A stretch of DNA of 64,000 nt. Source: Paeniglutamicibacter sulfureus (GTDB lineage Bacteria; Actinomycetota; Actinomycetes; Actinomycetales; Micrococcaceae). Made by a program: the position numbers and the translations under genes. This document shows, one piece after another, positions 1 to 64,000 of the stretch (position 1 is the stretch's first letter; each line of letters starts with the position of its first letter). The notes beneath the pieces are model-generated. The model was not told the DNA's origin and made no database searches. It saw nothing but the letters and a program-made list of their open reading frames with translations. The stretch covers positions 186,001 to 250,000 of the forward strand of contig NZ_JAULBL010000001.1 in the NCBI RefSeq assembly GCF_030512175.1. The letters are read 5' to 3'.

Positions 1-168
1 AGTCGCAAGGCCCTCCGGCATTCCGCGACCGTCCGCGGAAAAGACCTCTCCGCCGCCGGGACCGGCGATCATGCCGCTTGTCCCGACGATGACACCGATG
101 AGGATCGCCAGCAAGAGAAGCGTTACCAGGATTGCACCTAGCATCGCCGCCTTCTTGGAAGGACCCAT
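1..168 (-). CDS. small membrane or secreted protein, truncated by the window edge
   Basis: The first 56 codons of a gene that runs off the left edge. It starts at ATG 168, behind an AGGAG eight or so bases upstream, 45 bases after the argR stop on the same strand. The visible part begins MGPSKKAAMLG and continues into one hydrophobic segment (about residues 9-30, AILVTLLLAILIGVIVG), then a Gly-rich stretch. This is a signal anchor or a signal peptide without a clear lipobox. I do not recognise the family. It may be co-transcribed with the arginine operon, but nothing visible ties it to arginine metabolism. Confidence 0.55.
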   Translation of the reverse strand, partial: MGPSKKAAMLGAILVTLLLLAILIGVIVGTSGMIAGPGGGEVFSADGRGMPEGLAT

Positions 169-213
169 TCCAGGCTCCTGGGATTCCTGCGACCGTGCGA
201 CTGGTCGACCTGG

Positions 214-729
214 CTACTGCGGGTCGGCAAGAGCCAGGAAGCGCGCTGCAACCTCGGCCCCACCGTTGACGTCGCGGGTCACCAGCATGACGGTGTCGTC
301 CCCGGCGATGCACCCCAGGATCTGCGGCATCGTGGAATGGTCGATGGACAGGGCCAGGAAATTTGCCGCACCTGGCGGGGTGCGCAAAACCACGATGTTG
401 CCCGAGGCCTCGGCGGTAATCAGCAATTCAGCGCACTGCTTGGCCAGCTTGGCATCGTGCACCTCCGGGCTGACCCCAACCTGGGGGCTGCGGTCACCGC
501 CCTCCTGGCGTACCGCATAGACCAGTCCCCCGTCGGCCCCGCGCACACGCACCGCGCCGAGCTCCACCAGGTCCCGCGACAACGTTGCCTGGGTGACGGC
601 CATGCCTTCCTCAGCCAGCAGGACCACCAACTCGGCCTGCGAACGCACAGTGCGGGTGGACAGGATGGCACCCACCCGCGCCTGGCGCGCGATCTTTGTT
701 GTGGGCTGGAACGAGGCGGGGGTGCTCAT
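214..729 (-). CDS. argR: arginine repressor ArgR
   Basis: Transcriptional repressor (and in many bacteria co-activator of catabolism) that binds ARG boxes as an arginine-loaded hexamer. The 171 residues match the family length. An N-terminal winged helix (about residues 18-80) holds the recognition segment VTQATLSRDLVELG. The C-terminal arginine-binding and oligomerisation domain has the GDDTVMLV segment near residue 140, equivalent to the GTDDT arginine pocket. Its start overlaps the argF stop by four bases (ATGA), so it is translated with the operon it should repress. The likely target is the paired element in front of argC. Confidence 0.95.
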   Translation of the reverse strand: MSTPASFQPTTKIARQARVGAILSTRTVRSQAELVVLLAEEGMAVTQATLSRDLVELGAVRVRGADGGLVYAVRQEGGDRSPQVGVSPEVHDAKLAKQCAELLITAEASGNIVVLRTPPGAANFLALSIDHSTMPQILGCIAGDDTVMLVTRDVNGGAEVAARFLALADPQ

Positions 730-1694
730 CGGTTCGAGTTCACTCCCGGCACCTCGGCCAGGTTGGACTTGGCCATCAACCAGCCCATGATGGCCTTCTG
801 GGCGTGGACGCGGTTTTCGGCCTCGTCGAAGACCACCGACTGGGGTCCGTCAATGACATCGGCAGCGATTTCGTAGCCGCGGTAGGCCGGCAGGCAGTGC
901 AGGACGATGGCGTCCTTGTCAGCGTGCGCCATGGCGGCCGAATCCACGGCGTAGTCGCGGAAGAGTTCCATGCGCTGCGCCTTCTCGTCTTCCTGGCCCA
1001 TGGAAACCCAGGTGTCGGTGGCCACCACGTCGGCGCCGGCCAGTGCGGCAGCGGCATCGGTGGTGACAGTCACCGAACCGCCGGTTTCGGCCGCGCGCTT
1101 CTCGGCAGCCGCAATGATGTCAGCACTCGGCAGATAGCCCTCCGGTCCGCAGATGCGCACGTGCATCCCGGCGGTGACGCCGGCCAGCAGGTAGGAGTTG
1201 GCCATGTTGTTGGCCGAGTCGCCCAGGTAGGCCATGGACAGGCCGGCAAGCGTGCCCTTGTGCTCGCGCACGGTCAGCAGGTCCGCCAGCAGCTGGCAGG
1301 GGTGGTAGTCGTCTGAGAGGGCGTTGATGACCGGGACGTTGGAGTTCTCGGCCATTTCCTCCAGGCCGGCCTGTTCGTAGGTGCGCCACACGATGGTGGA
1401 GACCATGCGCTCAAGGACCTTGGCGGAATCGGATATGGACTCCTTGTGGCCCAACTGGGATTCGCCGGAGTTGATGATCAGCGGGGAACCGCCGAGCTCG
1501 GCAATGCCGGCGGCGAAGGACACCCGGGTGCGGGTGGAGGTCTTGTCGAAGAAGACGACAACCGTCTGCGGGCCGGCATACGGCTTGTATCCGTACTTGT
1601 CCTTCTTCATGGCCAGGGCCAGGTCAAGGACCTCGGTCTGTTCGGCCTGCGTGAGGTCAAGGTCGGTCAGGAAGTGGCGAACTGTGTTGGTCAT
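726..1694 (-). CDS. argF: ornithine carbamoyltransferase
   Basis: Converts ornithine and carbamoyl phosphate to citrulline in the cytosol, step six of arginine synthesis. At 322 residues it has the normal length. The carbamoyl-phosphate binding motif STRTR is near residue 53, HPCQ sits in the mid part (YHPCQLLAD), and the catalytic HCLP motif is near residue 263 (VLHCLPAYRG). All key residues are present. It lies 12 bases downstream of argD and overlaps argR by four bases, which places it late in the argCJBDFR operon. Catabolic ArcB is the alternative, but operon position argues for the biosynthetic enzyme. Confidence 0.96.
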   Translation of the reverse strand: MTNTVRHFLTDLDLTQAEQTEVLDLALAMKKDKYGYKPYAGPQTVVVFFDKTSTRTRVSFAAGIAELGGSPLIINSGESQLGHKESISDSAKVLERMVSTIVWRTYEQAGLEEMAENSNVPVINALSDDYHPCQLLADLLTVREHKGTLAGLSMAYLGDSANNMANSYLLAGVTAGMHVRICGPEGYLPSADIIAAAEKRAAETGGSVTVTTDAAAALAGADVVATDTWVSMGQEDEKAQRMELFRDYAVDSAAMAHADKDAIVLHCLPAYRGYEIAADVIDGPQSVVFDEAENRVHAQKAIMGWLMAKSNLAEVPGVNSNR

Positions 1695-1706
1695 GGTGCT
1701 GTGGTC

Positions 1707-2951
1707 CTATTCCTGGGTGCCGGCAACGGCCGCGGCATATATCGCGGGCAACGCTGCTACGAAGGTGTCGAGTTGTTCGGTGGTGATGATCAGGGGAGGT
1801 GCCAGGCGCAGCGTGTTGGGGCCCGGGGCGTTGATGATGAACCCCGCCGCCAATGCGGCGGTGACAACCGCCGGGGCCACGGCGGCCGCCAGGTCGAAAC
1901 CGATGAGCAGCCCCTGGCCGCGGACAGCCGTGACGAAGTCGAGCGCGGCGAGCTTGGTCCGGATCTCCTGGCCCACGCTTCGCACCTGCGCCAGCAGGTC
2001 CTGGGATTCTATGACATGCAGGGTGGCCAGGGCCGCGGCGGTGGCCACGGGGTTGCCGCCGAAGGTCGTTCCGTGCTGGCCCGGGGTGAGCAGCCCGGTG
2101 GCCTCGGTGCCGAAGACGACCATCGCGCCAATCGGGAATCCGCCGCCCAGGCCCTTGGCCAGTGTCATGGCGTCGGGGATGACCCCGGCGGAGGCGAACC
2201 AGTCGCCGGTGCGGCCGATGCCCGTCTGGACCTCGTCAAAGACCAGCAGCGCGCCGGCGGCCTCGGTGATCTCCCGTGCCTCACGCAGGTATCCGGTGCC
2301 GAATTCGATGACCCCGGCCTCCCCCTGGATAGGTTCGATGAAGACCGCGGCGGTGGTTTCATCCACCGCTGCGCGCAGCGCCTCGATGTCCCCGGCCGGG
2401 ATCCATTCGACCCCGCCCGGAAGCGGCTCGAACGGCTCGCGGTAGGCCTGCTTCCAGGTCAGCGCGAGCGCGCCCATGGTGCGGCCGTGGAAGGCTTGCT
2501 CCAGGGCAATGATCTTGGTACGCGGTGCTTCGGGCGTGCCCGCGTTGCGGCGGGCCAGCTTGAAGGCAGCTTCATTGGCCTCTGTGCCGGAGTTGGTGAA
2601 GAACACCTTGGAGCCCTCCGGTGCCGAGCTGAGCTCCAGGAGCTTTTCCGCCAGCGCGATCTGCGTGGGGCTGGTGAAGAAGTTGGAGATGTGTCCCAGG
2701 GTGGCCAGCTGCGAGGAAATCACCGAGGTGAGCAGCGGGTGGGCGTGGCCCAGGGCGTTGACGGCGATCCCGGAGAGCAGGTCGAGGTATTCCTTGCCGT
2801 CGGCGTCCCACACGTGGCAGCCTGCCCCGCGCACCAGAACCTGTTGCGGGGTGCCGAAGACACCCAGCAACGAGTGGTTGTAGCGGGCGAGCAATTCGCT
2901 GCCCTGCAGGGCGCCCAGGGCGCCCGTTTCCTGTTCAATGATCTCGTTCAT
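1707..2951 (-). CDS. argD: acetylornithine aminotransferase
   Basis: PLP-dependent class III aminotransferase that turns N-acetylglutamate semialdehyde into N-acetylornithine; many homologues also serve the succinyl-diaminopimelate step of lysine synthesis. The 414 residues carry [12 protein letters not shown] (PLP ring aspartate) and the Schiff-base lysine in [13 protein letters not shown] around residue 263. Its ATG overlaps the argB stop by four bases (ATGA). The N-terminus begins [15 protein letters not shown], about ten residues longer than many homologues, but the overlap supports this start. Confidence 0.95.
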
Positions 2952-3874
2952 GCCTTGTCCTTGGGAATGACTTGGGTTCCGACGCCGGCGGAGGTAAAGA
3001 CCTCCAGCAGCATGGAGTGTGGTTGGCGGCCGTCGACGATGTGGGCCTGGCCCACGCCCTCGTCCACGGCCTTGAGGCAGGCCGCCATCTTGGGGATCAT
3101 CCCCGATTCGAGCTTGGGCATCAGGGCGCGCAACTGCTCGGCGTCCATCGATGAGATCAGCGAGGACCTGTCCGGCCAGGCCGCGTACAGCCCCTCCACG
3201 TCGGTGAGGATCACCAACTTGGAGGCGCCCAGCGCGCTGGCCAGTGCCGCCGCGGCGGTGTCGGCGTTGACGTTGAGCACCTGTCCGGTGGGGTTGTCCT
3301 TCTCGTCGACCTCCGGGGCCACGGTGGAGACCACCGGAATCTTGCCGGCGGCCAGCAGGTCGAGGATCTGGTCGGGCTTGACCCCGGTCACCTCTCCCAC
3401 CAGTCCAAGGTCCACGTGCTGCCCGGCAATGTAGGTCCCGGTGCGCACTGCCCGCAGCAGGGCGCCGTCCTCGCCGGAAAGTCCCACCGCGTAGGGTCCG
3501 TGGGAGTTGATCAGGCCGATCAGTTCGCGCTGCACCTGCCCGGTGAGCACCATGCGGACCACGTCCATGGCTTCGGGGGTGGTGACGCGCAGCCCGCCCT
3601 TGAATTCGGACTCGATGCCCAGGCGGCTGAGCATGGAGTTGATCTGCGGGCCTCCCCCGTGCACGACCACGGGGTTGATGCCCACGTGGCGCAGGAACAC
3701 GATGTCTTCGGCAAAGGCGCGCCGCAGGTCCTCGTTGATCATGGCGTTGCCGCCGTACTTGATGACCATGGTGGTTCCGGCGAAGCGCTGGATCCAGGGC
3801 AGGGCCTCGATCAGGGCTTCGGCCTTGCGCTGTGCCACGTCCATGGGCGTTGGCGCGGGTTTGTTCTCAGACAT
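2948..3874 (-). CDS. argB: acetylglutamate kinase
   Basis: Amino-acid kinase phosphorylating N-acetylglutamate, usually the feedback-inhibited step of the linear or cyclic arginine pathway. From ATG 3874 it has 308 residues. Visible motifs are VIKYGGNAM near the N-terminus, VVHGGGPQI for substrate binding, and the nucleotide-binding part [16 protein letters not shown] with LTDVEGL. An in-frame GTG at 3916 would add 14 residues and leave only nine bases after argJ. I prefer 3874 because GAGGAA lies upstream of it (12-base spacer, somewhat long) and the added residues do not look conserved. Confidence 0.93.
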
Positions 3875-3925
3875 GCTCTTAGGTGCTTCCTCACTGAAAC
3901 GATTGAGCCGGGGCACTTGCGTCGC

Positions 3926-5104
3926 CTAGCTGCTGTAGGCCGAATTCTCGTGGACGTAGTCGTGGGTCAGGTCGTTGGTCCACAGGCTGGCTTCCTGCAT
4001 GCCCGCGTTGAGGTCGATTTCCACCAGGACGTTGCGCCCGGAAAGGTCCACGAGGTTGCGGTCATCGCCCACCCCGCCCTTGCGGCATACCTGGACGCCG
4101 TTGATGGACACGTTCAGCTCGTCGGGCTCGAAGGCCGCCCGGGTGGTTCCCACCGCGGAAAGCACCCGGCCCCAGTTGGGGTCCTGGCCGAAGATCGCGG
4201 TCTTGAAGAGGTTGGACCGAGCCACAGTGCGCGAGACCTCGACTGCGTCGTCCTCGGTGGCGGCGTTGAAGGTGCGGATGGTGATTTCATGGGCGGCGCC
4301 CTCGGCATCGGAGATCAGCGCCTTGGCCAGCCCGACGCAGACCTCGGTGAGCCCGGCGGTGAATTCCGCGGTGTCCGGGACGGTTTCGCTGGCGCCGGAG
4401 GACATCAGGATCACGGTGTCGTTGGTTGACATGCAGCCGTCGGAATCCGCCCTGTCGAAGCTGACGCGGGTGGCCTCGCGCAGTGCGTCATCCAACTGCG
4501 CCGGTTCCAGCACCGCATCGGTGGTGATGACCACCAGCATCGTGGCCAGCCCGGGGGCAAGCATGCCTGCGCCCTTGGCCATGGCGCCGATGGAGTACCC
4601 GGATCCGGCGAACCCCGCCTGCTTGGACACCGTGTCGGTGGTCATGATGGCGGTGGCTGCAGCAGCTCCCCCGTCGAATTCATTGCCGGAGCCCAGTGCC
4701 GCGGCGGCCGCGTCCACGCCGGGCAGGATCTTGTCCATGGGCAGTTGCTCGCCGATCAGCCCGGTGGAGCAGACCAGCACGTCCCCGCTGGAAACGCCCA
4801 GGACCGTGGCCACGTGTTCGGCGGTGGCGTGGGTGTTGGCGAAGCCCTCGGGGCCGGTGCAGGCGTTGGCGCCGCCGGAGTTCAGCACCACGGCGTCGGC
4901 CCGGCCGTCGGAGATCACCTGGCGCGACCAGTGCACCGGGGCCGCCGCCACGCGGTTGGAGGTGAACACGGCTGCCGCGTCAAAGCGCGGGCCGTTGTTG
5001 CGCACCAGGGCAAGGTCCGGGTTTCCCGAGGCCTTGAGCCCGGCGGTGATACCCGAGGCGCTGAAGCCGCCGGGGTAGGTGATTCCCATGGGTGCGTTGC
5101 TCAC
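3926..5104 (-). CDS. argJ: bifunctional glutamate N-acetyltransferase / ornithine acetyltransferase
   Basis: Recycles the acetyl group from N-acetylornithine to glutamate, so the acetylated pathway runs as a cycle. The 392-residue precursor of this family self-cleaves before a threonine. The segment [14 protein letters not shown] (about residue 180) contains that nucleophile, splitting the chain into alpha and beta parts. The C-terminus [10 protein letters not shown] is the conserved end of the family. Start overlaps the argC stop by four bases. Whether it also makes N-acetylglutamate from acetyl-CoA cannot be told from sequence. Confidence 0.95.
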
Positions 5105-6132
5105 GGTGCTACTCCTTCAAGTGCCAGGCCGGCGGTTTCCTTCAGGCCCAGGGCGATGTTCATGGATTGGACGGCTCCGCCTGCGGTGCCCTTGGTGAGG
5201 TTGTCGATGACCGCGGAGACGATCACGCGGTTCGCGTGCGGGTCGAAGGCCAGCTGGATCTGCGCGTGGTTCGAGCCCATGACCGACGAGGTTGCGGGCC
5301 ACTGGCCTTCGGGCAGCAAATGCACGAATGGTTCGTCCTGGTAGGCAGCCGTCCACGCAGCGCGCAGCGTTGCCTCGTCCACACCGGGCTTGACCCTGGC
5401 GGTGGCGGTGGTGAGGATGCCGCGCGGCATCGGCGCCAGGGTCGGGGTGAAGGAGACAGTCACCGGGACGCCGGCGGCCTTGGAGAGACCTTGTTCCATT
5501 TCCGGGGTGTGGCGATGGGAGCCGCCCACGCCGTAGGGGTTCATGGAGCCCATGACCTCGGAGCCAATGAGGTTCACCTTGGCGCTCTTACCCGCTCCCG
5601 AGGTTCCGGAGGCGGAAACCACGACCACGTCGTCGGGTTCCAGGAGGTTGGCGGCGAATCCGGGCACGAGTGCCAGCTGGACCGAGGTCGGGTAGCATCC
5701 GGGCACCGCAATGCGCTTGGCGCCGACGAGCAGTTCCCGGGCTCCGGGCAGCTCCGGCAGGCCGTAGGGCCAGGTTCCGGCATGGGAGGAGCCGTAGAAC
5801 TTTTCCCAGGCCTCCGGGGATTCCAGGCGGTGGTCGGCCCCGGCGTCGATGACGAGGGTGTCGGCGGGTAGTTGGGCAGCGATCTCGGCGCTGGCACCGT
5901 GTGGCAGGGCCAGGAAGACGACGTCATGTCCGCGCAGTTGCTCGACCGTGGTTTCCACCAGGACCCTGTCGGCCAGCGAATGCAGGTGCGGGGCGAGCTC
6001 GCCCAGTCGCTGGCCGGCATTCGAGTGGGCGGTGATCGCACCGATGGTCACGTCGGGGTGGTTGGACAGCAGGCGCAGGACCTCGCCGCCGGCATACCCA
6101 CTGGCTCCGGATACAGCTACTGAAATCGTCAT
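5101..6132 (-). CDS. argC: N-acetyl-gamma-glutamyl-phosphate reductase
   Basis: NADPH-dependent reductase making N-acetylglutamate semialdehyde. The 343 residues open with the dinucleotide-binding loop GASGYAGGE. The catalytic cysteine lies in VPGCYPTS near residue 146, and the conserved histidine region [10 protein letters not shown] follows near residue 205. It is the first gene of the arginine operon. A weak purine-rich sequence (GTAGGGTTGGG) precedes the ATG. The ARG-box-like element 16-50 bases upstream probably controls the whole operon. Confidence 0.95.
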
Positions 6133-6147
6133 AACCCAACCCTACTA

Positions 6148-6181
6148 CGCATTTATGCATGATAGCTAATAAATATTCATT
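6148..6181 (-). promoter_or_regulatory. candidate tandem ARG boxes in front of argC
   Basis: In an otherwise GC-rich intergenic stretch this block is very AT-rich. Read on the minus strand it contains AATGAATATTTATTAG and, after a three-base gap, TCATGCATAAATGCG. The first matches the TGAATWWWWATTCA-type ARG box in its left arm. The second is a GCAT-NN-ATGC dyad. Two adjacent boxes are the usual ArgR operator layout. The sequence is seen directly; ArgR binding is inferred from position upstream of argC and the presence of argR in the operon. Confidence 0.6.
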
Positions 6182-6285
6182 TGTTTGGTCCCGCAACGCA
6201 ACATCGAGGCCTTGGTCACGGGCCCCTGGGGGCCCGAACGCTATGGTGGAAACAAAGCCAAGCGCCGACCCAAGGAGTCCAGCAC

Positions 6286-7254
6286 GTGAGTTCCCATGCA
6301 ATTATCGCCCGTCAGGCCGGAGGACCCGAAGTATTCGACTATGTTGCGTCGCCGATGCCCTCCCCCGGGCCCGGACAACTGCTGGTCAAGGTCGCTGCCG
6401 TTGGCGTGAATTTCATTGAGACGTACCAGCGCTCGGGCGTCTACAACGTCAAGTATCCCTTCACCCCGGGCAGCGAGTGCGCCGGCACCGTCGAGGCCGT
6501 TGGCGCCGGCGTCACCGATTTCGCCGTCGGGGACAGGGTGGCCACCACTGAAGGCTCGCGCACCTATGCCACCCACACGCTGCTGGATGCCGAGAAGGCA
6601 CTGCCCGTCCCGGAGAATGTGTCGCTGGAAACCGCCGGCGCGCTGCCGCTGCAGGGCATCACGGCGCACTACCTGGTCAATTCCAGCTACAACGTGCAGC
6701 AGGGCGACACCGTGCTCACCTATGCCGGCGCCGGTGGCGTCGGCCTGCTGTTGATCCAGCTGCTGAAGCTGCGCGGGGCCACCGTCATCACCACCACTTC
6801 GACTCCGGAAAAGGCGGAACTGGCGCGCGCCGCCGGCGCGGACCATGTCCTTTCCTACGACGAAGTGCCGGTGCGCGTCCGAGAAATCACCGGCGGCAAG
6901 GGCGTCGATGTCGTGTACGACGGCATCGGCAAGGACACCTTCGAAGGGTCACTCGAAGCCCTCAAGATCCGCGGCACCCTGGTGCTCTTTGGCGGAGCCT
7001 CGGGCCAGGTGCCGCCCTTTGACTTGCAGCGCCTCAACGCCCATGGTTCATTGACCGTGACCCGACCCAAGGTCGCCGACTTCCTGCTTGATGCAGAGGA
7101 GCGACGCTGGCGTTCCGGCGAGCTTTTTGAATTGGTCTCGCTCGGCAAGCTCGACGTCCGCATCGGGGCACGCTTCCCCCTGGCCGAGGCGGGCAACGCC
7201 CACACCGCCCTTGAATCCCGAGCGACCACCGGTAAAACCATCCTCATCCCGTAG
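6286..7254 (+). CDS. NADPH:quinone oxidoreductase, zinc-less MDR family
   Basis: Medium-chain dehydrogenase/reductase likely using NADPH to reduce quinones or similar electrophiles in the cytosol. From GTG 6286, placed eight bases after AAGGAG (6272-6277), it has 322 residues, the length of E. coli QorA. The Rossmann motif AGAGGVGLLLIQL is near residue 150 and the NADPH 2'-phosphate side segment TTTSTPEKAELA follows. The N-terminal GroES-like part carries no zinc-binding cysteine set. The open frame extends upstream to 6181, but that stretch lacks a ribosome-binding site. It is divergent from argC. Confidence 0.9.
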   Translation: MSSHAIIARQAGGPEVFDYVASPMPSPGPGQLLVKVAAVGVNFIETYQRSGVYNVKYPFTPGSECAGTVEAVGAGVTDFAVGDRVATTEGSRTYATHTLLDAEKALPVPENVSLETAGALPLQGITAHYLVNSSYNVQQGDTVLTYAGAGGVGLLLIQLLKLRGATVITTTSTPEKAELARAAGADHVLSYDEVPVRVREITGGKGVDVVYDGIGKDTFEGSLEALKIRGTLVLFGGASGQVPPFDLQRLNAHGSLTVTRPKVADFLLDAEERRWRSGELFELVSLGKLDVRIGARFPLAEAGNAHTALESRATTGKTILIP

Positions 7255-7282
7255 CCACGATCCAATCGTTGCCGAACCACCA

Positions 7283-7324
7283 CGGGCCGCCACCCCGGAG
7301 GACAGACTCCCACGTGGCGGCCCG
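7283..7324. terminator. inverted repeat between convergent genes
   Basis: Arms CGGGCCGCCAC (7283-7293) and GTGGCGGCCCG (7314-7324) form an 11-bp perfect stem around a 20-base loop, between the convergent oxidoreductase and DUF1990 genes. There is no U-tract, so terminator function is inferred from position only. Confidence 0.5.
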
Positions 7325-7434
7325 CGCCGTGCTTACCCGGAATCAGCGGCCGCCCGCTGATGCCCGAGTGTGTTCAGGAATCGGTTTTCATCCTCTGGCT
7401 GTTGTGGCCGCACCGCAATGCCTTGCCGAAGTCG

Positions 7435-7908
7435 TCAACGGAGTGCGCGCAGGTATCTCCGGCGTACGATTCGCTGCGCGACGAGAATCAACGGGTACAG
7501 CGCTCGCCACGGTTGCCGCGATGCCGCCCGGGTGAGGGATCGTATGGTGAGTCGCACGTCATCCCCGTGACGGCTCACGACAAATGCTTCCTCGCCGCAA
7601 ACGGGGTGCCCCGGCAGCGCGCGATACGCAAACCCGACCCGATCCGGGCTATCCACGACTGCGACAACTTCCACGGGCTCAAGGACGGTGGCACCGAAAA
7701 GGTGCACCGTGACGTCCACGCGGTCGCCCCGTCTCACCGGAGCAGCTGAACTCACCGTAAACCCGCTCGCTGTCTTCACCTTCCAGCGCAGCACGTCCGC
7801 GATGACGCGTTCCCACACCAGATCCCCGGTTCCAATGAACGACGAGAATTCCGAGCGACGATACTTACCGTCGCCCGGCGGCCAATGGGCAAGATCCGGA
7901 CTGGTCAC
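7435..7908 (-). CDS. DUF1990 (UPF0548) family protein
   Basis: A 157-residue cytosolic protein matching the DUF1990 pattern from memory: an N-terminal YRRSEFSSFIG region, a central WKVKTASGF block, then GFAYRALPGHPVCGEEAFVV with a conserved Gly-His-Pro and Glu-Glu pair, and an arginine-rich C-terminus. Function of the family is unknown. The start is GTG 7908 with GAGGAG eight bases upstream. It is transcribed toward the oxidoreductase, with a hairpin between the two. Confidence 0.75.
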   Translation of the reverse strand: MTSPDLAHWPPGDGKYRRSEFSSFIGTGDLVWERVIADVLRWKVKTASGFTVSSAAPVRRGDRVDVTVHLFGATVLEPVEVVAVVDSPDRVGFAYRALPGHPVCGEEAFVVSRHGDDVRLTIRSLTRAASRQPWRALYPLILVAQRIVRRRYLRALR

Positions 7909-8019
7909 GCGCCACTCTCCTCACAATCCAAACAGATGCCGGGCAAGTTGGGTCTGGGTCCATTCCTACTACAGTCCCGTACCCAAAAGAAGCCGCCCGT
8001 GGACAATCCCAACAGCAAA

Positions 8020-8817
8020 TCAGGCGATTCCCACCGCCCCACCTACTCGATTTTCCCAGGCCTCCGGGCCAGGGGCCCAAACGAGGCTGCCCACCAAATG
8101 GGGAGGAAGCATGGCACCCAGGGAGTCGAGGCTTTCTGGATCAAGATCCAGCACGCGGAGTCCGGGGCTGTGCAACAACGGGTGGACGTTTTTCCCGGCA
8201 ACCACGGGAATGCCGGCCTCACCGGCCAGGCCCTCCCCGCTGGCCTTGGCGACCGCTTCCTTCAGGGCCCACCATCTGGCCCGAAGCCGCTGCCGTTCGG
8301 ACTCCGGCAACAGTTCGAGTCGTTCTCGCTCTTCCCGCGCGTAGGCATAATCCTCGAGCATGCCGCCGTCTCCGGAGGAAAACGCGCTGTCGTCCAGGTC
8401 GGCCAGGTCAACGCCCAGCCGACTGTTCGCGGGGGCCAGCGCAAGCAGCAGCCAGCCAGCAGTCCGTGCGTAGGAGAGGGAAAAAGACTGCCCGGTCTTC
8501 GCCATCCGGAGCTTCGGGGTCCCGTGCGCCACCGACGCGCATTGCTGACAGTACTGTGTGAGTTCGAGGTCGCCGGGAAGGATCCCGCGGCCCGAAGGCA
8601 TCACACGGTTCAACAGGTCCGCAGCCAATACCCGGACAAGGATCCGTCCTGCCACAAAGTCGTCGCGCGGGCGTCCGGCAAGGTATGCGCCGGCGCGGGC
8701 GAGTTCGTCGGGCAGCAATCGGACCGCGGGATGCGTCGCGGCCTCCGCCAACGGGGCGGCCGCCCACAAAGGGGCCGAGAGTCCCGCTTCAGGACTCTTA
8801 CCCGGTACGTCGTGCAT
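8020..8817 (-). CDS. 4'-phosphopantetheinyl transferase, Sfp type
   Basis: Transfers phosphopantetheine from CoA to the serine of carrier domains. From ATG 8817 (AAGGAG ten bases upstream) it has 265 residues. The magnesium-binding motif GVDLADLD (near residue 138) and the signature WALKEAVAKASGEGL (near residue 190) are intact. It is the divergent neighbour of the Pls-type synthetase, whose carrier domain needs exactly this modification, so that is its likely substrate. The longer frame to 8862 has no ribosome-binding site. Confidence 0.9.
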   Translation of the reverse strand: MHDVPGKSPEAGLSAPLWAAAPLAEAATHPAVRLLPDELARAGAYLAGRPRDDFVAGRILVRVLAADLLNRVMPSGRGILPGDLELTQYCQQCASVAHGTPKLRMAKTGQSFSLSYARTAGWLLLALAPANSRLGVDLADLDDSAFSSGDGGMLEDYAYAREERERLELLPESERQRLRARWWALKEAVAKASGEGLAGEAGIPVVAGKNVHPLLHSPGLRVLDLDPESLDSLGAMLPPHLVGSLVWAPGPEAWENRVGGAVGIA

Positions 8818-9295
8818 TCGGATTGCGCTCCTTGTTCCGCGGGTCACTGGCCACGGATGCATGGCCGGTTCGACTGCATCGAGTATCTCGCATCAGCGCT
8901 GGAAGCCGGAACCAATTCCGATACACACAGTGGGCGCTGCGCCACATATTGGTTTGAGCTCCCGCGGCCGGCTTCAGCCCGACCGGCGCTCCTGCCCAGG
9001 CCCGGGCATTGGCCCCGCTGGCAGGGATCGCCGGATTCCCAAGCGGGTGGACGGCAGCTCCCTCCAACCAAGTTGGTGAGGCATCACACGGCCCTGTGAT
9101 TCCCGCCCCAAGACACCTCCCGTTAACCTCCCGGTCCACCTGCCGTTCACCTGCCGTGACTACGGTGGGCGCGTACGTGCCGGCCGGGCGGCGGCGGACG
9201 CCTTGTCGGCGTGCCGCCGGAGCATGGTTGGGCTCCATCGTCCTGGTCCGTCCCCTACAGGGGGCTGGGCCGAGCACCACTTCCAGAAAGCCACA
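8818..9295. other. divergent intergenic region between transferase and Pls-type synthetase
   Basis: About 480 bases without a convincing gene. It holds the PHO-box-like element described separately at 9122-9166. The remainder is GC-rich with no further clear signal. Confidence 0.5.
9122..9166 (+). promoter_or_regulatory. PHO-box-like direct repeats and -10 hexamer
   Basis: Three 11-base units lie in tandem: GTTAACCTCCC (9122-9132), GTCCACCTGCC (9134-9144) and GTTCACCTGCC (9145-9155). These match the actinobacterial PhoP direct-repeat consensus, which begins GTTCAYCT. Five bases later comes TACGGT (9161-9166), a plausible -10 hexamer. The layout implies a PhoP-activated promoter in which the repeats replace the -35 region, driving the Pls-type gene when phosphate is scarce. 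The repeats are visible; PhoP binding is inferred. Confidence 0.65.
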
Positions 9296-12200
9296 GTGGA
9301 AACGACTCCCAGCATTGCCGACAATGGATCCACCGCCCCCTTGTTCCTGCCGCAGTTCCCGGGCAGCGAATTGGCACCGAAGCCCCGCACCCTCATGGAC
9401 ATCCTTGAGGCCAGCGCGGCGGCCCACCCCGAAGCCCCCGCACTTGATGACGGCGAGCGCTCGCTGACCTACGCGGAACTGCTCGTGGCCGTCGACGAGA
9501 TGGCCGGGCGCCTGCGCGCAGCCGGACTCGGCGCCGGGGACCACATCGGCATCCGCATCCCCTCGGGAACGCGCGAACTCTACATCGGCATCCTGGCCAC
9601 GATGAGGATCGGCGCAGCCTACGTTCCCGTCGATGCCGACGATCCGGAGGAACGCGCCCAACTGGTCTTTTCCGAGGCCAAGGTCGCCGCGGTCGTGGGC
9701 GAAAAGGGCAAGATCACCTCCCTGCGCGAGACGGCAAACCCGGCGCCGGCCCGGGACGCCGCGCTGGGCGACGACGCCTGGATCATCTTCACCTCCGGAT
9801 CCACCGGGACTCCCAAGGGCGTTGCCATCACGCAGCGCTCGGCGGCCGCCTTCGTCGACGCCGAGGCCAGGATCTTCCTGACAAGTGAGCCCCTGGGCGC
9901 CGAGGACCGCGTGCTTGCCGGCCTGTCCGTGGCCTTCGATGCCTCCTGCGAGGAAATGTGGCTGGCCTGGCGCCATGCCGCCTGCCTGGTGCCGGCCCCG
10001 CGTGCCCTGGTTCGTTCGGGCATGGACCTGGGTCCCTGGCTGGTGACCCGCGGGGTCACCGTGGTCTCCACCGTCCCCACACTCGCCGCCCTCTGGCCGG
10101 CCGAGGCCCTGGAAAACGTGCGCCTGCTGATCTTCGGCGGCGAAGCCTGTCCGCCCGAGCTTGCCGCCCGCCTTGCGGTTCCAGGGCGCGAGGTCTGGAA
10201 CACCTATGGTCCGACCGAAGCGACCGTTGTGGCCTGTGCCGCGCAGATGGACGGCACGGATCCGGTGCGCATCGGCTTGCCGCTCGATGGCTGGGACCTT
10301 GCCGTCGTCGACGCCTCGGGCTTCCCCGTGGCCCCCGGTCAGAGCGGGGAACTGATCATCGGCGGCGTCGGACTCGGTCGCTACCTGGACCCGGCCAAGG
10401 ACGCCGAGAAATACGCGCCCTTCGAAACCCTGGGCTGGGAGCGCGCCTACCGCTCGGGTGACCTGGTGCAGGCCGACCCCGAGGGTCTGGTCTTCCTGGG
10501 CCGGATGGACGAACAGGTCAAGCTCGGCGGCCGACGCATCGAATTGGGCGAAATCGATGCCGCGCTCCAGTCCCTGCCCGAGGTCTCCGGCGCCGCGGCA
10601 GCGGTGAAGACCACCGCCGCCGGAAACCAGATCCTCGTCGGCTACCTGGCCGCCGATCCCGCCTACGACACCTCGGCTGCGCGCGGGCGGCTGGCGGACA
10701 TGCTTCCGGCGCCGCTGATCCCGCTGCTGGCAATCGTCGACGCCTTGCCCACCAAGACCAGCGGCAAGGTCGACCGCAACGCGCTGCCCTGGCCGTTGCC
10801 CGGAGCCACCGCCACCGGGCCCGAAGGGGTGCTGCCGGATCTCGGCCAGGACGCTGCATGGGTGATCGAGCAGTGGACCCGCGTGCTGGGGACCCCTGTC
10901 GGCAGCCTTGACACCGATTTCTTCGCCTCCGGCGGCGGTTCGCTCTCCGCCGCCCAGCTGGTCTCCGCCCTGCGCGTGCGCTACCGCACCGTCACGGTGG
11001 CCGAGATCTATTCCCACCCGCGCATCGGGTCCCTGCTCGAGGCCCTGGGCACCAGTTCCGGTGCCGAACCCGAGACCCGAATCGTCGAGCGCACCACCCG
11101 GCGCGCCCAGGTCTTCCAGACGCTGATGGGCATCCCCACCTTCATCCTGGTGGGCATGCGCTGGCTCGTGTACCTGGCCGCCGGCAACAACGTGCTCGGC
11201 GCCCTGGGGGTCTTCACCGACGCACCCAGGCTCTCCTGGTGGGCGGTGGCCGCCCTGTGGCTTGTCTTCGTCTCCTCCCCGGGGCGCATGGCGCTTTCGG
11301 TCATCGCGGCCCGGATGCTGCTGCGCAATCTCAAGCCCGGGAACTACCCGCGCTCGGGCAAGGTGCACCTGCGGCTGTGGATGGCCCAGCAGATCGCCGA
11401 TCTGGTTGATCCCGTCTCGCTCGGCAACGCGCACTGGATCCAGTTCTACGCCCGCGCCCTGGGCGCGAAGATCGGCGCCGACGTCCAGCTGCATTCGATC
11501 CCGCCGGTCACCGGCCTGCTCACCGTGGGCCGCGGCGCCAGCATCGAACCCGAGGTCGATCTCACCGGCTACTGGATCGACGGGGACCGTGTCCATGTGG
11601 GCACCGTCGAGGTCGGTGCCGAGGCCACGGTCGGGGCACGCAGCACGTTGATGCCCGGCTCCGTGGTCGCCGACGGGGTGGAGCTGGCAGCAGGCTCCGC
11701 CCTTGCCGGAAGCACCAAGGCCTTCTCCTCCTACTCCGGCTCCCCCGCAGAACGCAGCGGCAAGTCCAAGCCCTCCTGGCCGCAGGAGCCGTTGCGTACC
11801 CGCCGGGTGCGCAACGCGATGTTCGCCGTGGCCTCCTCGGCCCTGGGCGCAATTCCCCTGCTCTCCATCCTGGGAGCCATCATCGCCGCTGCCCTGCTGC
11901 TGCGCGGCCAGGCCTCGCTGCACGAATCCCTGCTCCGGCTCACGCTGGCCGTCCCGGTGGCGGCACTGGTGTGGTTCGGCCTGAACATGCTGCTGGTGCT
12001 GGTGGCCACGCGCCTGCTGGGAATTCGCCTGCGCGAGGGCTGGCACCGGGTCGACAGCAGGATCGGCTGGCAGGTCTGGGCCACCGAACGCCTGCTGGAC
12101 ATGGCCCGCGACCTCCTCTTCCCCATTTACGCCTCGCTCTTCACACCCGTGTGGCTGCGCCTGCTCGGCGCCAAGGTCGGACGCAACGTCGAGGCCTCCA

Positions 12201-13198
12201 CGGTGCTGCTGATCCCCAAGATGACCACCATCGGTGCCGGGGCCTTCCTGGCCGACGACACCATGGTCGCCACCTACGAACTCGGCGGCGGCTGGATGAA
12301 GGTGGGCCGAGCCAAGATCGGCAAACGCGCCTTCCTGGGCAACTCCGGCATCGCCGGAGCCGGGCGCCGCGTGCCGCGCAACGGCCTGGTCGCGGTGCTC
12401 TCGGCCACCCCCGCCAAGGCCAAGGCCGGGACCTCCTGGCTGGGCAGCCCGCCGGTGCGCCTGCGCCGCACCGCGGTGTCCTCCGACGATTTGCTCACCT
12501 ACGCGCCGCCGCTGCGCCTGAAGTTTGCCCGCGCCCTGTGGGAAATCTGCCGGATCGTGCCCGTCGTGGTCACCGTCGGCGTCGCCGCGCTGGTGCTGGC
12601 GCTGTTGGACTTCCTGGCCGCGGAATACGGCTATCTGGCCGCGGCACTGCTCAGCGGCGCGGTGATGCTTGCCGCAGGTGCCGTCGCGGCAACCTCCGCG
12701 GTCGTCGCCAAGTGGCTGCTGGTGGGCCCCATCCGCCCGGGCGAACACGCCCTGTGGAGCTCCTTTATCTGGCGCAACGAGGTAGTTGACACGTTCATCG
12801 AAATGGTCTGCGCTCCGTGGTTCGCCCACTCCGCCGCCGGCTCCCCGGCCCTGGTCTGGTGGCTGCGGGCCCTGGGCGCGAAGATCGGCCACGGCGTCTG
12901 GTGCGAAAGCTACTGGCTGCCCGAGGCCGACCTGGTCACCCTCGGGGACTCCTCGACCGTCAACCGCGGCACGGTGGTCCAGACCCACCTCTTCCACGAC
13001 CGGGTCATGGCAATTGATACGGTGGAACTCTCCGCTGGATCCACGATGGGCCCGCACGGGGTCATCCTGCCGGCAGCATCCCTGTCGGAAGGCGCCACCG
13101 TGGGCCCCGGTTCGCTGGTGATGCGCGGAGAATCCGTTCCCCCTTCAAGCTACTGGATGGGCAACCCCGTCCAACCCTGGAGCCAGCCGCGCGCATGA
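9296..13198 (+). CDS. poly-lysine-synthetase-like (Pls-type) non-ribosomal peptide synthetase
   Basis: Membrane-bound single-module synthetase of the Pls family (epsilon-poly-L-lysine synthetase is about 1,319 residues; this is 1,300). An adenylation domain fills residues 35-515, with A3 IIFTSGSTGTPKG near 165, A5 NTYGPTEATV near 303 and A10 lysine in PTKTSGKVDR. A carrier domain follows near 548 (FFASGGGSLS, serine for phosphopantetheine). Three pairs of membrane segments (about 615-680, 840-905, 1083-1148) then alternate with three hexapeptide-rich soluble domains (725-810, 955-1040, 1188-1298). There is no classical condensation or thioesterase domain, as in Pls. By-eye alignment with GrsA gives a specificity code DAESIGTVVK; the acidic third residue suits a cationic amino acid such as lysine. 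In-frame alternatives are ATG 9224 and TTG 9203. Confidence 0.85.
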   Translation: METTPSIADNGSTAPLFLPQFPGSELAPKPRTLMDILEASAAAHPEAPALDDGERSLTYAELLVAVDEMAGRLRAAGLGAGDHIGIRIPSGTRELYIGILATMRIGAAYVPVDADDPEERAQLVFSEAKVAAVVGEKGKITSLRETANPAPARDAALGDDAWIIFTSGSTGTPKGVAITQRSAAAFVDAEARIFLTSEPLGAEDRVLAGLSVAFDASCEEMWLAWRHAACLVPAPRALVRSGMDLGPWLVTRGVTVVSTVPTLAALWPAEALENVRLLIFGGEACPPELAARLAVPGREVWNTYGPTEATVVACAAQMDGTDPVRIGLPLDGWDLAVVDASGFPVAPGQSGELIIGGVGLGRYLDPAKDAEKYAPFETLGWERAYRSGDLVQADPEGLVFLGRMDEQVKLGGRRIELGEIDAALQSLPEVSGAAAAVKTTAAGNQILVGYLAADPAYDTSAARGRLADMLPAPLIPLLAIVDALPTKTSGKVDRNALPWPLPGATATGPEGVLPDLGQDAAWVIEQWTRVLGTPVGSLDTDFFASGGGSLSAAQLVSALRVRYRTVTVAEIYSHPRIGSLLEALGTSSGAEPETRIVERTTRRAQVFQTLMGIPTFILVGMRWLVYLAAGNNVLGALGVFTDAPRLSWWAVAALWLVFVSSPGRMALSVIAARMLLRNLKPGNYPRSGKVHLRLWMAQQIADLVDPVSLGNAHWIQFYARALGAKIGADVQLHSIPPVTGLLTVGRGASIEPEVDLTGYWIDGDRVHVGTVEVGAEATVGARSTLMPGSVVADGVELAAGSALAGSTKAFSSYSGSPAERSGKSKPSWPQEPLRTRRVRNAMFAVASSALGAIPLLSILGAIIAAALLLRGQASLHESLLRLTLAVPVAALVWFGLNMLLVLVATRLLGIRLREGWHRVDSRIGWQVWATERLLDMARDLLFPIYASLFTPVWLRLLGAKVGRNVEASTVLLIPKMTTIGAGAFLADDTMVATYELGGGWMKVGRAKIGKRAFLGNSGIAGAGRRVPRNGLVAVLSATPAKAKAGTSWLGSPPVRLRRTAVSSDDLLTYAPPLRLKFARALWEICRIVPVVVTVGVAALVLALLDFLAAEYGYLAAALLSGAVMLAAGAVAATSAVVAKWLLVGPIRPGEHALWSSFIWRNEVVDTFIEMVCAPWFAHSAAGSPALVWWLRALGAKIGHGVWCESYWLPEADLVTLGDSSTVNRGTVVQTHLFHDRVMAIDTVELSAGSTMGPHGVILPAASLSEGATVGPGSLVMRGESVPPSSYWMGNPVQPWSQPRA

Positions 13199-14604
13199 GC
13201 CACACCCAACAGACCGACACCTCCACCGCCGCCGAGGCTTCCTTCATCCCGGATGCCTATGTGCCCCGCTCCGGCAGCGCCGACTACCGTGTCACGCACT
13301 ACGACCTGGACCTGGACTGCAAGCTCGGGGGCAACCGGCTCGACGGCAGGGCCACCATCACCGCCGTGGCCCTGGTCGAGCTGCACCGCATCAGCCTGGA
13401 CCTGTCCGGGCTGCGGGCCTCCCGCTGCCAGGTCAACGGTGCCAAGGTGGCCCGGTCCACGCAGAAGGCCGGCAAGCTGGAGCTCCACCTGGTGACTCCG
13501 GTGCCCGCCGGGGAGCAGTTCACCGTGGAGATCCGCTACGGCGGGGTCCCGAATGTACGCGATGGCATCTGGGGCGAGGTCGGCTGGGAGGAACTCACCG
13601 ACGGGGTGCTCGTGGCCGGACAGCCCAACGGGGCCCCCACCTGGTTCCCCTGCAACGACCACCCCAGCCAAAAGGCAAGCTACAGGATCTCCGTCAACAC
13701 CGACGCCGGGTACCGCCCGGTCTGCAACGGAAAACTCGTTGACCGCCAGCGGCGCTCCAGCCGCGAACGTTGGACCTACGAGGTCAACGAGCCCATGGCC
13801 ACCTACCTGGCGACTATGCAGATCGGCCGCTACGAGCTGCGCTCCCTGGCCGGCACCGAAGCCGGTGCCGCACCGCTGGGCGGACGGCATGCAGGTGCCC
13901 CGGTCCCGGTGCCCCAGCTGGTTGCCTCGAACACCTCCCAGCTGCGCCGGGTCTCCTCCGCATTGGCCGATCAGCCCCGGATGATGGAAACCTTCATCGA
14001 GGCCTTCGGCCCCTACCCCTTCGAGGACTACACCGTGGTGGTCACGGAGGACGACCTGGAAATCCCGCTGGAGGCGCACGGGATTTCCATCTTGGGCAAC
14101 AACCACCTGCTCCCGGGATGGGAGCAGCAGCGATTGATCGCCCACGAGCTGTCCCACCAGTGGTTCGGGAACTCGCTGACCGTCGGGTCGTGGGAGGACA
14201 TCTGGCTGCATGAGGGCTTCGCCTGCTATGCCGAATGGATCTGGTCCGAGGCCTCCGGCGGCCCGAGCGCCGATTCACGCGCCAGGGACGCTTGGGCGAT
14301 GATTGAATCCCTGGAGCAGGACATCGCCATCGGGGCCCCCGGGCCCAAGGACATGTTCGACGACCGGGTCTACAAGCGCGGTGCGCTGACGCTGCACGCC
14401 CTGCGGCTGGCATCGGGCGATCGTGCGTTTTTCGCGATGTTGCGGGCCTGGACCGGGGCACGGCGCCACGGGACGGTCACCTACCGGCTCTTCCGGGACC
14501 ACGTGGACGCGCACCTGCCCACCGCACTCTCCGCCGAGGCGTTCCTGGAACCCTGGCTCTTTGAAAAGGCGTTGCCGGCACTGCCTGCCCCGGCGGCAAA
14601 CTGA
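13195..14604 (+). CDS. M1-family zinc metallopeptidase, short form
   Basis: Zinc aminopeptidase of family M1, 469 residues. It has the N-terminal beta domain and the catalytic domain, but lacks the long C-terminal helical domain of full-length (~850 residue) members. The zinc site is HELSHQW near residue 315 with the third ligand glutamate in WLHEGFACYAEW 19 residues later. The usual GAMEN substrate motif is replaced by IPLEAHG, keeping only the glutamate. No signal peptide is seen. Its ATG overlaps the synthetase stop by four bases, so the two are translated together. In poly-lysine producers a peptidase of this class degrades the polymer, so a processing or self-protection role is likely but unproven. 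Confidence 0.85.
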   Translation: MSHTQQTDTSTAAEASFIPDAYVPRSGSADYRVTHYDLDLDCKLGGNRLDGRATITAVALVELHRISLDLSGLRASRCQVNGAKVARSTQKAGKLELHLVTPVPAGEQFTVEIRYGGVPNVRDGIWGEVGWEELTDGVLVAGQPNGAPTWFPCNDHPSQKASYRISVNTDAGYRPVCNGKLVDRQRRSSRERWTYEVNEPMATYLATMQIGRYELRSLAGTEAGAAPLGGRHAGAPVPVPQLVASNTSQLRRVSSALADQPRMMETFIEAFGPYPFEDYTVVVTEDDLEIPLEAHGISILGNNHLLPGWEQQRLIAHELSHQWFGNSLTVGSWEDIWLHEGFACYAEWIWSEASGGPSADSRARDAWAMIESLEQDIAIGAPGPKDMFDDRVYKRGALTLHALRLASGDRAFFAMLRAWTGARRHGTVTYRLFRDHVDAHLPTALSAEAFLEPWLFEKALPALPAPAAN

Positions 14605-14624
14605 CAGCGGAGGGGGCTCGGCCC

Positions 14625-14647
14625 CACCGCCGTCGCGGTGCTCTTTT
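14625..14647 (+). terminator. intrinsic terminator after the Pls-M1 pair
   Basis: Stem CACCGC (14625-14630) with GCGGTG (14635-14640), loop CGTC, followed by CTCTTTT. It lies 21 bases after the peptidase stop. This separates the operon from ppk2, which then needs its own promoter. Confidence 0.75.
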
Positions 14648-14691
14648 CACCGTATAGAGCCTGGTCACAAACCCCCTTCCGGGCACCCAAT

Positions 14692-14724
14692 GTTCATCTT
14701 CCGTTCATGGCGCGCGGATACGGT
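14692..14724 (+). promoter_or_regulatory. PHO-box-like direct repeat and -10 hexamer in front of ppk2
   Basis: Two 11-base units, GTTCATCTTCC (14692-14702) and GTTCATGGCGC (14703-14713), are followed five bases later by TACGGT (14719-14724). The spacing and hexamer are identical to those in front of the Pls-type gene. Transcription starting about seven bases past the hexamer would begin at or next to the ATG at 14732, giving a leaderless mRNA; no Shine-Dalgarno sequence is present. Confidence 0.7.
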
Positions 14725-14731
14725 CAACCCC

Positions 14732-15616
14732 ATGCAATTGCTTGATTTGGCCGCCCACGGCTACTCCGTCCGCGACGACGACGATGACGACCCGGTGCTG
14801 TTGACCTCCACCGGCGAAGTCGTGGACACCTGGCGGGAGGGCTACCCGTACTCCTCGCGCATGGACCGTGCCCAGTACGACCTGGAAAAGCGGCTGTTGC
14901 AGATCGAGCTGCTCAAGCTGCAGGTCTGGGTCAAAGCCACCGGGCGCCGACTCGTGGTGCTCTTCGAGGGCCGCGACGCCGCCGGCAAGGGCGGGACCAT
15001 CAAGAGGTTCACCGAGCATTTGAACCCGCGCGGGGCCCGCGTCGTGGCGTTGGAAAAGCCCAGTGAACGCGAATCCACCCAGTGGTTCTTCCAGCGCTAC
15101 ATCGCCCACCTGCCGGCCGCCGGGGAAATGGTCCTCTTCGACCGCTCCTGGTACAACCGTTCCGGCGTCGAACGCGTGATGCGCTTCTGCACCCGGGAGC
15201 AATTCGACAGGTTCATGCACCAGGCACCTGCTTTCGAGCGGCAGCTGGTTGATGACGGGATCGTTCTAGTGAAGTTCTGGTTCTCGGTTTCCCGCCGCGA
15301 ACAGCTCACCCGCTTCACCATCCGCCAGATCGACCCGGTTCGGCAGTGGAAGCTTTCCCCCACCGACCTCGCCTCTCTGGACAAGTGGGACGCCTACACC
15401 GAGGCCAAGGAAGAGACCTTCCGCAGCACCGATACCGATTGGGCACCGTGGACCGTGGTGAAGTCCAATGACAAGAAGCGCGCCAGGCTCGAGGCAATGC
15501 GCCACGTGCTGAGCCTCTTCGACTACGAAGGCAAGGATCACGAGCTCGTGGGGACCCCCGACCCGCACATCGTCGGACCCGCCTCGGCAGTCGTCGCCGA
15601 CGGTGAGGAATTCTAG
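14732..15616 (+). CDS. ppk2: polyphosphate kinase 2
   Basis: P-loop kinase that moves phosphate between polyphosphate and nucleoside di- or triphosphates. From ATG 14732 it has 294 residues. Walker A is FEGRDAAGKGG near residue 80 and Walker B FDRSWYNRSGVERVM near residue 136, with the conserved KFWFSVSRREQ further on. The length and single domain fit the one-domain PPK2 class. The N-terminus has a run of six aspartates (residues 16-21). Upstream in-frame sequence overlaps the terminator and PHO box, so is not coding. Placement behind a PHO box links it to phosphate starvation. Confidence 0.92.
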   Translation: MQLLDLAAHGYSVRDDDDDDPVLLTSTGEVVDTWREGYPYSSRMDRAQYDLEKRLLQIELLKLQVWVKATGRRLVVLFEGRDAAGKGGTIKRFTEHLNPRGARVVALEKPSERESTQWFFQRYIAHLPAAGEMVLFDRSWYNRSGVERVMRFCTREQFDRFMHQAPAFERQLVDDGIVLVKFWFSVSRREQLTRFTIRQIDPVRQWKLSPTDLASLDKWDAYTEAKEETFRSTDTDWAPWTVVKSNDKKRARLEAMRHVLSLFDYEGKDHELVGTPDPHIVGPASAVVADGEEF

Positions 15617-15821
15617 GGTTCGGTTTCCCCCGCTGGGATGCGGCGCTGGACTGCGATTCGTGTGCGGTAAGAAGCGCCCTCGGTGGTCCGGTCCCGCGTG
15701 ACCCCGTATTTTCCTGCGAATCAGAACTTCTCAAGTATCAGGCCCTTGAGGGTTCGGTTCCGTTATCCGAATCCCAAGGGAGTTCTTGGTTCCCACTTGC
15801 CGAAGCTTGAGAGAATTACCG

Positions 15822-16523
15822 TCATTTCGCACGCAGCACGAAGAAAATAAAGCTCAAGAACGATTCCCTGCCTTCGAATTGAGGCGGGATGAGTTCCGGG
15901 GGCGCATCGGCAGAGAAAGGTGGTTCACTGACTACCTCGATCTGGAATCCGGCCTTGGCAAATGCGTCCGTCATTTCGTGCAATGGTCGATGCCAATATG
16001 TGAGGATCGCCGGTTGGCCATTGAACGTGTGCTCATCTGAATACTTCGTGAGCTTGAAGTAGTCGGAACCGGGGTTGGTCCATGGGTAGAGGATCGGATG
16101 GTTGACAGACATGATGAGTCGGCCTCCGGGTCGCAGTACTCGCCGTATCTCCTGTAGCGGACTCAGCCAGTCTTGCAAATAGTGAAAAACCAGCGAGGAA
16201 ACCACGTCATCGAACGTTTCCTCGGCGAATGGCAGCGGCTGGCCGAGGTCGGTTGTCAGCAGATCTGCTTCCGCACCAAGTCTTTTCCGGGCAAGGCTGA
16301 TCATTGCTTCACTGGAGTCAAATCCTGTCACGCTGGCGCCGCGATCACGGAGCGCCTTCGTCAGCGGCCCGGAACCGCAGCCAGCATCTAGAATTCGACG
16401 ATTACGGACATCCCCTGCGAGTTTTATCATCGCCGGCCGTTCGTAGAATCCATTGATCAGACTGGTTTCATTTTCAGTCGAGTACGCTTCGGCAAAGCTG
16501 TCGTAATCGGTGTCCTGCGTCAT
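15822..16523 (-). CDS. class I SAM-dependent methyltransferase
   Basis: A 233-residue methyltransferase of the Methyltransf_11/25 type acting on an unknown small molecule. SAM motif I is RILDAGCGSGPLTKA near residue 44, followed by the acidic residue in VTGFDSS. Motif post II is PFAEETFDDVVSSLVFHY near residue 100 and a VLRPGGRLIMSV block follows. The N-terminal DYDSFAEAYSTENE is typical of the family. The gene is clearly richer in A and T than its neighbours, which suggests recent acquisition. No operon partner. Confidence 0.85.
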   Translation of the reverse strand: MTQDTDYDSFAEAYSTENETSLINGFYERPAMIKLAGDVRNRRILDAGCGSGPLTKALRDRGASVTGFDSSEAMISLARKRLGAEADLLTTDLGQPLPFAEETFDDVVSSLVFHYLQDWLSPLQEIRRVLRPGGRLIMSVNHPILYPWTNPGSDYFKLTKYSDEHTFNGQPAILTYWHRPLHEMTDAFAKAGFQIEVVSEPPFSADAPPELIPPQFEGRESFLSFIFFVLRAK

Positions 16524-16873
16524 AAACCAATTCCTCCGGACCTCAGAATGGGGGGCTCATTTATATGAGGCTAACAGCCTTCCCGCATTCCCACGGATAA
16601 TAATAGAAACGACACACTCACCCGAAATTAAGCTTTCGGGACGATCCTCTTTCAATATTCTGAAAGTCCAATTCCTCCCACTGGTTCCCATTAGCAGGAC
16701 GGCCATGGCGCATGACCGGGTTCCTTGCGACACCGTGATTCGGCGGATGGACCATGACACGACAGCAACGCCGTCGTCTCCGGTTCGTCCCGGCCTGGTC
16801 GGTGATCCCCGATTCCGCCGGACCCTCCCCGTGCCAGTCGTCAAGTCAATTTGCGAAGAGTCTCATCATCTCG
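16524..16873. other. AT-richer intergenic stretch with two small hairpins
   Basis: No convincing gene in 350 bases. Two short perfect dyads are visible: CCCGAAA / TTTCGGG (16621-16627 with 16634-16640) and TTTCA / TGAAA (16650-16654 with 16661-16665). They lie downstream of the minus-strand gene ending at 16874 and might terminate it. Confidence 0.4.
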
Positions 16874-17179
16874 TCAAGAGTTGCGCAGGAACCAGGAACG
16901 CCCACGCCGGAGGCCCTTGGCCAACCTGTCGACCGCGTGAGCCGACTCGGCCGACCCGACGTCGGAAAACGACCCCGTCCCGCCATACAAGCTGAAGGCT
17001 GTTGCAGCGGCCGCACGGAGACCGCGCCTGTCCGCAACGCCGACGAACAGCTCGTGGAGCCAGCCGGCAGCGTGGCTCCGCTGCTTGTCGCTTTCGGAGC
17101 GAGCAACGGTGCGGACTTCGGCGATTGCGGAGAGGATTTCATCGCGGACAGTTTCAACAGCCCATCCTTTGCTACTCAT
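16874..17179 (-). CDS. small protein resembling DUF6966
   Basis: A 101-residue protein, charged at the N-terminus, with AAGWLHELFVGVADRRG, LYGGTGSFSDV and a final DRLAKGLRRG block. The order WL...YGG-GSF-D matches DUF6966 as I remember it, a family of unknown function scattered through many bacteria and often found in toxin-immunity or defence neighbourhoods. No Shine-Dalgarno is evident at ATG 17179. Its codon usage is GC-rich unlike the AT-rich surroundings, which supports it being real. Confidence 0.5.
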   Translation of the reverse strand: MSSKGWAVETVRDEILSAIAEVRTVARSESDKQRSHAAGWLHELFVGVADRRGLRAAAATAFSLYGGTGSFSDVGSAESAHAVDRLAKGLRRGRSWFLRNS

Positions 17180-17252
17180 GGAACAATCTTACGGATCACA
17201 CCGAGCTGGGATGCTACATTCGGCGTCGAAAACCACACGCTAGGGTGGTCAC

Positions 17253-17738
17253 ATGATGACAATCATTTCAGCCCCAGGGGATCTCATCGTGGCAACCAAG
17301 GATGGTGTGGACGTGCGGTTCGCCGGGGTTGAGTCGATTGCCGACGCTCCGTTTTCCGCAACTGAATGGTTGGGAAAACAGGGAATAAGACTCCACCTCG
17401 AAGGGATCCGCAGTCCCGAAACCCAGCGCCGCGACGAACACCACGTCAAGGAAATATCGCAGTGGGCAAACCTGAGGGAACGTGATGGGGCGGAAACAGC
17501 CGGAGACGCACCGGCGATGCCCGGTCAGTTAGTTCTTGGCCCTGTTGGAGCGGATATCTCGGATGATTTAGGAACCATCTATCGATGGTCTGCCGGACAA
17601 GTCGCAGGAAGCGGGACCGATTGGGATGCCACCTGGGTGTATCTTCCGGAACCTCCTGCTGCTGCCCGATTCCTACGCATTGACTTCACTCTCGATGGAG
17701 AACCAACTGGAAAAACATGCAATGTGCAGCTTGGTTAA
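17253..17738 (+). CDS. hypothetical protein
   Basis: A 161-residue soluble protein of unknown family. It starts MMTIISAPGDLIVATKDG at ATG 17253 (or the next codon, 17256), with AGGGTGG upstream. The C-terminal half has alternating hydrophobic segments such as WDATWVYLPEPPAAARFLRIDF, suggestive of a beta-rich fold. There is no signal peptide or membrane segment. It may be translationally coupled to the next small frame, which begins inside its end. Confidence 0.6.
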   Translation: MMTIISAPGDLIVATKDGVDVRFAGVESIADAPFSATEWLGKQGIRLHLEGIRSPETQRRDEHHVKEISQWANLRERDGAETAGDAPAMPGQLVLGPVGADISDDLGTIYRWSAGQVAGSGTDWDATWVYLPEPPAAARFLRIDFTLDGEPTGKTCNVQLG

Positions 17739-17986
17739 CGTCCAAAAATCTTTCGACAAGTGTTCCTGGCGTCGACGCCAAAGACAACCAGACAAATAGG
17801 ATTCGCTGTGCTGGGGGGTGCTTTCTCGCAGCATTCGGGCTTGGTGCGGCCCTGTTGATTTCGGGTTCGGCGGTCGCCGTTGGTCTCATGGCTTTTTGGT
17901 TCGCCCCCGAATACATTCGAAGCTGGCGGGCAGGGACTGGAAAAGCCATCCGAAACCCTTCTCTGGAAGGCCCCCTCCGGGTGTGA
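17717..17986 (+). CDS. possible small membrane protein
   Basis: An 89-residue frame overlapping the end of the previous gene by 22 bases. Residues 33-62 are strongly hydrophobic (GCFLAAFGLGAALLISGSAV then GLMAFWF), predicting one or two membrane helices, followed by a basic tail. No ribosome-binding site is visible and the first 25 residues look unremarkable, so the start may be internal. I do not recognise the family. Confidence 0.35.
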   Translation: MQCAAWLTSKNLSTSVPGVDAKDNQTNRIRCAGGCFLAAFGLGAALLISGSAVAVGLMAFWFAPEYIRSWRAGTGKAIRNPSLEGPLRV

Positions 17987-17995
17987 TCGTACGGC

Positions 17996-19540
17996 CTACT
18001 GGTAGGAAACGAACCATGGCTTCGGATCGATGTCGAAGGTCTGCTTCGGTGTGAACGTCGGGGAGTCCTCGTCGATGAAGTTCTTCCACGCCATCCTGAT
18101 GCCGTCGGGCAGGTCACGGCGCAGGCTCTTCCACGTCTCCATCTTCATCCCCGGCGTGCCGTTGCCGTCTGCATGCAAGACCATCGCGAGTTCGGGGTGC
18201 GAGGTATCCAGCGCGGACCGGTTGCGGATCATGCTCAACTTGAACTGGTGCAGGATGACGACCTTCTGCGGCAGGTGGTGCTTGCGCGTCAGCGCAGCCA
18301 ACCAATCGTTGGTGCGGTTGAGCTCAGCGGCATCCACGGAACCGATTTGGACCATGTGACGCTGGCCGGGCTTGAGCCGCCACTCGGGGTCGTAGGCAAT
18401 GCCGACGTTGGGGTAGACCAGCAACTTTTCATAGTGCTTGGCCTGGGTCAGGAAGTCGTTGCGACCCGGTTGCAGGTCAAGAACCACGTATACCCCTGCT
18501 TTCTCGGCCGCCTTCACCCATGACTCGAGTCGTTCCACGGGAACGTAGCTGGAGTACTTCCCGTCCTTGCCCGCGGACGCCGCGGCGACTGTCGAGATGA
18601 TCTCGAAGGCCGGCACGACCTTCTCCTTGCTAAAGGGCTGGTACTCCGCGGCGTACTTTTTGGCGAGCTTGATGGCCCCATCGACGTCCTGTTCGCCTAG
18701 CAGACCCAGTGAAGCCGTCCCGGGCGTCCCGTACAGCGCGACCATGCGCCGGTCCGGAAACACGATCTGCCCGCCGCCTGGAAGTTGCATTCCTCCGGCA
18801 GCCGTTGCCGCCAGGGCAGAGAAATCCGCGGCTTTCCCGAAGCCGCCGCCGATCGCGTACAGCTCCGAGTCCGCGTGTTCCTGGAAAAATTTCTGGTTCT
18901 TCGCAGCCCTTGGGTCAGGCGAGGCCATGGTGTGGAGCTCGGCCCCTGCGGCTTGGGCCGTGACCAGTGCCGGACCTGCCGCTTCCGCGGCTTCTTCCCC
19001 CGAGCGAACGACGACGGCGAAGCCGGAATCCGTGGTTCGCTCGACCGGGTCAATGTCTGGCAGATCGGCATCGGATGCCGCCCCTTCGACAACTTCCCGA
19101 CTCCCCGCCAGTGAATCCGGCACAGTTCCGTGGGCAATGAGGGTACGTGCGCCCAGACGCTCCAGCTCGGCGGAGAAATCTTGCCGCTCCGTTGCTTCGT
19201 CCGGTGCGTCGCCAGGTGCCACGAGCAGCGGGACGCCGAGTGCGCGGGCCTGACCGGCGGCGGCTTCCTGCCCGCCGTCATTGCCCAGCACGACGACTGC
19301 GGGTGCCTTTTCGAAGAACGCCTCGCTGGCTTTCAGTGCCATCTCCGCGGGGTTGCCGCCGATCTGGCCGATGCCAGCCTCGGCCCCGGCCAACACAACG
19401 CTGTCTTGGTTCTCCTGCGCTTTGGCACCGACAACGCCGGCGTCGTCCCCAGGATCCGCTGCGGTGCACCCGGCCGCGACCAGGGCAAGAACCAGCCCGG
19501 AAGCAACCGCAGCGAGACGTCCCCTTGCCCGAATCGTCAT
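17996..19540 (-). CDS. putative secreted lipoprotein with a CWB2-like N-terminal half and barrel-like C-terminal half
   Basis: From ATG 19540 (GGGGGT six bases upstream) it has 514 residues. A signal peptide ends in the lipobox LVAAGC, so the protein should be lipid-anchored outside the membrane. Residues 50-170 resemble cell-wall-binding type 2 repeats (EAFFEKAPAVVVLGND, LERLGARTLIAHG). Residues 280-514 look like a glycosidase-type barrel, with VPAFEIISTVAA, YVVLDLQPGRNDF, VGIAYDPEWRL and KVVILHQFK strands. No catalytic pair can be assigned with certainty. The role is probably envelope-related; the family is not recognised. Confidence 0.75.
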   Translation of the reverse strand: MTIRARGRLAAVASGLVLALVAAGCTAADPGDDAGVVGAKAQENQDSVVLAGAEAGIGQIGGNPAEMALKASEAFFEKAPAVVVLGNDGGQEAAAGQARALGVPLLVAPGDAPDEATERQDFSAELERLGARTLIAHGTVPDSLAGSREVVEGAASDADLPDIDPVERTTDSGFAVVVRSGEEAAEAAGPALVTAQAAGAELHTMASPDPRAAKNQKFFQEHADSELYAIGGGFGKAADFSALAATAAGGMQLPGGGQIVFPDRRMVALYGTPGTASLGLLGEQDVDGAIKLAKKYAAEYQPFSKEKVVPAFEIISTVAAASAGKDGKYSSYVPVERLESWVKAAEKAGVYVVLDLQPGRNDFLTQAKHYEKLLVYPNVGIAYDPEWRLKPGQRHMVQIGSVDAAELNRTNDWLAALTRKHHLPQKVVILHQFKLSMIRNRSALDTSHPELAMVLHADGNGTPGMKMETWKSLRRDLPDGIRMAWKNFIDEDSPTFTPKQTFDIDPKPWFVSYQ

Positions 19541-19676
19541 ATTTTTACCCCCGCGTCGATCATCAGCCAAAGATTTTCACCGGCATCGTTTTATCGTTCC
19601 TTCAACAGAAAGCGCCTTCGAAACCGTTGGAGAGGCTTCAACGACGGCAACCACTAAAGGAGAACGATCACCACTA

Positions 19677-19937
19677 ATGACACTAGCAACAACTTCCGTT
19701 GTTACCCCAACGAGCTGGCTGGCACAAGAACCGGTAAAACTTGAGCCGGTGGATACGAGGCCTTGGCCATGCGCTTACGCCCAGGGTGGGACGACTGACT
19801 CGCTGGAGCGCGGGCTGGACGGGGCCATCGCGAATCAGGACTCGGCGTCCGCCGCGTCACAGGACTTGTTCTTGAGGATGGGTAACCTCCCGCGTAACAA
19901 GGGGACAAGCACTTCCATATTGGCCAACATGGATTGA
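19677..19937 (+). CDS. doubtful small hypothetical protein
   Basis: An 86-residue frame from ATG 19677, with AAAGGAGAA upstream but 14 bases away. The sequence (MTLATTSVVTPTSWLAQEPV, then PWPCAYAQGGTTDS) matches nothing I know. It could be the remnant of a longer gene or spurious. Confidence 0.25.
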   Translation: MTLATTSVVTPTSWLAQEPVKLEPVDTRPWPCAYAQGGTTDSLERGLDGAIANQDSASAASQDLFLRMGNLPRNKGTSTSILANMD

Positions 19938-20173
19938 AGGCCCGGCCAATGGGCCAGCGGGCATCCTGCCACCGCACCGAGTCGCATGGCGATTCTGTCC
20001 CGCTCCCACGAGATGCTTTCCATGTGAGGCTCGCGTCACGCGGTGGGTTTTGTCCTGCGGAAGGTTCCGCTATCGGAATTCCACAGTCTATAGATCCCGG
20101 CGTCTCCCGGTCGTCAAGGGGTGATTCGGTCGCCCACAGACCAGCGGATGCTGCATGTGCAAGACTGAGCGGC

Positions 20174-20686
20174 ATGACTTTAGACAAGGAGCTGGACAGG
20201 ATCTTCGCTGCCCGAGACCGGGCGAACATGCAGCCGACCATCGATGCGTTGCTTCCCCTGCTTGCTTCGAATCCCGGGAATGCGCGAGTGCTCTACGAAG
20301 TCGGAGGGGCATATGACACTGCTGGCAAGGAAGAAACAGCCCTTGGATTTTACGAGAACGCCCTCGCTGCTGGCCTCAAGGGCGATCTGCTCCGCCGTTG
20401 CTATGTCCAATACGGGTCAACCTTGCGAAACGTGGGGCAGTACGCAAAGTCCAGCGCGGTCTTCGCGACAGCTCGCACTGAGTTTCCCGGGTCCCCATCG
20501 CTGGGGGTGTTCGAAGCAATCACCCTCCACGCAGCAGGCCGACCAGATGAAGCCATTGCTTCGCTGCTTGATGTGGTGGTGGATTTCGTTCGCTCTCCGG
20601 ACATCGATAGATACAAGTCGGCGATCAGTGGGAACGCGGCCTATCTCCGCTCGCTGGATGGACGAGGTACACCCCCCTGTAGCTGA
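20174..20686 (+). CDS. tetratricopeptide-repeat protein
   Basis: A 170-residue, all-helical protein. The core ARVLYEVGGAYDTAGKEETA, LGFYENALAAGL and VQYGSTLRNVGQYAKSSAVF shows two to three TPR motifs with the Gly/Ala/Tyr spacing typical of the repeat. Homologues of this length act as small cytosolic tetratrico-peptide proteins of unknown partner. The start MTLDKELDRIF at ATG 20174 is chosen over the longer frame because the repeat fold begins there. It stands alone, upstream of the convergent monooxygenase. Confidence 0.8.
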   Translation: MTLDKELDRIFAARDRANMQPTIDALLPLLASNPGNARVLYEVGGAYDTAGKEETALGFYENALAAGLKGDLLRRCYVQYGSTLRNVGQYAKSSAVFATARTEFPGSPSLGVFEAITLHAAGRPDEAIASLLDVVVDFVRSPDIDRYKSAISGNAAYLRSLDGRGTPPCS

Positions 20687-20742
20687 GTCCCGCTGAAGGA
20701 TCCCGAGGGCAAACTCGCGCTACCTGGTCCGTGAAACGATCG

Positions 20743-22206
20743 TTATCGCGCTGGCAGCCCTGGGCCGAACCAGCGGCATAGCGCGTCCGTCAGGTCTTGG
20801 GCAGTTCCTTGCCCAACCCAGGCAACATATCCGTCCGGGCGGATTAGCACGGCGGTAGGAGGCGTCACGTCACCCAGGAGGGGCAGTCGCCACGGGCCGG
20901 TATACCGGGCCTCGACCTGTTGGACGTGATCGGCCCAGGGTTCGATCTCGAAGTGGCTCAGACCGTCGAGTGTTAGCAGGACCGGCTTTGCATCGTGGAG
21001 CAGCGTGAAGACACGGGTCGGACCGTTTGCCGTATCGAGATCAAGATCCGGCATGCGGCGTCCGAGAAGCGGGTGCCCCTCCCCTAAGTCGTAGGTGATG
21101 TCGAGTCCGTGGATCAGTGCGGCAACGTGCCGCCGAGGCTCATCCATCGACATGAGTTCCTCGTCGGTCTCGGCGAGCGCCTCGGTTCGGGCATCGGCGC
21201 GTTGCAGGGCTGTTTGCGCCATCGAATGCTTGAGCGCGCGACCACCGACGGGGTGTCGCTCCGCGTGGTAAGTGTCCAGAAGGGACTCGGGTGAGAGGCC
21301 ATTGATCACCTGTGCGAGCTTCCACCCAAGGTTGACTGCGTCCTGCAAGCCCAAGCCGATCCCCTGGCCGCCTGCGGGATAGTGAACGTGAGCGGCGTCC
21401 CCGACCAGCAGCACCCGGCCCTTGCGATAGGTCGCTGCCTGCCGCGTGGCGTCGGTGAATCTGGAGATAGAGGTCGGTGTATGCACTCCGAAGTCTGTTC
21501 CATACGCCCAGGTCAGGGAATCGCTCAGGTCACCCAGGGTGGGATCCTGCCGCGAACCGACCTGTCGCTCCGTCGTGATGACACGATAGGTACGCCCGTC
21601 CGGCATCAAACTAAAGCCGTGGACCCCGGACTCATCCAAGTGCGTACCGGAGGGTACTTCATCGGTTGCTTCCACTTCGGCGATCAGGTTGCTCCGGGTC
21701 GCGTCCCAGCCGGGGAAGTCGATGCCGGCGCACTTGCGGACCACGCTGCGGCCCCCGTCCGCGCCGATAAGAAACGCGGCCCGGATCTTTGCGCCGTCGG
21801 CGGTCTCGACTTCGACGCCGGACTCGTCCTGGATGAAGCCAACCACCTCATGACGGCGATGGACGGGCACCCCGAGCTCCTTGATCCAGTCTTCGAGGAT
21901 TGGTTGGATGCGGCTCTGCCACAGGCCGAGCCCGTAAGGGTGCCGCGTCGGAAAGTCGCTGATATCCAGAACCGACTTTCCGAATCGGGCCGTCTGCACG
22001 GTCGTGCCCTCGTCCAGGAATCGACCGGCGATCCCCCGCTGGTCAAGGATCTCAATGGTGCGACAGTGAAAGCCGCCCGCACGGGATTCCGTCAAGGCCC
22101 CTGTCGGAAGCCGCTCCATGATCGCCACGTCAATACCAGCCAGTGCCAACTCACCAGCCAGCATCATGCCGGCCGGTCCACTTCCCACGATGATTACGTC
22201 TGCCAT
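20743..22206 (-). CDS. FAD-dependent aromatic monooxygenase (PheA/TfdB type, RIFMO-like)
   Basis: Flavoprotein hydroxylase of group A. From ATG 22206 (GAGG ten bases upstream) it has 487 residues. The FAD motif is VIIVGSGPAGMMLAGELALAG at the N-terminus, the DG motif is GADGGRSVVRK near residue 160, and the GD motif is VLLVGDAAHVHYPAGGQG near residue 285. A C-terminal thioredoxin-like region follows. The early part (MERLPTGALTESRAGG, CRTIEILDQRGI) is like rifampicin monooxygenases, so drug or phenolic substrates are possible. The substrate cannot be read from sequence. A hairpin operator candidate lies 67 bases upstream. Confidence 0.85.
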   Translation of the reverse strand: MADVIIVGSGPAGMMLAGELALAGIDVAIMERLPTGALTESRAGGFHCRTIEILDQRGIAGRFLDEGTTVQTARFGKSVLDISDFPTRHPYGLGLWQSRIQPILEDWIKELGVPVHRRHEVVGFIQDESGVEVETADGAKIRAAFLIGADGGRSVVRKCAGIDFPGWDATRSNLIAEVEATDEVPSGTHLDESGVHGFSLMPDGRTYRVITTERQVGSRQDPTLGDLSDSLTWAYGTDFGVHTPTSISRFTDATRQAATYRKGRVLLVGDAAHVHYPAGGQGIGLGLQDAVNLGWKLAQVINGLSPESLLDTYHAERHPVGGRALKHSMAQTALQRADARTEALAETDEELMSMDEPRRHVAALIHGLDITYDLGEGHPLLGRRMPDLDLDTANGPTRVFTLLHDAKPVLLTLDGLSHFEIEPWADHVQQVEARYTGPWRLPLLGDVTPPTAVLIRPDGYVAWVGQGTAQDLTDALCRWFGPGLPAR

Positions 22207-22272
22207 CCCATCCCATCCTCTTCGCGTGATGCTGTGCTGACGGGCACGCCAGAGCAGTGTATTCCACAGCAC

Positions 22273-22291
22273 GGGTCTTGCTGCAAGACCC
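22273..22291. promoter_or_regulatory. perfect inverted repeat upstream of the monooxygenase
   Basis: GGGTCTTG (22273-22280), spacer CTG, CAAGACCC (22284-22291), a 19-base perfect dyad 67-85 bases before the start of the FAD monooxygenase. It could be a TetR- or MarR-type operator or a leader hairpin. No regulator gene is adjacent. Confidence 0.4.
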
Positions 22292-22466
22292 CCTCGCGGC
22301 GCTATCCTGAAGGCGGGAGGGGGTGCTACCCCTCCTGGAAAACTGTCGTCGCATTTCCAAAATTGCCCTTGCAGATCCTCGCCGAGCGGGGCAGGGTCTT
22401 CCCTTGCGGGCGGACCAATGCGGGCGCGAACGTTTTGCCGTGCGCGGCATTCAGCGGAGACGCGTT

Positions 22467-22967
22467 TTAGGCGCGGGCCTGGACGAGATTGGCGAACGGC
22501 AACCTACCGTGCAATTGGCGGAACTCGGCATGGTAGTTTGCCTGGGCCGCATTGAGCTCCTCCGCAGGTAGCTCCTTCCATGCCATGAGAAGGGCTCCTG
22601 TTTCCGCCAAATGCCAGATCAGCCGGCCGTCCCAGTGTCCCGGCGGCTTTCCATTTCCGAAGTCCAAAAATTCTTGGATCTGGCGTCGAAGCCCGCGGTT
22701 GCCCTTACTGCCGGGGCTGGCCTTGCCAATGAAGAGGACATCTGCGTCCTCAACCCATTCAGCGGTGAGCCCGGCCATGGGCAGGGATGGATTCTTCTTC
22801 TTGAAAATTCCGGCCGTGCTTTTGGTGAGGAACCGCGGCTCAAACCCCTCGGGCCGCAACACAACGAATATCCCCTGACGCTGCGGAATCCGATTGATTT
22901 CAAGGTCCGTGATGGGGCGGAATCCGGTGAATCCGTCGTCTTTGAGCGTTTTTTTGTTGAACGGCAT
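22467..22967 (-). CDS. GIY-YIG-like hypothetical protein
   Basis: A 166-residue protein starting at ATG 22967, five bases after AAGGA. The pattern GIFVVLRPEG (residues 33-42), VLFIGKAS (79-86), GLRRQIQEFLDFG (93-105) and a later LMAWKELP resembles the GIY...YIG-x-R arrangement of GIY-YIG nuclease folds. The second motif reads FIG rather than YIG. Whether the active site is complete is unclear. The C-terminus FRQLHGRLPFAN is typical of single-domain GIY-YIG-like proteins in bacteria. Function unknown. Confidence 0.6.
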   Translation of the reverse strand: MPFNKKTLKDDGFTGFRPITDLEINRIPQRQGIFVVLRPEGFEPRFLTKSTAGIFKKKNPSLPMAGLTAEWVEDADVLFIGKASPGSKGNRGLRRQIQEFLDFGNGKPPGHWDGRLIWHLAETGALLMAWKELPAEELNAAQANYHAEFRQLHGRLPFANLVQARA

Positions 22968-23197
22968 CGGATTCCTTGGATCTTGGCGGCGGGAATGTTG
23001 CGGGGCACTCTCCCGGAGGTGCCATGATTCGCACCTCCGATGCTACCCGGCCGGGCAATGAACGCGTTTCCCCGATGCCAGGCGTGAGGTGGTCGTCCCG
23101 ATCTTGCAGGGCGCCGCGTCCGGGGGCCTCCCCCGCGGAAAATGGTTTGCACATCCGCTGGATGTCGGTGAAAGGGCAGCGTCCGTGGGATAGCAAC

Positions 23198-23914
23198 CTA
23201 CAGTGCCGGCCTATGGTTCGGGAAAATGCCGGTGCCGTCCAACCACCGCAGGACAGTGTCGGCAAATTCGCTCGGACGCGTCTCGTGAACGTTGTGACCA
23301 GTGGGTATGGTGACGAGAGCGCACTCGGGGATGAGCCCTGCGACCTCCACGAGTAGGTCCTGCGGAACAGGGCTGGTGGGACCGCCTCCGATGAGCAACG
23401 TGGGAGATGCGATATCGGGCAGTCGCCTCCACCAGCGGCGAGTGGAATCGTTAACCTGTTCAACGATGGCCGGCACGACCGCCCAATCGAACCCCAGGAC
23501 TCCCTCGGGGCGTTCGGGAACCGGCCGTGTCCGGGGGAACGGCGGCGGGACGTCCTCGACCACGAGCCGTGCGATGCGACCCGGCTGCGCTTGGGCAACC
23601 ATATATGCGACAGCGCCGCCCATCGAGTGGCCGATCAGCACCACGTCGCGCAGATCCATGATGTCAAGGACCTCGATGACGTCCGCGCGCATGAGTTCGA
23701 ACGAGTAGGTGCCCGGCCGATCGCTGTCGCCATGCCCGCGCAAATCCAGATTGACTACTCGAAACAGCGAAGCGAACCGCTCCTCGACCCCGGACCAACT
23801 CGCTGCTTGTTCCCCGAGCGCGTGCAACAGGACCATCGGCGGCCCACCGGCAGGGCCGGAAATGCGGCAGCCGATTCGGATTCCGCTGCCGAGCTCCACC
23901 AACCGCTTTTCCAC
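23198..23914 (-). CDS. alpha/beta-fold hydrolase
   Basis: A 238-residue hydrolase. The oxyanion strand is VLLHALGEQAASW, the nucleophile elbow GHSMGGAVAYM (serine near residue 100), and the catalytic histidine GHNVHE near the end. An acidic residue before LLIGGGPTSPV probably completes the triad. The first start in frame past the neighbouring VOC gene is GTG 23914; no strong ribosome-binding site is visible. The substrate is unknown. It lies 74 bases downstream of the VOC gene on the same strand. Confidence 0.8.
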   Translation of the reverse strand: MEKRLVELGSGIRIGCRISGPAGGPPMVLLHALGEQAASWSGVEERFASLFRVVNLDLRGHGDSDRPGTYSFELMRADVIEVLDIMDLRDVVLIGHSMGGAVAYMVAQAQPGRIARLVVEDVPPPFPRTRPVPERPEGVLGFDWAVVPAIVEQVNDSTRRWWRRLPDIASPTLLIGGGPTSPVPQDLLVEVAGLIPECALVTIPTGHNVHETRPSEFADTVLRWLDGTGIFPNHRPAL

Positions 23915-23988
23915 CTGCGAACCGCGGCCGCGCCGCCATGAATATTCGTGGCCGCCCGGAGAGGGATTGCTCGTTGAGTGTTGGTCCC

Positions 23989-24390
23989 TCACGAATCCGG
24001 CTCGTATCCGATGAGCCAGTGCAGCCCGTGGCGGTCGATGACCTGGCCGTCGGAGGCTCCCCAGGGCTTGGGGGAAAGCGGATCCAGCACCTTCCCGCCA
24101 ACTGCGAGTTTGTCGAACCACTCGTGGAGGACGGACGGTCCGGCGGTCCCCAGCAACGAGAGCATGAGTCCTTCGAACTTGACGCTCTTTCCTCCCGTGG
24201 CAGCATCCGATCCGGCCAGCGCCACTACGCCGTCGAGAACGCCATGGGCGATGGATTCCGGCGGACCGTCCTTTCGGCCAAATTCTTCATAGGTGTACAA
24301 GGAGAGTTTTCCGCCGAAAACGTCCGCATAGAAGCCGAGCGCTTCACGCGCCGTGCCGGGGAAACTGACATAGATCTGGGGAGCAGCCAT
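23989..24390 (-). CDS. VOC-family (PhnB/glyoxalase-like) protein
   Basis: A 133-residue single-domain protein. The features are YVSFPGTAREALGFYADVFG, LMLSLLG and WGASDGQVIDRHGLHWLIGY, the beta-alpha-beta-beta-beta pattern of PhnB-type vicinal-oxygen-chelate proteins. Homologues are often called 3-demethylubiquinone-methyltransferase-like without proof. An in-frame ATG at 24396 adds two residues. It may form an operon with the following hydrolase. Confidence 0.8.
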   Translation of the reverse strand: MAAPQIYVSFPGTAREALGFYADVFGGKLSLYTYEEFGRKDGPPESIAHGVLDGVVALAGSDAATGGKSVKFEGLMLSLLGTAGPSVLHEWFDKLAVGGKVLDPLSPKPWGASDGQVIDRHGLHWLIGYEPDS

Positions 24391-24549
24391 GGGCATAGCC
24401 TACGAAAACTGTTCTCCTTCCGCTACAGGTCGATCGGGGCCAGGGGCGCAAGCGGGGCCACGGCCCCGGCCCAGGATCGGTGCCGGTGAACCGATCGATC
24501 GTGGCCGGCCTCGGGGTTGGCCCGCCGAACCGAGCCCAGGCGGTCGTTC

Positions 24550-24810
24550 TCACAGCGGCCGCCCGTAGGGATAATCAACCCAGGCTCCGGTGCCCTCCTT
24601 CGGACATGCCTTTTCGGCGCCCTTCCGGGTGCTCCACGCATCCGCTGGATAGCTGGCACCCTGGAGCACCTTGTCCAAACTCTCGACTTGTTCCTCACGC
24701 CCGTCGGCGTATCTGACGTCGAATCGAAAAGAGCGATATGGAATCTTCAGCCAGCGGGACTTGGTCCACACGGACGTGGCACGGGCGGCAACCGGGATTT
24801 CTGCGCTCAT
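24550..24810 (-). CDS. small conserved-looking hypothetical protein
   Basis: An 86-residue frame starting at ATG 24810: MSAEIPVAARATSVWTKSRW, then a basic, aromatic stretch (YRSFRFDVRYADGREEQ) and WVDYPYGRPL at the end. It has the look of a small soluble beta protein. A G-rich run abuts the start codon with no spacer, so a nearby alternative start is possible. It lies just downstream of the MerR regulator on the same strand. Confidence 0.5.
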   Translation of the reverse strand: MSAEIPVAARATSVWTKSRWLKIPYRSFRFDVRYADGREEQVESLDKVLQGASYPADAWSTRKGAEKACPKEGTGAWVDYPYGRPL

Positions 24811-24868
24811 TCCCCCATCTTGGCACGAACGAATGTGCGCTGGCGCTTTCGAACCCGGCCACCGATGC

Positions 24869-25501
24869 CTACCGGGTCTGGTCCCCCGCGCTTCCGCCCA
24901 GCATCCGGCTTGCCAGGTCCTGGTGGGCCAGGCGCCGCATCGCGGCAAAGATCGGATCGTAGAGCGCCGTTCCGAGCACCGAGTACTCCACGGCCCGCGA
25001 TGTGTCGGCTTCGGGCAGTTCCGCCATGTCGATCTCGGCGATCGCCATGATGTGCCGTGCGTAGCCGTGCAGCCGTTCGCGCCCCATGGGCAGGCCGGCC
25101 GCTTCGGCGGCGGCCAAGGCGCGTTCGAGCTGGGCGACGGCCGCGTAGCCGGGGTCGCAGAGCTGGCCGATCTCCGCCAACGCCGCCCGGGCCCGCGGAT
25201 AGTCACCGTGTGCGTCCGCCTCCACGGCCGGCGGCAGCACGGCGATCGCTCGTCCCAAAGTACTGTAGCGGTCGGCCTCCGGTTCGTCGATGATTCCAAC
25301 GATGGTGCGCACCCCTGCCAGCGGCAGCCCCACGACCTCGGTGAGCGCGCGGATCAGCGCCAGCCGGCGCACATGCTCTTCGCCGTAGTCGGCCATTGTT
25401 GCACCGACCGACTCTCCGGGGGCCAGCAGGCCCTCGCGCAGGTAGTATTTCACGGTCGCCAGCGGCATCCCGGAGCGCTTGAGAAGTTCGGACATTCGCA
25501 T
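24869..25501 (-). CDS. MerR-family transcriptional regulator
   Basis: A 210-residue regulator with an N-terminal MerR helix-turn-helix and wing (MSELLKRSGMPLATVKYYLR, EEHVRRLALIRAL) and a long, alanine-rich C-terminal effector part of about 130 residues. No metal-binding cysteine set is seen, so it probably responds to an organic molecule or stress. It is transcribed divergently from the membrane protein at 25584, and the 82-base gap holds palindromes that are likely its operator. The second ATG (25495) is an equal candidate start. Confidence 0.9.
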   Translation of the reverse strand: MRMSELLKRSGMPLATVKYYLREGLLAPGESVGATMADYGEEHVRRLALIRALTEVVGLPLAGVRTIVGIIDEPEADRYSTLGRAIAVLPPAVEADAHGDYPRARAALAEIGQLCDPGYAAVAQLERALAAAEAAGLPMGRERLHGYARHIMAIAEIDMAELPEADTSRAVEYSVLGTALYDPIFAAMRRLAHQDLASRMLGGSAGDQTR

Positions 25502-25517
25502 GCGGCAACCCCTTGTG

Positions 25518-25560
25518 TTGGATAGTTAAGGTATCTATGTTGGATAGTACAGCTATCCAA
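25518..25560. promoter_or_regulatory. tandem MerR-type operators in a divergent promoter
   Basis: A perfect dyad TTGGATAG-TACAG-CTATCCAA occupies 25540-25560. Immediately upstream an imperfect copy starts with the same TTGGATAG arm (25518-25525), spacer TTAAG, and a degenerate right arm GTATCTAT. The two copies begin 22 bases apart, two helical turns. The MerR family binds dyads of about this size between -35 and -10, so this is the probable binding site controlling both divergent genes. Confidence 0.75.
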
Positions 25561-25583
25561 ACGGGTTCGAAAGAAACACCCCC

Positions 25584-26000
25584 ATGGAACCGAGCACGTT
25601 GGTCCTCGCCGGAATTCTGCTTCTGGCCCTCATCACTGTCGAATCAGGCGGCGCCTTCCTCGTCCGCGTCGCCGCCGGCGGGGTTCCCGCCAACGACCTG
25701 CAGAAGTCTTGGTACCGGGCAGGGCACGCCCATGCAGCGGTCCTGCTGGTTCTGTCCTTGGCGATCCTAGCCTTCGCCGACCACCTCGACGTCCCGACCT
25801 GGGTCGACTGGATCGCCCGCTCAGGCGTCCCGGTCGCCGCTATCTTGATGCCCGCCGGCTCCTTTCTCTCGGTGCTCGGGAAAAACCCCGAGAAGCCCAA
25901 CCGACTGTCGCTGCTGATCGGCCTCAGCGCCGCCTCACTTACCGCGGGGCTGTTGGCCGTGGGGATCGGGGCGATCGCCACCGGGGCCGGGAACGCCTGA
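25584..26000 (+). CDS. four-helix integral membrane protein
   Basis: A 138-residue protein with four hydrophobic segments (about 6-28, 45-65, 78-100, 108-132) and few charges. The short motif GHAHAAVLLVLSL in the second helix contains two histidines. The family is not recognised by name. Its divergent arrangement with a MerR regulator and the shared operator suggests it is the regulated gene, perhaps involved in membrane stress or solute protection. RBS weak (AAAGAAA). Confidence 0.75.
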   Translation: MEPSTLVLAGILLLALITVESGGAFLVRVAAGGVPANDLQKSWYRAGHAHAAVLLVLSLAILAFADHLDVPTWVDWIARSGVPVAAILMPAGSFLSVLGKNPEKPNRLSLLIGLSAASLTAGLLAVGIGAIATGAGNA

Positions 26001-26175
26001 GGATACGCCGCAGGCTGGCAACACGCCCCCCCAGTTCGCGGGGGTGCGGGCGGTTTGTTCCCGGGGCTTCGACCGGGCGGATTGGCGACTTATCCACAGC
26101 CCTGCAGGCCACGGGTCCACCGACCCGCGGATCGGTCCATGCTGGGATTCCCGCACCGAATCCCCAAGGATGGCC

Positions 26176-27375
26176 ATGACCACGACGAGCAAGCAATTGC
26201 GCCGAAAACACCGCAAATCACCGAAAGCACGGCGACCCGGCCCCCACCCGTCGCGCGCCTCGGGAATCGAACGGCTCCACGGGCTGGAACCTGCCTACAT
26301 CGCCTGGAGATCCCGCACCGTGACGCACGGCCAGGCCCACGACGACTGGGACGGGTTGCTTGTCCTCCTAGAGTCCTACGCCAATGTCTGGCCATTCAAC
26401 GCACCCGACGCGTTGGCCCCCCGACCATTCGCCACCATGATCAAGTCCATCCGCCGGCTGCCCGGTGATGTCGCCTGCCAGGCCCTGAACCGCCTGGATG
26501 GCTACCTGCATTTCCTGCAAGACAACGGCCGATGGACGGCCGGAAGCGAGGACTTCGGCCTGTTGCACATGCTGGTGCTGATGCGGATTCCTGGCTCTGC
26601 CCATCGACGAACCCCTCGCGAATGCCCGATCGACATCCCCGCCAGGCACGGCCACGGCATAGCGCTCGTGCAGTGGGCCGCCTATCTCCTGGACGAGATG
26701 ATTGAGGGGAAATTCATTCCGAATTCCACCGCATCGCTGGCGCTTCCGGTCACAGATCCTGCGGGCCCCATCCTGCTGGCCCCGGGACTCTACCCGCTTC
26801 CGCTCACGATCTTCATGGACCTTTTCACCGCCATGGACGAAGCGGAGCTCTTCGAAACCGCTGGAGACGAATGCGCCTGGGACGAGGACGAATATGTCGG
26901 GGAAGTTCCGGAGAACAGCGGCGAGCCCTATCCCACGCATGCGGGGATTGCCTTGCTGGATGACGGGCATCCACGAAACCAGGATGCCATCCGCAGCCTG
27001 CTGGCCGCCTACCTCAAGATCCTGATCTGGGCCGAGGCCAAGCCCGCGGTCGGCTTGGCAGGCCTTCGACGGGCCGAGGAACGCTTGGCCCTCCTTGCTG
27101 ACGTCTCCAAGCAACCATCCGTTGAACGGGCCACCACGGAAACGAACATGTTGACCCTCGGCGAAGACATCCAGGACCGGCTAGCGGAACGGTATGGCGA
27201 ATTATCCGCCTCCATCTTCGCTTGGCTGGAAGCCGGGGTCTTGGAATACACCGCCGGAACCCTCGTCGCGCAGCCTATTGTCCGCGAGGCCATCAAGGAT
27301 CTACACGACGAATACAACGAACGCCGAAGGCCGGCCACCGCCCGCGATTTCGCGGGAGGTGGCCGGCCTTCGTAG
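26176..27375 (+). CDS. hypothetical protein with basic N-terminus
   Basis: A 399-residue soluble protein. Start chosen at ATG 26176, five bases after AAGGA; an ATG at 26170 and a longer frame to 26044 also exist. The N-terminus is rich in lysine and arginine (SKQLRRKHRKSPKARRPG). The central part carries a long acidic stretch (DEAELFETAGDECAWDEDEY). The end is mostly helical. No domain is recognised. The last 16 or so codons lie inside the inverted repeat at 27325-27372, so the tail may be shaped by the terminator rather than by function. Confidence 0.65.
   Translation: MTTTSKQLRRKHRKSPKARRPGPHPSRASGIERLHGLEPAYIAWRSRTVTHGQAHDDWDGLLVLLESYANVWPFNAPDALAPRPFATMIKSIRRLPGDVACQALNRLDGYLHFLQDNGRWTAGSEDFGLLHMLVLMRIPGSAHRRTPRECPIDIPARHGHGIALVQWAAYLLDEMIEGKFIPNSTASLALPVTDPAGPILLAPGLYPLPLTIFMDLFTAMDEAELFETAGDECAWDEDEYVGEVPENSGEPYPTHAGIALLDDGHPRNQDAIRSLLAAYLKILIWAEAKPAVGLAGLRRAEERLALLADVSKQPSVERATTETNMLTLGEDIQDRLAERYGELSASIFAWLEAGVLEYTAGTLVAQPIVREAIKDLHDEYNERRRPATARDFAGGGRPS
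27325..27372. terminator. large hairpin between convergent genes, inside a coding end
   Basis: A 15-bp perfect outer stem (27325-27339 with 27358-27372, arms CGAAGGCCGGCCACC and its complement) encloses a second perfect stem CCCGCG / CGCGGG around ATTT. It lies 23 bases beyond the pheT stop and overlaps the 3' end of the opposite gene. Symmetry suggests a bidirectional terminator, without a U-tract. Confidence 0.7.
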
Positions 27376-27394
27376 CCCGTGTTGCCGGCGGGCG

Positions 27395-29935
27395 TTAGCG
27401 CTGCACGGCTCCGAACCGCTCGGCGGCAAGTGCCACCGCGGCAGCACGCGCCTCGGAAGCTTCGTCGGCTGTCAGCGTGCGATCCGCGGCACGGAAGCGC
27501 AGGCCGAAGGCCAGCGACTTCTTGCCTTCCGGAATCCCGGTGCCCGAGTACACGTCGAAGAGTGCAAGGTCCTCGAGCAGTTCCCCAGCGCCTTCGCGCA
27601 GGGTCTCGAGCACCTCTGCCGCCACCACGTGCGCATCAACCACCAGGGCCACGTCCTGGGTGGAGATCGGGAAGGTAGAGATCTCCTTGGCCACGATCAC
27701 GTCGGCAGCGGCCTCGAAGAGCTCGTCCGCGTTGATTTCCATCGCGACGGTGCGCTCGGGCAAGTCCAGCTCGGCCAACAGCTTCGGATGCAGTTCGCCG
27801 GCGTAGCCGACGTGCGTGCCGTTGCGAAGCGCCAGGGCCGCGGTGCGTCCCGGGTGGAATGCCTGGTGCGAACCCTGCGAGACGACGACCTCGACGCCCA
27901 GCACGTCACCGACCAGCTTGGCGGTGTCCAGCGCATCGGCCCAGTCGTAGACGCGCGGGACGTGTGCGGCGGCAACCGGCGAATCGTGTCCGGTGAGCAC
28001 CGCGGCAATGTGCGTCGGCTGGTGCGGCAGCCCGTTGTACAGCGCCTCGAGTTCCTCCTCGGAGGGGCGCTCCCCCAGCGGCGGGATCGTGGCGGTGCCC
28101 AGGGTCTCGCCGGGCAGGAAGACCTGGCCGGCCTCGTACAGCGCCAGGTCGCGGAAGCCGCGGCCGTGGTTGCGGCGGGCGATGCCCAGCAGGCCCGGCA
28201 GGATCGAGGTGCGCATGAAGCCGAACTCACTGGACATCGGGTTGTTCAGCTTCACGGCCGCAACCTCCCCGGCCTCGGGGGCACCGAAGGTGTTGTTCTG
28301 CACCTTGGTGACGAACGGGTAGGAAAGCACCTCGGTCAGGCCCGCGTCGGCCAATGCCGCCACGACGCGGCGGCGCTGGCCCTGCACGCGGGAGAAGCCG
28401 CGGCCCGGAGGGGCCGTGGGCAGCGTCGCCGGGATCAGGTGGTAGCCGACCAGGCGGGCGATTTCCTCCACCAGGTCCTGCTTGGTGGCCAGGTCGGGGC
28501 GCCATGACGGCGCGGTGACGCGGTAGCCTGACTCGACGTTCTGAATCTCCGCGCCGATCTCGCCCAGCGCCCAGGTGATCTGCTCCTCGGTGTAGTCGAT
28601 GCCGATCAATGCCGAGGCGAACCCGGCGGGCAGGTCGATGACCACGGCTTCGGGCGCGGTGCCCTCGTCGGTGATCTCGGTGGTGGCGGTGCCGCCGGCC
28701 AGCTGGACCAGCAGGTCCACGGCGCGCTGGGCGGCCACGTCGGCGATGTTCCAGTCCACGCCGCGCTCGAAGCGCTTCGAGGCCTCGGAAGGAAGCTTGT
28801 GGCGGCGGCGCGAACGCGCAATCGAGATCGGCTCGAAGTGCGCCGCCTCGATGAGCACCGTGGACGTCGCGTCGGAGACCTCGGTGGCCGACCCGCCCAT
28901 GACCCCGGCAACGCCGATGGCCCCGGATTCGTCGGTGATCAACAGGTCCTCGGCGTGCAGCTTGCGCTCCTTGCCATCGAGGGTCTTCAGCGTCTCATCC
29001 GGGTTCGCTCGGCGCACGGTGATGGTGCCGGTGAGCTTGTCCGCGTCGTAGAAGTGCAGCGGCTGGCCAAGCTCCAGCATCACGTAGTTGGAAATGTCGA
29101 CGACCAGCGAGATCGAGCGCATCCCTGCCAGGTTCAGCCGGCTGGCCATCCACGGCGGGGTGGGCAGTGCCGGATTCACTCCGGTGACCTTGCGGGTGAG
29201 GAACCTGTCGCAGCCGTCCTTGCCGTAGATGCCGGCGGCATCGGCAAGCTTGACCGGGTGGCCCGGTGCGGTGGCAGCATCCACCGTGACCAGCGAGGCA
29301 GGGTCGGTGTAGGGGGTGCCCGTGGCATGTGCGTATTCGCGGGCCACCCCGCGGATGGAGAACGCGTAGGAGCGGTCCGGGGTGACGTTGATTTCCGCCG
29401 CCTGGTCGTAGAGACCCAGCAGTTCCATCGCGTCGGTGCCGATCTCCGGGTCAAGGCCCAGGGCCGAGAGCACGATGATGCCGTCGTGGTCGTCCCCGAT
29501 GCCCAGCTCGCGGGAGGAGGCGATCATCCCGGCCGAAACGTGGCCGTAGGTCTTGCGCGGGGTGATCCGGAAATCGCCCGGAAGCACGGCGCCGGGCAGG
29601 GTCACCACGACCTTGTCGCCCTCGACGAAGTTGTGGGCGCCGCAAATGATGCCCTGCACACCCGAGGGGTCGATGCCCTCGTTCGTCAGGGTCTGAGTGG
29701 CACCTTCGGGCACCACGCGGACCTGGCACCAGTTGATGGTCTTGCCGTTGGTCTGCTGCTCCTTGACGATGGACAGGACCTGGCCCACCACGATGGGGCC
29801 GGAGATCTCGTCGGTGGGACGGTGCACGTCCTCTTCCTCGAGGCCTACCTTGACCAGCTCGGCCATGACGTCTTCGGCCGAGGCATCGGCCGGTACCTGC
29901 GCGTATTCGCGCAGCCATGAAAGTGGAATACGCAT
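27395..29935 (-). CDS. pheT: phenylalanine--tRNA ligase beta subunit
   Basis: The large subunit of the alpha2-beta2 enzyme that charges tRNA-Phe. The 846 residues cover an EMAP-II-like tRNA-binding domain (residues 40-150), the B3/B4 editing region (B4 around FLTRKVTGVNPALPTP), the B5 domain, the catalytic-core-like domain with VEEIARLVGYHLIPATLP, and a C-terminal anticodon-binding FDX domain (EISTFPISTQDVALVVD). It starts three bases after pheS stops, an operon. Confidence 0.96.
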   Translation of the reverse strand: MRIPLSWLREYAQVPADASAEDVMAELVKVGLEEEDVHRPTDEISGPIVVGQVLSIVKEQQTNGKTINWCQVRVVPEGATQTLTNEGIDPSGVQGIICGAHNFVEGDKVVVTLPGAVLPGDFRITPRKTYGHVSAGMIASSRELGIGDDHDGIIVLSALGLDPEIGTDAMELLGLYDQAAEINVTPDRSYAFSIRGVAREYAHATGTPYTDPASLVTVDAATAPGHPVKLADAAGIYGKDGCDRFLTRKVTGVNPALPTPPWMASRLNLAGMRSISLVVDISNYVMLELGQPLHFYDADKLTGTITVRRANPDETLKTLDGKERKLHAEDLLITDESGAIGVAGVMGGSATEVSDATSTVLIEAAHFEPISIARSRRRHKLPSEASKRFERGVDWNIADVAAQRAVDLLVQLAGGTATTEITDEGTAPEAVVIDLPAGFASALIGIDYTEEQITWALGEIGAEIQNVESGYRVTAPSWRPDLATKQDLVEEIARLVGYHLIPATLPTAPPGRGFSRVQGQRRRVVAALADAGLTEVLSYPFVTKVQNNTFGAPEAGEVAAVKLNNPMSSEFGFMRTSILPGLLGIARRNHGRGFRDLALYEAGQVFLPGETLGTATIPPLGERPSEEELEALYNGLPHQPTHIAAVLTGHDSPVAAAHVPRVYDWADALDTAKLVGDVLGVEVVVSQGSHQAFHPGRTAALALRNGTHVGYAGELHPKLLAELDLPERTVAMEINADELFEAAADVIVAKEISTFPISTQDVALVVDAHVVAAEVLETLREGAGELLEDLALFDVYSGTGIPEGKKSLAFGLRFRAADRTLTADEASEARAAAVALAAERFGAVQR

Positions 29936-29938
29936 GTC

Positions 29939-31027
29939 TTAGATCTCCATCCCGAAGTGCTCGCTGAACCGAATGTCGCCCTCGATCATGTCGTGCATGT
30001 CGGGGACCTCGTTGCGGAACATCAGGGTCCGCTCCACGCCCATGCCGAAGGCGAACCCGGAATATTCCTCCGGGTCGATGCCAGCTGCACGCAACACATT
30101 GGGGTTGACCATGCCGCAGCCGCCCCACTCGATCCAGCGCGGGCCACCCTTGGCACCCGGGTGCCAGATGTCCAGCTCGGCCGAGGGTTCGGTGAACGGG
30201 AAGAAGTTCGGGCGCAGACGGATGGAGGCGTCCTCGCCGAACATCTGCCGGGCGAAGTGCTCCAGGGTGCCGCGCAGATCGGCCATGGTCAGCTTCTTGT
30301 CGATGGCCAAGCCCTCGAACTGGTGGAAGACAGGGGTGTGCGTGGCATCCAGCTCGTCGGTGCGGTAGACCCGTCCCGGGCACAGCACGTAGATCGGCAG
30401 CTCGCGCTCGAGCATCGAACGCACCTGGACCGGTGAGGTGTGGGTGCGCAGCAGGAGGTGCGAATCGGCGGGCTCGATGAAGAAGGTGTCCTGCATTTCG
30501 CGGGCCGGGTGGTCCGGGGCGAAGTTCAGCGCGTCGAAGTTGAACCACTCGGATTCGATCTCCGGGCCTTCGGCGATTTCCCAGCCCATGCCCACGAAGA
30601 TGTCGGACACGCGGTCCTGCAGCGTGGAGAGCGGGTGGCGGGCACCTGCACGGCGGCGGCGCGGGGCGGCGGTGACGTCAACCGTCTCCTCGACGAGGAT
30701 GCGGGCGGCGTCCTCGGCTTCCAGCACGGCGGTGCGTCCGGCCAGGGCCTTGTTGACGCGGCCGCGGGAAGCGCCCAGGAGCTTGCCTGCGACTGCCTTC
30801 TCGGACTTGTCGAGGCGGCCGATTTCCCGGTTGGCCAAGGACAGCGGGGACTTCTCCCCGGTGTGTGCCAGGCGTGCCGCCTTCAGCTCGTCCAGGTTCT
30901 TCGCGGCGGCAAAGGCGGCCAGCGCGGCTTGCACAGCAATGTCGATGCCGGCCTCGTCGGTGGGATGCGGGACAACCGGCGCGTGGCTGTCAATGACATC
31001 CACTTCCGGGCTCGTGGGTTCAGACAT
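29939..31027 (-). CDS. pheS: phenylalanine--tRNA ligase alpha subunit
   Basis: Class II aminoacyl-tRNA synthetase subunit. The 362 residues begin with a coiled-coil tRNA-binding arm (residues 25-100), followed by the catalytic core: motif 2 with [18 protein letters not shown], and motif 3 in [16 protein letters not shown]. It is the first gene of pheST. The start [10 protein letters not shown] is the first ATG after a plausible leader region of about 150 bases shared with the divergent penicillin-binding protein. No T-box or leader peptide is evident there. Confidence 0.96.
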
Positions 31028-31180
31028 GGGGTTCTACGGCCCTTTTCACTGTTGATGGTGTCTCTGGTTCTGCATCCCATTCTAGGTGCTAGCCCCGATG
31101 GGTTTGGAATCGCAACTGGCTCCGCCCCTTCCGGGCGTGGTTGTGGACATCCAAGGGAAGGTTGGGCAATAGTTAGTCCC

Positions 31181-33085
31181 ATGTCCCGAGTAATTCGAAC
31201 CCTTGCCCTGCCTGCCGCCGCCCTGCTGATGATCGGCTCCCTCGGGGCGTGTTCCGCGCCACCCGCGCCCAATGCCACCGCCGAACTCCTGGCCGGTTCG
31301 CTGGCGGACCTGGACCTCGCCTCGGTCCCGCTGGCGGGCAGCGACGCAGCCACCGCGAGCGCCGAGCTGGCGGAATCGCTCAAGCCGCTGGAATCGATCC
31401 CCCGCACAGTCACCCTCGCCTCTGTCACCGAGGACGAGGGCTCTGATGCACCCAAGACCGCCACGGCCGTGTACAACACCGTGTGGGACGTCGATGCCTC
31501 CGACACCGACTGGACCTACCAGACGCAGGCAACGCTGGAACTCGATGACGAAACCAAGACCTGGGCGGTGCGCTACTCCCCCTCGATGGCCGTGCCCGGG
31601 CTGGAATCCGGTCAGTACGTCGCCAAGCGCAACTCCCCGGCCAAGCGCGGGGAGATCCTGGGCAACAACGCCCAAACCCTGGTGACGGACCGCCCGGTGC
31701 TCCGCATCGGGATCAACAAGGAGGCCATCGGGGAGACGGAATGGGAGGACTCGGCCACCAAGCTCGCCAAGGTATTGGAGATCGATGCCGAACCGTATGC
31801 CGAGAGGGTTGCAGCTTCCGGCCCGCGGGCGTTCGTCCAGGCCATCACCCTGCGCGACGATGCCGACCGCACCGTCACCGATCAGCAATTGAAGGCGATC
31901 CCCGGCGTGCTGGCGCAGCCCGATACCCAGCCGCTGGCCCCGAGCCGGAGTTTTGCCCGGGCCATCCTCGGGTCGGTGGGCGAGGCCACGGCGGAAATCG
32001 TCGCAGATTCCAAGGGCAGCGTTGCTTCCGGGGACCGGGTCGGACTGTCGGGCCTGCAAAAGGCCTACCAGGACGAGTTGGCGGGCACCCGGGGCTACAG
32101 CATCAACATCTACAACCAGGACAAGGCCGAAGTCTCAACCCTGGTGACGCGGGAAGCGGTGGACGGCAAGGATCTTAAAACCACGCTGGACCGGAACCTG
32201 CAGGAATTTGCCGAGTCGTTGATCGCCGACTCGGACAGCGACGCCGCGCTGGTCGCGGTGCGTCCCTCCGACGGGGCCATCCTGGCCGCCGCCGCCGGGC
32301 CCACCGACAACGCCCAGAACACCGCGTTGTTGGGCAAGTACGCCCCGGGCTCCACCTTCAAGGTCATCACAGCACTGGCCATGCTCCGTTCCGGGGACAC
32401 CCCGACAACGAGCGTGGATTGCCCGGCGACCATGAGCGTGGACGGCAAGGCGTTCAAGAACTACGACGGCTACCCCTCCAGCGCGCTGGGAAGCATCCCG
32501 CTCTCCGAGGCCGTGGCGCAATCGTGCAACACCGTCTTCCTTGAGGGCGCTTCCAAGGTCAAGGCACCTGCCCTCGCCGACGCTGCGGCCTCCCTGGGCC
32601 TGAACATGAGCCCCGCCACGGGCGCGGCATCCTTCCTGGGGTCGGTGCCGGAGGACTCCACGGGCACCGAGCTGGCGGCCAACGGCATCGGCCAGGGAGT
32701 GGTCCAGGCCTCGGCGCTGGGCATGGCCACGGTGGCAGCCTCGGTCCAAAACGGCGCCACCGTCAGCCCCCGCCTGGTGGTAGACCCCAAACCGGATGCC
32801 GCCGCCAAGCCCAAGAACCCGTTGACTGCTGCCGAGGCCAAGGCGCTTTCGGGCATGATGGCCCAGGTCGTCGACCACGGCACGCTGAAGGACCTCAAGT
32901 CCGTCCCCGGCCCCGCGATCATCGGCAAGAGCGGCACGGCGGAATACGATGCCGAACGCAATGCCCACGCATGGTCCATCGCCGCGCAGGGAGATCTCGC
33001 GGTGGCCGTGTTTGTGGGCGACGGCAGCGGCGGGGCGCAGACGGCCGGCCCCATCCTTGCCGAATTCCTGGCCGACGCCCAGTAG
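31181..33085 (+). CDS. lipoprotein-type class B penicillin-binding protein
   Basis: A 634-residue transpeptidase tethered outside the membrane. The signal peptide ends in the lipobox-like SLGAC, so it may be a lipoprotein rather than a single-pass anchor. A MecA_N-like domain and dimerisation region are followed by the transpeptidase domain with SxxK as STFK near residue 391, SxN as SCN near 448 (VAQSCNTVF) and KSGTAE near 584. The standard KTG triad is therefore KSG. It probably crosslinks peptidoglycan. No strong ribosome-binding site precedes the ATG. It is divergent from pheST. Confidence 0.9.
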   Translation: MSRVIRTLALPAAALLMIGSLGACSAPPAPNATAELLAGSLADLDLASVPLAGSDAATASAELAESLKPLESIPRTVTLASVTEDEGSDAPKTATAVYNTVWDVDASDTDWTYQTQATLELDDETKTWAVRYSPSMAVPGLESGQYVAKRNSPAKRGEILGNNAQTLVTDRPVLRIGINKEAIGETEWEDSATKLAKVLEIDAEPYAERVAASGPRAFVQAITLRDDADRTVTDQQLKAIPGVLAQPDTQPLAPSRSFARAILGSVGEATAEIVADSKGSVASGDRVGLSGLQKAYQDELAGTRGYSINIYNQDKAEVSTLVTREAVDGKDLKTTLDRNLQEFAESLIADSDSDAALVAVRPSDGAILAAAAGPTDNAQNTALLGKYAPGSTFKVITALAMLRSGDTPTTSVDCPATMSVDGKAFKNYDGYPSSALGSIPLSEAVAQSCNTVFLEGASKVKAPALADAAASLGLNMSPATGAASFLGSVPEDSTGTELAANGIGQGVVQASALGMATVAASVQNGATVSPRLVVDPKPDAAAKPKNPLTAAEAKALSGMMAQVVDHGTLKDLKSVPGPAIIGKSGTAEYDAERNAHAWSIAAQGDLAVAVFVGDGSGGAQTAGPILAEFLADAQ

Positions 33086-33114
33086 GCGCCGCTCCGCCGC
33101 ACACCCCAGGCATG

Positions 33115-33163
33115 CCAAAGGGACCGACAAACCCGGTTTTTCCCGGACTGTCGGTCCCCTTGG
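33115..33163. terminator. bidirectional terminator-like hairpin
   Basis: CCAAAGGGACCGACA (33115-33129) pairs with TGTCGGTCCCCTTGG (33149-33163) with one mismatch, around a loop with TTTTT. It lies between the convergent penicillin-binding protein gene and the LppM-like gene. Confidence 0.7.
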
Positions 33164-33203
33164 CGTTCAGCGGCCGAACCCCGAAGTTCGGCGTTGCGCG
33201 GTA

Positions 33204-33860
33204 TTAGGCGTGCACGTCTTCGGTGCGCTCGGGGCGGCGCATCGTGCCGACGGCGACTACGGCACCCAGCAGGGCCAGGGCGCCGAAACCGAGAGACAGG
33301 TAGATCGGAGTGTTGTCCTTGGGCTTGGCCACGGCTGTCATCTCGCCGGTGGCTTCGCGCATGTCGAAGCTCACGGTGTTGCCCTCGATGTGTGCCCCGG
33401 CGCTGGCGGAGGTGACCTCCCCCGGGAAGGTGACGGTCATCGTGGACTCGCTCAGGCTCGAGGTGTCGGTCCCGGCAAGTCCCCGGGCGGAGAAGTGGTA
33501 CAGGTCGTCGCGGTATTCGATGTTGACCTTCGGGCCAAGCCTGCCGGAAAGGTCGCCCAACTTGGTCAGCGATTGGTTCTCGATGCTGAAGACGTAGCCC
33601 TTGAAGTTTTCCTCGTCGTATGGCGCCTTTTGTGCCTCCGCGGGGATGCCCAGGAAGAATTCCTCCTCGGTGGTACCCATCTGGGTCATAAGCTCCTCGA
33701 CCGAGATGTCGCCGGCAACGCGCTTGTCGAATGCCACCACCATGTCGAGGCTGGCCTCTTCCGGACTCGAGACGACCAGATCCACATCCATCTTTATGCA
33801 CCCGGTCAGGCTCAACATCAGCGCCACCATGATTCCAATGACGGATACGATCTTCTTCAT
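33204..33860 (-). CDS. LppM-like lipoprotein
   Basis: A 218-residue protein with an N-terminal signal peptide and lipobox LTGC at residue 21. A beta-rich extracytoplasmic domain of about 150 residues (IKMDVDLVVSSPEEASLDMV) follows, with a C-terminal membrane helix (residues 183-205) and a short cytoplasmic tail. This matches the LppM architecture, a lipoprotein also held by a second anchor. In mycobacteria LppM affects infection and envelope processes; its job here is unknown. Its start lies about 150 bases from the divergent gene at 34008. Confidence 0.8.
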   Translation of the reverse strand: MKKIVSVIGIMVALMLSLTGCIKMDVDLVVSSPEEASLDMVVAFDKRVAGDISVEELMTQMGTTEEEFFLGIPAEAQKAPYDEENFKGYVFSIENQSLTKLGDLSGRLGPKVNIEYRDDLYHFSARGLAGTDTSSLSESTMTVTFPGEVTSASAGAHIEGNTVSFDMREATGEMTAVAKPKDNTPIYLSLGFGALALLGAVVAVGTMRRPERTEDVHA

Positions 33861-34007
33861 GTATTCTCCTCCACGTTCGGGGCATTGATCTGCAACGATG
33901 CTCCCGGTTCAATAGTCAACACTAATGGTTGGATTGCCTTGGCCGAGAATTGCCGCATGGGCTCCCCACCCGCCTTTGCGTAGGCTCCGGGATTACACTG
34001 GGGAACC

Positions 34008-34505
34008 ATGGACACCTGGGAGCGCACACGCGAGGTCGCCAACTGGCTGAACCTGAGCACCATCAGCGGCCTGCTGCTGGCCGCCGGCACCGGATGCAAC
34101 ATCGAAGGCGGTGCGCGGGGAATCCTCTATGCGCGCAACTACACTCCGGTGCTTCCCAAGGCGGGAGCCTTCACCGTGGGCAACGTGGTTTTTTTCCGCC
34201 CTTCCCTTGGCACGCCGGCCCAGCGCCCCGCGTTGCTGTCCCACGAGGAAACACATGCCACCCAATACGCCCTGTGCCTGGGACTCCCCTTCATCCCCCT
34301 GTACTTTGCGGCGGCCGGCTATTCCTGGCTGCGCACCTCGGATCCCGCATCGCGGAACATCTTTGAACGCGCCGCCGATCTGCAGGCCGGCGGCTATCGT
34401 GAACGGCCGGTACGCAAGCTGCTCCCCGTGGTGGCAGCCGGCCTGCGACGGGGTCTTCGCCTCGCAACGGCAACTGCAAGCACGACCAAGGGAACTTCGG
34501 CATGA
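34008..34505 (+). CDS. hypothetical protein with HExxH motif
   Basis: A 165-residue protein. After MDTWERTREVANWLNLS a weakly hydrophobic stretch follows, then LLSHEETHATQYALCLG with HEETH, matching the zinc-metalloprotease pattern HExxH, and a hydrophobic loop FIPLYFAAAGYSWLR. A later acidic residue is present in NIFERAADLQAG. It looks like a small membrane-associated zinc protein. It overlaps the next gene by four bases (ATGA), implying coupled translation. Confidence 0.75.
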   Translation: MDTWERTREVANWLNLSTISGLLLAAGTGCNIEGGARGILYARNYTPVLPKAGAFTVGNVVFFRPSLGTPAQRPALLSHEETHATQYALCLGLPFIPLYFAAAGYSWLRTSDPASRNIFERAADLQAGGYRERPVRKLLPVVAAGLRRGLRLATATASTTKGTSA

Positions 34506-35158
34506 GGCGCACACCGGCCATCACGGTGCGCGGGACAGCCTCCGCGACTGCAGTACCCGACGTCATGGGCATCTCCCTCACCGTCCAGGTTCACCATGCG
34601 CAAGCTGCGGAGGCCTTCGGGCTTGCCTCGGAGCGTGCCAGGGACGTCATCGAGGCGGTGTTGGTTGCCGCCCCGGGGGCAAATCTGGCAACCACGGGAA
34701 TCGCACTGGCCGCCCGCAACGCCTGGCGCAACGAGGAATCCGTGCTGGATGGCTACGATGCCGAAACCAACATCGAGGCCTCCGACCTGACGACGGACAA
34801 CGTGACCTGGGTGTTGGCGGCCGCCGTGGCAGCCGGCGGGGACGCGTTGCGGATCCACTCGATGAATGCCGAGGTTTCCGACGCCGCCGACGCCCTGCGG
34901 AACGCCAGGGAATCGGCTTTCGCCGATGCACGTTCCAAGGCAGAGCACCTGGCCTCGCTCGCCGGAGCACGGCTCGGGCCCGTGCTACTGGTCCGAGAGG
35001 TCGCCGGCGAACCAGTGCTGCCGCTACAACGCACCAAGTCCACCCAATTTGCGGCGGAGTCCATGCCGGTGGTTGCCGGCCGGCGGCAGCTCTCGGTGAC
35101 GCTCGAGATCCGCTGGGAACTCAGCGCCGATGAGCCATCGCCGGAGGCGGGTGCCTAA
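34502..35158 (+). CDS. SIMPL-domain (DUF541) protein
   Basis: A 218-residue protein of the SIMPL family. The N-terminal ITVRGTASATAVPDVMGISLTV matches the signature strand pair; the middle has YDAETNIEASDLTTDN and ALRNARESAFADARSKAEHLASLAGARLGPV. Members are usually periplasmic or surface proteins, but no signal peptide is seen, so this one may be cytosolic. Its stop overlaps the stop of the convergent pcp gene by a few bases. It is coupled to the upstream HExxH gene. Confidence 0.85.
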   Translation: MRRTPAITVRGTASATAVPDVMGISLTVQVHHAQAAEAFGLASERARDVIEAVLVAAPGANLATTGIALAARNAWRNEESVLDGYDAETNIEASDLTTDNVTWVLAAAVAAGGDALRIHSMNAEVSDAADALRNARESAFADARSKAEHLASLAGARLGPVLLVREVAGEPVLPLQRTKSTQFAAESMPVVAGRRQLSVTLEIRWELSADEPSPEAGA

Positions 35159-35787
35159 TACTCCGTGCCGGCGCCAAGCCTTGGTTCGGTGGCACCGGCC
35201 AAGGCCAGCTGTGCCACGCATGCCACAGCCCGGGCATGGATCGCGATCCGGGGGGCGGCGGGATCCATCCAGGGAACATGGATGAACCCCGCGCGGAGCC
35301 CCGGCGCCCTTCCGGCGTGGTGCATCAGGGAATAGAACACCTGGTTGCAGACAAAGGTCCCGGCGGAATAGGAGATCTCGGCCTCGACGTCGCCGAGTTC
35401 GGTGGACGGGTCCCGTAGTGCCTGCAGAGCGGATTTCAGCGGAAGGCCCGAGAAGTACGCGGCCGGCCCTCCCGCCAATACCGGCAGGTCGATGGGTTGG
35501 TCCCCGGCGTTGTCTGCGATCCGGGCATCCAGGTGGTTGATGGCGACCTTTTCCAGACCCAGTGCTCCGCGGCCCTCGGCCAGCCCGAGGCTGATCACCA
35601 CGCGCGGCTGCCAGGTGGCCAACAGCTCTTCGAGCATCGCCGGGGCCGTGGCAAACACGCAGGGCAGTTCCGCGGCAATGGTCGCAATCCCCTGCTGCTC
35701 CAGAATGCTCGCGGCTTGGCGTGCGATGGACATCGAGGGGTTTGAGTCCCTGTCGCCGAAGGGTTCAAAACCGGTGAACAGGATCAC
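35155..35787 (-). CDS. pcp: pyroglutamyl-peptidase I
   Basis: Cysteine peptidase removing N-terminal pyroglutamate in the cytosol. The open frame extends further up, but GTG 35787 overlaps the stop of the preceding Nudix gene (GTGA) and begins the fold at VILFTGFEPFGDRDSNPS. That gives 210 residues, the family length. The catalytic triad is visible: glutamate in GLAEGR, cysteine in TFVCNQVFYSLMHH, histidine in FIHVPWM. Confidence 0.9.
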   Translation of the reverse strand: MILFTGFEPFGDRDSNPSMSIARQAASILEQQGIATIAAELPCVFATAPAMLEELLATWQPRVVISLGLAEGRGALGLEKVAINHLDARIADNAGDQPIDLPVLAGGPAAYFSGLPLKSALQALRDPSTELGDVEAEISYSAGTFVCNQVFYSLMHHAGRAPGLRAGFIHVPWMDPAAPRIAIHARAVACVAQLALAGATEPRLGAGTEY

Positions 35788-36218
35788 CGGGTGGCACCTG
35801 CCAGGGTGTCGGCCAGGACCGCGCGGACGATGGGAAGGTCTGCAGGTATCCATTCCAGGGCCTCGAGTGCTTCGTGTTCCAATGCGACCCAGGCCAGCTG
35901 GTCGTGGTCCTCGAGCGTGTCCGGGGTTCCGGCGGTGACCTCGGCAAACCAGACGCGCATCGCTGCACGTTCGTTGAGCACCCATCCCTCGGGGACCGGA
36001 CCGAAGACCTCGCTGCCCAGGGCCACTTCGATGCCGAGCTCCTCGGCCAGTTCGCGCTTCACCCCGTCTTCACAGGTCTCATCGGGTTCGAGCTTGCCTC
36101 CGGGAAATTCCCACATTCCCGCCAGCTCCGGCGGCGCGGTGCGTCGCGCGGCCAGCAGCCGGCTCGGGGACACGAGCGAGTCCAGGATCGCGGCGGCGAC
36201 TATCTGTTTGTAGGCCAT
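35784..36218 (-). CDS. Nudix hydrolase
   Basis: A 144-residue MutT-like hydrolase. The Nudix box GKLEPDETCEDGVKRELAEE (residues 41-60), followed by LGI, is complete. Start ATG 36218 follows AAGGA with an eight-base spacer; the longer frame to 36509 has no support. It is likely an 8-oxo-dGTP or similar nucleotide pool enzyme. It is coupled to pcp by a four-base overlap. Confidence 0.9.
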   Translation of the reverse strand: MAYKQIVAAAILDSLVSPSRLLAARRTAPPELAGMWEFPGGKLEPDETCEDGVKRELAEELGIEVALGSEVFGPVPEGWVLNERAAMRVWFAEVTAGTPDTLEDHDQLAWVALEHEALEALEWIPADLPIVRAVLADTLAGATR

Positions 36219-36346
36219 GGTCTTTATCCTTCGTTGGGAAGCGTCGCGGAAGCCCCGAGGATGTCGGGTTCGATGTGGATCACGCACGGGAGCGGAACGG
36301 CGCTCGGATGCGTGTTTCGCCGTCGCGCAGTTGCGCGGCCGGCGAC

Positions 36347-37225
36347 CTAACCGCGTCGTTGCGCCCGTGCCGAGGCATAGAGGCACATCGTCGCAGCGGT
36401 TCCCACGTTGAGAGATTCGGCGATCCCGTACAGCGGCACAGCCACGCGGTGGTCGGCACCTGCAAGTTCGGCTTCGTCCAGGCCCTGGCCCTCGTTTCCG
36501 AAAAGCCACACCGTCTGGTCTTCCAGCGCCGGTTCCCCTTCGGGCGCAGCTGCCCCGGCCCCGGCGCGCCGTGCGGCGCTGGCATCCTGGAGCGCATCCA
36601 AATCAGCGGCAGCGTAGCCGTCGGCTGCAAGAACGGTGCTGCCCTGGCCCTTGAACGCGGCAAGGATTTCACCCAAATCGACATTGGTGACGATAGGCAG
36701 GTGGAAGACGGAACCGACGGTGGAACGCACGGCCTTGGGGTTGTAGATATCCACGCTTCCCCCGGTCAGCACCACTGCGTCGGCGCCCGCTGCGTCCGCT
36801 GCCCGGATGATCGTGCCGGCGTTGCCCGGATCCTGCACGCGGCACAATACGGCCACGAGGCGGGGCTTGCCGGCAGCTACCTCCTGCAGGCTGGTTTCGG
36901 GGATGATGCACACGGCCACGATTCCCTGTGGTGTCACGGTGTCGGCCATCGCCGCCAAGACTTCCTGGCTGACCAGTCGAGTATGGATGCCGTCGGCCTT
37001 GTTGGACATGACCTCGAGTTCCGGATAGCGGTCCAGGCAGTCTTCGGTGGCATAGACGGCCCGAACAACGGGTGCCCGGCCATGTTCGGCATTTTCAAGG
37101 TGGAGGCGCAAGGCCTCGCGGACGGCCTGTGGGCCCTCGGTCAGGAACTCGCCGCTGCGGGCGCGTCCCGTGCGGGTGGCCAGTCGGGCCACTTCGCGAA
37201 CCTTTTCGGCACGAACATTGGTCAT
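36347..37225 (-). CDS. TrmH/SpoU-family RNA 2'-O-methyltransferase
   Basis: SPOUT methyltransferase for tRNA or rRNA, 292 residues from ATG 37225 (an in-frame ATG at 37255 adds ten residues without a better ribosome-binding site). The N-terminal substrate-binding domain has GEFLTEGPQAVREAL. The SPOUT knot shows NAGTIIRAADAAGADAVVL, FGNEGQGLD and MCLYASARAQRRG, the last near SLNVGTAA, all conserved motifs. In actinobacteria the gene in this position downstream of rplT is often called tsnR. Confidence 0.9.
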   Translation of the reverse strand: MTNVRAEKVREVARLATRTGRARSGEFLTEGPQAVREALRLHLENAEHGRAPVVRAVYATEDCLDRYPELEVMSNKADGIHTRLVSQEVLAAMADTVTPQGIVAVCIIPETSLQEVAAGKPRLVAVLCRVQDPGNAGTIIRAADAAGADAVVLTGGSVDIYNPKAVRSTVGSVFHLPIVTNVDLGEILAAFKGQGSTVLAADGYAAADLDALQDASAARRAGAGAAAPEGEPALEDQTVWLFGNEGQGLDEAELAGADHRVAVPLYGIAESLNVGTAATMCLYASARAQRRG

Positions 37226-37279
37226 GGTCACTTCGTTGTCTCCGGCAAGATTCATGGGAATGACTTTACCGGGGATACG

Positions 37280-37317
37280 CCAAAGGGACGGAATCGCAAA
37301 CGATTCCGTCCCTTTGG
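37280..37317. terminator. perfect 17-bp hairpin after rplT
   Basis: CCAAAGGGACGGAATCG (37280-37296) and its exact complement (37301-37317) flank CAAA. It lies 25 bases beyond the rplT stop on the minus strand and separates the ribosomal operon from the methyltransferase gene. No U-tract. Confidence 0.75.
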
Positions 37318-37341
37318 ACTAGAGCTTTATGAGCTCAAGGA

Positions 37342-38031
37342 CTAGGCGTCCTTGATCTGCTGGCGGGATTCGCCGCCTGCAGGCTCGAAGCCGGCTGCCT
37401 TGGCAGACTCAATGCTGTTGAACCAGTATTCGGCAACAGTCTGGTCGAACCAGGTCGAACCCGGGACGTGGTACTTGTTGGAACCGGCGTTGCCCTTGAT
37501 GATGAATCCGGCCGGAGCCTCTTCACCCTCGACACCCTTGACGGCACCGGCGGCCTCGGCCTTTTCGGCCGGGGTACCCTCTGCTGCCGGGGCTGCAACG
37601 GCAGCCTTCTTGGCCGGAGCCTTCTTGGCCGGTGCAACCGGAGCTGCGGCGGCGGCCTTGGGGGCGTTGACATCGGCCGGGAGGGCCTGCTTGGCAACTG
37701 CAACCAGTACGGCGAAAGCCTTGGCATCCGAAACGGCCAGCTCGGCCAGCATGCGGCGGTCAACCTCGACCGACGCAGCCTTCAGGCCCTGGATCAGGCG
37801 GTTGTAGGTCAGGTCGTTGGCGCGGGATGCAGCGTTGATGCGCTGGATCCAGAGGCGACGGAAGTCACCCTTGCGCTTGCGGCGGTCGCCGTAGCTGTAG
37901 ACGAACGAGTGGAGCAGCTGCTCCTTGGCCTTGCGGTACAAGCGCGAACGCTGACCGCGGTAGCCCTTGGCGCGTTCAAGAATGACGCGACGCTTCTTAT
38001 GGGCGTTTACTGCCCGCTTCACACGTGCCAC
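37342..38031 (-). CDS. rplT: 50S ribosomal protein L20 with C-terminal extra domain
   Basis: Residues 1-115 are a standard L20 ([40 protein letters not shown]), which binds 23S rRNA early in assembly. The protein is 229 residues, however, while L20 is normally about 120. An Ala/Lys-rich linker (about 123-165) leads to a small domain at 175-220: [20 protein letters not shown], then [21 protein letters not shown]. This is the sunset-type pattern (IKGN, YH-PG, W, AE-WF, A-AAGF) seen in other actinobacterial proteins. The effect on the ribosome is unknown. Last gene of the infC-rpmI-rplT operon. Confidence 0.9.
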
Positions 38032-38137
38032 GTGTGTACTCCTTTGTTTCTGTTCCGCCTGGCCTCAAATATTGGGCCGGCAAAAAATCTTTATGTGGTC
38101 GGGAATCCAGGATCAGGATTCCCAAGACGGACTGGTG

Positions 38138-38332
38138 TTAGAGACCGAGCATCCGCTTGATGGTCTTGACGTCCGCCTTGGCGACCAACTGGTCAGATGC
38201 CAGGCGACGGGTGATGCGGGAGGACTTGTGCTCCAGGTAGTGGCGGCGGTTGGCCTGCTGGCGCACGAGCTTGCCGCTACCGGTGAGCTTGAAGCGCTTC
38301 TTGGCGCCACTGTGGGTCTTGAACTTCGGCAT
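38138..38332 (-). CDS. rpmI: 50S ribosomal protein L35
   Basis: A 64-residue basic protein, [20 protein letters not shown], normal family length and sequence. It lies between infC and rplT in the universal order. Confidence 0.95.
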
Positions 38333-38455
38333 ATCCGCCGTTCTCCTTACTTGCTCCCGGGATCCTTTCGGACCGGGGGATCGTGCGGACTCCCGCGTTT
38401 GGGGGAATCCGTGGTTCTGGTGTTGCTCTTGCGAGCTGCCCTGCTCGGGGCGACC

Positions 38456-39466
38456 TTACTTGGTCGTCCCGGGCTTGGGCGCGCGGGTTGCGGGCTTCGG
38501 ACCCGGCTTGCCCGCAGGCTTTGGTGGCATGGCCATTGGCTTGGGAACGGCCATTGGCTTCGGTGCCGCTGCCGGCTTGGCTGCGACGGCTGGCTTGGGG
38601 GCCGCTGCCGCTGCCGGCCTGCTGACCGCCGGACGTGCTGCTGCCGGTGCCTTTGAGGCTGCCGGACGGCTGGAAGCCTCGCGGGCGGGTGCCGACCTGA
38701 CAGGGGCCTTGGCCGCTGCTGGGGCTGTCCTGACCGGGGCGACCTTTGGTGCCGCGGCTGCTGCGGCCTCTTCAGCCGCTGCCTCCGCACGTACCTTGGC
38801 AAGCTTTTCCATGATGTCCGACTCGATGACATCGGCAACGGAGCCGCCGATCTCGCCCTGGGGCTCCGAGGTGTCCATCTTGGCCTTCGGGTTGGCTGCC
38901 TTGGCCTTGTCGGCATCGCGCTGTTCCAAGCGACGGGCTTCGGCCTTGGCCTCTGCCTTGTTCTTGAGAGGCCCGACAACCATGACCATGTTTCGGCCAT
39001 CGATACGTGGCGTCGACTCAACCAAGCCAACCTCGGCAACTGCCTCGGCAAACTTGTTCAACAGACGAATGCCCATTTCCGGACGCTGCTGTTCGCGGCC
39101 ACGGAACTGGATCATGGCCTTGACCTTGTCACCGGCGCCCAGGAAGCGAAGTGCGTGTCCGACCTTGGTTTCGTAGTCGTGCGTGTCGATCTTCAGACGG
39201 AAACGAATTTCCTTCAGCACGGTGTTCGTCTGGTTCTTGCGCGTTTCACGTGCCTTGACTGCAGCCTCGTACTTGTACTTTCCGAAGTCCATCAACTTGC
39301 ACACGGGAGGCTTGGCGGTAGGCGCCACCTCCACGAGATCAAGGTCGGACTCGACGGCAAGACGAAGTGCATCCTCAATACGGACAATGCCAACCTGTTC
39401 ACCGGCAGGGCCGACAAGCCGCACCTCTGGGACGCGGATTCGATCATTAATGCGTGGATCGCTAAT
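38456..39466 (-). CDS. infC: translation initiation factor IF-3 with AUU start and long C-terminal tail
   Basis: IF-3 binds the 30S subunit and checks start-codon/initiator-tRNA pairing. The gene is read here from ATT 39466, six bases after AGGAG (39473-39477); no ATG or GTG lies in a sensible place. The rare AUU start is the classical autoregulatory signal of infC, since IF-3 discriminates against it. The core of about 180 residues begins [17 protein letters not shown] and includes the N-domain, linker ([17 protein letters not shown]) and C-domain. A tail of about 130 residues, rich in alanine, proline and lysine, follows to residue 336. First gene of the operon. Confidence 0.88.
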
Positions 39467-39507
39467 GTGTTGCTCCTGAGTAGTTCGAAGTTCGAGGCCA
39501 CCGCAGC

Positions 39508-39546
39508 AAAAGGAAAGGCCCTCGGCTGCATGTGCAGGCGAAGGCC
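39508..39546 (-). promoter_or_regulatory. attenuator-like hairpin in the infC leader
   Basis: On the minus strand a stem GGCCTTCG with CGAGGGCC (39539-39546 with 39517-39524, one G-U pair) encloses an inner CTGCA/TGCAG stem, followed by UUUCCUUUU (39516 down to 39508). It lies about 40 bases before the infC start. Hairpin plus U-tract implies transcription termination in the leader, as in L20-controlled infC operons of Firmicutes. Confidence 0.6.
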
Positions 39547-39750
39547 CCAGATTCGATCGATGAAAATTCATCCAGCCAACGAACCCCGCGGGGTCATCGG
39601 CACCGAACTTACCCGGCCGCCTGATTCGGCTGCTGCGGGTGGGAGTGGCCTCCACTTGCGTACTGGTTCCATGGCTCCTTGGTCACATCCACCCGGTGGG
39701 CGGCGCATCCAAGTACACGGATTCAGTCGGTCTATGGAAAGCTTAGCAGT

Positions 39751-40116
39751 ATGAGCACCCCTGAAACCAATCCGGACTCCAACAACGCCACCAACGAGAT
39801 CCGCGACATCGCCGAGGTGGCAGCCGTTGAAATCATCACCACCGCCGCCGTTCACCTCATGAGCGCCGCCGCAGTCAAATGCGGACTGGCCGAGGGCAAC
39901 GACGCCGAAGAGCTGAAGGACCTTGACGAGGCCCGCAAGCTCATCACCGCCCTTGCAGGTTTGGTCGTCTCCGCATCCCCGGAAATCGGCTCCCAGCACG
40001 CCGGTCCTTTGCGCGACGGCCTGCGTTCGCTGCAGCTTGCCTTCCGCGAAGCCTCGACCTTCCCGGACGAGCCGGGCAAGGGCCCGGGCGAAAAGCTCAC
40101 CGGCCCGGTGAACTAA
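39751..40116 (+). CDS. DUF1844 family protein
   Basis: A 121-residue soluble protein beginning MSTPETNPDSNNATNEIRDI. The core DIAEVAAVEIITTAAVHLMSAAAVKCGLAE and the downstream DLDEARKLITALAGLVV are the DUF1844 signature. Function unknown. It is the conserved divergent neighbour of infC in this group. GGAAAG nine bases ahead of the ATG may serve as a weak ribosome-binding site. Confidence 0.85.
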   Translation: MSTPETNPDSNNATNEIRDIAEVAAVEIITTAAVHLMSAAAVKCGLAEGNDAEELKDLDEARKLITALAGLVVSASPEIGSQHAGPLRDGLRSLQLAFREASTFPDEPGKGPGEKLTGPVN

Positions 40117-40221
40117 CACCCGCGTAACACTGCAAGATTTTGGCGGCTTGCGGTCGAGAGGTTGATCACAGAGTGGTTCCGGGCAGCCGGCACCGACTTG
40201 TTCCTCCCGGCCGCAGTGCCG

Positions 40222-40253
40222 AAAAATGCCCCGCTTCACGGCGGGGCATTTTT
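40222..40253. terminator. bidirectional intrinsic terminator
   Basis: AAAAATGCCCCGC (40222-40234) and GCGGGGCATTTTT (40241-40253) form a 13-bp stem with A- and T-runs on both sides, ideal for terminating both the DUF1844 gene and the convergent MFS gene. Confidence 0.88.
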
Positions 40254-40268
40254 TGTTTGTCCCCCGGC

Positions 40269-41612
40269 TTATGCGTCCTGGATGAGTGTGCGTGCCCGGG
40301 TCGTGGCCCGGCGCCGGCGCACCTGCTGTGCCACCAACGCCACCGCGCACACCACGGCGGCAATGGCACCGACCACGATGAATCCCGCGTTTGCACCGAA
40401 CGAGTCCACGGTGGCACCGGTGATGGGCGAACCCAGTGCCGTGCCGGTGGTCAATGCCGAGCCGTACCAGCCCATGGCCTCCCCGCGCCGCTTTTCCGCC
40501 ACCAGGTCGGTCAACCATTCCGAGGCCGCCGAGAGCACCGGCGCGCACAGCATGCCGGGCAGGATCGAGAACAGGGCCAGCGACCAGGTGCCGGTGGCGA
40601 ACGCCATCGGGACGGTGAGCACCGCCATGGCCAGCAACAGCACAATCGGTGAGATGCGCCGGTTCTGGCTGCCGTAGATCAGCCCGCCCACCAGCGAGGC
40701 GCCGCACCAGAAGAGGAAGACGATTCCCAGCTGGCCCTCGCTGTGCTGCGCGTCGAGAAGCGAAATGATGCCGACCTCGGTGCCCGAGAGCAGCAGCCCC
40801 GCGCCGGAGGCTGCAATGAACACCGCGATCACCGAGGCACTGACCCATCCGAACTTGTGACGGAAGCCGCGTCCGCGGGCGGAGATGCGCGCCCGCGTCG
40901 ACTTGGCCCCGGCCAGGATCAACTCGCCCTCGACCTCTGCCAGGCCGCCGGGTCCGGCGGCGATCAGCGAGGCCTCGGCCCCGAGGCGTTCCTCGTGCGG
41001 GTTGGCCTGGGTGGCCACGGCTCCGGGCTGGCCGGACCGGGTGGGCGGATTCAGGATCATCAGCGCCACGCCGCTGAGCGATGCCGCGGCGGCGATCCCG
41101 ATCATCCCGACGGTGGTGTCCAGTGATGTGGCCACGATCCCCGCTGTCGCCGGTCCGACGATGAAAACCAGTTCGGTGCCCATCGCATCCAGGGCGAAGG
41201 CCGACCGCCGGGTCTCCCCCGTGGTCATCACGCCCAGGGCGGTGCGGACCACGGAGAAGACCGGCAGGGAAAAGAGTCCGCCGAGGAACACGAGTGGCAG
41301 CACCCAGGTGAAGGAGACCTGGGGAACGATGCTCCACACCACGGCTTCGGCGATGATGGAGGGAATCAGCGCCCGACGCAGCCCGTACATGTCCACCACG
41401 TGTCCGCGCCAAGGTGCGCCCAGGGCGATGCCAATGGTCATCAGCCCGACCACGAGACCGGCCGGGCCCCAGTCAAGTCCCAGTTCGTTGACCAGGTGCA
41501 GCAATAGGAGCAGGCCGACCGTGGCGTGCGGAAGCCGGGCCACCATGCCGATCAGCAGCAGCGGAGCCACACCCGGCTGCCGCAGCAACTGGCCGTAGCG
41601 ACCGAATTTCAT
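40269..41612 (-). CDS. MFS transporter
   Basis: A 447-residue membrane protein with about twelve helices. Start MKFGRYGQLLRQPGVAPLLL at ATG 41612, overlapping the SseB gene stop by four bases. A charged cytoplasmic loop (about residues 190-250, ANPHEERLGAEASLIAAGPG) separates the two six-helix halves. Motif A-like GHVVDMYGLRR is near residue 72. The substrate is unknown; the family includes drug exporters. Confidence 0.85.
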   Translation of the reverse strand: MKFGRYGQLLRQPGVAPLLLIGMVARLPHATVGLLLLLHLVNELGLDWGPAGLVVGLMTIGIALGAPWRGHVVDMYGLRRALIPSIIAEAVVWSIVPQVSFTWVLPLVFLGGLFSLPVFSVVRTALGVMTTGETRRSAFALDAMGTELVFIVGPATAGIVATSLDTTVGMIGIAAAASLSGVALMILNPPTRSGQPGAVATQANPHEERLGAEASLIAAGPGGLAEVEGELILAGAKSTRARISARGRGFRHKFGWVSASVIAVFIAASGAGLLLSGTEVGIISLLDAQHSEGQLGIVFLFWCGASLVGGLIYGSQNRRISPIVLLLAMAVLTVPMAFATGTWSLALFSILPGMLCAPVLSAASEWLTDLVAEKRRGEAMGWYGSALTTGTALGSPITGATVDSFGANAGFIVVGAIAAVVCAVALVAQQVRRRRATTRARTLIQDA

Positions 41613-42523
41613 GCCGGCGTACCGGGATCCGAGGTTGGTCCTGCCTTCAGGGCAACCTCGAGCGAATCGACATTGTGGGCAAAGTCCTGGTTGGCCGACA
41701 ACCGCGCGTGGATCCGCGAGACGCACTCGCGGGCCCCTGCCTCGTCGATACCCGGGCGGAAGGTGAATTCAAGGCGCAGTTCCGGTCCGGAACCCCCACC
41801 GGGCACGGACGTGCCTGCGGCGGTGCGCGACCCCACCCCGCGTCCCGGTGCCATGTGGATCGCGGTGAGTGCCGCTTCGCTCGCGGCCTGTTCGGCAACC
41901 ACGGCTGCCAGCTCCTCGCTGAGGTAGCTGGGGGTCCAGTCCTCTTGCCGGGCAAGGGCCCACATGCCCGGACGGCGCAGCACGAAGGTGAAGTCGGCGC
42001 CGGGGTCCAGGACCAGCATTTGGGCTTCCTCGCTCACGGCCGAAAGTGCAGCCCGCGGGGCGTAGACGGCCACGGGTCGCGCCTCGGCATGCCAGGCCTG
42101 GAGGTTCTCGACACTGCTGAACACCGGCAGGGCCTTCCGGCCCTCGGGAGCCGTGAGGGTGACCAGGGCCATGTCGGCTTCCTTGTCCTCGGCAAAGCCG
42201 TGTTCCCCCATGCCGCCTTCGGCCAGCTGTGCCACGACGGCGATGTAGACGCGGGCCCCTGCAAGGGCGGCATGGACCTGTTGCTCGGTGCCGGTTCCGG
42301 CGATGAGGCCCTCGAGGGCCGCCTTGAGCTGCGCGTCGATCAGGCCGTTGTCGTTGTCGAAGTTGTGCAGCGGGTTTCCCTCGCCGCCGAGGTCCCGGCC
42401 TTCCCAGCTTTGCCCCGCGGAATCTCCGGACCCGCCGGCGCGTGCCAGGGCGGCGGCGATATGTCCGGGCAGGTGGCGCTCTGCGCCTTGTCCGGCGGGG
42501 GAAGAAGGAGAATTCGTGCTCAT
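41609..42523 (-). CDS. SseB-family protein
   Basis: A 304-residue soluble protein. The N-terminal part includes ALEGLIAGTGTEQQVHAAL and ARVYIAVVAQLAE, the SseB N-terminal fold; the C-terminal half has LVLDPGADFTFVLRRPGMWA and ELRLEFTFRPGIDEAG. Its role in actinobacteria is unknown. An in-frame start six bases upstream (42529) is also possible. It is coupled to the MFS gene. Confidence 0.85.
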   Translation of the reverse strand: MSTNSPSSPAGQGAERHLPGHIAAALARAGGSGDSAGQSWEGRDLGGEGNPLHNFDNDNGLIDAQLKAALEGLIAGTGTEQQVHAALAGARVYIAVVAQLAEGGMGEHGFAEDKEADMALVTLTAPEGRKALPVFSSVENLQAWHAEARPVAVYAPRAALSAVSEEAQMLVLDPGADFTFVLRRPGMWALARQEDWTPSYLSEELAAVVAEQAASEAALTAIHMAPGRGVGSRTAAGTSVPGGGSGPELRLEFTFRPGIDEAGARECVSRIHARLSANQDFAHNVDSLEVALKAGPTSDPGTPA

Positions 42524-42656
42524 ATGCACATGCTATCTTGCGCCCGCGTCAGGGGTGGATCGCGGGATTCGGTGCCTGTGGCCCGGGCGCCCATGTGCCG
42601 GGCCGATTCGTTGGGTGCCGGTGCCCCGGCGGTGTGGTGAAGCTCGCTCGGAGACA

Positions 42657-42697
42657 CGGATGGGGGCAGTGCCGCAACGCGGCAGTGCCCCCATCCG
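42657..42697 (-). terminator. long hairpin downstream of hisA
   Basis: CGGATGGGGGCAGTGCCGC (from 42657) pairs with GCGGCAGTGCCCCCATCCG (to 42697) around AAC, 19 bp with one mismatch. It lies about 40 bases after the hisA stop and probably ends the histidine operon. Confidence 0.7.
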
Positions 42698-42738
42698 ATC
42701 GATGCCTGTTGCCGCCCGAAAGCGGCGGCCGCTGGATC

Positions 42739-43482
42739 CTAGCGGCGCCCTGCCACGTCCAGTGCTTCGGCCATGGTGAACTTGCCGGCGTACAGCGCCT
42801 TGCCCACGATCGCGCCTTCAACGCCGCTGGGGACCAGTTCGCGCAAAACGCGCAGGTCCTCAAGGCTGGAGATGCCGCCGGAAGCGATGACCGGCTTGTC
42901 GGTGCGCTTGCACATTTCGGCGAGCAGTTCGACGTTGGGTCCGCGCAGCGTTCCGTCCTTGGTCACGTCGGTGACCACGTAGCGGGCGCATCCGGCATCT
43001 TCCAGGCGAGCCAGGACCTCCCAGATGTCCCCGCCCTCCTTGGTCCAGCCGCGGCCGGACAGCGTGGTTCCGCGCACGTCCAGGCCCACGGCAATCTTGT
43101 CGCCGTGGCGGGCGATGGCCCGTGCGGTCCACTCCGGGTTTTCCAGGGCGGCGGTGCCCAGATTGACACGGGTGGCGCCGAATTCCAGGGCGCGGTCGAG
43201 GGACTCGTCGTCGCGGATGCCGCCGGAGAGCTCGACCTTGATGGTCAGTTCCTTGGCAATGCGGCCCAGGATCTCGGTGTTGTGGCCGCGGCCGAAGGCA
43301 GCGTCCAGGTCCACCAGGTGCACCCATTCGGCTCCTGCGTTCTGCCACGCAAGTGCTGCCTCAAGCGGGTCGCCGTATCCGGTTTCGGATCCGGCCTCGC
43401 CCTGGACCAGGCGCACGGCCTGGCCGTCGGCCACGTCCACGGCGGGCAACAATTCCAGGATGTTGTTTTGGTTCTCGGTCAT
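42739..43482 (-). CDS. hisA: phosphoribosyl isomerase A (HisA/PriA)
   Basis: A (beta/alpha)8 barrel isomerase of 247 residues, starting at ATG 43482, six bases after [24 protein letters not shown] at the N-terminus holds the first catalytic aspartate, [12 protein letters not shown] follows, and [16 protein letters not shown] carries the second. [12 protein letters not shown] and [11 protein letters not shown] bind phosphate. Actinobacteria lack trpF and use this enzyme for both histidine and tryptophan synthesis. Confidence 0.93.
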
Positions 43483-43573
43483 GATCATTCCTTGGTTTTT
43501 CCGGGCCGGCGCATTGGGGCCGGGTGATGCGAGGCGGGGCCGGCAACGATCGTGCCGGCCGGTGGGGTGCCGG

Positions 43574-43723
43574 TTAAAGCGTCAGGGCGTAGGCTGCGAA
43601 GAGCGCCATCCCGGCCAACACCCAGGCGGCGATGATCCAGGAGATATGGGCGCGTTGCTGGCGCAGCGAAAGCGCTCCGCCGGCCAGCAGGCCGGCGACC
43701 GCCATGAGGATGATGGACCACAT
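43574..43723 (-). CDS. 49-residue membrane protein in the histidine operon
   Basis: A small frame exactly between hisH and hisA. ATG 43723 lies three bases after the hisH stop; stop TAA at 43574-43576. The sequence starts [20 protein letters not shown] and continues [18 protein letters not shown] with a hydrophobic end, giving two membrane helices joined by a short basic loop. Translation is probably coupled to hisH. The role is unknown; a similar small gene may be conserved in relatives, which needs comparison. Confidence 0.7.
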
Positions 43724-43726
43724 GGT

Positions 43727-44362
43727 CTAGAGGGTCCCCAACCAGTTGCGCAGCAATTTGGCCCCGGCCTCGCCAGACTTCTCCGGGTGGAATTGCAGGG
43801 CGCACAGGGGCCCGTTCTCGATCCCGGCAATGAAGGGAACGCCGTGTTCGGCCCAGGTGACTTGCGGCGGGACCATCTTGGGCTGGGCGACGTCGAAGTT
43901 CCATTCCTGCACCGCGTAGGAGTGCACGAAGTAGAAGCGCTCGTCCTCGATACCGGCAAAGAGCTTGCTTCCGGCCGGCGGGGTAACGGTGTTCCATCCC
44001 ATGTGCGGGACGACCGGGGCCTTGAGCAGCTCCACGGTGCCGGGCCATTCGGCCAGTCCCGGGGTGCGGATCCCGTGTTCCACGCCCTCGTCAAAGAAGA
44101 CCTGGTGTCCGACGCAGACGCCGAGCACCGGGCGACCGCCGGCGATGCGGCGTCCGATCCAGCGGATGGCACCGACGTCCTTCAGTGCCTGCATGACGGC
44201 AGCAAAGGCACCGACCCCGGGAACGAAGAGCCCGTCGCATTCCAGGATGTCCTCGGGCTTGGCCGAGAGCTTGACCTCGGCGCCGGCCGCCTCAAGGGCC
44301 CTGACGGCCGAGCGGACGTTGCCGGAACCGTAGTCAAGGACGGTGACTGTCTTGGCCGCCAT
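43727..44362 (-). CDS. hisH: imidazole glycerol phosphate synthase, glutaminase subunit
   Basis: Class I glutamine amidotransferase that feeds ammonia to HisF. At 211 residues it has the family length. The nucleophile cysteine is in [14 protein letters not shown] near residue 87, and the histidine and glutamate are in [12 protein letters not shown] near residue 190. Its ATG directly follows the hisB stop. The partner hisF is not in this window. Confidence 0.94.
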
Positions 44363-44983
44363 CTACAGCGCACCCTTCGTGGACGGGATGGCGTCGCCGA
44401 TGCGGGCATCGGGTTGCACGGCTTCGCGCAGGGCGCGGGCAAATGCCTTGAACTGGGCCTCGACGATGTGGTGCGGGTCGCGTCCGGAAAGCACCTCGAT
44501 GTGGGCGCAGATCTGGGCGTGGAAGGTCAGCGCCTCGAAGACGTGCCGGGTCATCGACCCCGTGAAGTGGCCGCCGATCAGGTGGTATTCCTGGCCTGCG
44601 GGCTCGCCGCCGTGGACCAGGTAGGGGCGCCCGGAGATGTCGACAACGGCGCGTGCCAGGGCCTCGTCCAGCGGGGCATAGGCGGTGCCGAAGCGGGTGA
44701 TGCCCGCCTTGTTTCCCAGGGCGGTGCGCAGCACCTCGCCAATGGTGATGGCGGTGTCTTCGACGGTGTGGTGCACGTCGATGTGGATGTCTCCGGTGGC
44801 GCGCACCGTCAGGTCGATCAGCGAATGCTTCGAAAGCGCGGTCAGCATGTGGTCGTAGAACGGGACGCCGGTGCTGATTTCCGAGCGGCCGGTGCCGTCC
44901 AGATCAAGTTCGACAAAGACGGAGGACTCGCTGGTGATGCGTTCGAGGCGAGCGCGACGACCCGTGAGTTTTTCGGCAGACAT
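44363..44983 (-). CDS. hisB: imidazoleglycerol-phosphate dehydratase
   Basis: Metal-dependent dehydratase of 206 residues, without the phosphatase domain fused in enterobacteria. Both duplicated metal-binding repeats are present: [17 protein letters not shown], then [11 protein letters not shown] and [11 protein letters not shown], with [17 protein letters not shown] near the end. Start ATG 44983 is six bases after AAAGGA; an earlier ATG abuts the ribosome-binding site. Confidence 0.94.
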
Positions 44984-45096
44984 GCACATTCCTTTAGATC
45001 AGGCGTTGAGACGAGGATGTGGTGCGGCGGCTGGCTCGTGCGCGACCGGGCATTTCGTGAAATTCGCCCGCCGCGTCCAGCGCCACCCCACCAAGT

Positions 45097-46218
45097 TTAG
45101 CGTGAGTGCGTGTGAGGACCCTGATCGAGCAGTTCCTCGAGACGGACAAGGAATGCGGTGGTTTCGTCCTCGGTGCCCGCGGTGACCCGAAGGTGGCCGG
45201 GAATCCCGACATCCCTGATGATCACTCCGGCCTCCAGCAGGCCCTCCCAGATGGCCTTGGTGTCCTTGACTCCCCCGAAGAACACGAAGTTCGAATCGCT
45301 GGAGGCAGGGCGCAGCCCCATGCGCGTGAGCTCGTTGACGATCCGGTCCCGCTGGACCTTGATGGCCTCGACGTTGGCCAGCAGGATGTCGGAGTGTTTC
45401 AACGCCGCATTCGCGGTCGCCTGGGTGACCGCGGAAAGGTGGTACGGCAGGCGCACCAGGCGGATCGCGTCGGTGACCTCCGGGGCCGCGGCAAGGTAGC
45501 CGAGGCGTGCTCCGGCCAAGGCGAAGGCCTTGGACATGGTGCGCGAGACAATGAGCCGCTCGCGATCGGGCAGCAGGGACAACGCCGAAGGCGTCCCGGT
45601 GTGGGCAAACTCCGCGTAGGCCTCGTCAACGATCACGATGGCGTTGCTGGCCCGGCCGGCTTCGTAGACGGCTTCGACGACGTCGAGTCCCAACGCGGTA
45701 CCGGTGGGATTGTTGGGCGAACACAGGATGACAATGTTCGGCGCGGCCTCACGAACCTGTGCCGCCGCATCCTCCGCCGAAAGTCCATAGTCCTCGGAAC
45801 GGATTCCCGCAACGTAGGTGGTGTCGGTCCCGGCTGCCAGCAGCGGATACATGGAGTAGGTGGGAGGGAAACTCAGGACGGTGCGGCCCGGCCCGCCGAA
45901 GGCCTGCAGGATTTGCTGGAGCACTTCGTTGGATCCGTTGGCTGCCCAGATGTTGTCCGCTTCGAGCCCGTGGCCCAGGAACGCGGCAAGACGTTCACGC
46001 AATTCGGTGAATTCACGGTCGGGATAACGGTTCAATCCCACGGCGGCCGCGGAGACTTCTTCGACAATGGCGCGATGCACTTCCGCGGGTAGCGGGTGGG
46101 TGTTTTCATTGACGTTCAACTGAATCGGTACGTCAATTTGGGGAGCACCGTAGGGTTCGAGACCTTGAAGATTTTCTCGCAGGGGCAGATTTGCCAGGCG
46201 ATTTAGCCGTTCATTCAC
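45097..46218 (-). CDS. hisC: histidinol-phosphate aminotransferase
   Basis: PLP-dependent class II aminotransferase, 373 residues. VNENTHPLP near residue 36 and the PLP lysine in SRTMSKAFALAGARLGYL near residue 235 are intact, as is the arginine near HLRVTAGTEDET at the end. It is the first gene of this histidine operon; the gap of about 110 bases to hisB holds no gene. hisD is absent here. Confidence 0.93.
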   Translation of the reverse strand: MNERLNRLANLPLRENLQGLEPYGAPQIDVPIQLNVNENTHPLPAEVHRAIVEEVSAAAVGLNRYPDREFTELRERLAAFLGHGLEADNIWAANGSNEVLQQILQAFGGPGRTVLSFPPTYSMYPLLAAGTDTTYVAGIRSEDYGLSAEDAAAQVREAAPNIVILCSPNNPTGTALGLDVVEAVYEAGRASNAIVIVDEAYAEFAHTGTPSALSLLPDRERLIVSRTMSKAFALAGARLGYLAAAPEVTDAIRLVRLPYHLSAVTQATANAALKHSDILLANVEAIKVQRDRIVNELTRMGLRPASSDSNFVFFGGVKDTKAIWEGLLEAGVIIRDVGIPGHLRVTAGTEDETTAFLVRLEELLDQGPHTHSR

Positions 46219-46330
46219 GGGCCAAGTCTACGGCGGTGGCAGGTGGGGCCAAGAATCTTCGCCGGTGCAGAGGGTAATAATCGGTTCGCAATGCCTTGTA
46301 TCGGCGCCCGCGGGAGCGCCGGTGCGGGGG

Positions 46331-46717
46331 CTAGCTTCCGGTGGGAACGAAGAGTTCGGCACCGGGGTGCAGCACCGAGCTGTTGAGGTTGTTGAGGTCG
46401 CCGATCTGTTGAACCGCATCGCGGGGCTCGAGCTGCGGAGCGAACTCGCGGGCAATCCCCCACAGCGTGTCCCCTTCGATGACGGTGACGCTGACCGCGT
46501 CAACGCCCAGGGGCACTTCCGCCGATGCGTTGGCCGGGGAAAGGAACAGGCCCAGGAGCATCAGTGCTGCGGCACTCACCACGAAGATGGGCAGTCCGAT
46601 CAGCACGAACTTTCCGCGACGGGTGAGCCGCAGGGGTGCCAGCGTCGGCTGGGATTCGGGCAGGTAGTCGTTGGATGTTACAAGGTGGAGCGGGGCCGAG
46701 AAAGCAGTGTTTGCCAT
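46331..46717 (-). CDS. LysM-domain membrane protein, probable SOS-induced division suppressor
   Basis: A 128-residue protein with a membrane helix at about residues 37-60 (FVLIGLPIFVVSAAALMLLG) and an outside LysM domain at 75-126 (VTVIEGDTLWGIAREFAP, LHPGAELFVPTG). It starts ATG 46717, behind GAGGAAAGG. Its place, divergent from lexA over a shared SOS box, matches DivS of Corynebacterium and ChiZ/Rv2719c of Mycobacterium, which delay division after DNA damage. That function is inferred from position and domain only. Confidence 0.8.
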   Translation of the reverse strand: MANTAFSAPLHLVTSNDYLPESQPTLAPLRLTRRGKFVLIGLPIFVVSAAALMLLGLFLSPANASAEVPLGVDAVSVTVIEGDTLWGIAREFAPQLEPRDAVQQIGDLNNLNSSVLHPGAELFVPTGS

Positions 46718-46804
46718 GTCTTTGCCTTTCCTCTGAATTCACGTGGCCGACCGGGACCCTGGGGCGCCTAGTCGAACACGTGACGATTATTCGAACGCAT
46801 CTTT

Positions 46805-46818
46805 CGAACATGTGTTCG
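46805..46818. promoter_or_regulatory. LexA-binding SOS box
   Basis: CGAACATGTGTTCG fits the actinobacterial SOS box CGAAC-N4-GTTCG exactly. It lies between the LysM gene and lexA. A nearby CGAACACG half-site (46773) and the 10-base palindrome TGTTCGAACA (46867-46876) may add weaker sites. Confidence 0.85.
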
Positions 46819-47005
46819 TAGTGCGTATCTTATTTCTAGCACTTTTCGACGACACGTGTCCAGATCTGTTCGAACAAATCTTTGAAAGCAGTGACTTTGT
46901 CTACTAGGATGTTGGTTGTGAAGCGATGTATTTACTACATCAACCCACACCGACAATTTGCGGCACGCGCGGGCAACCGGCGACGATCGGGATGAGGCAT
47001 TGACA

Positions 47006-47725
47006 ATGACGACCGAACAACGAACCCCTCGACGCGACGCGAAGAGCCTGACCATTCGCCAGAAGAAGGTCCTGGAGACCATCCAGCGCTCCGTGAGCAG
47101 CAACGGCTACCCGCCGTCGATGCGTGAAATCGGGGACGCCGTGGGACTTGCCAGCCTCTCGAGCGTGACCCACCAGCTCAGCCAGCTCGAGAAACTTGGC
47201 TACATCAGGCGCGATCCGCGCCGCCCGCGCGCCATGGAGATCCTGCTGCCGTTGCAGCTCAAGAGCGAGGCAAAGCTCGAGGTGGTGGAGGGCCAGTCGG
47301 ATCTCAGGGCAGCCAACGGCATGAACGTCTCGGAACTGACAACCTCCGCGGACACCGCCATGGTCCCCCTGGTGGGGCGCATTGCCGCCGGCGGACCGAT
47401 CCTGGCCGACCAGGCGATCGAGGACGTTTTCGCCTTGCCGCGCCAGCTGGTGGGGCATGGCGAGCTCTTCATGCTCAAGGTCAGCGGCGACTCCATGATC
47501 GATGCCGCCATCTGCGACGGCGACTGGGTTGTCGTGAGGCGCCAGCCGACGGCGAACAACGGCGACATCGTCGCCGCGTTGCTCGAGGACGAAGCCACGG
47601 TGAAGACCTTCCGCCAGCGCGATGGCCACACCTGGCTTTTGCCGCAGAACTCCCGATACGAACCGATCCTTGGTGACGCCGCAACCGTCATGGGCAAGGT
47701 CGTATCGGTCATGCGCTCCGTCTAG
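47006..47725 (+). CDS. lexA: SOS repressor LexA
   Basis: Self-cleaving repressor of DNA-damage genes. From ATG 47006 (GAGG eight bases ahead) it has 239 residues. The N-terminal winged helix ([36 protein letters not shown]) binds SOS boxes. The cleavage bond is in [14 protein letters not shown] (Ala-Gly), the serine nucleophile in [12 protein letters not shown] near residue 157, and the lysine in DEATVKTF. The open frame continues upstream to 46958 without a ribosome-binding site. Confidence 0.96.
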
Positions 47726-47752
47726 GTCCGCAGCCACAACTCATCCCGCAAC

Positions 47753-47788
47753 ACAGCGAGGGCCGATCATCGGATCGGCCCTCGCTGT
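47753..47788. terminator. bidirectional hairpin between lexA and the helicase gene
   Basis: ACAGCGAGGGCCGATC (47753-47768) with its exact complement (47773-47788), loop ATCG, then TGTTTG. It separates the convergent lexA and helicase genes. Confidence 0.8.
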
Positions 47789-47842
47789 TGTTTGCGCACC
47801 CTGCACATCTCCCGCGACCGGGATGCCCTCAAGGCAACGTGC

Positions 47843-49849
47843 TCAGCCTTCGCTGAGCCTTTCGAGCGCGGAAATGACGGTGGCCTTGTTCGGTGTTGCC
47901 CACAGCGGTGGCAGGGATGCCCGCAGGAACGTTCCGTAGCGTTCGGTGGCCAGGCGCGAATCGAGCACCGCGACCACGCCCTTGTCGTTGACCGAGCGGA
48001 TCAGGCGGCCCGCACCCTGTGCCAGACGCACCGCCGCATGGCTTGCGGCCACGGCCATGAAACCGTTTCCGCCGTGCTTGGCGACATCGCGGCTGCGTGC
48101 CGAGGAGAGCGGATCATCCGGGCGCGGGAACGGGATCTTGTCGATGATGACCAAGCGGCAGGCGTTGCCCGGCACATCGACGCCCTGCCACAGCGTCATC
48201 GTCCCAAAGAGGCAGGTATCGGGCTCAGCCGAGAACTGGTCGACCAGCGCCTTCATGCTGGACTCGCCCTGGCACAGGATGGGGATGTCCAGGCGTGCGC
48301 GCAGGATCTCCGCAGCGTCCTCGGCCGCGCGGCGGGAGGTAAACAGCGCCAGCGCCCCGCCGTTGGAGGCCTTGATGAGATCCTCGATCTCTGCAAGCGT
48401 CTCCTGGGACATTTGGCGCCCGGGCTTGGGCAGGTGCTTGGCAACGTAGAGGATGCCCTGCTTGGGATAGTCGAAGGGACTGCCGACGTCGACGCCGTTC
48501 CAGGTCGGCGCCCCGTCCCCCACGAGCCCCAGGGATCCTGCCACCGGTTCAAACGCCGCACCGATGGCCAGGGTTGCGCTCGTGAGGATGACGGTCCGGC
48601 CGTCGAAGAGGCCTTCCCTGAGTTTTCCCGCCACCGAGAGCGGTGCAACCATCAAGGTCGGCTGGCTTGACTCGTCCGGTTGGACATAGCCCTCCCCGGG
48701 GCTGAAGTGGCCGGGCCGAGAGGCCCAGATCACTTCGCGCTCCTCGGTCATTTCAAGCATCTTGGTGCATTGCTCCACCAGGTACATGACCTGGGAACGG
48801 GCCATCTGGCGTCCCCCGTCCGCAGGGGCGTTGGCCTCGGGCTTGGAGTCGGAGAGCACCACGCGTGCGGCTTCGGCGATCTGGTTGATCGCGGCTTCCT
48901 GGTCCTCGTTCAGGCCGCGGGCCATGAGCCCGGTGGGCACTCCTTCCAGCGCACGCTGCAGGGCCTTGGCGCCCTGGTTCAGCGCGTCCACGCTCACCGA
49001 GCAGTGCTTGCGGGCAGCCGAAGCGGCGGTCTGGACCATGTTGACCGACAGCGGCCGCGTCACCGAGCTGGTCACCCGGTCCTGCAGCTCGTGGGCCTCG
49101 TCAATGATGACGGTGTCGAAGTCGGGCAGCACGGCCAGGCCTTCGAAGGCCGAGACGGCCAGCATGGCGTGGTTGGTGATCACCACGTCGGCGTCGGCCG
49201 CGCGGGCGCGTGCCAGTTCGCTGAAACATTCGGCGGCCATGGGGCACTTTTGCGCGCCCAGGCAGTCCATCGCGCTGACCGAAACCTGGCGCCAGGCCTT
49301 GTCGCTGACCCCCGGGGTCAGGTCGTCGCGGTCACCGCTGTCGGTTCGTTCGGCCCACTGCCGCAGGCGCACCACTTCCTGGCCCAGGGCAGAGCCGGGG
49401 CCCTCGGAGGAACCACCGAGAACGGGGGTGCCGGATTCCATGGAAAACAGGGCGCCCTCGTCGTCGTCCGGGTATCCGCCGCTGAGCTTGTACTGGCACA
49501 CGTAGTTGGAGCGGCCCTTGACCAAGGCCACTTCCATCTCGCGTGGCAGTTTGTCCTTCAGGGACGACAACAGGCGCGGCACATCGCGCCCGACGATCTG
49601 CGCCTGCAGCGCGAGGGTCGCGGTGGAAATCACCACAGGTTTTTCGGATCCCAGCGCGTGCGCCAGCGCCGGAACCAGATAGGCCATGGACTTGCCGGTT
49701 CCGGTTCCCGCCTGCACCAGCAGGTGTTCACCGGTTTCCATGGCGCGCACGACCTGGCGTGTCATCTCGTGCTGGCCCGGACGGCTTTGCCCGCCCATGC
49801 TGGACACTGCTTCGTCCAACAGGGCGATGACCTCTGATTCCTCAGCCAT
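47843..49849 (-). CDS. DinG-type ATP-dependent DNA helicase
   Basis: A superfamily 2 helicase of 668 residues, XPD/DinG-like. Walker A is QAGTGTGKSMAYL near residue 48, the DEAH box is VIIDEAHELQD near residue 248, and a late motif VRLAQGAGRLIRS contains the arginine finger region near 620. Four cysteines around MDCLGAQKCPMAAECF could bind an iron-sulfur cluster, as in DinG. It likely unwinds R- and D-loops in repair. Its start overlaps the hflX stop by eight bases. Its placement beside lexA suits an SOS role, but no SOS box is seen in front of it. Confidence 0.88.
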   Translation of the reverse strand: MAEESEVIALLDEAVSSMGGQSRPGQHEMTRQVVRAMETGEHLLVQAGTGTGKSMAYLVPALAHALGSEKPVVISTATLALQAQIVGRDVPRLLSSLKDKLPREMEVALVKGRSNYVCQYKLSGGYPDDDEGALFSMESGTPVLGGSSEGPGSALGQEVVRLRQWAERTDSGDRDDLTPGVSDKAWRQVSVSAMDCLGAQKCPMAAECFSELARARAADADVVITNHAMLAVSAFEGLAVLPDFDTVIIDEAHELQDRVTSSVTRPLSVNMVQTAASAARKHCSVSVDALNQGAKALQRALEGVPTGLMARGLNEDQEAAINQIAEAARVVLSDSKPEANAPADGGRQMARSQVMYLVEQCTKMLEMTEEREVIWASRPGHFSPGEGYVQPDESSQPTLMVAPLSVAGKLREGLFDGRTVILTSATLAIGAAFEPVAGSLGLVGDGAPTWNGVDVGSPFDYPKQGILYVAKHLPKPGRQMSQETLAEIEDLIKASNGGALALFTSRRAAEDAAEILRARLDIPILCQGESSMKALVDQFSAEPDTCLFGTMTLWQGVDVPGNACRLVIIDKIPFPRPDDPLSSARSRDVAKHGGNGFMAVAASHAAVRLAQGAGRLIRSVNDKGVVAVLDSRLATERYGTFLRASLPPLWATPNKATVISALERLSEG

Positions 49850-51518
49850 GAATACTAAATTGCTCCACTTCTGCGGCCATGCTTTCGCGGACCTTGACCA
49901 TCATGCGGGTTCCCGTTTCGGTGTGTTCGACGGCCAGGATCTCGGCCTCGGCGCCGTGGAGCTTGTTGACCACGTCGCCTCGATCATAGGGAATCATCAA
50001 TTCTAGTTGGACATTGGGCCTCGGGATTGCGGCGCTGATCCGGGCCTGCAATTCGTCGATGCCTTCGCCGGTGCGCGCCGAGACGATGACGTGGTTCGGC
50101 TCTCGCTGGCGCAGGCGCTCGACGACGAACGGGTCGGCGACATCCGCCTTGTTCAGGACAATGATCTCCGGGATGTTGCGCGCGTCGACGTCGTTGAGCA
50201 CCTCGCGCACGGCCTGGATCTGGCCTTCCGGGTCCGGGTGCGACGCATCCACGACGTGCAGGATCAAATCGGCATCGGCCACTTCCTCCAAGGTGGAGCG
50301 GAAGGCCTCGATCAGCTGGGTGGGCAGCGACTTCACGAAGCCGACGGTGTCAGCGAGCGTATAGGTCAGCCCGTCGCTGGTTTCGGCCTGGCGGACCGTG
50401 GGATCCAGCGTTGCGAACAGGGCGTTTTCGACCAGTGCCCCGGCATCCGTGAGCCGGTTGAGCAACGAGGACTTGCCGGCATTGGTGTACCCGGCAATGG
50501 CCACCGACGGCACCGCATTGCGCTTGCGGTTCGCGCGCTTGGACTCGCGGGCCGGGAGCATTCCCTTGATCTCCTTGCGGAGCTTTGCCATGCGGTCGCG
50601 AATGCGCCGGCGGTCCAGTTCGATCTTGGTTTCACCCGGGCCGCGGGATCCGATTCCGCCGCCTGCAGCACCCACGCGGCCACCGGCCTGGCGGGACATC
50701 GAGTCGCCCCAGCCGCGCAGGCGCGGCAGGAGGTACTCGAGCTGGGCGAGTTCGACCTGGGCGCGGCCCTCATGGCTTTTGGCATGCTGGGCAAAGATGT
50801 CCAGGATCAAGGCGGTGCGGTCAATGACCTTGACCTTGACGACGTCTTCCAGGGCACGGCGCTGCGACGGGGCGAGTTCGGTGTCGATGATGACGGTGTC
50901 GGCACCGGTGGCCGCCACGATTTCGCGCAATTCCAAGGCCTTGCCCGATCCCAGGTACGTGCCGGGATCCGGCTTTGCACGGCGCTGCACCATTCCGTCG
51001 AGTACTTCCGAACCCGCGGTCTCGGCCAGTGCCGCCAACTCGCGCAGCGAGTTTTCCGCATCCTGGGCGGTCCCCTCGTTCCAAATGCCGGCCAGCACGA
51101 CGCGCTCGAGGCGCAGCTGGCGGTATTCGACCTCGGTGACGTCCTCGAGTTCGGTTGAAAGGCTGGCGCCGCGCCTCAGGGCTCGGCGTTCGGCCAACTC
51201 CTGCTGGTCGCCGTCGGAGGAGGAATGCTCGCCGGTGAGCTTGCTCAGGGCCTGGGCCCGTCCGGAGAGCACGCCCTCGTCTTCGGGTGCGCCGAAGTGG
51301 CTGCTCTTGCTGGCCGCGGCCTTGTCGCTGGCGAGGATCCGTTCGATGGCGGCTTGGAGCTTGGCCTCGTCCATCTCGTTGTCCTGCGGGCCGGAAGTTT
51401 GTGGATTGGTCATGTTCCCCTTAGTTTGCTGTATTCCAGAATAGTGCCCCGCACCCACAGAAGCGGCGTTGTGCGTGGATTGGTTGCTCGGATGTCCGGG
51501 TTCGGTGAATGGATGCAT
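49842..51518 (-). CDS. hflX: ribosome-associated GTPase HflX
   Basis: Splits or rescues stalled 70S ribosomes. From ATG 51518, six bases after AAGGAG, it has 558 residues; an in-frame ATG at 51413 with a closer G-run would shorten it by 35. The HflX N-domain (VERVVLAGIWNEGTAQD is typical of this group) and coiled coil (RRRIRDRMAKLRKEIKGM) precede the G domain: G1 GYTNAGKSSLLNRL near 345, G3 DTVGFVKSLP, G4 NKADVADP. First gene in a pair with the helicase. Confidence 0.93.
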   Translation of the reverse strand: MHPFTEPGHPSNQSTHNAASVGAGHYSGIQQTKGNMTNPQTSGPQDNEMDEAKLQAAIERILASDKAAASKSSHFGAPEDEGVLSGRAQALSKLTGEHSSSDGDQQELAERRALRRGASLSTELEDVTEVEYRQLRLERVVLAGIWNEGTAQDAENSLRELAALAETAGSEVLDGMVQRRAKPDPGTYLGSGKALELREIVAATGADTVIIDTELAPSQRRALEDVVKVKVIDRTALILDIFAQHAKSHEGRAQVELAQLEYLLPRLRGWGDSMSRQAGGRVGAAGGGIGSRGPGETKIELDRRRIRDRMAKLRKEIKGMLPARESKRANRKRNAVPSVAIAGYTNAGKSSLLNRLTDAGALVENALFATLDPTVRQAETSDGLTYTLADTVGFVKSLPTQLIEAFRSTLEEVADADLILHVVDASHPDPEGQIQAVREVLNDVDARNIPEIIVLNKADVADPFVVERLRQREPNHVIVSARTGEGIDELQARISAAIPRPNVQLELMIPYDRGDVVNKLHGAEAEILAVEHTETGTRMMVKVRESMAAEVEQFSIHG

Positions 51519-51992
51519 GGTTTGCTCCTTGGGCTGGATGCCGCGCGCGGGTCGGCAAGCGCCGAATTTGGTGTCAGTGTTAGTGTCAGTGGCACGATCG
51601 AGTCGGAGTCTCGCTCGTGCTGGGAATGGCGATTGCGTGGGGCCGGCGCCTGCCTACGCGGCGGGCGCCATGTCGATCACGAAAAGTGATGCGCCCTCGC
51701 GCGAACCTGATATTGGAAACGTTGTGGTTTCGAAGGTTCGCCTCGGCGGAATGACTTTTCGGCGCGACAGCCAATCGCCCTCAGGGGGCCGCCTTCCAGC
51801 CAATGAGCCTGCAGCTCTAGTGGGGGAAGGTCCCGGGGTCGATGGTGTGCTTGATGCGTCTTACAGGAAAGTCATAGGGAAAACTCTATCACTTGCCCCG
51901 GCTTGGCGCATTGAGGCATCTCACATACTTCCAGCGCCCGAATTCGTGCCTCGGGTTTGGGTTTGCCGCCCCCGGGCGGTTAACCTGCCAAG
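51519..51992. other. intergenic region upstream of hflX and the RsmC-like gene
   Basis: About 470 bases without a convincing gene on either strand. It contains a direct repeat TGTCAGTG (51572-51579 and 51584-51591). A TAACCT hexamer at 51981-51986 lies seven bases before the plus-strand gene start. Confidence 0.45.
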
Positions 51993-52610
51993 ATGAGCCC
52001 GGAACATTATTTCAGCGCCCAGCCTTCCACCCCAGAGAAGCGGCGCCACATCAGCGTCGAGTTGCGCGGCGCCGTGCACAAGGTGCAAACCTCCGGCGGC
52101 ATCTTCAGCCCGGACAGGATCGACAAGGGAACTGCCATTCTCCTGGACGGCGTTCCCGATCCCTCGGTCAGCGGAAACCTCCTGGACATCGGCTGCGGCT
52201 GGGGACCGATTGCGCTCTCGATGGCCATGGCCTCCCCGGAGGCGATGGTGTACGGGGTTGATGTGAACGAGCGAAGCCTCGGCCTGACCCGTGACAATGC
52301 CGCAGCCCTGGGATTGAAAAACGTGGTCGTGGCGCTTCCCGAAGCAATCGATCCGGAGCTGACATTCGACACGATGTGGTCGAATCCTCCGATCCGCATC
52401 GGCAAAGAGGCCCTGCACGAGCTTTTGCTGCTGTGGCTTCCGCGACTGGCCCCGGGCGGGATCGCCTGGCTGGTGGTCCAGAAGAACCTGGGTGCCGATT
52501 CCCTGCAGAAGTGGCTGGGCACTGTCCTGCCCCAGGACTGGGACATCGAGCGGGTCTCGACGGACAAGGCCTTCCGCATTCTGCGCGTGGCGCGCCCCGA
52601 GGCCTCCTAG
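51993..52610 (+). CDS. RsmC-like class I SAM methyltransferase
   Basis: A 205-residue methyltransferase of the methyltransferase-small domain. SAM motif I is LLDIGCGWGPIALSMA near residue 63; the target-binding motif is SNPPIRIGK near residue 132, the NPP type seen in RsmC/RlmG N2-guanine enzymes. It may modify 16S rRNA. TAACCT seven bases ahead of the ATG and the lack of a ribosome-binding site suggest a leaderless transcript. Confidence 0.88.
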   Translation: MSPEHYFSAQPSTPEKRRHISVELRGAVHKVQTSGGIFSPDRIDKGTAILLDGVPDPSVSGNLLDIGCGWGPIALSMAMASPEAMVYGVDVNERSLGLTRDNAAALGLKNVVVALPEAIDPELTFDTMWSNPPIRIGKEALHELLLLWLPRLAPGGIAWLVVQKNLGADSLQKWLGTVLPQDWDIERVSTDKAFRILRVARPEAS

Positions 52611-52623
52611 CCCTCTTTACGCC

Positions 52624-52658
52624 AATGGCCGGATTCCCCTTGCGGGAATCCGGCCATT
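52624..52658. terminator. bidirectional hairpin between convergent genes
   Basis: AATGGCCGGATTCCC (52624-52638) with its exact complement (52644-52658), loop CTTGC. It lies six bases past the dapF stop and fourteen past the methyltransferase stop. Confidence 0.8.
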
Positions 52659-52664
52659 GCTGTC

Positions 52665-53621
52665 TCAGATCTCGGTGATTCGGCCGCGGGAGACCAGGAC
52701 TGCGGGCCCGCTGAGCACCACGTGTTCGCGTCCCGTGGCTCCCTGGGTGAAATCGATGCCAACCTCGCCGCCGGGCACCTGGACCTTCCAGTTTCGGGTG
52801 TCCTGGGCCTGGGCCCAGTGGCGGGTGGCAGCGGCGGCGGCGCAGGCCCCGGTGCCGCACGACAGGGTCTCCCCCACGCCGCGTTCGTGCACGCGCATGC
52901 GCAAGGACCCGACACCGTCTTGGACCACCGGGTCTGCGGCAACGACGTATTCGACGTTGGTGCCGTGCGGGGGCAGCGGCTGCACCTCGGGGATCGCAAA
53001 GAGCTCCAGGTTTTCCAGTTCGCCTTCGTTGGCCAGTGCCACGACGGTGTGGGGGTTGCCCATGGAAATGCTCAGGGCACCGCGGGCATTGCCCAGTCCG
53101 GCGGTGGAAACCTTCGAATCCAGCCCGTTTTGCATGGCTGCCTGCTCGAAGATGAACTCCCAGGGACCCATGTCCACGGCATATCCGTCCTCAAGGCGGG
53201 TCACCAGCTTCACACCGGCCCGCGTCCCAATGGCCAGCTGCTCCCCCACCGGAAGCTCCACCAGCTTTTCGCTCAGCAGGAAATGGACGAACACGCGCAC
53301 GCCATTGCCGCACATCTCCGACACGGAGCCGTCGCCGTTGCGGTAGTCCATGAACCAATAGGCCTGGGGGCTCGTTTCCAGGACTTCCCTGCCCTCCGCC
53401 AGCGAGCTGGAGGGAACCGCGCGGATCAAGCCGTCGGCGCCAATGCCGCGGTGCCTGTCACAAAGCGCGGCAACCTGTTCGGCCTCGAGCCGGTGTTCAT
53501 CCGCCGGGTCGGAAATGAGGACGAAATCGTTTCCGGTTCCGTGTCCCTTGGCATAGCTCAGGCCACCCACGATGGACTGCAGGGTTGGCGTGGTCGTCAT
53601 GGCGGGTTTGCTCGCACTCAT
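52665..53621 (-). CDS. dapF: diaminopimelate epimerase
   Basis: Turns LL- into meso-diaminopimelate for lysine and cell-wall synthesis. From ATG 53621 (GGAGG one base ahead, which is short) it has 318 residues; ATG 53600 is an alternative. The two catalytic cysteines are in SVSEMCGNGVRVF near residue 105 and ETLSCGTGACAAAA near 267, each with the conserved Gly-Asn or Gly-Thr neighbours. Probably in an operon with miaB-miaA, 67 bases downstream of miaA. Confidence 0.94.
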   Translation of the reverse strand: MSASKPAMTTTPTLQSIVGGLSYAKGHGTGNDFVLISDPADEHRLEAEQVAALCDRHRGIGADGLIRAVPSSSLAEGREVLETSPQAYWFMDYRNGDGSVSEMCGNGVRVFVHFLLSEKLVELPVGEQLAIGTRAGVKLVTRLEDGYAVDMGPWEFIFEQAAMQNGLDSKVSTAGLGNARGALSISMGNPHTVVALANEGELENLELFAIPEVQPLPPHGTNVEYVVAADPVVQDGVGSLRMRVHERGVGETLSCGTGACAAAAATRHWAQAQDTRNWKVQVPGGEVGIDFTQGATGREHVVLSGPAVLVSRGRITEI

Positions 53622-53688
53622 GCCTCCAAGGATACGGGGATCCAGGCCGCGGCACCTATTTCCGGCCAGCCCCCGCCAAGGCCCCGGA

Positions 53689-54597
53689 TCAGGGTTTCCG
53701 GATGGTCTCCAGGACCCTCGGCAGCATGTGGGGATCCGTCGGGTCAAACCAGTTCACCCGGTCATCGGCCCCGAACCAGGTGACCTGCCGGCGCGCAAAT
53801 TGGCGCGTGGCAATCACCGTCTTTTCCGTGGCTTCCTTCACCGACATGGTGCCGTCGAGCACCGCCAGGAACTGGGCATAGCCGATGGCCCGCGAGGCGG
53901 TCTTCCCGTCCCGAAGCCCCTGGGCATCAAGCCGGCGCACCTCCTCCAACAGACCGAGCTCGACCATCTTGCCCACCCGTGCCGCCAACCGATCGTGCAA
54001 CAGGGCACGGTCGAGGTTCAGTCCGACCTGGAGCGCAGGGACGTGGTACTGCCGCCGGGGCATGAAGGAGCTGAACGGCTTGCCGCTGATTTCGTGGACT
54101 TCCAGGGCCCGGATCAGTCGCCGGTCATCAAGGTTCCTGGCGGCTGACTCGGGATCGACTTCAGCCAGGCGTGCTGCCAACGGGGCAATGCCCGCCTGCG
54201 CCGCCTCGGCTTCCAGCCGCCGGCGAACGTCCGGGTCGGTCGGCGGGAAATCAATTTCGTCCAGGGCAGCACGCACATACAGGCCGGACCCGCCGACCAG
54301 GATGGGCACCAACCCGCGGGCGCGGATCTCGCCGAAGACCTGGCGTGCCTCGGCCTGGAAACGTGCCACGCTGGCCTCTTGGCGGACATCCATGATGTCG
54401 AGCAGGTGGTGCGGTACCCCGCCGCGTTCGGCCGGCGGAAGCTTGGCGGTGCCGATGTCCATCCCGCGGTAGAACTGCAGGGCATCGGCGTTGACTATTT
54501 CCCCGCCCAGTTCGTTGGCAAACGCGATCGCCAGATCGGACTTGCCCGTCCCGGTGGGGCCAACGACCGCCAGGACCGGCAGTTGCTCGGAGGCCAT
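53689..54597 (-). CDS. miaA: tRNA dimethylallyltransferase
   Basis: Adds dimethylallyl to adenosine 37 of tRNAs reading U-starting codons. The 302 residues show the P-loop [19 protein letters not shown], then the conserved [17 protein letters not shown] and [18 protein letters not shown]. Both catalytic residues, the aspartate in NADALQ and threonine of the P-loop, are present. It starts four bases after the miaB stop. Confidence 0.95.
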
Positions 54598-54601
54598 GCC
54601 C

Positions 54602-56131
54602 CTAGCCGCGGACCATCAGCGAGGGCATGCCCAGGTTGGTCTTGCTCCCGGTCGGGCCCGAACCGGGGGTGGGAACCCCGCAGCTTTCGGCTTGGGCGCG
54701 GTCCCACGCGTCGCCGGCGCGCGAGCGGCGTAGCGAGTACTGGTCGGTGGTCGGGTCGGAGACCAAATGGAAGGCTGCGGCCCCGGTGACCGGCACGGTG
54801 ACCAGGTCGCCCGGACGCGGTGCCTCGGCGCCGGCCGGCACGGAGAAGTGCACCAGGCGCTGGTCGGTGGTCCTGCCGGAGAGACGGTGGGTTTCCCCGG
54901 CCTTGCGGCCGGACTGCTCGGTCACCAACACCTCGACGGTGCGCCCGACCTGCTTGGCGTTCTCTTCCTTGGCGATGCGGTCCTGCAACGCGGTGAGCCG
55001 TTCGTAGCGTTCCTGCACCACCGCCTTGGGCAGCTGGTCCGGCAGGTCTGCGGCCGGGGTGCCGGGGCGCTTGGAGTACTGGAAGGTGAAGGCGGTGGAG
55101 AAGCGGGAGGCCTCGACCACGTCCAAGGTCCCTTGGAAGTCCTCTTCGGTCTCGCCCGGGAACCCGACGATGATGTCGGTGGTGATGGCTGCGTGCGGGA
55201 TGCGCTCGCGCACCTTGTCCAGGATGCCCAAGAACTTCTTCGAGCGGTAGGAGCGGCGCATGTCCTTGAGGACCTTGTCCGAGCCGGACTGCAGCGGCAT
55301 GTGCAGCTGCGGCATCACGTTGGGGGTCTCGGCCATGGCGTCGATGACGTCGTCGGTGAAGGCGGCCGGGTGCGGGCTGGTGAAGCGCACGCGCTCCAGG
55401 CCCTCGATCTGTCCGCAGGCGCGCAGCAGTTTTCCGAAGGCGAGCTTGTCGCCGAATTCGACGCCGTAGGAGTTCACGTTCTGGCCCAGCAGGGTGACCT
55501 CGATCGCGCCGTCCGCCACCAGCGCCTCGATCTCTGCGAGGATCTCGCCGGGTCGGCGGTCCCTCTCCTTGCCGCGCAGCGAGGGCACGATGCAGAAGGT
55601 GCAGGTGTTGTTGCAGCCCACGGAGATCGACACCCAGCCGGCGTACACCGACTCGCGGCGCGTGGGCAGGGTCGAGGGGAAGACGTCCAGGGACTCGAGG
55701 ATCTCCAGCTCGGCCTGCTTGTTGTGGCGCGAGCGGGCGAGCAGGGTGGGCAGCGAACCAATGTTGTGGGTGCCAAAGACAACGTCGACCCAGGGGGCCT
55801 TCTTCAGGATGGTGTCGCGGTCCTTCTGGGCCAGGCACCCGCCGACGGCGATCTGCATGTTCGGGCGCTCGCGCTTCAGCGGTGCCAGCATGCCCAGGTT
55901 GCCGTAGAGCTTGTTGTCAGCGTTTTCGCGCACGGCGCAGGTGTTGAACACGACCACGTCGGCGACCTCGCCGGTCAAGGCTTCGTCCTTGCGCGCCAGC
56001 CCGGCGTCCTCCAGCAGGCCGGAGAGGCGTTCGGAATCATGCACGTTCATCTGGCAGCCAAAGGTGCGCACCTCGTAGGTGCGGGGCAGCTCTTCGCCGT
56101 CAATCTGGGTCATCGGTTCGCGCTCAGTCAC
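54602..56131 (-). CDS. miaB: tRNA-2-methylthio-N6-dimethylallyladenosine synthase
   Basis: Radical-SAM methylthiotransferase acting on the MiaA product. The 509 residues hold an N-terminal UPF0004 domain with three cysteines ([31 protein letters not shown]) for one iron-sulfur cluster, the radical-SAM [15 protein letters not shown] near residue 170 for the other, and a C-terminal TRAM domain. A tail of about 50 residues after the TRAM domain is specific to this group. In-frame ATG 56113 is an equally good start. Operon miaB-miaA-dapF. Confidence 0.95.
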
Positions 56132-56218
56132 CGTTCAAGGTTACCCAAAGTTTCGAGGAGCAACATCTTGGGTCATGGGCAGCTCCTGGGAATGGCGGGT
56201 TCCCGCGCTCTGCCCCCC

Positions 56219-56488
56219 TCATTCGCCGGTGTACCTTCGGTGGAGGAACGGCGAGTTCCCGGACGGTGCCGGGAAAAACGAAGCACAACGGTGCCGGCTC
56301 CCGTCGTCCACCCGAACCCTGCAGCGCTTCGATCGGGGGGCGCCGAACGCCACGAACGCCAAGGTGCCGTCAAGGACCAAGGCAGCAAGTATCATTCCGA
56401 ACAGTTGCACCATGTCCTGTTGCCCTCCCAAGAGGAGGCCGACGACTGCGATCACCAGCACCATGGGAAGCAGAATGCAGCGAGCCAT
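56219..56488 (-). CDS. possible small membrane protein
   Basis: An 89-residue frame from ATG 56488 (the frame could start at a TTG further up). Residues 1-25 (MARCILLPMVLVIAVVGLLLGG) and 29-50 are hydrophobic, predicting two membrane helices, followed by a basic C-terminus. No good ribosome-binding site. It lies upstream of miaB on the same strand. Family not recognised. Confidence 0.4.
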   Translation of the reverse strand: MARCILLPMVLVIAVVGLLLGGQQDMVQLFGMILAALVLDGTLAFVAFGAPRSKRCRVRVDDGSRHRCASFFPAPSGNSPFLHRRYTGE

Positions 56489-56617
56489 GACATCCGAACG
56501 GCTCAATGGCGCGTACTGCTAGGCCGATTCAGGCCTCATAATCATTGAAAAGATCCAAGAAATATCCGGTTCGACACCGACAACGGCGCCTGGGGGCGCG
56601 GGCGCCCCCGGGTCGAG

Positions 56618-58684
56618 TCAGTCCCGATACTGTTCGGGCACCTTCCCATAGCTGTACCAGACCACTGCGTCCCCGGCCGCGTTGTCGTAAGCCAGGCGGG
56701 GCACGTCGAGCGACTGGCCCTGGTAGACCAGGTTGCCGATGGCGCATTCGCCGGGTTGCAGGGCCTGTTCACGCAGCTGGTTCCCGCTGTCGACCAGACG
56801 TGCCTCGAGGTAGTCGTCGTTGAGCATCCCGAAGTCCTTCGGGGATACCCGGCGCTGGGCATCGGGTGCCAGGTCGCCGATCCGGGTGTCCCCGCCGGCA
56901 CAGAAATTCACTTCCACGTTGACCACGTATTCGCTTTGGTCGATCGTCGGGTGCTGGATGTCGAACCGCGTGGCCGTGATCGTGGTCCCGTTGTCCAGCG
57001 TGGCCGTTTCGGAAATGTTGATCCAGTCGCGAATTGGCTCCGCCCTGTCGTCCTGCACCACCGCCATCGCGACCAGGCCTCCCAAGAGCGCCGCCACGAG
57101 GCCCGTTGCGATGCCGACCGAGCGGCGCCGACGCCGACGCCACTCGGCCACATCGGATGCCGTGCGCTTGGACTTCATCCTCAGTCGCGGCGCTCCGGCC
57201 AGGCGCTGGTCCAACGCCCTGCGCAGGGCCTTGGACCTGAAGTACAGGTCCGGGTAGATCATGGCCATGCGCAGCTTGTCGTCCAGCACAAAGAGGTTGC
57301 CCAGGCCGTCTTCGAGGACCGCCAGCAGGTTGTTCGCATCGGCAGCGTTTCCGGCAGTGGCCCCCGGCATCCGCAACTGCTGCCACTGCTCGATGAAGAT
57401 GGCTTCCCGGCCAATGACCAGTGCCGGGATGACGGGCAGCGGAGCGCCTTGAAAACCTCGGGGCGCCCAGGACTTGTATCTGCGGCGGTGGCCCCCGGTG
57501 GGCAGCCTGAGTTCGTTGATGGCCGCCGTGTTGGTCCCTGCCGACCGCTCGTTGGCCCGCTGCCTGCCTCTGGCACCCGGAGCCACCGGATCGACGGCCA
57601 GGTGCAGGCTGGAGGATGAGCGCGCCACGGCGGCCCGGATGTCGGCGACATCGGGTGCGGGGTCGGCACCGAGCCCCACGAGGGCACGCTCGCGTTGCAG
57701 CCGATCGGATCCCCCGGTGCCGGCGTACGCCAAAATGTCGCCAATCCAGGCGTCGGGAATCTGCGTCATCGACGTGGCGAAGTCTTCGAGCAGGAGCCGC
57801 CGTTCCCGCTCCGGCAGCATCTCCTCGCTCAGGAAAACGGCACAAAACTCGGCGCCTGCACCGATGAATTCCACCCCGGATTTGAAGGTTCCGCTGACGA
57901 TGCCGCCGCGTCGGTGCGCCAGCTGGCGATTGAGCAACTGCGCGGCCAGGAATCCCGCCGCGGAGCGCGGCACCATGACCGAAAGCAACACCGGGATGTT
58001 GTTCCCCAGCACCACGCCCGGGGCGTTGCCCACGGCAGTCGTGGACAACGGATCCGTGGCTGCCGGCCCGGTGTGGAAACCGTGCGTCGCAGAGCGTTTG
58101 GGGGTGCCGTCGGCCCATGTCCCGGCCAAGGGTGCGCTGTCGTTCTGCTTCACCGGGTACACGTGCCCGATCAGCGACTGGTCGTTGGTGAAGAACACCG
58201 CGCGGGTTCGACCGGCGGAAGGATCCAGCTGCGCGAGGACGGTTCGGGCCCGATCATGCAGATTTTCGGGATACACGTGGAAGGACGTGAACGCGGCCGC
58301 ATTCGAACCGGTGCGTTGCACCAGGTCGGCGGGCCAGAACGATTCCTCGACATGGATGGGGTCGGTGTTCTCGGGGATGCTCCCGGACCTGAACACTGCG
58401 GGGAGCCGGTTCCAGGACGCGGCCACTGCCTCGGTCGTCCCGCGGACGGTCACGGTTGCGGTATCACTCCCCAGCAGTGCCGTGACCTCGGGAAGTGCCA
58501 CCTGCCCCGGGCTCAATTCGACGGGTCGGGCCAGTTCGGTGCGCAGTGCCGCCAGCGCTGCGGACAGCGTCCCCGCCGCCTCGACCTGCTCATCGAGCAG
58601 CCCCATCCCGAAGCTCACGCCAAGGCACGCCTGGGTGTCCTCGCCATTGACCAGTTGCCAATTGCATCCACTCCAAACGGGCAT
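56618..58684 (-). CDS. large hypothetical protein with one membrane helix and a DUF4352-like C-terminal domain
   Basis: A 688-residue protein starting at ATG 58684, behind AGGAG. About 515 cytosolic residues of unknown fold precede a run of arginines (RRRRRSVG) and one membrane helix (about 523-545), and the last 130 residues should be outside. That outer domain has two cysteines (VEVNFCAGGD and PGECAIGNLVY) and the beta-sandwich look of DUF4352-like domains. The topology, a huge inside part with a small outside domain, is unusual for a receptor. It follows the RHS locus on the same strand and might take part in toxin export or handling; this is a guess from position. Confidence 0.7.
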   Translation of the reverse strand: MPVWSGCNWQLVNGEDTQACLGVSFGMGLLDEQVEAAGTLSAALAALRTELARPVELSPGQVALPEVTALLGSDTATVTVRGTTEAVAASWNRLPAVFRSGSIPENTDPIHVEESFWPADLVQRTGSNAAAFTSFHVYPENLHDRARTVLAQLDPSAGRTRAVFFTNDQSLIGHVYPVKQNDSAPLAGTWADGTPKRSATHGFHTGPAATDPLSTTAVGNAPGVVLGNNIPVLLSVMVPRSAAGFLAAQLLNRQLAHRRGGIVSGTFKSGVEFIGAGAEFCAVFLSEEMLPERERRLLLEDFATSMTQIPDAWIGDILAYAGTGGSDRLQRERALVGLGADPAPDVADIRAAVARSSSSLHLAVDPVAPGARGRQRANERSAGTNTAAINELRLPTGGHRRRYKSWAPRGFQGAPLPVIPALVIGREAIFIEQWQQLRMPGATAGNAADANNLLAVLEDGLGNLFVLDDKLRMAMIYPDLYFRSKALRRALDQRLAGAPRLRMKSKRTASDVAEWRRRRRRSVGIATGLVAALLGGLVAMAVVQDDRAEPIRDWINISETATLDNGTTITATRFDIQHPTIDQSEYVVNVEVNFCAGGDTRIGDLAPDAQRRVSPKDFGMLNDDYLEARLVDSGNQLREQALQPGECAIGNLVYQGQSLDVPRLAYDNAAGDAVVWYSYGKVPEQYRD

Positions 58685-58870
58685 GCTGCTCCTAACGTGT
58701 GACCGGCTGGATTCATTCTCGATGAGAACGGGACCGCCCGGTGTTTGCCTGACTCCGGGACTGAGACCGGCGTGGGTGAGATGGTGGACTGCAGAAACTA
58801 CCCGGATGTGCCCTCAGGCTCAACGAGCCCCCTTGAGCTAGTGTCTGCTCTCATGCATGCCAGCAGACCG

Positions 58871-59770
58871 TCAGATATTGTCCTGGGGAAATAGGGAGAT
58901 CCATCTGGGTTCCTCGTTAAACCGGTCATCAGCCATTTGAATATTTACTTCACTGCCGAATTCCCGGCCGAGCAACGACTCGATAAGGGCACTGCTTTTG
59001 TCCACCGTCCTCGTCCACTCCGGAACGGACGTCCCTCGGGGCGTGAACTCAATTTCACACAAGCGTTGCTTTACGGTCTGGGGTGCACCCAGCCACCGAA
59101 CCCGTACGCGGGGAACATCCACGAGTTCCGCCCACGACCAGGCCCGGTCATCGCTCGGGACCAGACCCTCGACTGGCCCAAGAAGGTCCTTGTTCATGCC
59201 CGCCCGGTCGGCCAAACGCCTCATCGCCTCGAGATACCTGCGTGGAACCGCGATTTCTTCATCGACAGCCGCCGTGGCCAGTGCCTGAATCGCATCCTGT
59301 GGCCGCCCTTCGGCAACCAATGCGTAAACCCGTTGCGTGACCGGTGCCGAGACGAGATGGCTGAACCACTCGGCAACCCATTGCGCCGCCATGAGTAGGC
59401 TGCGCTCCGGCCCTTCAGGCACTGGCGACACCACGGACGGTGCCCTGTCATGAGTGGCCACCCAGGGTGAGGTGCGTTCACTCCTGGGCAAGAGGTGGCT
59501 TGATGGAACAGACGCTGCCTGCCCTCGACGAAGCAGGTCCTGGGCGGCTTGCTCGTCCAGCTGGTTGCCCTTTCCCAGCAAAACAGCCGGCCAGCTGTTT
59601 CCGGTCATGAATGCCACAGGGAAGGGCGTGCGAACGCTGAAGGCCGCAACTTCGGCCCCTTGCGGCACTCCGGCAATTTCAAATAACCTGATCGACCTGA
59701 ACAGCCTTCGCGGAAGCACGATCTCCCGCAGTGCATAGGCCACGCCATGGTCCGCCCGCAGCTGACTCAA
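58871..59770 (-). CDS. hypothetical protein coupled to the RHS gene
   Basis: A 299-residue soluble protein. Its TTG start overlaps the RHS stop by four bases (TTGA), with GAGGGG before it, so translation is coupled. The N-terminus is MSQLRADHGVAYALREIVLP, a central helical region WVAEWFSHLV...PQDAIQALATAAVDEE follows, and the end is an alpha/beta mixture. There is no signal or membrane segment. Immediately after a toxin C-terminus is where immunity genes sit, so it is the first candidate for that role. No known immunity family is recognised. Confidence 0.7.
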   Translation of the reverse strand: MSQLRADHGVAYALREIVLPRRLFRSIRLFEIAGVPQGAEVAAFSVRTPFPVAFMTGNSWPAVLLGKGNQLDEQAAQDLLRRGQAASVPSSHLLPRSERTSPWVATHDRAPSVVSPVPEGPERSLLMAAQWVAEWFSHLVSAPVTQRVYALVAEGRPQDAIQALATAAVDEEIAVPRRYLEAMRRLADRAGMNKDLLGPVEGLVPSDDRAWSWAELVDVPRVRVRWLGAPQTVKQRLCEIEFTPRGTSVPEWTRTVDKSSALIESLLGREFGSEVNIQMADDRFNEEPRWISLFPQDNI

Positions 59771-62700
59771 TTTCCGCCCCTCAGGTCAACCGCCGGAAGA
59801 TAGTTCTCTTCATACCTTGGATATCCCGAAACCATTTGGGTCTCGAGATTGTAGAAGTCGCTGTCAGTACTCGGTTGACCGATATCCACAATCCTCTTGC
59901 CCTGTTTCATCTGGTGCGCGATCCATAGTTTATTGAACTGCAAGTCGACGCTATCGGTAAATTCCTTGGAACCATGCTCCAGCAAATAATTGTGGAGGCG
60001 TTCGGGCGTCGCATTGTAGTAACCGTATTCGTTTGCATTTGCGAAGGGCTTGACACGCCCCTCCATCCAACGGCCCATCACGACGGTGTCGGCCTGTGGA
60101 CGGGTGGTCAGCGGTGCAAGGAGCCGCCCGGTGATCTTCTGGCCAACGCCGCCACCGGCCCCGCCCATGATTCCGCCGCCGAGGGTACCCAGCGTGGTGG
60201 ATTGCAGGAAGCCTCCCGGCGTGTGCGGGCCCGGCCCGCTTGCATAGGTGTACGCGCTTCCGGCACCGCCGGACGCCGCACCGGAGGCAACCCCCTCTGC
60301 GACCGCCGCCCTCATGCCGGTTACGCCGGCAGCACCGAGGCGTCCAACCGCCATGGCACCGCCCAGGCCGCCGGTGACAGCCATGACCGCGGTCTGCCCC
60401 CAGTTCACGTCGCCCGTGGTCGCTTTCTGGATAATGACGTCGGCACCGGCACCGATAAGCGCCATGCCCACGGGACCGCCCACACCGGTGGCCATCAGCA
60501 CGCCGCCGGCCACGACCATGGCCCCGCCGGCAAAGTATTCCCAGTGCTCGCCCATCCAGTCCCCGGCCGCGGCCAGGGCGCCGTTGTTCGATTCCCGGTA
60601 GGCCGTCAGCTCGGCCTCGGTCACCGGGCGCAGGCCCAAGGGGTCGATGGCGTGCAGCGGGTCGTTGCCCGCGTAGGAGTAGGGGTTGGATGCCCAGCCT
60701 GCGCCGGCCACCGGATCCAGCGGATCCACGGAGAGGAACCCGCGCGTGGATGGGTCGTAGGCGCGGGCGCCGAGCCAATCCAGGCCCGCCACCTGCACCC
60801 CGCCGTTGGCCCCGATGCCCAGGCCTTCCGGCAGGCCCGGCACGGTGCCGGCGGCCATGGCCCAGGGGTTTGTCGCCTCGGTCGGGTGCGCGCCGCGCCA
60901 CCCGGCACCCAGCAGGGTGCCGTCCACCGCGGCCAGGCCGCCGGGTAGGGCGGCGACCGAGCGGTCGCCGACGGAGACCACGCGCGGGGCGTATTCCGCA
61001 GTGTCCCACCAGAGCGCGGTGCCATCCACCTCGGCCAGTTCACCCAGTGCATCCACCCACAGCGTGTGCAGCGTTCCGGGGCCCTGCGGACCGGTGTGCT
61101 CCACCGTGCGCAGGGTGCCCAGGCCGGACCACCCATATCGGGTGGTGCCTTCCGGTCCCGTGCCGGCGGTGCGCCGGCCCGAGGCGTCATAGGTGTATTC
61201 GGTCGTCCCCGCGTCGGTGGCGGTGGCCAACAGCTGGCCGGCCGCGTCGTAGGTGGAGGCGGTGGTGTGCCCGTTGGCGGTCTCGGCGGCAAGCCGGCCC
61301 GCCGCGTCGTAGCGCCACGTGGTCACGGTTCCGTCGGCGCCCTGCATGCGTTCCAGCTGGCAGGCGCCGTCATAGGCGTAGCGCGTCTCGGTCCCGCCGG
61401 TGCGGATCGCGGCGATGCGCCCGTCAGCGTCGCGCACCAGCTCGGTTGCCTCGACCCCGTCGGGGGTGGTCACCGTGTGGCGCACCAGCGCGCCGGCCTC
61501 GTAGTCCCAGCCCTGCAGGATCTCCCCGGCGCTGGCGCCCAGGAGCTTCCCGGCCGCGTCGTACGCGTAGGTGATGGTGCCGAACACGGGATGGTCGACG
61601 GCCGCCAGGCGGCCCGCGGCGTCGTGCCGGTACCCGGTGCGTGCGCCCTGCGGATCCAACAGTGCGGTGCGCCGCCCGTCAGCGTCGTATTCCCAGGCCA
61701 CGCCGGCACCGTCGCGGGTGCGGGCGACCAGCTGGCCTCGCCGGTTGAAGCGCAGCTCGTGCAGGGCGGCCGTTCCGTTGGGGCGGGTGCTGTCGGTGAT
61801 GCGCACGCTGCGCTCGCGCGCATCGCGCTCGATCCGGACCAGGGTTCGCCCGTCCAGCGAAGTGGTGGCAAGCCGCCCCGCCGCGTCGTAACCCCACGCG
61901 ATGCGCTGTCCGTCGGGGGTCTGCTGCCAGAGCGGCCGGCCGGCCGCGTCGTAGCCGGCCGTCGTGGTGCGGCCCAGCGGGTCGGTTTCGGACACGACCC
62001 GGTCCCCCTGGTCGTAGGCGCGGCGCACCACCGAACCCAGCGGGTCGGTGGTGGATACCAGGCGGCCGCGTTCGTCGTAGTCGTATCTGGTCACCCCGCC
62101 GAGCCCGTTCACGGCCTCGGTGAGCTGGCCCGCGGCGTCGTAGCGGAAGCGGCGGAGACCGAACACCGCGTCGGCGGCCCCGATGAGCCGGCCTGCCTTG
62201 TCGTAGTCGTAGCGGGCGGTGCCGCGCGAGGGCAGGCTGCGGGAGATGACCCGGCCCATCGCGTCGTAGCGGATCCGCTCGGCCTGCCCGTCGGGGAAGG
62301 TGCGGGCGATGATGCGGGAATCAGCGTCATAGGCCAGGGTGGTGCGCGCCCCGGAGGCGTCGATGTTGGCGCACGCGCGTCCGGCAGCGTCGTATTCGAT
62401 GCGGGTCACTGCCCCGGTCGGTGACACCTGTGCCGTCACCCGGCCGGCTGCGTCGCGTTCGAGCCGGGTGAGCCCGCCCTCGCCGTCGACGAGCTCGACC
62501 ACGCGTCCGCACATGTCATAGGTGGCCAGCTCGCTGCTGCCGTCGGCTTGCTCGGAGGCGACCGGGCGGCCGTATTCGTCGCAGCGCAGCGTGCCGCGCT
62601 CAAATTCGTCGGCGACGCTGAACGCGCCGGCGGCCGGGTCCGCGGAGAACTCCTGGCGCACCCCGGTGGGATCGAGAACCGCGGCCAGCTCCCCGTTCAC

Positions 62701-64000
62701 CCCGTACTCGCGTGCCCAGGTGTTGCCCTCCGGGTCGGTGATCCCGGTCAGCCGGGAGAGCGTGTCGTGGGCGAACCGCCATTCGGCGCCGTCGGAAAGC
62801 GCCAGGGAGGCCACTCGGCCCAGGTCGTCGAACCGGCGGGTGACCGCCCGGCCCAGCGGATCCACGGTGCGTTCCAGCGCGCCGTGGGCACCGTGCTCCA
62901 TCACCGTGCGTCCCCCCAGCGGATCGGTGATGACGGCCAGGGCGCCGCCGGGCGCGTACTCGAAGCGCCACAGCGCACCGTCCGCGTCGCGACGCGACGT
63001 CAGCCGCCCGGAGCCGTCATAGAGGTAAGAGGTGCGGGCACCGCCCGGGGAGACGGCCTCGGTGACCCGGCCGGCCTCATCGCGGTGCAGCCGTGCGGTG
63101 TTTCCGAAGGCGTTGGTGATGCCCTTCAGGTCCCCGAATCGGTCGTGGGCGAAGTCCAACATGACCCCGGTCGGGTCGGTGATGCGCACCAGCAGCCCGT
63201 CGCGCCAGTCGAGCTCGGTGCGCCCGCCCTCCGGGTCGATGACCGCGTTCGGGTTGCGCGCGGAGTCATCCGCATATTCGTACGTCACGACCGCGCCGGT
63301 GCCGCTGACCACGGTCAGGGGCCGGTCCGCGGCATCGTAGCCAAAGTTGAATTCCGCCCCGGTCGGGGTCAGGGTGCGGATGCGCCGGCCGCGCTCGTCA
63401 TAGGCGTGCACGCTCAGGCTGCCGTCGCGTTCGGTGGCGGAAACCAGGTTCCCCCACCGGTCATAAGCCATCGACTGGCGTTTGTCCTGCCCGTCGATGA
63501 CCCCGACGAGCCGGCCCTTGGCATCGGCAATCCAGGTATTGGAGCGGCTTCCGTCTTCGTCCGAGACCACCGTCAGCCGGCCGGGCAAGTAGGCAAAGCG
63601 GGTGGTGCGCCCGAAGGCCGAGACCTGGGTGAGCACCCGGCGCCGGGCGTCGTAGGTGTTCACGGCCTCGGCTACCCCGGCGGCATCGATAACGGCTTCG
63701 ATCAGTCCGGCTTCGTTCCACCGGTAGGTGCGGGTTCCGCCCGGGCCGGCCGCGGCGACCAATTTCCCGGAGGCGTCGTAGGAGAAGTTCACCCGGCGAC
63801 CGTCCGAGGCCTCGAGCCGGATGATCCGCCCGCCGTCATCCGGCTCGCCGGAGTATTCGGCACGGACCCAGCGGCCGCGTTCATGCTCAAGCCCCGTGAC
63901 GCGTCCATGGGCGTCGTGGTGTGCGGTGATGCCGGTGCCCGGACCGCGGTCCGTGGACAGCCAGGTGCCGGAGGTGGTGAATACCCATCGGCCCCCTGCA
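59767..64000 (-). CDS. RHS/YD-repeat toxin-like protein, 5' end beyond the window
   Basis: At least 1,411 residues; the frame is open to the right edge. Dozens of YD repeats (YDAAGRL and variants) fill about 1,000 residues and form the RHS shell. The RHS core ends GNDPLHAIDPLGL near 60,660. Then comes a glycine/alanine-rich hydrophobic region (60,600-60,110) with two or three possible membrane segments, and a terminal domain of about 105 residues: GRWMEGRVKPFANANEYGYY, KLWIAHQMKQGKRIVDIG and SDFYNLETQMVSGYPRY. I recall a similar W-I-QM-QGK-I-DIG / FYN-E block at the ends of other RHS and LXG proteins, presumably the toxin tip. Secretion route unknown. Confidence 0.88.
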   Translation of the reverse strand, partial: AGGRWVFTTSGTWLSTDRGPGTGITAHHDAHGRVTGLEHERGRWVRAEYSGEPDDGGRIIRLEASDGRRVNFSYDASGKLVAAAGPGGTRTYRWNEAGLIEAVIDAAGVAEAVNTYDARRRVLTQVSAFGRTTRFAYLPGRLTVVSDEDGSRSNTWIADAKGRLVGVIDGQDKRQSMAYDRWGNLVSATERDGSLSVHAYDERGRRIRTLTPTGAEFNFGYDAADRPLTVVSGTGAVVTYEYADDSARNPNAVIDPEGGRTELDWRDGLLVRITDPTGVMLDFAHDRFGDLKGITNAFGNTARLHRDEAGRVTEAVSPGGARTSYLYDGSGRLTSRRDADGALWRFEYAPGGALAVITDPLGGRTVMEHGAHGALERTVDPLGRAVTRRFDDLGRVASLALSDGAEWRFAHDTLSRLTGITDPEGNTWAREYGVNGELAAVLDPTGVRQEFSADPAAGAFSVADEFERGTLRCDEYGRPVASEQADGSSELATYDMCGRVVELVDGEGGLTRLERDAAGRVTAQVSPTGAVTRIEYDAAGRACANIDASGARTTLAYDADSRIIARTFPDGQAERIRYDAMGRVISRSLPSRGTARYDYDKAGRLIGAADAVFGLRRFRYDAAGQLTEAVNGLGGVTRYDYDERGRLVSTTDPLGSVVRRAYDQGDRVVSETDPLGRTTTAGYDAAGRPLWQQTPDGQRIAWGYDAAGRLATTSLDGRTLVRIERDARERSVRITDSTRPNGTAALHELRFNRRGQLVARTRDGAGVAWEYDADGRRTALLDPQGARTGYRHDAAGRLAAVDHPVFGTITYAYDAAGKLLGASAGEILQGWDYEAGALVRHTVTTPDGVEATELVRDADGRIAAIRTGGTETRYAYDGACQLERMQGADGTVTTWRYDAAGRLAAETANGHTTASTYDAAGQLLATATDAGTTEYTYDASGRRTAGTGPEGTTRYGWSGLGTLRTVEHTGPQGPGTLHTLWVDALGELAEVDGTALWWDTAEYAPRVVSVGDRSVAALPGGLAAVDGTLLGAGWRGAHPTEATNPWAMAAGTVPGLPEGLGIGANGGVQVAGLDWLGARAYDPSTRGFLSVDPLDPVAGAGWASNPYSYAGNDPLHAIDPLGLRPVTEAELTAYRESNNGALAAAGDWMGEHWEYFAGGAMVVAGGVLMATGVGGPVGMALIGAGADVIIQKATTGDVNWGQTAVMAVTGGLGGAMAVGRLGAAGVTGMRAAVAEGVASGAASGGAGSAYTYASGPGPHTPGGFLQSTTLGTLGGGIMGGAGGGVGQKITGRLLAPLTTRPQADTVVMGRWMEGRVKPFANANEYGYYNATPERLHNYLLEHGSKEFTDSVDLQFNKLWIAHQMKQGKRIVDIGQPSTDSDFYNLETQMVSGYPRYEENYLPAVDLRGGN

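Follow-up and report, generated by a model that had tools for sequence, protein, structure and literature searches.

Two promoters of one design were found in the window (the whole 64,000-nt stretch of Paeniglutamicibacter sulfureus DNA that was analysed), one in front of a gene of the epsilon-poly-L-lysine synthetase type (pls) and the other in front of a gene for polyphosphate kinase 2 (ppk2); each combines 11-nt direct repeats of the PHO-box type with a -10 hexamer at the same distance. Judged from the sequence and its relatives, the pair was confirmed as real and far beyond chance. Taken as a whole, the locus is very probably best explained as two Pho-regulon units with genuine Pho promoters, pls with its downstream peptidase gene and ppk2, which would be induced by phosphate starvation.

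The first unit begins with pls (9296..13198, plus strand, GTG start, 1300 aa), whose product matched TIGR02353 at 690.8 bits (cut-off 423.1) and had an epsilon-poly-L-lysine synthase (7wew, 658 bits) as its closest PDB match, so that the reading of this gene as a Pls-type synthetase in an earlier note on this DNA was upheld. The domains over cut-off were PF00501 (A), PF00550 (T), and TIGR02353 (Pls/PosA terminal domain), the Pfam matches including no condensation domain, and the A-domain segments FDASCEEMW, VVSTVPT, LLI-GGE, and NTYGPTE-TVVACA agree with 7wew; the positions that form the lysine pocket were assumed from GrsA. The product is probably the polycation epsilon-poly-L-lysine, a prediction in keeping with the polycation that the earlier note had considered probable. 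A longer TTG frame of pls begins at 9203; GTG at 9296 is the most likely start, since all own-genus loci (9/9) conserve AGAAAG with GTG after it. The second gene (13195..14604, plus strand) overlaps pls by 4 nt and encodes a PldII-like peptidase of the M1 family (PF01433, 82.1 bits; also PF17900), PldII being, as we take it, an M1 peptidase; a homologue lies downstream of pls in 30/30 loci, own included. Divergent from pls is a 4'-phosphopantetheinyl transferase (PPTase) gene (8020..8862, minus strand; PF01648, 33.7 bits, cut-off 25). The gene ppk2 (14732..15616, plus strand, 294 aa), also correctly named in the earlier note, encodes a class I PPK2, as indicated by TIGR03707 (374 bits, cut-off 301.8) and by the motif FDRSWYNR, common to this protein and the class I PPK2 of F. 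tularensis (about 364 bits to structures 5ll0 and 4yeg), in which FDRSWYN carries the Asn after Walker B given as the residue rule for class I (PMC8776046).

The PHO box of pls, read directly on the plus strand (9134..9155), consists of GTCCACCTGCC (9134-9144) and GTTCACCTGCC (9145-9155), and the -10 element TACGGT (9161..9166) follows five bases past the box at a conserved spacing; transcription is predicted to start near 9173. An outermost unit, GTTAACCTCCC (9122..9132), is set 12 nt from its neighbour and so misses the register by one base, which leaves the window with just two pls units in register. In two same-genus loci (L040 and L041), three units follow one another at 11-base spacing. 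The coordinates that the earlier note had given for the repeats, including those of the 9122 unit, were therefore retained, but not its placing of a third pls unit in the 11-base register. The PHO box of ppk2 (14692..14713, plus strand), conserved in relatives, consists of GTTCATCTTCC (14692-14702) and GTTCATGGCGC (14703-14713), and is likewise followed after five bases by TACGGT (14719..14724), which ends seven bases ahead of the ATG, so that the ppk2 mRNA is probably leaderless. Direct reading thus bore out the five-base gap and the hexamer at both promoters; however, the identity of the two hexamers is less informative than their position, since relatives vary there (TACGGT, TAGGTT, TACGCT, TAATGT, TAGCCT, and others at the -10 place).

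The boxes were scored with a 22-column matrix built, without pls or ppk2 sequences, from 23 of 33 pstS upstream regions (18 genera, with the own genome contributing three sites); the seed sites were picked by the GTTCAC consensus, and the 10 upstream regions without a site at a consensus score of at least 10 were dropped. On both strands of the window, the two best sites were those at 9134(+) (21.7 bits) and 14692(+) (15.6 bits), followed by a site of 12.4 bits, and the maximum on the reversed-window control was also 12.4 bits. With the -10 term included, the pls site reached 27.6 and the ppk2 site 21.6, compared with 8.1 for the next site in the window and 10.7 for the reversed control. Inside pls genes, 0/240 tiles reached 10 bits with the box matrix. 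No Rfam family reached its gathering score in 7000-16600, and a known structured RNA in that interval was rejected.

The -10 region lies outside the 22 columns of the box matrix, and its spacing was counted in upstream regions holding a box (pstS upstreams below 8 bits, 8/33, were left out, as were 111 of the 165 pls upstreams from outside the genus, which gave no usable match of 8 bits on the plus strand). The pattern NANNNT stood at offset 27 in 32/54 boxed pls upstreams outside the genus, 6/9 inside the genus, and 17/24 boxed ppk2 upstreams, and no other offset between 18 and 44 had more than 6; the stricter TANNNT stood at offset 27 in 9 of those 32, in 6 inside the genus, and in 17 ppk2 upstreams. 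In 22/25 boxed pstS upstreams, TANNNT stood at offset 49 rather than 27 because, as judged by eye, an additional half-site stands at +33; the -10 element of pstS is thus 16 nt from the last half-site, the same as at the pls and ppk2 sites. Because this distance is kept in pstS promoters, the design described in the earlier note follows the rule for Pho promoters in this group, and its five-base gap carries meaning; the pstS matrix and the 16-nt spacing together support two PHO-box promoters of one design.

In relatives, sites were sought upstream of pls in a wide set of 174 regions (13 near-identical ones of 187 having been removed; clade labels assigned by hand from titles and kinship), and upstream of ppk2 in 30. 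A score of at least 10 bits with the box matrix was reached in 57/174 pls upstreams versus 1.05% of shuffles, and by 0.97% of 1540 flank tiles of named loci; with 200 shuffles each, p<=0.05 was obtained in 29/52 pls and 26/30 ppk2 upstreams. A joint model, which adds to the box matrix a -10 matrix likewise derived from pstS, was significant (p<=0.05) in 26/30 ppk2 upstreams, including loci where ppk2 is unlinked to pls (e.g., L090, L093, L095, L097), and in 81/174 pls upstreams, the site being insignificant in the other 93 (p-value floors were about 0.01 in the 174-pls shuffle test and 0.005 in the 200-shuffle box test and the joint model). By clade, the significant pls sites comprised 9/9 in the own genus, 33/55 in other Micrococcaceae-like bacteria, 5/11 in other families of the order, 23/64 in the Mycobacteriales, and 11/16 in other actinobacteria; none was found among four loci of family f21 (probably streptomycete), nor among 15 loci of genus g261 (probably Corynebacterium), which also had no significant GTTCAC-type box. 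Among named genera, the box alone was significant upstream of pls in Rhodococcus (6/10), Nocardia (5/13), Arthrobacter (8/13), and Pseudarthrobacter (4/4), and in 0/5 Mycolicibacterium and 0/3 Tsukamurella. Examples of distant promoters are those of Plantibacter (GTTCACCGGCC GTCCACCTGCG CTCCC TAGCGT), Brevibacterium jeotgali (CGACACCCTCC GTTCACCTGCT GCGGC TATCAT), and Rhodococcus sp. BP22 (GTTCACCTTCC GGCCACCCGAA CATGA GATAAC). In nine lower-identity Pls copies (L149-L157), the best consensus matches were 7 to 9 of 12.

Linkage was examined in 148 genomes, own included, of which 52 have a pls belonging to the set examined; that set omits genomes whose best Pls-like match was a lower-identity, broken, or partial copy (G005, G018, G048, G054, G061, G072, G078, G098, G135, and weaker ones), as well as second copies. 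In 20/52 pls genomes, from 10 genera, pls, the M1 gene, and ppk2 follow in this order on a single strand and within 8 kb; the best ppk2 lay elsewhere in 25/52, and none was found in 7/52 (only the best ppk2 match per genome was counted; by inspection, second matches lay >8 kb off or on other contigs). Linked ppk2 genes (19 of 30) formed almost one lineage, with 2 label changes versus 9.2 in shuffles, and one long-branched unlinked ppk2 fell inside it. Six of the nine linked loci of other genera have a PPTase gene on the opposite strand, placed after the M1 gene and before ppk2; Pfam identifies it as ACPS, in five of the six above the cut-off. In the remaining three, the gap between the peptidase gene and ppk2 has one GPP34 gene, no room for a gene, and no Pfam match, respectively. 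Among 80 named pls loci, ppk2 lay within the flank of only four: it is placed as in the window in two relatives of the same genus, Arthrobacter sp. C2 (L160) and Paeniglutamicibacter terrestris (L161), and in Arthrobacter rhizosphaerae (L179) and an Arthrobacter MAG (L183) it stands behind one Pho promoter and runs into the pls start region, so that the two genes are almost certainly read there as one transcript. All 19 linked ppk2 upstreams had p<=0.025 with the box matrix and 18 of them p=0.005 with the joint model, and the pls joint site was significant in 13/20 linked genomes. Five of the nine other genera with a linked locus (g30, g27, g26, g9, g23) had no significant pls joint site, although ppk2 has one; in g23 (G085), there was a weak minus-strand match upstream of pls (p=0.040).

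These five genera limit any claim of co-regulation, and together with the many pls genomes whose ppk2 lies elsewhere (25/52) or was not found (7/52), they narrow what the earlier note had put forward as a shared regulon in one locus: both promoters are of the Pho type, but these counts speak against tight co-regulation. They also bear on the strongest alternative, namely that both genes belong to the Pho regulon but are independent neighbours, without polylysine and polyphosphate being functionally connected. The same two counts, the five linked genera, and the significance of the ppk2 joint site even where the gene is unlinked all speak for it; against it stand the persistence of the linkage across 10 genera, among which the PPTase gene changes position, the nearly single lineage of linked ppk2 genes, and the two Arthrobacter loci in which ppk2 and pls form one overlapping unit. 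We give independence a substantial, if somewhat less than even, chance of being correct.

The remaining alternatives concern the regulator and its direction of action. The genome contains phoU (over cut-off) and, divergent from it, genes for a SenX3-type histidine kinase and a RegX3-type response regulator; the latter had RegX3 (2oqr) as its best PDB match, at 354 bits versus 187 for MtrA, and the NCBIfam PhoB and PhoR models matched regulator and kinase below their cut-offs. A cognate Pho regulator is thus encoded in the genome, as far as homology can tell; the earlier note was right in expecting a regulator of the Pho class, but it is better called RegX3 than PhoP. We take RegX3 to be the counterpart of streptomycete PhoP. 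In Streptomyces, regulators of the MtrA, GlnR, and AfsR types overlap PhoP sites, and the Nocardia pls sites, as GTTTGCC/GGTAACC, stray further from the pstS consensus; both points speak for use of the repeats by another OmpR-family regulator of one of these types, alone or in competition with RegX3, but we consider this improbable, as the pstS-derived matrix and the spacing rule fit both promoters of the window. It is less probable still that the boxes repress and that bound RegX3/PhoP would block pls. In Streptomyces, some genes of secondary metabolism are under PhoP repression, and a few loci (L136, L138, L139, L141, L143) carry opposite-strand boxes ahead of pls; however, the distance from the last half-site to the -10 element is that of pstS, which is PhoP-activated in Streptomyces (PMC7866108). 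A PHO box before ppk1, also present in the genome, was rejected: no strong site was found, the best scoring 6.8 bits within the 1500 nt preceding the match and 0.5 within the nearest 600 nt, although the frame is longer than the match and its promoter may be at another position.

Chance resemblance in GC-rich DNA can be dismissed: the plain pattern GTTCA-N6-GTTCA-N11-TANNNT is weak genome-wide evidence by itself (exact once in the 4.55-Mb genome, at ppk2; three matches at one mismatch, one of them pls; and, with two mismatches allowed, barely commoner than in the reversed control, 24 versus 19) and was set aside as such, but the top-two matrix ranks in the window, the peaked, pstS-like -10 offset, and the significance of the joint site in 9/9 own-genus pls loci and 26/30 ppk2 loci leave almost no room for it.

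For the preferred explanation, two phosphate-starvation-induced Pho units, the promoter elements, their geometry and conservation, the gene families, and the regulator genes were read from the sequence, and from them we infer activation, a phosphate signal, the product, and an energetic coupling of PPK2 with Pls. Phosphate shortage would lead SenX3-RegX3, a pair of the PhoR-PhoP type, to phosphorylate RegX3, which would bind the tandem 11-bp direct repeats in place of a -35 element and position RNA polymerase at the -10 hexamer, which lies 16 nt on from the first base of the last half-site. Two transcripts would be switched on, one of pls and the M1 peptidase gene and the other, probably leaderless, of ppk2. 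The neighbouring PPTase would activate the T domain of Pls, the activated enzyme would polymerise L-lysine to epsilon-poly-L-lysine, and the M1 peptidase would break the product down at the cell. From stored polyphosphate, the class I PPK2 would regenerate NTPs, including the ATP used by Pls; such a supply of ATP agrees with engineered S. albulus, in which PPK2 genes are reported to raise epsilon-PL and ATP (PMC10012588). Class I PPK2 enzymes of P. aeruginosa and C. glutamicum are described as differing in preferred direction, with that of C. glutamicum preferring polyP synthesis (PMC8776046), so that the present enzyme may run either way. The two polymers may be functionally linked, and the mutual binding of polycation and polyphosphate proposed in the earlier note is possible chemistry.

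Several of these features have counterparts in known systems. PHO boxes are reported to precede pstS and ppk in the PhoR-PhoP regulon of Streptomyces (PMC7866108), and the window resembles that arrangement in having 11-nt direct repeat units before phosphate genes, including a polyphosphate kinase gene; unlike in Streptomyces, where that gene is ppk, described as linked to pstSCAB, it is here ppk2 beside pls. The pls-peptidase pair resembles pls-pldII of S. albulus, as reported, in which the synthetase gene is followed by a degradase gene with a 4-nt overlap; in S. albulus, acidification of the medium to below pH 5 induces pls, to whose promoter the sigma factor HrdD binds (PMC4361855). Unlike the window, the four f21 pls loci (probably Streptomycetaceae) were without a significant site, and Pho control of streptomycete pls found no support (0/4). 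The locus is also like that of Corynebacterium variabile in its operon of Pls and peptidase; there, the epsilon-PL synthetase is reported to be silent in culture and the authors propose a trigger signal yet to be found, and coryneform pls genes are described as widespread, their products predicted to use lysine (PMC8117764). Phosphate as the trigger of the silent C. variabile pls was unsupported, with a significant box in 0/15 g261 loci (probably Corynebacterium; C. variabile itself lies outside the set). As in the engineered S. albulus described in PMC10012588, PPK2 and Pls occur in one cell; unlike there, ppk2 and pls are here natural neighbours with like promoters. Among the matches listed from the open-licence literature (polylysine or Pls with the Pho regulon or polyphosphate; PPK2 with PHO box or RegX3), none described a PHO box ahead of pls; the one listed passage of PMC9195005 that names PhoP belongs to its references. 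The promoter type was accordingly rated as known, and pls and ppk2 as new, conserved targets, with a linked gene module.

Phosphate starvation may thus switch on a probable polylysine antibiotic in P. sulfureus, and the same type of box precedes pls in many related bacteria. The finding would extend the Pho regulon by a polycation synthetase and PPK2, and would offer a natural counterpart to the engineered PPK2-Pls pairing. More tentatively, and in our view rather doubtfully, polylysine could be, in many non-streptomycete actinobacteria, a phosphate-starvation weapon paid for by polyP, with Pls, the peptidase, and an ATP-making PPK2 in one Pho module; if true, many pls genes of Arthrobacter-like and Rhodococcus-like bacteria would be unexpressed for want of a low-phosphate trigger. 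For those pls carriers that have one, the conserved Pho promoter provides a cheap and concrete test, growth at low phosphate.

The upstream regions of the phosphate-binding protein gene pstS share a common layout, with repeats at 0 and +11 from the start of the box, an extra half-site at +33 and a TANNNT hexamer at +49; this was found in 22 of 25 boxed upstreams (e.g., loci L036 and L123). The start of the leader that follows the pls −10 hexamer (TACGGT, 9161–9166) is conserved in own-genus loci, being GCGTACGTGCCGGCCGGG-like, and own-genus pls transcripts would carry a leader of ∼120 nt, within 9167–9295 on the forward strand of the window. A search of Rfam that included this leader matched no family. 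By contrast, pls loci of several other genera have a GTG almost immediately after the −10.

In Arthrobacter rhizosphaerae (L179) and an Arthrobacter MAG (L183), ppk2 lies immediately 5′ of pls on the same strand (about 5066–6020 in locus coordinates), with one Pho-type promoter in front, and the ppk2 frame extends beyond the start of the pls match. In one further locus (L296, genome G042), the peptidase gene and ppk2 are separated by a GPP34-family gene rather than a PPTase gene. Five loci from other genera (L136, L138, L139, L141, and L143) carry PHO-type boxes 5′ of pls but on the strand opposite to it; these score 13.2 to 31.7 bits with the pstS-derived matrix.

Further pls-like genes were recovered. 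The P. sulfureus genome encodes a second, distant Pls-like synthetase (C1:376655–380530, L158; 31% identity to pls), and one same-genus genome contains a second pls-like gene (G011:C67:26130–29960, L152; 50% identity) that is divergent from the first. Homologs of pls occurred in 226 of 251 genomes of the G184 family, which appears to be Mycobacteriaceae-like.

Elsewhere in the P. sulfureus genome, matrix-scored sites lie near a frame judged by eye to be lipoprotein-like (L012, 15.0 bits), near a frame left unassigned by eye (L014, 16.4 bits), and near a frame that by eye is GntR-like (L018, 17.6 bits); all three are candidates for additional Pho genes.
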